A DNA stretch of 22,683 nucleotides from a bacterium. Its GTDB lineage: Bacteria > Planctomycetota > J058 > JAJDCP01. The notes under the pieces were generated by a model. It made no database searches, was not told the DNA's origin, and worked only from the letters and a program-made list of their open reading frames with translations. The first letter of the stretch is position 1, and every line of letters begins with the position of its first letter. Location of the stretch: positions 1 to 22,683 of the forward strand of contig JAUIEM010000132.1 in NCBI GenBank assembly GCA_030428695.1. The letters run 5' to 3'. Positions 1 through 22,683 of this stretch are shown piece by piece. Position numbers and translations under genes: made by a program.

Positions 1-1
1 G

Positions 2-1003
2 CCGCAGGTCGCGGCCTTCCTGACCGAGCTGCTCGGCAAGCGGCTGATGGAGGCGGGCATCCAGCAGGTCGGCAAGTACCGGCTGATCGGGACCCTCGGG
101 CGCGGCGGCATGGCGATGGTGTTCGAGGGCATCCACCCGGCGATCGGGCGGCCGGTCGCGGTCAAGATGCTGTCGCACAAGCTGATCTACGACAAGGAGT
201 TCGCCGACCGCTTCAAGAACGAGGCGCGGATCATCGCCGGGCTGAAGCACGAGAACATCGTCGAGGTCTTCGACACCGAGGAGAAGTACGCGACCTACTT
301 CATCGTGATGGAGAAGGTAGAGGGCATCGACCTCGACCTGATGATCGAGAGCCACGGCCTGATCCCCTTCGAGAAGGCCCGCAGCATCCTGCGCCAGTTC
401 GCCAAGGCGCTCGACTACGCGCACAGCAACGGGATCGTGCACCGGGACGTCAAGCCCTCGAACATCCTGGTCGACAACAACGGCCGGGTGAAGCTGATGG
501 ACTTCGGGATCGCGCAGCACCCGACGATGGAGGACGCCCTCGAGGTCAAGGAGGGGCTGATCGGGACGCCCGAGTTCATGTCGCCCGAGCAGATCATGGG
601 CGAGCCGATCGACGGCCGCACCGACATCTACGCGCTCGGCATCGTCGCCTACCAGATGATGACGGGCGACCTGCCGTTCAAGAGCCGCGATGCCGTCAAG
701 GTCCTGCACATGCACATCGAGGACCCGATGCCGGACCCGCGCACGCTCAATCCGAAGCTGCCGGACGACCTGCGCGAGCTGATCCTGCGCTCGACGGCGA
801 AGGAGCCGGAGGCGCGCTTCCAGTCCTGCGCCGAGATCGTCGAGCTGCTCGGCAAGGAAGACGAGACCCGGATCGACATGTCCCAGGCGGTCTTCGAGTC
901 GTTGAGCTTCGTCTGCGACAAGAAGCGCGAGGACACGCTGAAGGCCTTCCTGGCGGACGTGCGCGAGAAGGCGAAGAAGCTCGAGGGGATCTACATCAGC
1001 TGA
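2..1003 (+). CDS. Ser/Thr protein kinase (Hanks type), 5' partial
   Basis: Cytosolic Ser/Thr kinase that transfers ATP phosphate to protein substrates. Counting from the ATG at 47, I see the glycine loop LGRGGMAMV (17-25), the ATP-anchoring Lys40 in VAVK, the catalytic HRDVKPSN (132-139), DFG (152-154) and a GTPEFMSPE activation-segment end. The kinase fold ends near residue 275 and is followed by about 40 charged, helical residues; there is no membrane segment. The frame stays open from 47 back to base 2 (encoding PQVAAFLTELLGKRL) and the ATG at 47 lacks a convincing Shine-Dalgarno, so the gene probably begins outside the window and carries another N-terminal domain. That helix resembles the end of a cyclic-nucleotide-binding domain, which is only a guess. 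The next ORF starts 1 nt after the stop, so the two are probably co-transcribed. Confidence 0.92.
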   Translation, partial: PQVAAFLTELLGKRLMEAGIQQVGKYRLIGTLGRGGMAMVFEGIHPAIGRPVAVKMLSHKLIYDKEFADRFKNEARIIAGLKHENIVEVFDTEEKYATYFIVMEKVEGIDLDLMIESHGLIPFEKARSILRQFAKALDYAHSNGIVHRDVKPSNILVDNNGRVKLMDFGIAQHPTMEDALEVKEGLIGTPEFMSPEQIMGEPIDGRTDIYALGIVAYQMMTGDLPFKSRDAVKVLHMHIEDPMPDPRTLNPKLPDDLRELILRSTAKEPEARFQSCAEIVELLGKEDETRIDMSQAVFESLSFVCDKKREDTLKAFLADVREKAKKLEGIYIS

Positions 1004-1004
1004 C

Positions 1005-1337
1005 ATGGGAACCTACGCCGTCCACGTCGTCCGCCTGCGCGAAGAGACCGCGGGCCTCAAGCTGCTCAAGGAGCTGACCGGGCGGGGCTACGCCGACCTG
1101 CGCGGGGCCCTCGCCGACGACGCGCTGCTCGTCACCTGGGACAGCGACGACTTCCGCGCCGACGAAGAGCTGAGCGACCGCCTCCAGGCGATCGAGGACG
1201 CGATCCGCGAGCTCGCGGGCCTCGCCGAGCTCGGCTACCTCTACCGGCCGAGCGCGCTCGAGGCCTGGGAGCGCTGCGCCACGCTCGAGGCGATGCCCTT
1301 CGAGCTCGAGCGGGACAGCGCCCAGGAGCACGACTGA
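1005..1337 (+). CDS. Small protein of unknown function (110 aa)
   Basis: I do not recognise this protein. It is 110 residues, soluble, acidic, and predicted by eye to be mostly helical after a short strand-like start (YAVHVVRL). It has no cysteines apart from one near the C-terminus, and no signal peptide or membrane segment. The ATG lies 1 nt after the stop of the upstream kinase, with only a weak purine-rich stretch (GAGGGGAT, 984-990) upstream, so translation is probably coupled to the kinase. Codon use is as GC-rich as its neighbours, supporting a real gene. The arrangement suggests a partner or substrate of the kinase, but nothing in the sequence proves this. A promoter for the next gene begins only 6 nt after its stop. 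Confidence 0.7.
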   Translation: MGTYAVHVVRLREETAGLKLLKELTGRGYADLRGALADDALLVTWDSDDFRADEELSDRLQAIEDAIRELAGLAELGYLYRPSALEAWERCATLEAMPFELERDSAQEHD

Positions 1338-1343
1338 GCCCGG

Positions 1344-1371
1344 TTGACTCCGTCTCCCGAAGCCGTACGCT
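1344..1371 (+). promoter_or_regulatory. Sigma-70-like promoter of the TPR gene
   Basis: TTGACT (1344-1349) and TACGCT (1366-1371) are separated by 16 bp in the 61-bp gap between two genes. Initiation would fall near 1378, about 20 nt before the ATG at 1399, which has a GGAGGA Shine-Dalgarno at 1389-1394. The TPR gene may therefore be transcribed separately from the kinase pair. Confidence 0.5.
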
Positions 1372-1398
1372 CGGGTCGTCGCCAATCCGGAGGACAGC

Positions 1399-3003
1399 AT
1401 GGACGAGGAGCAGGGTCCGAGCGCCGAGGAGGCGCTGTCCCAGGCCGAGCGCTGCTTCCTCGACGGCAAGCTCGAAGAGGCGGCGGAGTGGGTCGGCTAC
1501 GCGCTGTCCTTCGACGCCGACGACAAGGGCGCGCACTCCCTGCTCGCGACCCTGCGCGGGGCGGTCGACGAGCCGATCGCGCTCGTGCCCTCCCGCGACG
1601 AGCTGCCGTATCCCAGCCGCGCCCTGCGCGCGCTCTTGTTGTGGGAGAGCGGGGAGCGCAAGAAGGCCCTGTCGATCATCTTCGACGTGCTCGCTCTGTG
1701 GCCCGAGGCCGCCAGCTACACGCCCTGGGCGGAGCGTTGGCTCGCCGAGGCGGCGCCGCTGCCGGAGTTCCCGCACCGGGCCTGCGCGGTCTTCCTGCAT
1801 CTGTGGCTCGAGGACAGCAAGACCCGCGGCGAGGACCGGCCCTGGCTGACGGCGAGCGAGGAGCGCCTGCCGGGGCTGCTCGAGAAGCTCGCGGGCCAGG
1901 AGCTCGACGGCCTGACGCTGCAGGCTGGCGCGCGCATCCTGCGGCTGCTCGACCGGCCCGAGGAGTCGCGGAGCTGGGCGGAGCGGGCCTGGGAGAGCGA
2001 TCCCTCCTGGCGCAGCGCGGTCACCCTGGCGCTGGCCCTGCGCGCCTGCGGCGAGCGCGAGGGGGCGCTCGAGGCCTACCGCGAGGCCCTGCGGCTGCGG
2101 CCCGACGACCTCGCGGTGCGGCGCGACCTGGCAGAGCTCTTGTGCGGGCTCGAGCGCTTCGCCGAGGCCCGCGACGTGCTCGAGCCGGTCGCCGTGCGCT
2201 CCCCCGAGGCGCACGCCGCGATGCTGTACGCCGGCTGGCTCGACCAGGGGGCGCCGGCGTCGGCGCTGAAGCTGCGCGCGCTCGGTGAGCAGGAGGAGCC
2301 CGCCCGGCTGCTGGTCGGACGCCTCGAGCGCTTCGAGGCCGCCTACCGCACCTGGTTGCCCGAGCCCCACGACGCGCCGGCTCCGGAGGCGGAGGAGGTC
2401 GCGACGCCGAGCGCCTTGCTGGCCTGGCGGGCCCTCGGGGCGGAAGGGGAGGAGCCGCGCCTGAGCGCGGAGCGGCTCGGCAGCCTGTGGGAGCTGCGGG
2501 ACGGGCGCCTGGCGTGCGCGCTGCCACCCCCGCCGGAAGAGCTCGCCGAGGCCGTCGCCTCGCTCGCCGCCGAGCCGTTCCACATCGACGCCTGGTGGGC
2601 CTACGCCGCCAGCCTGCCCGAGGTCGACGTGCGGCCCTGCCTGGCGCACATCCCGCCGCCCCCGGAGGGCATGCCCGCCTGGGAGTGGGTGCAGCGCGTG
2701 CAGCTCGCGGCCGCCCTGGGCCTGGCCCGGGAGGAGGAGGGCCGGGACGTCCTCCGGGCGCTGTTGCGCGAGCCGCCCGACTGGGCCGTCGGCGCCGCCG
2801 TCGTCGCCCTGGCCGCCGCCGCCCACCGCGACGAGGCGGCGCTGAGCTCGACGGTCGAGGACTTCCGGCGGTTGCTGGTCCACAGCCGCGCCCCCTGCCA
2901 GACCCTGCCGCTGGTGTGCTGCTCCCTGTGGTTCCCCGAGCTGCCGGAGCCGCTGCGGGCCTCGCTGCACGTGCTGAAGCGGCGGCTCCTCTGGTACGGC
3001 TAG
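1399..3003 (+). CDS. TPR-like repeat protein
   Basis: A 534-aa soluble protein built of helix pairs rich in Ala, Leu, Glu and Arg. The clearest tetratricopeptide-like units lie around residues 10-45 (AERCFLDGKLEEAAEWVGYAL) and 195-265, where units such as GEREGALEAYREALRLRPD and ERFAEARDVLEPVA fit the TPR pattern. The C-terminal half is less regular, with Pro-rich stretches, and I cannot assign it. There is no signal peptide or membrane segment. The start is well supported: GGAGGA sits 5 nt before the ATG and a promoter lies just upstream. TPR proteins are usually scaffolds for protein-protein contacts. The position after a kinase and before a membrane acyltransferase gives no specific role. 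Confidence 0.85.
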   Translation: MDEEQGPSAEEALSQAERCFLDGKLEEAAEWVGYALSFDADDKGAHSLLATLRGAVDEPIALVPSRDELPYPSRALRALLLWESGERKKALSIIFDVLALWPEAASYTPWAERWLAEAAPLPEFPHRACAVFLHLWLEDSKTRGEDRPWLTASEERLPGLLEKLAGQELDGLTLQAGARILRLLDRPEESRSWAERAWESDPSWRSAVTLALALRACGEREGALEAYREALRLRPDDLAVRRDLAELLCGLERFAEARDVLEPVAVRSPEAHAAMLYAGWLDQGAPASALKLRALGEQEEPARLLVGRLERFEAAYRTWLPEPHDAPAPEAEEVATPSALLAWRALGAEGEEPRLSAERLGSLWELRDGRLACALPPPPEELAEAVASLAAEPFHIDAWWAYAASLPEVDVRPCLAHIPPPPEGMPAWEWVQRVQLAAALGLAREEEGRDVLRALLREPPDWAVGAAVVALAAAAHRDEAALSSTVEDFRRLLVHSRAPCQTLPLVCCSLWFPELPEPLRASLHVLKRRLLWYG

Positions 3004-3080
3004 GCCCCGCGGGTCGACCGCCCGTCGGCCGTCCCGGAGCTCTCCCGAACGGCGGCGCCTGTCCCGACGCCCGCGTCCGG

Positions 3081-3100
3081 TACACTGGCCCCGGAAGGAG
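3081..3100 (+). promoter_or_regulatory. Possible -10 element and ribosome-binding site
   Basis: TACACT (3081-3086) lies 20 nt before the ATG at 3107 and resembles the -10 elements seen before other genes here (TACGCT at 1366, TACTCT at 17006). No good -35 hexamer sits 16-18 bp upstream, so promoter activity is doubtful. The ribosome-binding site GGAAGGAG (3093-3100) is strong and fixes the start of the next gene. Confidence 0.3.
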
Positions 3101-3106
3101 CTCCCG

Positions 3107-4051
3107 ATGGACCCGGTCTGGATCGCCGTGCTGGTCGGCCTGGGCGCGTTCGCGCTCCCCCTCGCGGCCGTGCCCTGGTTGCGCAGGCCGGGCCGGGGGC
3201 GGTGGCTGAGCGGCGCGCCGGTGCAGCTCTACCTGCTGAGCGCGGCCTTCGCGGTCCCGGGCAGCCACCCGCTGGCGGGCTTCGTCGCGGCGCTGTTCTG
3301 CGCCCTGGAGTGGATGAAGCTCACGGACCTGATGCTCGGCGGGGAGGAGCTCAGCGCCCGGGAATGCGCGCGTTTCCTGGTCCACCCCGGCGCGGTCGTG
3401 GTCGAGACCTTCCGCAAGAGCGCCCGGGTGCCCTGGCGGAGGCTGTGGAAACGGGGAGCGCTCGGCGCCGGCTTGTGCGCGGTCGCTGGAGGGCTGCTGT
3501 TCCTGGCCTGGAAGACGAAGCCCTGCGCGGACAGCTTCCTCCTCGACCACCTCTACAAGGGCGTGTGCTTCGCCCTGCTCGCCGAGGGCCTCGCCTCCTG
3601 CCAGCACGTCGTGCACAGCCTGGCGGGCCTCGGCACGGTGCCGGTGATCGACGGCGCCTTCCTCGCCCGCACCCCGGCGGAGTTCTGGCAGCGCTACAAC
3701 CGCTGGGTGTGTGCCTGGCTGGACAAGCACGGCTTCAAGCGGGCGGGCGGCCGGCGGCAGACGGTGCGGGCGACGCTGTGGACCTTCTTCATCAGCGCCG
3801 CGGTGCACGAGTGGCTGTTCGCCCTCGCGCTGAACGGCTTCGACGGCTACCAGGCGCCGTTCTTCCTGCTCCACGGCCTCGCCGTGGTCGCCAGCCTGCC
3901 CTTCGCGCGGGTGGTGCGCCGCAAGCGCTGGGCGGGCTGGTTGGGGCGGGTCCTGACCTGGGTGTTCCTGTACCTGAGCTCGATGCTGTTCTTCGCCAGC
4001 GGCGCGCGGGTGCTGCCCTGGCTGTACGACGCGCCGCGGCTGTTGCCCTGA
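3107..4051 (+). CDS. Membrane acyltransferase, wax-synthase/MBOAT-like
   Basis: A 314-aa polytopic membrane protein with about eight hydrophobic segments spread over its length. Two features place it near the wax synthase/MBOAT O-acyltransferases: EFWQRYNRW at about 191-199, comparable to the family's FW-x-RYW-type motif, and a conserved-looking His234 inside a hydrophobic segment (FFISAAVHEWLF), the position of the family's presumed catalytic histidine. Such enzymes move an acyl group from acyl-CoA or a carrier onto a lipid or sugar alcohol at the inner membrane. The acceptor cannot be told from sequence; wax ester synthesis and acylation of an envelope glycan are both possible. It is shorter than typical MBOATs (about 400-500 aa). 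The start has GGAAGGAG 6 nt upstream. Its stop lies 5 bp from that of the convergent kinase gene, so little room remains for a terminator. Confidence 0.75.
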   Translation: MDPVWIAVLVGLGAFALPLAAVPWLRRPGRGRWLSGAPVQLYLLSAAFAVPGSHPLAGFVAALFCALEWMKLTDLMLGGEELSARECARFLVHPGAVVVETFRKSARVPWRRLWKRGALGAGLCAVAGGLLFLAWKTKPCADSFLLDHLYKGVCFALLAEGLASCQHVVHSLAGLGTVPVIDGAFLARTPAEFWQRYNRWVCAWLDKHGFKRAGGRRQTVRATLWTFFISAAVHEWLFALALNGFDGYQAPFFLLHGLAVVASLPFARVVRRKRWAGWLGRVLTWVFLYLSSMLFFASGARVLPWLYDAPRLLP

Positions 4052-4056
4052 TCCGG

Positions 4057-7000
4057 TCAGTCGAAGAGGGTGGCCCGTGCCTGTTCGACCGCGCGCAGCT
4101 CGTCCTCGAAGTCCGGGTTGCGCGGAACGAGCTCGAGGAGCAGCGCGTGGAGCTCCTCGAGCGAGGCCCGTGCCGCCGAGCTCTCGCCGCGGGCGAGCTC
4201 GGCCTCGAAGTGCCTCCACCGGGCCTTGACCAGGTGGGTCGCGATGAGCGGGTTGTCCGGCAGCGCCTCGTGGGCGCGCTGGGCGCTCTCCCGGGCATGC
4301 GCGTAGTGGTCCGCCGCCGCGGCGAAGTCGCCGCGGTCGAACAGGAGGTCGCCCGCTCGCAGGTTCAAGCGCGTCGCGTCCGCCAGCGGCGCGGGGGAGG
4401 GGTCGCGCGCGGCATGAAGGGTGGCGAGCTCCGCGGCCTGCCGGGTGTAGGCGAGCACCTCGGCGTCGTCGGCCGTGAGCGCGAGCAGCTGCTCGCAGCA
4501 GTAGCGGGCCTCGTTCGGGTCGAAGGTCTGCGGGGCGGGCTCGCGCAAGGCGAGGTTGTGCGCGAGGGACATCTCGAGCAGGTAGCGCCGGTCCTCGAGC
4601 CGCGGGCTGAGAAGCGCCAGGCGCAGCATGCAGCCGGCGATGTCGCGGCGCATGCCGACGTCGTCCGGTTCGTCCTCGATCCCCTGGCGCAGCTCGTCGA
4701 TCGCCTCCTCGAAGGCTGCGCGTGCGGCGTCCTGGTCGCCCGCGTGGTCGGAGATCTGGGCGAGGTAGATCAGGACCCGCGCGAGCCGCCGGCGCAGATC
4801 GGTGGTGACGCCGTGGGAGGCGCGCACCGCCCGCAACCGCGCCGTGGCCCGCTGCGCCCCCGCGCGGGCGGCGGACGGGTCGCCCGAGGAGGCGAGCGCG
4901 TAGGCGAGCTGTAGCTCGGCGTCGACGAGCTCGAGATGGAAGTGCAGGACGCCGGGCTGCGCCGCGATGATCATCTCCAGGGTCTCGATCGCCGTGCGGT
5001 ACATGCCGCGGGCGCGCTCGAGGTCGCCGCCGTCGGCGTAGAGCCGGGCGAGCTGGATGCAGGCGCTCGCGAGCTCGTCCTGGGCGGTCGCGCTCTGCGG
5101 ATTCTCGGCGACCGAGGCGGCGCGCAGGTCGATGCACATCACCAGGAGACTCTCCGCGGTCCGGTCGTCGCGGCGGCCCCGGGCGAGCCGCGCGCGGTTC
5201 TCGAGCACATCGGAGTAGGCGAAGCGCAGCTGGAACTCGTCCGGAAAGCGCGCGTAGAGGGGCTGGAGCAGATCCTGGGCGAGGCGCAGGGAACGCTCCG
5301 CATGCTCGGGGCGGCCGGCGCGGTCGAGCAGCCGGCCAAGATCGATGCGCGCCTTGGCGAGGCGGCGCCGTGCGGGGACGCTGGTCCCGTCGAGGGCGAG
5401 GGCCTCGGAGCCGAGCTCGACCGCCCTCTCCGCGTAGTCGAGCGCCATCGACAGCTCGCCCCGCAGCGCGAACAGGTCGCTGGCCTCGCCCGTCGCCATG
5501 CAGAGGAGGCTGAGAGCCGCGGCGGAAGAGGGGTCGAGGTCGACCGCGCTCCGGCCGATCTTCAGGGCCTTCTTCACCCACCCGGTCGCGGCGTCGAAGT
5601 CGCCCCCGGCGAGGCTGATCTGTCCGCGCGCCATCAGCGCCTGCAGCTTCAGCTCCCGGTCCTCGATCGTGTGCAGCTCGCGCAGCGCGATCGCGTTCTC
5701 GTACGCCCGGGCCGCCTGCGTCAGCGCTCCCACGTCCCGGAGCTGCAGACCGATGCGTTCCCAGGCGAAGGCGAGGGAGCGGCGGGTGGCGAGATCGAGG
5801 TCGCCCAGGGCAATGAGGCTGGCCTGCGCCCGCGGGACCGTTGCGCGCCAGGCCGGGTCGTCCGCCTGCAGCTCGTGGCCGGCGAGCAGGGCCAGGGCGA
5901 CGGCCTCCTGGCGGCGCGCCGCCGGTCCCTCCAGCTCCCCGGCGATCCGGGCGGACGCGCGCAGCTCGGGGAGGGAGTCGTCGTGCCGGACCTGGCCGAG
6001 CTGGGCGAGGGCACGGGCGGTCAGCAGCGAGCCGCTGTCGGCCCGCTGCAGGGAACGGGCGAGGCGTTCCCAGGCGCCCTTCGTCGTCGCCACGATCTCC
6101 TTGCGGGCCTGCGCCGCGTTCGGGTCGCCGAGCCGTTGCTCGAGGGCGTAGGTCGCGTCCGCGCTCATCGTCTCGAGCACATCGAAGGCGATGTGCGCTG
6201 CCTCCTCGGCGGCCGCCCGTTCCGCCAGGATGGTCTCGTTCTGCTCCGCGATCTGCATGTTCGCCATCTGCACCCAGGCCAGCCCGCCGGCCAGGCCGAG
6301 GAACAGCAGCGTCAGGCTGACGAGCAGCCCGTTGCGCAGGCGCCGCCGGGTCGATGCCTCCGCCGCCTGGCGTTGGCCGGCCCGCAGCACCTGCTCGCGC
6401 AGCGCGGGCGCTCCCTCCGCTTCCTCCAGACGCGCGAGCTGCGCGCTGGCCAGGCCGATGTCCCCCTGGCGCAGGGCGGCCCGCGCCCAGGCTTCGCGGG
6501 CCCGGGACTCGCCGGCGGCCGCGGCGCGGTTTCCCGCCCACAGCTTGCGGGCGGCGGCGAAGTCGTGGACGGCCTCGGAGAAGTCTTCGTACAGGCGCTC
6601 GCTGCTTCCCTCGACGCAGGTGCTGAGCAGCTCCTCGGCGCGGCGGGCGATCGCGATGCTCTCGCGGTGCTCGAGGTGGTCGCGCAGGGCCTGCTGGAAG
6701 TCCTCGACCGCGGCGAAGCGTTCCCGGGGCTCCGGCGCCAGGGCCCGCAGGCAGGCCTCCGCCAGCAGGGGATAGGCCGCGCAGACCTCGGCGGGCAGCG
6801 CGGGCGGATGGGGGGCGAGGGCGCTCTCGATCGCCTGCTCGAGCTTGCCCCGGTGGGGCGGGTGCCCGCACAGCAGCCGGTACAGGATCGCCCCGAGCAG
6901 GTAGATGTCGGTGCCCGGCCCGATCGCCGCGCCGTCCCCGCGAGCGAGCTCCGGGGGCACGTAGCAGGGGGTGCCGCAGGGGCTGGTGATCGCGCTCTTG

Positions 7001-7674
7001 TGGCGCAGGCGCGAGCGCGTCTCCGGCGGCCCGATCGCGCAGGCCAGCCCCCAGTCCATCAGCAGCACCTCGCCGAAGGCGCCGACCATCACGTTCGAGG
7101 GCTTGAGGTCGTTGTGGACGATGTTCCGGCTGTGGGCGAAGGCGACCGCGTCGCACACCTTGCGCAGCACCTCGAGGGCCGTGCGCAGGTCCTGGTTCTG
7201 GCGCAGGAGGTGGAACCAGGACGTGCCGCCGACCAGCTTCATCGCGATCGAAGGGCCGGCCTCGGCGTGGGTGAAGTCGTACACCGGGACGATGTTCGGG
7301 TGCTCGAGGCGGCCGGTGATCAGCGCCTCGGTCGCGAGGGCCCGGCGCGCGTGCGGCGCGTCGCCCCGGACGCGTTTGAGCGCGACCTCGCGGTCGAGGC
7401 TGGGCTGGTGCGCCCGGTAGACCTCGCCCATGCCGCCCTGGCCGAGCAGCCCGACCGGCACGAAGCCCGCCGCCGGCGGCTCGACCGGCGCGGTCGGGGG
7501 CGGCTCTGCCCCGGCCCCCTCGGTACACTCGGTCGCGGGATCTTCGGCGAGCGAGGGAATCGGCCGGTAGCTCGCGTTCGTCAGGCCGTCCGCGCGCAGC
7601 GAGCGGAAGGCGCTGCACAGGCTGTCCAGGGTCGCGTCTCGGTCCATGCGGGTCGTCCGGAAGGGGAGCTCCAT
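4057..7674 (-). CDS. Ser/Thr kinase with membrane segment and C-terminal TPR region
   Basis: A 1205-aa kinase-TM-TPR protein. Numbered from the ATG at 7674: the glycine loop LGQGGMGEV (77-85), Lys100, a catalytic loop HNDLKPSN (187-194) in which HRD has become HND, DWG (207-209) instead of DFG, and the activation segment CGTPCYVPPE (233-241). The kinase domain ends near 333. One hydrophobic span (about 449-468) is followed by some 720 residues of TPR-like helix pairs (for example AARAYENAIALREL, ALDYAERAVELGSEAL). The kinase should face the cytosol and the TPR array the periplasm. HND and DWG replacements with intact Lys, Asp and Asn are compatible with activity, and I recall DWG being common in planctomycete kinases. 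The start at 7674 (AGG upstream) is preferred over a longer frame to 7794 that would overlap the divergent regulator; 7647 is an alternative. Confidence 0.9.
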   Translation of the reverse strand: MELPFRTTRMDRDATLDSLCSAFRSLRADGLTNASYRPIPSLAEDPATECTEGAGAEPPPTAPVEPPAAGFVPVGLLGQGGMGEVYRAHQPSLDREVALKRVRGDAPHARRALATEALITGRLEHPNIVPVYDFTHAEAGPSIAMKLVGGTSWFHLLRQNQDLRTALEVLRKVCDAVAFAHSRNIVHNDLKPSNVMVGAFGEVLLMDWGLACAIGPPETRSRLRHKSAITSPCGTPCYVPPELARGDGAAIGPGTDIYLLGAILYRLLCGHPPHRGKLEQAIESALAPHPPALPAEVCAAYPLLAEACLRALAPEPRERFAAVEDFQQALRDHLEHRESIAIARRAEELLSTCVEGSSERLYEDFSEAVHDFAAARKLWAGNRAAAAGESRAREAWARAALRQGDIGLASAQLARLEEAEGAPALREQVLRAGQRQAAEASTRRRLRNGLLVSLTLLFLGLAGGLAWVQMANMQIAEQNETILAERAAAEEAAHIAFDVLETMSADATYALEQRLGDPNAAQARKEIVATTKGAWERLARSLQRADSGSLLTARALAQLGQVRHDDSLPELRASARIAGELEGPAARRQEAVALALLAGHELQADDPAWRATVPRAQASLIALGDLDLATRRSLAFAWERIGLQLRDVGALTQAARAYENAIALRELHTIEDRELKLQALMARGQISLAGGDFDAATGWVKKALKIGRSAVDLDPSSAAALSLLCMATGEASDLFALRGELSMALDYAERAVELGSEALALDGTSVPARRRLAKARIDLGRLLDRAGRPEHAERSLRLAQDLLQPLYARFPDEFQLRFAYSDVLENRARLARGRRDDRTAESLLVMCIDLRAASVAENPQSATAQDELASACIQLARLYADGGDLERARGMYRTAIETLEMIIAAQPGVLHFHLELVDAELQLAYALASSGDPSAARAGAQRATARLRAVRASHGVTTDLRRRLARVLIYLAQISDHAGDQDAARAAFEEAIDELRQGIEDEPDDVGMRRDIAGCMLRLALLSPRLEDRRYLLEMSLAHNLALREPAPQTFDPNEARYCCEQLLALTADDAEVLAYTRQAAELATLHAARDPSPAPLADATRLNLRAGDLLFDRGDFAAAADHYAHARESAQRAHEALPDNPLIATHLVKARWRHFEAELARGESSAARASLEELHALLLELVPRNPDFEDELRAVEQARATLFD

Positions 7675-7756
7675 CTCAGGGTGCCTCGTCTGCTGCGGGC
7701 TGACAAGCTTCGGCGCGGACTTGCAGGAACGCTCCGGGCGCGGGAGAATCGAAGCC
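7675..7756. promoter_or_regulatory. Divergent intergenic region, kinase-TPR / FHA regulator
   Basis: These 82 bp must hold the promoters of both divergent genes. On the plus strand a weak pair, TTGCAG (7721-7726) and GAGAAT (7744-7749) with 17 bp between, would start transcription almost at the ATG. The inverted repeat GCTTCG (7707-7712) / CGAAGC (7750-7755) is short and widely spaced. No convincing promoter is visible on the minus strand. Confidence 0.3.
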
Positions 7757-9223
7757 ATGGCAGAAGAAACCGTCGACGTCACCGCCACCGGCACCGGCAG
7801 CCGCGCTCCCGCTCCGGCCCGTCAGGTGCCCGCGCTGGTGCTGCTGTGGTGCCGGGATGAGCCCGAGCGCGTCGGCGAGGTCATCCTGCTGCTCAACGAC
7901 CTGCGCACCTCGCTGATCGCCGGCCGCGCCTCGGACAGCTCGAGCGGGCCGCGCGCGGCCCTGGTGCGGCAGCTGCCGGGCCGCAACGAGACGACCGGCG
8001 ACTTCCAGAGCAAGACGATCTCCCGCGAGCAGCTGCGGCTGACGCCGCTGAGCGAGACGCGCCTGCAGGTCACCAACCTCGGCCGCGGCACCCTGCGCAA
8101 GGACGGCATGGCGGCGCAGAGCTTCGTGCTCGATCCCGGCGAGCTGCTCCTGCTCGAGCGGCGCGCCCTGTTCCTCGCGACCACCCGCCCGCTGGTGCTG
8201 CGCTTCGAGGCCCTCGCCGGCCTGCGCGGCCATCGCTTCGGCGAAGCGGACGCCTGGGGGCTGGTCGGGGAGAGCCCCGCGGCCTGGGCGCTGCGGGCGC
8301 GGCTCGCCTTCGTCGGGGCGCGCGCGGCCCACGTGCTGATCACCGGCGCGAGCGGCACCGGCAAGGAGCTGGTCGCCCAGGCCCTGCACGGCCTGTCCGC
8401 CCGGAGGAGCAAGGCGCTGGTCGCGCGCAACGCGGCGACCATCCCCGACAGCCTGGCCGACGCCGAGCTGTTCGGCAACGTCAAGCACTATCCGAACCCG
8501 GGGACGCCCGAGCGGCCGGGGCTGATCGGCAGCGCCGACGGCGCGAGCCTGTTCCTCGACGAGTTCGCCGAGCTGCCCGAAGCGTTGCAGGCGAAGCTGC
8601 TGCGGGTGCTCGACCGCGGCGAGTACCACCGGCTCGGCGAGGGCCGCGCGCGGGTCTCCGACTTCCGGCTGCTCGCTGCGACCAACCGTCCGCTCAGCTA
8701 CCTCAAGCATGACGTCCTCGCGCGCTTCAAGATCCAGCTCGAAGTGCCCGACCTCAACGCCCGGCGGGCCGACATCCCGCTGCTCGCCCGCTTCCTGTTG
8801 CGCCGCATCGCCGCCGAGGACCCGGCCCTCGCCGGGCGTTTCTTCCCCGACGGTGACCCGGCCGGTCTGCCGCGCATCAGCGCCGAGCTGACCGCGCAGC
8901 TGGTCCGGCACCCGTACAGCACCCACGTGCGGGAGCTCGAGAGCCTGCTGTGGAAGGCGATGGCGCGGGCGACCGGCGGCACGCTCCATGTCGTCGACGC
9001 CGGGGCGCCGGACTCCGATCCGCCCTCCTCCGCGCCGCCCTCCGATCCGCCGTCGGCGGCCCCGAGCGCGGGGGAGTGGACGGCCGCGGAGCTGCAGGCC
9101 TGCCTCGACAAGCACGACGGGCGCCAGGAGCCGGTCTGGCGGGAGCTCGGCATGAGCAGCCGCTACGTGCTCAAACGCCTGGTCAAGAAGTACGATCTCC
9201 GGGTGCGGGGACGCGGCGGGTAG
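7757..9223 (+). CDS. FHA-AAA+-HTH regulator of sigma-54 activator type, lacking GAFTGA
   Basis: A 488-aa cytosolic regulator. An FHA-like domain (about 45-152) shows SREQLRL (89-95) and [11 protein letters not shown] (107-117), matching the phosphothreonine-binding loops. The AAA+ domain follows: Walker A GASGTGKE (197-204), Walker B SLFLDEF (264-270), sensor I ATN (308-310) and sensor II region HVRELES (390-396). After a Pro/Ser linker, a Fis-like helix-turn-helix spans 445-480 ([17 protein letters not shown]). Normal sigma-54 activators have GAFTGA after ELFG; here [19 protein letters not shown] (237-255) takes its place, so contact with sigma-54 is doubtful. I recall similar variants in myxobacteria and planctomycetes. 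The start at 7757 has GGGAG 10 nt upstream; a longer frame to 7646 would overlap the divergent kinase. The nearby kinase could supply the phosphothreonine signal. The 3' end overlaps an antisense small ORF. Confidence 0.88.
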
Positions 9224-9347
9224 GCAGCCCCTTGCCGGTCAGCTTGCGCAGCACGGCGTCGATGTGCCGGAAGGTGGTCTGCTCGGTCGTCAGCTCGTCG
9301 TCGATCAAGCGCTCGTCGATCGGGTGGTTGCGCAGGGCCTCTTCCAT
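9183..9347 (-). CDS. Small ORF (54 aa) behind a sigma-54 promoter
   Basis: The predicted 54-aa product begins MEEALRNHPIDERL and ends PAPGDRTS. It is helical and highly charged, with no cysteine, signal peptide or membrane segment, and I recognise no family. Three things support it: a near-ideal Shine-Dalgarno (AAGGAGGAA, with GGAGG 7 nt before the ATG), a consensus sigma-54 promoter (9395-9380) predicting transcription from about 9369, and a 5' leader of only about 22 nt. Its last 13 codons and stop (41 bp) are antisense to the 3' end of the FHA-AAA+ regulator, so its transcript would also be antisense to that mRNA. It may act as a peptide, as an antisense RNA, or both. It could also be the first gene of a unit whose only product is this peptide, since no further minus-strand gene follows. 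Confidence 0.6.
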   Translation of the reverse strand: MEEALRNHPIDERLIDDELTTEQTTFRHIDAVLRKLTGKGLPTRRVPAPGDRTS

Positions 9348-9379
9348 CGTTCTTCCTCCTTCGGCTTTCCGTGGCTCGG

Positions 9380-9395
9380 TGCAAGGAGCGTGCCA
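9380..9395 (-). promoter_or_regulatory. Sigma-54 (RpoN) promoter
   Basis: On the minus strand the sequence reads TGGCACG-N4-TTGCA, matching the -24/-12 consensus at every defined base. The GG (9394-9393) and GC (9382-9381) are exactly 10 bp apart. Initiation is expected near 9369, 22 nt before the ATG of the 54-aa ORF. Such a promoter needs an enhancer-binding AAA+ activator; the G-rich repeats upstream (9451-9492) are candidate binding sites. Confidence 0.75.
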
Positions 9396-9427
9396 CGACT
9401 GAGCGGTCCGGGGCCTTGTAGTTGCGT

Positions 9428-9492
9428 GGGAGTGGGCGGGGCGGCGCGGGCGGTGGGCGCCCGTCGGTGGGCGGGATGGGCGGTCGTCGCCC
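9428..9492. repeat. G-rich block: potential quadruplex, direct repeats, palindromes
   Basis: Five runs of three or more G with loops of 1-6 nt (9428-9457) fit the G-quadruplex pattern. The 9-bp direct repeat CGGTGGGCG occurs at 9451-9459 and 9465-9473. The palindrome GGGCGCCC lies at 9455-9462 and the hairpin GGGCG/CGCCC at 9478-9482/9488-9492. The block lies between the divergent sigma-54 promoter and the polysaccharide operon promoter, at about 60 to 125 bp upstream of the sigma-54 start, where enhancers usually sit. Confidence 0.45.
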
Positions 9493-9511
9493 GCGGGCTG
9501 CTCGACAGGTC

Positions 9512-9540
9512 TTCGCAGGAGACACGGCTTGCGCTATAGT
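9512..9540 (+). promoter_or_regulatory. Sigma-70-like promoter of the polysaccharide operon
   Basis: TTCGCA (9512-9517) and TATAGT (9535-9540) are separated by 17 bp, giving 4 of 6 and 5 of 6 consensus matches. Transcription would begin near 9547, leaving about 167 nt before the preferred start of the sugar transferase gene. TATAGT stands out in this very GC-rich intergenic region. Confidence 0.5.
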
Positions 9541-9546
9541 CGCGGG

Positions 9547-9713
9547 CACGCGAAAGTGGCAATCTCCAGCCGAGGGCCCGGAGCGGAACAGGTCAGGTAT
9601 GGGGGCGCGCCTGCGGCGTGATCGCCTCACTCCGCGGCCTCCGGGCCCTCGCGACGAAAAATCCCTGTGCAGCAACCGGGCTTGTTCCTCTCCGGTCCCC
9701 AAGGACGCTGGCC
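9547..9713 (+). promoter_or_regulatory. Structured 5' leader of the polysaccharide operon
   Basis: A perfect 13-bp inverted repeat (CGAGGGCCCGGAG, 9571-9583; its complement at 9639-9651) would close a 55-nt internal region. Inside it GCGGA (9583-9587; its first base is shared with the outer arm) can pair with TCCGC (9631-9635), and GGCG/CGCC (9615-9618/9623-9626) forms a hairpin with a TGAT loop. Further down, GTCC-CCAA-GGAC (9695-9706) would cover the AAGGA ribosome-binding site at 9701-9705. This looks like a folded regulatory RNA, perhaps a riboswitch or protein-binding leader. I cannot match it to the c-di-GMP, cobalamin or fluoride consensus as I remember them. Ordinary GC-rich self-complementarity remains possible, though a perfect 13-bp stem is long for chance. 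Confidence 0.45.
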
Positions 9714-10397
9714 TTGCATCAACCAACCCCGTCCGACAGTGCCGTGCATGTCGATGAGCCGATCGAAGTCGCTCCGGACGCGCGCCGGGCCGGCCGAGAC
9801 CTCCCCAACGTGTCTACGGGCTACGACCCGCGCCCTCTCGAGCTCGCGGCGTGCGTCCTCGCCGCGCCCTTCGCGCTGCCCGTCGGGCTCGGCATCGCCC
9901 TGGGCCTGTGCGCGTGCTACGGCTATGCCCCGCTCTACACCGAGCTGCGGGTCGGGCGCGGCGGGCGGGAGTTCCGGCTGCTCAAGTTCCGCACCCTGAC
10001 CGGGCCCGCGCCACGGGCCGACGATCTGACCGGGCGCCTGGGGAAGAGCGCGCCTCCGGCCTCCAGCGCGGGGCGTTTCGCGCGTTTTCTGCGGCGCTCC
10101 AGCCTCGATGAGCTGCCCCAGCTGCTCAATGTACTGCGCGGAGAGATGGCCCTGGTCGGGCCGCGACCGATGCCGCGGGCCGAGCTGGCGCGGCGCTTCG
10201 GGGCGGACGGCCGCCGGGTCGTGTCGGTGCGGCCGGGGCTGACCGGCCTGTGGCAGGTCAGCGGCCGCAACGATGTCGACGACGCGACCCGGAGGGCCCT
10301 CGACCTGCGCTATGTCGAGGAGCGCGGCCCCCGGCTCGACGCGGCGATTCTGCTGCGCACCGTCGGCGCCGTGCTGTCCGGGCGGGGGGCGTACTGA
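9714..10397 (+). CDS. Priming sugar transferase (polyprenyl-phosphate glycosyl-1-phosphate transferase)
   Basis: Transfers a sugar-1-phosphate from a nucleotide sugar to undecaprenyl phosphate at the inner membrane, the first step of polysaccharide repeat-unit synthesis. Counting from TTG 9714 (227 aa): one hydrophobic segment (about 43-70), KFRTL (91-95), the catalytic-region motif SSLDELPQLLNVLRGEM (129-145), LVGPRP (147-152) and RPGLTGLWQVSGRN (173-186), all typical of the bacterial sugar transferase family. It is the short form (about 200 aa) without the extra N-terminal membrane domain of WcaJ/WbaP. The start is uncertain: TTG 9714 has AAGGA 8 nt upstream; the frame is open back to a GTG at 9618 without a good ribosome-binding site, and GTG 9744 or 9810 are other options. 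It is the first gene of the operon and its stop overlaps the next start region. Confidence 0.9.
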   Translation: MHQPTPSDSAVHVDEPIEVAPDARRAGRDLPNVSTGYDPRPLELAACVLAAPFALPVGLGIALGLCACYGYAPLYTELRVGRGGREFRLLKFRTLTGPAPRADDLTGRLGKSAPPASSAGRFARFLRRSSLDELPQLLNVLRGEMALVGPRPMPRAELARRFGADGRRVVSVRPGLTGLWQVSGRNDVDDATRRALDLRYVEERGPRLDAAILLRTVGAVLSGRGAY

Positions 10398-11560
10398 TCC
10401 GCATCCTGCACGTCGTCAAGTGGCTCGCTGCCTCCCCGCGCAGCGGAGGCGCGCTGCGCGCCCGGCACCTCGCCGAGGGGCTCGCCCGCTTCGCGACCGT
10501 CGACGCGGTCGGCTTCCTTCCGCCCGACGCCCCCACCCCGGTCCACGCGCCCTACGGGCAGGTCGCGACCCTGCCGCCCCGGCGCGCGCCGGCGGCGATG
10601 CTCGCCGGGCTGGCGGCCGGGCTGCCACTGCGCGGCCTGCGCTTCGCAGTGCCCGCGTTGCGCGCGCGTGTCGCGGCGATGCTGGACGGGGGCCGCTACG
10701 ACGCGGTCCAGGTCGAGGAGCTCGCGATGCTGGCGCGGCTGCCGGTGCTCCCGCCGGGGACTCCGCTCGTCTACAGCGCGCACAACGTCGAGTCCGAGCT
10801 CGCCGCGCGCCTGCTCGGCCGCCTGGGGCCCTGGCTCGCTGGAGCGGAGCGCGACCGCACGGAGCGCCTCGAGCGACAGGCCCTGCGTCGGGCCGCCTTC
10901 AGCCTGGCGGTCTCGGCTCGCGACCAGCGGCGGCTCCGCGCGCTCGTCCCGGAGGCGCGGGTCGAGGTGCTCGAGAACGGCGCCGCCGCCCGCCTCGTGC
11001 CCGGGCCGCCGGTGCGCGCGCCGGAGCTCCTGTTCCTCGGCTGTCTGGGCTGGGCTCCGAACCGCGCTGGCCTGGACTGGTTCCTGCGCGCGGTGCTGCC
11101 GGCGCTGCGCCGGCGGGTGCCCGCGACGCGGGTGCGGGTGGTCGGCAGCGAGCTCGGCCGCTGTCTGGCCTGGCGCCTGCGTCGCCACGGGGTCGCCGCG
11201 CACGCCGACGTGCCGGACGTCCTGCCCTTCCTGCAGCGCGCCCGGCTGCTGGTGATCCCGCTCCTGGCCGGGGCCGGTACCCGCATCAAGGCGATCGAGG
11301 CCTGGGCCGCGGGCCTGCCCGTCGTGTCGACGGCGCTCGGCGTCGAGGGGCTCGAGGTGCAGCCGGGCGTCGACGCGCTGGTCGCGGACGGGGCGGAGGA
11401 ATTCGCCCGCGCGGTCGCCCGCGTGCTGTGCGACGACGCCCTCTACGGCGCGCTGCGGAGCGCCGGACGCGCGCGGGCCCGTGCGCTGCGCTGGGAGAGC
11501 CTGACCGCGCGCCTGGAGCCGTGGTACCGCGCCCTGGTCGCGCAGGAGACGGCGCGATGA
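10394..11560 (+). CDS. Glycosyltransferase, GT4 (GT-B fold)
   Basis: Probably adds a sugar to the lipid-linked repeat unit at the cytosolic face of the membrane. The 388-aa product starts with a typical GT4 opening (IRILHVVKWLAASPRSGGALRAR) and has YSAHNVESE (127-135), a C-terminal Rossmann half from about 210, and the donor-site region GAGTRIKAIEAWAAGLPVV (293-311) followed by STALGVEGL. The start is unusual: no ATG, GTG or TTG lies near the expected N-terminus. CTG at 10394 overlaps the upstream stop as CTGA, with a G-rich stretch before it. The only upstream start, GTG 10250, would add 48 Arg-rich residues inside the sugar transferase gene and is unlikely. Translational coupling to the upstream gene is probable. 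The closest relatives I recall are GT4 enzymes of exosortase-type polysaccharide clusters. Confidence 0.88.
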   Translation: MIRILHVVKWLAASPRSGGALRARHLAEGLARFATVDAVGFLPPDAPTPVHAPYGQVATLPPRRAPAAMLAGLAAGLPLRGLRFAVPALRARVAAMLDGGRYDAVQVEELAMLARLPVLPPGTPLVYSAHNVESELAARLLGRLGPWLAGAERDRTERLERQALRRAAFSLAVSARDQRRLRALVPEARVEVLENGAAARLVPGPPVRAPELLFLGCLGWAPNRAGLDWFLRAVLPALRRRVPATRVRVVGSELGRCLAWRLRRHGVAAHADVPDVLPFLQRARLLVIPLLAGAGTRIKAIEAWAAGLPVVSTALGVEGLEVQPGVDALVADGAEEFARAVARVLCDDALYGALRSAGRARARALRWESLTARLEPWYRALVAQETAR

Positions 11561-12678
11561 GGGTCGCGGTCAACGCGCGCCAGCTCGCCGCCCGCCGGCC
11601 CGCCGGGATCGCGCGCTACTGTCGCGAGATGCTGCCGCGCCTCGCCCAGGCGCGGCCTTCGTACGAGTTCCTGTGGATCGTCGACGGGCCGGTGGCGGGA
11701 CTCCGGCTGCCGTCGAACGCGGCGCTGGTGCAGACCCCGCCCTGCCGGCATCCGGTCTGTTTCATCCCCTGGCTCGAGGCGGTGGTCGCGCCGCTCGTCT
11801 GGGCGCGCGGCGCGGGCCTCTACCTCGGCATGGACGGGATGGCGCCGCTGCTCAGCCCGGTGCCGACCGTGCTGTTCCTGCACGACCTGAACTTCCTCGA
11901 CGCGCCGCAGGACCTCGCCTGGTCGCACGCGCTGTTCTACACCCGCATGCTGCCCCGCTACGCGCGCCGCGCCCGCCGCCTGGTCACGCTCTCCGAGTTC
12001 TCGCGCCACGACATCGGGCGCCGCCTCGGCCTCGACCCGGCGGGCATCGCCGTCGCGGGCGCCGCCGTCGCGGACGGATTCGCGACGCCGCCGCCGGCGG
12101 GGCTGGTCGAGCGGGTGCGGCGGCGCTTCGCCGATGGCCGGCCGTACTTCCTGTACGTGGGCAGCCTGCACCCGCGCAAGAACCTGCGGCGGCTGGTCGC
12201 GGCCTTCGAGCGCTTCAAGCAGCGCACGGGCGCGCCGACCCGGCTGGTGCTCGCCGGCCCTCCGCTGTTCAAGAACGGCCCCCTGCGCGCCCGCATCGCC
12301 CGGAGCCCCGTCGCCGATCAGATCGTCTGCAGCGGCTTCATCCGCGACAGCGAGCTGAAAGCCCTGTACCGGGGGGCGCGCGCCCTGGCCCTGGTGTCAC
12401 GCTTCGAGGGCTTCGGGCTGCCGCTGCTCGAGGCGATGGCCTGCGATCTCCCGATCGTGTGCGCCGACACCACCGCGCTGCCGGAGGTGTGCGGCGGGGC
12501 GGCGCGCCTGGTCGACCCGCTCTCGGTCGAGGCGATCGCGGACGCGCTCGAGGAGCTCGACGGCTCGCCGGGGCGGCGGGCCGAGCTGGTCGCCCGCGGC
12601 CGCGAGCGCCGCCGGCACTTCAGCTGGGAGGCCTGCGCGGCACGTCTTGCCCGGGTGCTCGACGAGGCGCGGCCGTGA
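11557..12678 (+). CDS. Glycosyltransferase, GT4 (GT-B fold)
   Basis: A 373-aa GT4 enzyme, probably a retaining sugar transferase using a nucleotide sugar (mannosyltransferase-like). Seen in the sequence: an N-terminal acceptor half with FLHDLNFLD (107-115), the inter-domain YVGSLHPRKNL (200-210), LVLAGPP (230-236), and the donor-binding E-x7-E motif within SRFEGFGLPLLEAM (281-294; Glu284 and Glu292), followed by ALPEVCGGAARLVDP. The start ATG overlaps the upstream stop as ATGA, with AGGAG (11544-11548) 8 nt before it, so it is translationally coupled to the first GT4 gene. It has no membrane segment and presumably associates peripherally with the membrane to extend the lipid-linked glycan. 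Family assignment is firm; sugar specificity is not visible. Confidence 0.92.
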   Translation: MRVAVNARQLAARRPAGIARYCREMLPRLAQARPSYEFLWIVDGPVAGLRLPSNAALVQTPPCRHPVCFIPWLEAVVAPLVWARGAGLYLGMDGMAPLLSPVPTVLFLHDLNFLDAPQDLAWSHALFYTRMLPRYARRARRLVTLSEFSRHDIGRRLGLDPAGIAVAGAAVADGFATPPPAGLVERVRRRFADGRPYFLYVGSLHPRKNLRRLVAAFERFKQRTGAPTRLVLAGPPLFKNGPLRARIARSPVADQIVCSGFIRDSELKALYRGARALALVSRFEGFGLPLLEAMACDLPIVCADTTALPEVCGGAARLVDPLSVEAIADALEELDGSPGRRAELVARGRERRRHFSWEACAARLARVLDEARP

Positions 12679-12697
12679 GCCCGGCGGGGGGAAGGGC

Positions 12698-13855
12698 GTG
12701 ACCGGTGTCGCGATGGCCTTCTGGGGTCTGGTCGCCGTGCTCGCCTACACCTGGCTCGGCTACCCGCTCCTGCTCACCGGCCTCGCCCGGCTCGTGCGAC
12801 CCCGCCCGGCGGCGCCGCCGGGCGCTCCCGCTCTGCTCAGCCTGGTCATCGCGGCCTGCGACGAGGTGGAGTTCGTCGCGCGCAAGCGCGCGAACACCCG
12901 GGCTCTCGACTACCCGCCGGAGCTCCTGCAGGTGCTGTGGGTCGTCGATGGGGACGACGGGACCGCCTCGCGGCTCGCGGACTTCCCGGAGGTCGAGCTC
13001 CTCGCCCAGCCGGGGCGGAGCGGCAAGGCGGCCGCCCTCAACCGCGGAGTCGCCGCGGCGCGGGGGGCGATCGTCGTCTTCAGCGACGCGAACGCGATGC
13101 TGTGTCCGGGCGCCCTGCGTGCCCTGGCGCGGGCCTTCGACGATCCCGCGGTCGGCTGCGCGGCCGGCGAGAAACGGGTCGCGCGGGGCCCGGGAGCCGC
13201 CGCCGCCAGCGAGTCCCTGTACTGGCGTTACGAATCAGCGCTCAAGAGGGCGGAGGACCGCCTCGGCTCGGTGGTCGGCGCGGCGGGGGAGCTGTTCGCG
13301 GTCCGCCGGGAGCTCTACCGTCCCCTGCCGGAGGACACCGTCGCCGACGACTTCGCGATCTCCCTCGGCATCGCCCTCGCCGGGTACCGCCTCGCCTACG
13401 TTCCCGAGGCCTGGGCCGAGGAGGGGGGCTCGGCGACGCTTCGCGACGAGCTGACGCGGCGGATGCGGGTCGCGGCCGGCCACGTCCAGGCGGTGCCGCG
13501 GATGCCGGGGCTGTTCGATGTCTTCCGCCGACCGCTTCTGTGCTGGCAGTACGTCTCCCACAAGTTCCTGCGCGGCCTGGTCGCACCGCTCGCGTCGTTC
13601 CTGTTGCTTCCGCTCAACGCCGCGCTGCTCGCGCACGGGCCGCTCTACATCTGGCTCCTCGGCGCCCAGCTCGGCTTGTGGGGGGCCGGGCTGCTCGGCC
13701 TGGGGGCGGGGCGGCGCTACCGCATCCTGGCGGCGCCGGCTACCCTGCTGTTGCTCAACTTCGCCGCCCTGCTCGGGACCCTGCGCTATCTGGTCGCGGG
13801 GCAGCCGGTGCGCTGGCGGCGGGCGCGGCGGATCGACGCCGGGGAGGACGGCTGA
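12698..13855 (+). CDS. Glycosyltransferase, GT2 (GT-A fold), membrane-bound
   Basis: A 385-aa GT2 enzyme of the cellulose/hyaluronan-synthase-like group. An N-terminal membrane segment (about 6-32) precedes the catalytic domain, with LSLVIAACDE (47-56), DGDDG (84-88), the metal-binding region FSDANAML (128-135), GAAGELFAVRRELY (194-207), VADDFAISL (215-223; catalytic-type Asp pair) and RRMRVAAGH (254-262) at the place of the Q/RxxRW motif. Two or three C-terminal hydrophobic segments follow (about 293-365). It could be an inverting transferase adding a sugar to the repeat unit; processive synthesis seems less likely because the canonical QxxRW is poorly kept. GTG 12698 is preferred as start because GGGGGAAGG lies just upstream; ATG 12713 is an alternative. 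The stop overlaps the next start by one base (TGATG). Confidence 0.9.
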   Translation: MTGVAMAFWGLVAVLAYTWLGYPLLLTGLARLVRPRPAAPPGAPALLSLVIAACDEVEFVARKRANTRALDYPPELLQVLWVVDGDDGTASRLADFPEVELLAQPGRSGKAAALNRGVAAARGAIVVFSDANAMLCPGALRALARAFDDPAVGCAAGEKRVARGPGAAAASESLYWRYESALKRAEDRLGSVVGAAGELFAVRRELYRPLPEDTVADDFAISLGIALAGYRLAYVPEAWAEEGGSATLRDELTRRMRVAAGHVQAVPRMPGLFDVFRRPLLCWQYVSHKFLRGLVAPLASFLLLPLNAALLAHGPLYIWLLGAQLGLWGAGLLGLGAGRRYRILAAPATLLLLNFAALLGTLRYLVAGQPVRWRRARRIDAGEDG

Positions 13856-15231
13856 TGCGGCGGTTCGTGCGAGGCGCGCTGCTCGTCGCGCTCATCGCGC
13901 TGTGCGCGGAGCTGCGCGTGCCGATGCCGGCCTGGATTCCGACCGACTCGATCTCGTCGGGGGTGGCGTTGATCGCCCTCGGCTCGGTGCTCTTCGTCCT
14001 GCGCTGGCGGCGGCTCGGGGCCTTCGTCGGACAGTACCACCTCGCCGTCGGGGCGGCGGCCGCCTTCCTCGGCCTCGGCCTGGTCTCCGCGCTGCGCGCG
14101 GACGCCGTCGGCTACTCCCTCAAGTGGCTGGTCATCCATGCGACCTCGCTGACCGGCGCCTTCCTGCTCGTCTTCATCTTCACCCTCGACCGCGGGCTCC
14201 TGCGCTTCTACCTGCGGGCGGTCGTCGCGGTCGCCGTCGCGCTGGCGGCGCTCGCGCTGGTCGAGGCGTGGAACGAGGGGCTGTTCGCGTGGCTGGCGGA
14301 TGTCTTCCGCGCCGGCGACCGCCAGCGCCTGGCCGGGCTGCCGAGGCCCGCGGCGACGATGCAACACGCCAACCTGCTCGGCAGCTGGCTCGCGGCGGCC
14401 GTGCTCGTCGCGCTGTGGCTGCGGCTGCGGGGGGAGCTGCGGAGCGCGCTGTTCGTGCCGGCGGTCGCCGTGCTGTTGGGCGCGATCGCGCGGATCAGCT
14501 CGCGCACCAGCCTGATGATGCTCTGCGTCCCGCTGGCCGTCCTGCTCTTCCGCCGCGGCAGCCGGCGGCTGGTCGCAGCTCTGCTCGGCGCGGCGCTGCT
14601 GCTCGCCGTCGTCCTGTCCCCGTCGTCGGCGCGGCTGCTCGGCGATCCCGGCCCGGACAGCGTCGTGGCCTCCCCTGCGTCCACCGCCTCGCCCGAGGGA
14701 CCCCGACCGATCGGCAGCGTCGAGTCGCGCTTCTTCCTGTGGCGGGCTGCGCTCGCGATGGCGACCGACCACCCGCTGCTCGGCGTCGGTCCCGGCGGGT
14801 ACAACCGCGCGCTGCGCGACTACGCCGCGCCGGAGCTGCGCGCGTACGAGTACGAGAAGATCGAGCGCGAGGTGCTCAACGCCCACAACGGCCTGCTCAA
14901 CCTGCTCGCCGAGTGGGGGCTCGGCGGAGGCCTGCTCGCGCTGCTGGCGGTGTTCGCCGTCGGTCGCGGGCTACGGCGTCGGGGGCGGCTCTGGCCGCCG
15001 TCCCCGGAGCTGGCGGTCGGCCTGGGCCTGTTGTTGTCCTTCGGGACCGACAGCTTCTTCTACTCGCGTGTCTTCATGACCCTGACGCTCGCTTCGTTCG
15101 TCCTCTTCGCGACCCCCGGCGCCCCCGCGATCGGTCCACAGGGCCCGCAGCGCGAGACCGAGCAGGGCGCAGAGGAGCGCCTCGGTGGCGACGGTCGAGG
15201 CGACCGCGCCGAAGGTGCCGAAGCGCGGTAG
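13855..15231 (+). CDS. O-antigen ligase / Wzy-type polymerase family membrane protein
   Basis: A 458-aa polytopic inner-membrane protein with roughly ten or more hydrophobic segments. The family is shown by a periplasmic loop with RFFLWRAALAMATDHPLLGVGPGGYN (about 287-312, in the Wzy_C region) and the motif AHNGLLNLLAEWGLGGG (about 343-359), typical of WaaL ligases and Wzy polymerases. PAATMQHANLLGSWLA (around 164) corresponds to the upstream motif. It probably polymerises lipid-linked repeat units or transfers the finished glycan to an acceptor; sequence does not separate these. The ATG has GGGGAGGAC close upstream and shares its A with the previous stop. The last 37 or so residues (after ATPGAP) are hydrophilic, rich in Glu, Gly and Arg, and lie opposite the flippase gene, so this tail may be read-through with no function. 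Confidence 0.9.
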   Translation: MRRFVRGALLVALIALCAELRVPMPAWIPTDSISSGVALIALGSVLFVLRWRRLGAFVGQYHLAVGAAAAFLGLGLVSALRADAVGYSLKWLVIHATSLTGAFLLVFIFTLDRGLLRFYLRAVVAVAVALAALALVEAWNEGLFAWLADVFRAGDRQRLAGLPRPAATMQHANLLGSWLAAAVLVALWLRLRGELRSALFVPAVAVLLGAIARISSRTSLMMLCVPLAVLLFRRGSRRLVAALLGAALLLAVVLSPSSARLLGDPGPDSVVASPASTASPEGPRPIGSVESRFFLWRAALAMATDHPLLGVGPGGYNRALRDYAAPELRAYEYEKIEREVLNAHNGLLNLLAEWGLGGGLLALLAVFAVGRGLRRRGRLWPPSPELAVGLGLLLSFGTDSFFYSRVFMTLTLASFVLFATPGAPAIGPQGPQRETEQGAEERLGGDGRGDRAEGAEAR

Positions 15232-16386
15232 CAGATAGAGGTTGAGCCCGATGTTGAAGACCGCCGCCGCGGCCGCCGCCACGGCGTAGATGCGCTCGCG
15301 GTTCAAGGCGAGGAGCGCCTGCGCGAAGGCGAAGTTCGGCAGCAGAAAGACCAGCGCCAGCCCGAGCCAGGCGAACAGGCTCCCGCCGTGATCGTAGGCC
15401 GGCCCGAAGGCGATGCGCACCGCGCGCGGAGCGAAGGCCGCGCCTCCCGCGGCGAGCACCAGCCCGGCCGCGACGGCGCCGACGAGGATCCGGGTCAGGT
15501 GGCGGCGGAAGAGCGCGGGCTGCCGCCAGCGCAGGCGCAGGAAGCGGAACGCGATCGCCATCGCCGGCGCCGCGAACATCACGACCCCGCCGAGCAGCTG
15601 CGAGGCGAGGCCGTAGCCACCGAGGAGCACCGGCTCCGCCCCGAAGCTGCGCAGCATCACGATGTCGCAGCGGAAGTACACCGTGGTCGCCGCGTGGATC
15701 GTGATCATCGCCAGACCGCTGCGCAGGACCGCCCGGGGGGGCAGGGCGAAGACCGGCGCGCGGAGGGCGGCGCGGGCGGTCGGCGTCGCGAGGAGGAAGA
15801 GCTCGCCGACGAGGTAGCCGGCGAAGATCCCCGCGGGCAGGCCGGGCAGGAGAAGGGCGCAGCCGACCACGCCGAGGCCCGAGGCGGTGCGCAGCGCGAT
15901 CTTCCAGCCCGCCTCGGCGGGAAAGCGCCCCGCGCCCTTCAGCACGGCCGAGACCAGGCCGGTCGCGCAGCGCGCCGCTCCGAGGGCGAGCGCGACCGCG
16001 AGCGCGGGTCCGCCGAGCAGCCAGGGGAGCGCGAGGGAGCCGAGCGCTGTCGCCGCGAGCACCCAGCCGAGGTAGCCACCGATCAGCCGGCCGACGGTCA
16101 CGCCGAGGGCCCGCGTCGGGGCGACCTGCTCGCGGAAGATCAGGGGCGCGAGGCCGAGGCCCTGGGCGATCGCGAACAGCTCGGCGACACTGAGCAGGTA
16201 GACGTAGTCGGCCAGGCGCGCCGGCGCGAGTTGGCGGGCGATGAACACCATCAGCAGCACGACGACGAAGGCGCCGTGGCCGACCGCGAGCCACTGGCTG
16301 CCGAGCGCGCGCACCAGGCCCTGGGGAATCGCGATGCCGGAGCCCTCCCTGCGCGGATTGCCGCCGCGGGACCGGGTCGTTTCCAC
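14971..16386 (-). CDS. Wzx-type polysaccharide flippase (MOP superfamily)
   Basis: A 471-aa inner-membrane protein with about 12 hydrophobic segments between residues 35 and 425, of the polysaccharide biosynthesis/MurJ-like superfamily. It would flip undecaprenyl-linked repeat units built by the adjacent glycosyltransferases to the periplasm. A charged N-terminus precedes the first segment (FVVVLLMVFIARQL). The C-terminal 45 residues (from about DRGGAGGREEDER) are hydrophilic, unlike normal family members, and are encoded opposite the ligase gene: the two coding regions overlap tail to tail by 261 bp. The start is uncertain. GTG 16386 has GAGG 11 nt upstream; later starts, such as GTG within GLVRALG, would lose little. 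It lies 18 nt after the Nudix gene on the same strand, so the two are probably one transcript. Confidence 0.88.
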   Translation of the reverse strand: METTRSRGGNPRREGSGIAIPQGLVRALGSQWLAVGHGAFVVVLLMVFIARQLAPARLADYVYLLSVAELFAIAQGLGLAPLIFREQVAPTRALGVTVGRLIGGYLGWVLAATALGSLALPWLLGGPALAVALALGAARCATGLVSAVLKGAGRFPAEAGWKIALRTASGLGVVGCALLLPGLPAGIFAGYLVGELFLLATPTARAALRAPVFALPPRAVLRSGLAMITIHAATTVYFRCDIVMLRSFGAEPVLLGGYGLASQLLGGVVMFAAPAMAIAFRFLRLRWRQPALFRRHLTRILVGAVAAGLVLAAGGAAFAPRAVRIAFGPAYDHGGSLFAWLGLALVFLLPNFAFAQALLALNRERIYAVAAAAAAVFNIGLNLYLLPRFGTFGAVASTVATEALLCALLGLALRALWTDRGGAGGREEDERSERQGHEDTRVEEAVGPEGQQQAQADRQLRGRRPEPPPTP

Positions 16387-16404
16387 CCGGCGCCCGACCT
16401 CGCT

Positions 16405-16944
16405 TCAGGCCCCCGGCCACTCCCCGCGCTCGCGCAGCCACTGGCCCCACCAGGCGAGCAGAGGGGTGACGAGCTCGGGGCCGGCGATCAGGGCGTCGAG
16501 CTCGTGGGGGAGGACGCGGGCGAGCTCTTCGACTTCCTCCACCTGCGGCGTGAAGGGCCCGTCGGAGCGGGCGCGGTACAGCCGGATCTGCTCGTAGTGC
16601 AGGCCGGCGACGGGGCCGAAGCTGCCGAGGGGCTCGAGGGGGGCGCGCACCCCGAGCTCCTGCTCGAGCTCGCGCACGGCGGTCTCGTGGTAGACCTCGT
16701 CGAGGCGCTCGTCCGGGCCGGCGGGGTAGTCGCTCTCTTCGACGTGGCCGGCGCAGGAGCCATCCCAGTAGCGGGGATGGGTCTGCTTGTCGCGGTGGCG
16801 GCGCTGGATGATCAGGCGCCCGGCGGAGTCGAAGACCAGCACGTGGATGCTCCGGTGCACCAGGCGCTGCTCGTGGATCGTGCGCCGCTCCTCCCAGCGC
16901 ACGAAGCGGTTCTGTTCGTCGACGACGGCGATGCGTCCGGCCAT
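16405..16944 (-). CDS. Nudix hydrolase (IDI/YfcD-like)
   Basis: A 179-aa Nudix protein that would hydrolyse a nucleoside diphosphate linked to another group, or act on a related pyrophosphate. The opening AVVDEQNRFVRWEERRTIHEQRLVHRSIHV followed by LIIQRRHRDKQTHPRYWDGSCAGHVE resembles the YfcD/isopentenyl diphosphate isomerase branch. The Nudix box reads E83-x7-R91-E-L-E-Q-E-L-G98-V: the catalytic RE and final E are kept, but the first Glu of EE is Gln95. About 11 extra residues (SDYPAGPDERL region) separate GHVE from the helix. The start ATG at 16944 has an excellent ribosome-binding site (GGGGAGGAAG); a longer frame to 17025 would run into the divergent promoter. The substrate is unknown; its place before the flippase may hint at nucleotide-sugar or polyprenyl pyrophosphate metabolism. 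Confidence 0.9.
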   Translation of the reverse strand: MAGRIAVVDEQNRFVRWEERRTIHEQRLVHRSIHVLVFDSAGRLIIQRRHRDKQTHPRYWDGSCAGHVEESDYPAGPDERLDEVYHETAVRELEQELGVRAPLEPLGSFGPVAGLHYEQIRLYRARSDGPFTPQVEEVEELARVLPHELDALIAGPELVTPLLAWWGQWLRERGEWPGA

Positions 16945-16977
16945 GCTTCCTCCCCTGCTCCCCGCGTTTCCACAGCA

Positions 16978-16992
16978 CCGCCTTGAAGGCGG
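16978..16992. promoter_or_regulatory. Palindrome covering the -35 element (possible operator)
   Basis: CCGCCTT-G-AAGGCGG is a perfect inverted repeat with 7-bp arms and a single central base. It contains the whole -35 hexamer (16983-16988) of the plus-strand promoter that follows. A dimeric repressor bound here would block that promoter, and being between divergent genes it might also affect the Nudix-flippase unit. Confidence 0.4.
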
Positions 16993-17011
16993 CGGGCCAT
17001 GGCGGTACTCT
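16983..17011 (+). promoter_or_regulatory. Sigma-70-like promoter of the acidic protein gene
   Basis: TTGAAG (16983-16988) and TACTCT (17006-17011) have a 17-bp spacer. Initiation near 17018 leaves about 25 nt before GTG 17043, with GGAGAG (17033-17038) as ribosome-binding site. This explains why the in-frame TTG at 16983 is not a start codon: it is part of the -35 element. Confidence 0.55.
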
Positions 17012-17042
17012 GGGGCGCACCACACAGAGATCGGAGAGTACC

Positions 17043-17501
17043 GTGGCGGAAGTCGTCGTCAAGCTGTCTGATGGCAGATACCGGGTCTACTCGACGAGCG
17101 TGAAGAACTTCATCACCTACCCGATGGGGATCGAGGCCATGCAGGGCTGGATCCTCTACAAGAACCTCTCGCGCTGTCTCGGCATCGACCTGCCGCGCAT
17201 CCTCGCCAACCTCGAGGAGGGCGAGACCTCGCGTCCCGACCTGTACAAGGATGCGGCGGCGGTGATGGGCGAGATCACCGAAGAGCTGCCCGAGGACGAA
17301 GAGGCCGAGGTCGACGCGGAGAATTTCTACGGCGTCGACTTCCTCGAGCACATGGCCCCGTACTTCGAGCGCATGGCGAGCTACTGGAACTCGATGCTCG
17401 AGGGCGAAGAGGGCGAGGAAGGCGACGAGCTCGAGGAGGGCGAGCTGCCCGCCGAGCTCGCCGATGAAGAGCCGGAAGAGGACGAGGAACAGAGCGGGTA
17501 G
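17043..17501 (+). CDS. Acidic protein of unknown function (152 aa)
   Basis: I do not recognise a family. The first 75 residues look folded, with a strand-like start ([23 protein letters not shown]) and helices containing Trp and Tyr. A second helical part (about 95-120, [21 protein letters not shown]) is followed by an extremely acidic tail of about 35 residues, mostly Glu and Asp. There are no membrane segments and only one cysteine, so it is probably cytosolic. Start GTG 17043 is chosen because GGAGAG lies 5 nt upstream and a good promoter lies just before; a TTG 60 nt earlier is inside the -35 element. The acidic tail is encoded opposite the Ser-rich tail of the convergent ferredoxin gene, with 121 bp of overlap. 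Acidic tails often serve charge-based protein contacts, but no role can be assigned. Confidence 0.8.
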
Positions 17502-17848
17502 CTCCCGATCATGAACTCCTCGACCGGCCGCCCGCCGATCAGGTGCTCCTGGATGATCCGCTCGAGCACCTCCTCCGTCGCGTTCCGGTACCAGATCCCC
17601 TCCGGATAGACCACCGCGACCGGCCCGTCCGTGCACAGCGACAGGCAGTGGGCCTTGCTGCGGTTGATCCCGCCGCGGCGCGCGAGACCGAGCTCCTTGA
17701 GCCGGCGCTTGAGGTATTCCCAGGCCTTGATCGAGACGTCCCGGTCGCAACACTTGGGCTTGCCCTGGTCGGCGCACAGGAAGATGTGGTGGCGGTGGAC
17801 GCCGAGGCCGATCTTCTCGCAGGCCCGGGGCAGCTTGTCGGACGGCAT
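17381..17848 (-). CDS. Thioredoxin-like [2Fe-2S] ferredoxin with Ser-rich tail
   Basis: A 155-aa protein whose first 115 residues match the thioredoxin-fold 2Fe-2S ferredoxins: [15 protein letters not shown], a helix ([17 protein letters not shown]), [27 protein letters not shown], and a terminal helix [20 protein letters not shown]. Cysteines in FLC, KCC and HCLSLC can supply the cluster ligands. It is probably a cytosolic one-electron carrier; the redox partner is unknown. The domain should end near EEFMIG, but the frame continues for about 40 residues composed almost entirely of Ser, Gly, Ala and Pro, antisense to the Glu-rich end of the convergent gene. ATG 17848 is preferred over ATG 17860 because GGGAG lies 5 nt before it. 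It follows the HD-GYP gene by 51 bp on the same strand and is likely in its transcript. Confidence 0.88.
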
Positions 17849-17861
17849 CGCTTCTCCCATC

Positions 17862-17897
17862 GGAGTCGTTATCGGTATCGGAATCGGTATCGGATTC
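17862..17897. repeat. Tandem hexamer repeat (six GGWATC-like units)
   Basis: Six consecutive hexamers, GGAGTC, GTTATC, GGTATC, GGAATC, GGTATC and GGATTC, fill most of the 51-bp gap between the HD-GYP stop and the ferredoxin start. The last units also form a hairpin with 7-bp arms (17879-17885/17893-17899) and a 7-nt loop, immediately after the HD-GYP stop codon as read on the minus strand. The block is much richer in A and T than its surroundings. Unit number could vary between strains. Confidence 0.6.
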
Positions 17898-17899
17898 CG

Positions 17900-19873
17900 C
17901 TACAGGACCCCCGCCCGCGCCTCGCGCAGGATCGGCTCGTAGACGCGGGTCTCGACCAGCACGTCGACGATGCAGCGCTCGATCTTCCCGCGCTCGGCCT
18001 CGTCGTACAGGATGTCGATCGCGCGGTCGGTCGGGATCGCCTTCTTGTACGGCCGGTCGGAGGCCGTCAGCGCGTCGAAGATATCCGCGACGGTCATGAT
18101 GCGCGAGGGGTAGGGGATCTCCTCGCGCACGATCCCGCGCGGGTAGCCGGAGCCGTCGAGCTTCTCGTGGTGGGCGTAGGCGATCTTCGGCACCTCGCTG
18201 AGCTCGGAGGTCCAGGGGATGCGCTTGAGGAAGTCGTAGGTGTGGCTGACGTGCGACTCGATCTCGCGCCGCTCCTGGTCGTTCAGGCTGCCCCGGCGGA
18301 TCGACAGGTTGCCGAACTCGCTCGGCGTCAGCATCTGGATCGCCTCCTCTCTGCCGAAGGGAGCGGGGACGTACAGCTCGGTCGCCTCTTGCAGCCGCTC
18401 GACCAGCTCTTCCTGGCCGCGGCCCGGCCGGTTCGCCCGCTCGACGGTCTCGCGCAGCCCCGCGAGCTGCTGGAGCTGGCTCTCGAGCTCGGCGTCGAAG
18501 GCCGCCAGCCCGCGGCGCAGCGCCTCGTCGTCCGGGCGCTGCATCAGCAGCTCGATGCGGCGCTCCCGGTCGGCGCGCACGATCCGTTCCCGGGCGTACT
18601 CGAAGCGCGCCTGGATGCGGGCGAGGTCCTCGTCGAACAGCTTGCAGGGCTTGACGAGGATGCGCTCCTTGACGCCGACCTTGCCGAAGTCGTGGAGGAT
18701 CGCCGCGTAGCGCAGCTGCGTGATGTCCGAGTCGGAGAAGGCGATGTCCTTGAAGTCGTCCGTGCCCGAGTCGGAGATCTTCTCGGCCAGCCCGACCGAC
18801 AGCCGGGCGACCCGCTCGGAGTGCCCGCCGGTCGTCGGGTCGCGCGCTTCGATCGCGGTCACGCTCGCCTCGACGAAGCCGTCGAACAGCCGCTTGATGT
18901 CGTTGTACAGCCGCGAGTACTCGATCGACACCGCCGCCTGCGAGGCGATGCACTCGACCAGCTCCTGCGAGGCGAAGTCGAAGGGCACGACGTACTTGAG
19001 CACGTCCGCCTCGGTGAGCAGCAGGGCTCCGCGCTCGCGCTTGCGGTTGAAGGCCGACAGCACGCCGATGACCTCGCGGTCGCGGTTGACCAGCGGGGCG
19101 GCGAGCACCGAGCGGGTGCGGTAGCCGGTCATCGTGTCGAAGTTCTTGTAGAAGTGGAACTCCGTCGGGCGGTGGTTGTAGGCGTCGCGGAGGTTGATCG
19201 TGCGCCCGGTCAGCGCGCAGAAGCCGGCGATGCTCGTGTTGTCGATCGTCAGCGTGTACTGCTTGACCTCGAGCTCGATCGACTCGTTCAGGGCCTCGAC
19301 GAACACCAGCTTCTTCTCGCCGTCGACCTCCCGCACCAGGTACAGGCTGACCGCGTCGGCCATCAGCATCGAGCGGGTCTCGTCGAGCAGCAGGCGGATC
19401 AGCTCGTCGAGCTGGGTGACGTCGGAGAGGCTGTTGCCGATGCGGGTGAGCTGGCGGAGGTTTCCGCGCCGGGTGAAGGCCTCGCGCTCGTAGCGGTCGC
19501 GGGCGCTGCGCAGCTGCAGCAGCCGCAGCAGGGTGGAGACCGCGCGTTCGAGCGCCTTGGGATGGCCGTCGGGGTCGACCGCCGCGTGGGCCCCGAGCTC
19601 GTCGCACAGGGTCCAGGCGTCGCGGCCGAGCAGGATGACGGAGGGCAACGGCGGGCCGTGGGCCTTCAGGGCGTTGCGCATGCGCTCGCCGCACGCCTCC
19701 GAGCTGACGTCGCACAGGAAGGCGCGGGCGACCCCGCGCTCGGCGTTGAGCTTGACGAAGTCTCCCGGCTCGGCGCCGCGTACCGGTGTCCCGAGGCCGC
19801 CCAGGGTCTGGTTGAGGGCGGGCTTGCAGGGGGAATCGGACGGGAGGAGGTAGATCTCTCTCGGTTCGCCCAC
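17900..19873 (-). CDS. GAF/HD-GYP phosphodiesterase-type signalling protein
   Basis: A 657-aa cytosolic protein. Residues 1-120 look like a degenerate receiver domain (VARAFLCDVSSE, PSVILLGRDAW). A GAF domain covers about 150-315 (LDELIRLLLDETRSMLMADAVSLYLV to DREVIGVLSAFNRK). The HD-GYP domain carries His351, HDFGKVG (394-400), His541, HHEKLDGSGYP (568-578) and ADIFDAL (596-602), so the metal and catalytic residues of this family, which typically hydrolyses cyclic di-GMP or related dinucleotides, appear present. Unusually, about 118 residues (411-528), largely charged helix, split the HD motif from the rest of the domain. The start is GTG 19873, with GGAG 6 nt upstream; no membrane segment is seen. 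It lies 114 bp after the propeller gene and may have its own promoter at TACACT (19955-19950). GAF ligand unknown. Confidence 0.9.
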   Translation of the reverse strand: MGEPREIYLLPSDSPCKPALNQTLGGLGTPVRGAEPGDFVKLNAERGVARAFLCDVSSEACGERMRNALKAHGPPLPSVILLGRDAWTLCDELGAHAAVDPDGHPKALERAVSTLLRLLQLRSARDRYEREAFTRRGNLRQLTRIGNSLSDVTQLDELIRLLLDETRSMLMADAVSLYLVREVDGEKKLVFVEALNESIELEVKQYTLTIDNTSIAGFCALTGRTINLRDAYNHRPTEFHFYKNFDTMTGYRTRSVLAAPLVNRDREVIGVLSAFNRKRERGALLLTEADVLKYVVPFDFASQELVECIASQAAVSIEYSRLYNDIKRLFDGFVEASVTAIEARDPTTGGHSERVARLSVGLAEKISDSGTDDFKDIAFSDSDITQLRYAAILHDFGKVGVKERILVKPCKLFDEDLARIQARFEYARERIVRADRERRIELLMQRPDDEALRRGLAAFDAELESQLQQLAGLRETVERANRPGRGQEELVERLQEATELYVPAPFGREEAIQMLTPSEFGNLSIRRGSLNDQERREIESHVSHTYDFLKRIPWTSELSEVPKIAYAHHEKLDGSGYPRGIVREEIPYPSRIMTVADIFDALTASDRPYKKAIPTDRAIDILYDEAERGKIERCIVDVLVETRVYEPILREARAGVL

Positions 19874-19949
19874 TCGCTGCTCCGTTGGCTCGAGGTTCCG
19901 TCCCCCGCGGACCTCGGAGGTGACGATGCCGACGCCGGGGTCGACTCTA

Positions 19950-19955
19950 AGTGTA
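19950..19955 (-). promoter_or_regulatory. Possible -10 element before the HD-GYP gene
   Basis: TACACT on the minus strand lies 76 nt upstream of GTG 19873 in an AT-richer patch. It matches the -10-like hexamers before other genes in the window. No good -35 hexamer is visible 16-18 bp upstream. Confidence 0.3.
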
Positions 19956-19965
19956 GCAGTTGTCC

Positions 19966-19980
19966 CGCTGGAAACCAGCG
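19966..19980. repeat. Inverted repeat between propeller gene and HD-GYP gene
   Basis: CGCTGG-AAA-CCAGCG is a perfect 6-bp-arm inverted repeat located 7 bp after the stop of the minus-strand propeller gene and 10 bp upstream of the TACACT element. It could be a weak terminator for the upstream gene, though no T run follows, or an operator for the HD-GYP promoter. Confidence 0.4.
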
Positions 19981-19987
19981 CGCCGGG

Positions 19988-22683
19988 CTATGGGTAGCTG
20001 CGTCTCCCGCTCAAGCCGCCCTCACCGGCGAACCATGTCGGCGCGGCCGCGGCGAGGCGCTGGAGCGCGACGAGCTCGCCGCTGCTGGTCAGCACGAGCC
20101 AGAACTCCTCGCAGGCGAGGATCTCGACCGGGCGCTCGCGCAGCTCGAGTCGGCGGCGGACCGTGCCGTCGCGGGCCGACACGATCCACAGGGTGCCCTC
20201 GAGGGCGATCGCGATCTCGTCGCCGTCGAGCCGGGGCGAGGCGCTCGCGCTCGAGGGCAGCGGCAGGCGCCAGGCGACCTCGGCCTCCGGGAAGCTGAGG
20301 TGGACGAGCTCGCTCCGGGCGCGGAACTGCACGCTGAACAGCGCGCCGCCCTCGTAGACGATCGGATCCTCGAAGCCCGCGGTCATCGACGTCTCGCTCC
20401 ACAGCACCTGGCCGTCGAAGTCGGCGGCGAGCCAGGTGACGTTGTCGCGGTTGCCGAGGAAGAAGGCCGGCGGCGTGGCCCACACCATGCGCGGGGGACC
20501 GGCGTCGGGCACGACGAGCAGGTTCTTCGCCCGGGCGTCGCTGACCTCGCGGCTGGTGCGCAGGATGCGGTTCTTCGGCAGCGACGCGAGCACCGCGGTC
20601 GCGCGGCCGTCCAGCCCCTCGACGACGGTGAACGCGAGCAGGTCGTCGTCGCTGAGCAGGGTGTGGGGGGTGTGCCGCGGGCTGCCGGGCAGGACCCGGC
20701 GCGACAGCACCTCGAGGTCGCGGTTGAGGCGGTACAGGAAGTTGTTGTGATAACCGACGCACTCGACGCCGCCGGGGGCGTCGACGATGGCGAGCGAGGC
20801 GCCGGGCGGCATCGTCAGCAAGCGCGAGCGCCGCACCACCCCCGCCTCGACCAGCCACACCGAGTCCCCGCCGGGCACGAGCATCCGGGAAGGCTCGCGG
20901 GGGAAGGCCACGGGCGGTCCCGAGGCCTCGATCGGCAGGCGCCAGGCCGGGCTTCCGGCCGCCAGGCAGACCAGGCCGGAGTCGGCGAGCGGGACGACGA
21001 CCCGTCCGTCCGGCCGGCACAGGGGCGCGGCGCTGAGGGGCGCGGGCGGCAGCCAGCTCCACAGCCGCTCGGGAGCCTCGGGACGCAGGGCGCAGACCTC
21101 CCCGCGCGTCAGGGTGACCAGCACCTCGGGGTAGCCGTCGGCGTCGAGGTCGGCGAGGCCCGGCCCGCTGCCGGCGAGGCCGGTCTCGCCGAGGGCGTGG
21201 GTCCAGAGGACGCGGCCGTCGCGGGTCGCCAGCACGGTCACCCGCCCGCTCGCGTCCAGGGCGACGATCTCCGGCGCGCCGTCGCGGTCGAGGTCGCCGA
21301 CCGCGGGGTCGGGCAGCAGCGCCGCGCCGACCTCGTGCTGCCAGACCGTCTGGCCGTCGAGGGCGAGCAGCCGCAGGCGTCGGCCTTCGCAGACCAGCAC
21401 CCGGCCGCCGTCCGCCGCGAGCAGCAGCGGAGGGGCGCTCAGCGCCGCGGCGAGCGACAGGCGCGGGACCCCGTCGGAGCCGACGAGCTCGAGGCCCGCG
21501 CCGTGCGAGACGGCGAGCAGGCCGAGGGGCTCGCTCGCCGCCAGGCCGGTCAAGCTCTGGCGGGCGCGGAAGAGCACCTCCGCGGGGCGTCCCGGCCGGC
21601 CGATCAGCAGCTCGTTGCCGAGGATCCCGTACAGCCCGCTCTCGAGCACGGCCAGGCGCGACGCCCGCAGCGCCAGGCGGCCGTTGGAGACCGCCTCCCC
21701 GCCGACCATCAGCGAGCGCTCGACGCCGTCGGGGGTCGCGAAGCACAGCTCGGGCTGGCGGGCGAAGGTGGCGAGCACCGGGTTGCTGGTGCGGCCTGCG
21801 GCGGGCAGGGCGGCGAAGGTGCTCTGGTCGCCGCCGCGCTTGAAGTGCAGGCCGTTCGAGGTCTCGATCAGCAGGTCGGCGTGGCCGTCGCCGTCGAGGT
21901 CGTCGGCGCGCCCGACGAAGAAGGAGAAGTCCCCCGAGAAGAAGGTGATCGGCCGTCCGGTGTCGTCGACCAGCACCGCCCGCCCGTCGCCGAGCCCGCA
22001 GACCAGCTCGAGCTCGGGGTCCGCATCGGCGTTCCACGCCACGGCGGCGCCGGTGGCGGTGCTGGCCTCGCCGTGGGTCGAGGGGCAGTCGAACTGCGCT
22101 TGGACGACGCCGTCGGTACCGTTGACGCCGACGACGTTGGGCATCTGCTCCATGTCCGGCGTGGGCACGGTGACGACGTACGCGCCGTGCGTGGGCACAG
22201 CGAACCCATGGTGGGGAGCGCCGGTCGGCACCTCCGCCGTGACGGTGACCTCGCCGTCCTCGAGCGTCTCCTCAGCGATCACCAGGGCGACGCCGGTGCC
22301 GTCGAAGTACAAGGCGTTGAGGTTGTCGTGGCTGATGAGGTGTGTCGGATTCGGGCCATCGACCTGGCCCATCACCACCGGGGCGGACGTGTAGTGGTGG
22401 AAGTGGTCGCCGTGCGGCTCGGACCACACGCCGGTGTCGACGACGGTGACCCCATCGTCGTGTCCCGCCAGGAGGAACCGGCCCGACTCGGTGATCGCGG
22501 AGTTGAAGCCTGCCGGCGCGTCCAAGTCGAGCGAGGCGCTCGTGCCGTCGGCGAGGTCGATCAGCTCGAGCAGTGGCTGCTCGTGGGCGCCGACGACCAG
22601 CAAGCGGCGTGGCTCGTCGACCTCGACGGGGTCGGCAGCCGTCTCCTCGACGGTGGCGTCGTCCTCGTCGTGGTCATGGTCGT
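19988..22683 (-). CDS. Beta-propeller protein: AztD-like region joined to FG-GAP/PQQ-like repeats, 5' partial
   Basis: The frame is open to the window edge, so the N-terminus and any signal peptide are missing; about 897 residues are visible. The upstream part (about 22683-22035) starts with a His/Asp run (DHDHDED) and continues with LVVGAHEQPLLELIDL, WSEPHGDHFHHYT, GPNPTHLISHD, TGAPHHGFAVP and DCPSTHGEAST. These resemble the periplasmic zinc chaperone AztD and its histidine clusters. From about ADADPELELVCGLGD onward the protein changes to FG-GAP/PQQ-like blades with calcium-type loops (DDLDGDGHADLL, GDLDRDGAPEIV, ADLDADGYPEVL) and repeated WxH/LWT blade patterns, to the C-terminus. The product is presumably secreted or periplasmic. 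The fusion could be genuine or could mark a join between two genomes in the assembly. Some lines in the AztD-like part have lower GC (63-65%) than most of the rest. Confidence 0.75.
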   Translation of the reverse strand, partial: DHDHDEDDATVEETAADPVEVDEPRRLLVVGAHEQPLLELIDLADGTSASLDLDAPAGFNSAITESGRFLLAGHDDGVTVVDTGVWSEPHGDHFHHYTSAPVVMGQVDGPNPTHLISHDNLNALYFDGTGVALVIAEETLEDGEVTVTAEVPTGAPHHGFAVPTHGAYVVTVPTPDMEQMPNVVGVNGTDGVVQAQFDCPSTHGEASTATGAAVAWNADADPELELVCGLGDGRAVLVDDTGRPITFFSGDFSFFVGRADDLDGDGHADLLIETSNGLHFKRGGDQSTFAALPAAGRTSNPVLATFARQPELCFATPDGVERSLMVGGEAVSNGRLALRASRLAVLESGLYGILGNELLIGRPGRPAEVLFRARQSLTGLAASEPLGLLAVSHGAGLELVGSDGVPRLSLAAALSAPPLLLAADGGRVLVCEGRRLRLLALDGQTVWQHEVGAALLPDPAVGDLDRDGAPEIVALDASGRVTVLATRDGRVLWTHALGETGLAGSGPGLADLDADGYPEVLVTLTRGEVCALRPEAPERLWSWLPPAPLSAAPLCRPDGRVVVPLADSGLVCLAAGSPAWRLPIEASGPPVAFPREPSRMLVPGGDSVWLVEAGVVRRSRLLTMPPGASLAIVDAPGGVECVGYHNNFLYRLNRDLEVLSRRVLPGSPRHTPHTLLSDDDLLAFTVVEGLDGRATAVLASLPKNRILRTSREVSDARAKNLLVVPDAGPPRMVWATPPAFFLGNRDNVTWLAADFDGQVLWSETSMTAGFEDPIVYEGGALFSVQFRARSELVHLSFPEAEVAWRLPLPSSASASPRLDGDEIAIALEGTLWIVSARDGTVRRRLELRERPVEILACEEFWLVLTSSGELVALQRLAAAAPTWFAGEGGLSGRRSYP

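Follow-up and report, generated by a model that had tools for sequence, protein, structure and literature searches.

A putative sigma-54-dependent small-protein gene placed tail-to-tail with the gene of an AAA+ regulator lacking GAFTGA

Sigma-54 promoters located beside an activator gene are known from the pairs pspF/pspA and rtcR/rtcBA, in which the activators possess the GAFTGA motif and their genes are divergent from the target. In the sections of PMC3162934 dealing with this motif, loss of GAFTGA is treated as loss of sigma-54 activation, and TyrR, DhaR and HupR are described as unconventional activators devoid of it. GAFTGA is also missing from NtrC of Rhodobacter capsulatus and of Caulobacter, as well as from VspR, and such proteins, Caulobacter NtrC included, act at sigma-70 promoters or otherwise without sigma-54, with a link to envelope polysaccharide (in the relevant part of PMC10274813). 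As regards small genes, laoB of E. coli O157:H7 is described as a taxonomically restricted small protein gene antiparallel to the gene of a CadC-like regulator (in the account given by PMC5810103).

The window analyzed here, i.e., the whole stretch of 22,683 nucleotides (G+C 73%), probably carries on its minus strand a real small-protein gene that is lineage-restricted and sigma-54-dependent and lies tail-to-tail with the gene of an unconventional FHA-like AAA+ regulator. As with pspF/pspA and rtcR/rtcBA, the putative sigma-54 promoter stands beside an activator-like gene, but here the genes are tail-to-tail and GAFTGA has been lost. In this last respect the window regulator resembles NtrC, VspR, TyrR, DhaR and HupR, being a protein of the AAA+ enhancer-binding type without the sigma-54 contact motif (as these are presented in PMC10274813 and PMC3162934); however, while both NtrC cases described in PMC10274813 are loop deletions, the window regulator has kept the length of the loop and has a conserved substitute in it. 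The small gene is similar to laoB in that it is taxonomically restricted and antisense to a transcription-regulator gene, but laoB, according to PMC5810103, sits inside the regulator gene, its origin being ascribed to overprinting, whereas 41 of the 165 bp of the window gene overlap and the remainder is intergenic coding DNA. Overprinting is not needed for the window gene. From the point of view of annotation, this would be a clear case in which homology-based methods would dismiss a small gene, its support consisting of a perfect promoter, a Shine-Dalgarno (SD) sequence and a codon signal confined to one frame. The family of GAFTGA-less, FHA-like AAA+ regulators, a by-product of the analysis, may matter more than the small gene.

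The small open reading frame and its promoter element

The features on this side of the window are the following:

9380..9395, minus strand: sigma-54 -24/-12 element TGGCACG-CTCC-TTGCA (12/12 defined bases)
9369..9370, minus strand: predicted transcription start (from the spacing to the -12 GC), about 22 nt ahead of the ATG
9355..9361, minus strand: SD sequence AAGGAGG (read from the sequence), 7 nt ahead of the ATG at 9347
9183..9347, minus strand: 54-codon ORF (protein P0001; translation, codon-position G+C, codon likelihood)
9183..9223, both strands: tail-to-tail coding overlap of small ORF and regulator, 41 bp (from the coordinates)
7757..9223, plus strand: FHA-like/AAA+/HTH regulator without GAFTGA (loop HYPNPG; Sigma54_activat E 2.6e-36, ZraR alignment)
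4057..7794, minus strand: Ser/Thr kinase with a TPR tail, divergent from the regulator (Pkinase E 1.2e-37)

The initial annotation had reported a sigma-54 consensus intact at every defined base and spaced for a start near 9369, followed by a near-ideal SD sequence and a 54-codon ORF (9347-9183) that converges on the regulator and overlaps its 3' end by 41 bp of coding sequence; all these points were confirmed and the coordinates are right. The site TGGCACGCTCCTTGCA (9395-9380, minus strand) is an exact TGGCACG-N4-TTGCW, with the -24 GG at 9394-9393 and the -12 GC at 9382-9381 of the 16-bp frame, and it is the single exact match in the window, none being found in 100 dinucleotide shuffles. From the position of the -12 GC, transcription would start at about 9369-9370, and the element itself suggests that the promoter of the small gene is sigma-54 dependent.

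In high-G+C DNA, true genes have a G+C content that is high at the third codon position and low at the second. Outside the regulator overlap, the small ORF has G+C values of 0.66/0.34/0.98 at positions 1/2/3, to be compared with 0.61/0.33/0.98 in another gene of the window (the kinase ORF 47-1003), a pattern reached by 0.97% of the 32,493 stretches of the window without a stop codon, a set that also contains the true genes. The codon log-likelihood, based on the codon counts of four window genes (2,213 codons), amounts to +39.7 bits in the frame of the ORF and to at most +0.9 in the remaining five, the signal thus being present in one frame only, and the intergenic DNA just ahead of the promoter shows no difference among codon positions, the G+C being 0.73-0.74 at each. 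Within the 41-bp overlap the third-position G+C of the small ORF drops to 0.69, as expected since the code of the regulator has priority there. On these statistics the ORF is very probably protein-coding, and it is predicted to be translated. It had been presented as unlisted, which is not wholly the case, since an identical 54-aa protein, from a contig of the same length as the window (22,683 bases), is present in the protein collection, where a gene caller had evidently called it. A single-sequence AlphaFold2 model of this protein consists of one helix (residues 12-37; mean pLDDT 67.7).

The motif and the small protein in other genomes

The behavior of the promoter motif was evaluated in seven genomes from the order of Nannocystis, picked for having relatives of the regulator, in which the exact TGGCACG-N4-TTGCW is found 42 times against 2 for the reversed pattern, i.e., it is 21-fold commoner. 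When up to one mismatch is allowed, the sites are no more numerous than those of the reversed pattern (745 vs 794 in 13 genomes), so that in those genomes the exact motif alone is informative, and the exact form is the one present in the window. The last base is a T at 41/42 of the exact sites of the Nannocystis-order genomes, and the window site ends in A, the rare form there (1/42), a point that speaks against the promoter. In a sample of 188 Myxococcota genomes, the T-ending motif was found in 163, and the A-ending motif was counted 280 times (control, 74), with occurrences in 85 genomes; in 32 of the 188, those belonging to the order of G239 (the genome carrying the top-scoring regulator relative among the genomes searched), the A-ending counts are 114 against 10. 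The A-ending motif, to judge from these counts, is apparently used by some of the Myxococcota.

An SD sequence and a coding-like ORF starting 15-120 nt downstream were found behind 11 of the 58 exact sites with retrieved DNA, while random positions at the same loci gave 216/6000. At random positions of the window the figure was 436/6000 (82 with an ORF shorter than 100 aa), so an ORF behind the site is supporting and not decisive evidence, being by itself not rare. Taken together, sequence statistics and the behavior of the same motif in relatives make the pair of promoter and translated ORF well supported.

Some side observations were made on these sites. The final base of the motif varies by lineage, with T in the Nannocystis order and A as a frequent alternative in the order of G239. 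A 99-aa protein starting with MNTRQIVL is encoded 27-29 nt behind an exact site at four loci from Nannocystis relatives (L060, L065, L070 and L073); the window gene is like it in that an exact site is followed by a short leader, an SD sequence and a small ORF, but the MNTRQIVL proteins are larger, have a hydrophobic N-terminus, are repeated in several genomes and show by eye no likeness to the 54-aa protein. At three other loci (L053, L058 and L077), exact sites lie 63-70 nt ahead of a gene beginning MPNPSPAAPRILIVDDEP, which appears to encode a response regulator.

As for the peptide, the initial annotation recognized no family, and the same outcome was obtained within the protein collection, 377 plus 29 genomes, viral contigs, Pfam and NCBIfam. 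Among 5.8 billion proteins, with those far longer than 54 aa excluded, the single candidate was the peptide itself, and no match at E 0.01 was found in 377 Myxococcota genomes, in a search run without a positive control. In 29 nearer genomes, matches at E 10 occurred in 20 (best E 0.0485) and were noise-like, no relative was confirmed in viral contigs, and searches of Pfam and NCBIfam gave no family, two Pfam matches at E 0.081 being disregarded. The small-protein gene is, on this evidence, most likely lineage-restricted. Six-frame matches were inspected at L029-L032, L034 and L037; the best in the 29 genomes (L029) contains an internal stop and is accompanied by no site with at least 10/12 promoter bases, and was judged to be a chance match.

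The regulator, its relatives and its neighbors

The regulator ORF opens at 7646, and the database copy (P0004) is 488 aa long, pointing to 7757 as the probable start. The protein contains an AAA+ sigma-54 interaction domain (PF00158, E 2.6e-36) in which Walker A and B are present, and its structure model has a pLDDT of 88.1. In the alignment with ZraR, however, KGAFTGAD of ZraR is replaced by KHYPNPGT. GAFTGA is found in 0/38 of the relatives from Myxococcota genomes and in 0/120 of the best 120 of 893 protein-collection matches (E 1e-100; the protein of the window included), counts which describe the family and not an independent sample, since the relatives were picked by similarity. In the same best 120 of 893, the loop retains its canonical length and fits [YFH]P..G in 118 proteins, NYPNPG being the commonest form, and Walker A is kept in 120/120. 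The set of 38 excludes L001 and L002, which duplicate the loci L005 and L008; also excluded are L003 and L004, distant matches from other groups that are 31-32% identical and possess GAFTGA and GAFTNA, respectively. The family comprises the window protein (7757-9223), P0004-P0123, L005-L028 and L079-L092; it is large, with many members from Myxococcota, and several of them are named 'sigma 54-interacting' by their sources.

The initial designation 'sigma-54-type regulator' is misleading because GAFTGA is missing, and for the same reason the protein is probably unable to open the small-gene promoter in the canonical way. That a 'sigma-54-type' family has, in these alignments, a conserved substitute of equal length for the GAFTGA contact loop is an unexpected result. 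A literature search, with most subscription journals outside its scope, found neither NYPNPG nor any paper on myxobacterial FHA regulators forming a family without GAFTGA.

The N-terminus, labeled FHA in the initial annotation, can be called FHA-like. The window protein has no Pfam match to FHA even at E 10, while weak matches to PF00498 (E <=0.1, best E 0.0015) were obtained with 6 of the 31 family members aligned. G56, R57 and S89 are invariant across the 31 aligned members, and the N-terminal part of the model is made mostly of beta strands. In a fold search with the model, the best 50 matches were all to sigma-54 activators (AAA+), an outcome that bears on the AAA+ part.

The kinase gene is divergent from the regulator, its true start being probably further in than 7794. 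Kinase matches occur in the 1.5-kb flanks of 12/38 regulator relatives, compared with 3/80 other loci, and, given the divergent kinase adjoining the regulator and these kinases flanking its relatives, a signal from kinase to FHA is plausible. In four DNA relatives (L123-L126) treated with a rough gene finder, the kinase is the one gene shared with the window, in 3/4 of them. Opposite the kinase gene (4057-7794, minus strand) lies a plus-strand ORF of 974 aa (4936-7860) without a family match, which is probably a shadow ORF and not a gene.

The arrangement of promoter and convergent small ORF was found at 0/37 regulator relatives with usable flanks (37 instead of 38 because L016 lacks downstream DNA). 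Convergent small coding-like ORFs of some kind are present at 2/37 of those with downstream room, neither being like that of the window, and an exact sigma-54 site is present in the flanks of 1/38 (L009), 349 bp downstream and in the direction of the regulator; behind that site a script found no coding-like ORF with an SD sequence. In two Nannocystis relatives a different ORF directly follows the regulator in the same direction, and in L079 the gene in this position, also in the same direction, is presumably rfbC. Conservation of the peptide and of the promoter, which the initial annotation had put forward as a check, was looked for in these relatives and not found; the test is a weak one, and the absence of the arrangement is weak evidence, because the relatives with DNA are just about 40-57% identical at the regulator. 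Closer regulators are known as proteins (P0005, 68% identical, from a contig of 29,340 bases, and P0006, 67%, from one of 3,304 bases). A clustering of sigma-54 sites near the regulator family, suggested by sites agreeing with 11 of the 12 defined bases, was dropped in view of the 745 vs 794 counts and of the exact site at 1/38 loci.

The intergenic gap and the readings of the locus

Between the regulator and the sugar-transferase gene, the following elements were recognized:

9448..9462, no strand: dyad GGGCG-N5-CGCCC, candidate enhancer site, centre at -86 from the predicted sigma-54 start
9478..9492, no strand: second dyad GGGCG-N5-CGCCC, centre at -116, 30 bp from the first
9512..9540, plus strand: weak sigma-70-like promoter directed at the sugar-transferase gene (one consensus match in 7500-10400, where 0.1 would be expected)
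9618..10397, plus strand: bacterial sugar transferase, first of a glycosyltransferase cluster (Bac_transf E 2.8e-41; start uncertain)

Sigma-54 enhancer sites are expected about 80-200 bp upstream of the start. The two dyads are identical copies separated by about three helical turns; the pair was found by looking, and while any pair of dyads with identical arms appeared in 12/3000 local dinucleotide shuffles, two copies of GGGCG-N5-CGCCC appeared in 0/3000. Single copies are present at 4/48 loci (L020, L028, L031 and L047), of which L020 and L028 belong to the more distant relatives of the regulator, and no copy is present at the closest ones. The dyads are candidates for the enhancer of the sigma-54 promoter, but, relative to the predicted start of the sigma-70-like promoter, their positions are about -92 and -62, and from this placement they could serve either side.

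In the reading that we consider probable, sigma-54 RNA polymerase would wait at 9395-9380 until an activator sitting on the two dyads (9448-9492) opens the promoter. Because the neighboring FHA-like AAA+ regulator has no GAFTGA, a GAFTGA-bearing activator from elsewhere in the cell would be the likelier opener. The mRNA would have a leader of about 22 nt and give a largely helical 54-residue protein, our guess being that it serves as a small regulator or adaptor whose production depends on an enhancer-controlled condition. Since the small gene ends within the 3' end of the regulator gene, the two transcription units would converge, and the 41-bp overlap may lead to mutual interference through collision or antisense effects, a compact gene border being the simpler reading.

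The initial annotation had left open a peptide, an antisense RNA or a feedback device; the coding signal favors the peptide, and the other two are unsupported. As an antisense RNA, the transcript would matter by extending across the regulator gene, with the ORF being incidental, which agrees with the convergent overlap and with a scan that found no minus-strand terminator-like site from 9183 to 7790, so that read-through is possible. Nevertheless, the part of the ORF outside the overlap has a strong coding signal and an SD sequence, the transcript is no more stable than its shuffles (z 0.66) and an Rfam search of the window with a cutoff of E 1 was empty. Such a coding signal points to a protein product and not to RNA alone, and this alternative is very unlikely. 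In a feedback device, the adjacent regulator, switched by the kinase, would control the sigma-54 promoter and would in turn be restrained by the 54-aa product or by the transcript encoding it. The adjacency of the two genes speaks for it, as do the paired dyads at enhancer distance, the kinase matches around relatives (12/38 vs 3/80), the site downstream of the regulator in L009 and the intact ATP site (Walker A in 120/120 of the best 120 of 893). On the other hand, GAFTGA is replaced in the window regulator and found in 0/38 myxobacterial relatives and 0/120 of the same best matches, the exact sigma-54 site occurs in the flanks of 1/38 relatives, and the convergent ORFs at 2/37 are unlike that of the window. 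Without the sigma-54 contact loop, the regulator is unlikely to activate, in a simple circuit, the promoter antisense to its own gene, and the feedback explanation as a whole is judged unlikely too.

The promoter match might also be due to chance, with the ORF transcribed in some other way or being the decaying remnant of a longer gene. This would be consistent with the lack of detected conservation and with the rarity of the TTGCA ending in the seven Nannocystis-order genomes (1/42 exact sites). Against it stand the exact match, reached in 0/100 shuffles, a promoter position that fits the spacing of SD and ATG, a codon signal that is intact up to the overlap and the excess of TTGCA in the wider Myxococcota sample (280 vs 74), and we regard it as distinctly unlikely. 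A more elaborate scheme, highly improbable in our view, would make the 394-bp gap (9224-9617) a two-way switch in which the GAFTGA-less regulator, informed by the kinase, occupies the dyads and the 54-aa product feeds back. Rightward, with the dyads at about -92/-62, the regulator would act on the polysaccharide cluster through its sigma-70 promoter, while leftward (dyads at -86/-116) it would block or help the sigma-54 promoter. If this were true, the NYPNPG-like loop would represent a new contact of an AAA+ regulator with RNA polymerase.

Further glycosyltransferases are located downstream of the sugar-transferase gene. The leader of this gene (9571-9699), whose fold is no better than that of shuffles (z -0.07), contains long inverted repeats, and the segment 9574-9598 can pair either with 9639-9651 or with 9675-9699.
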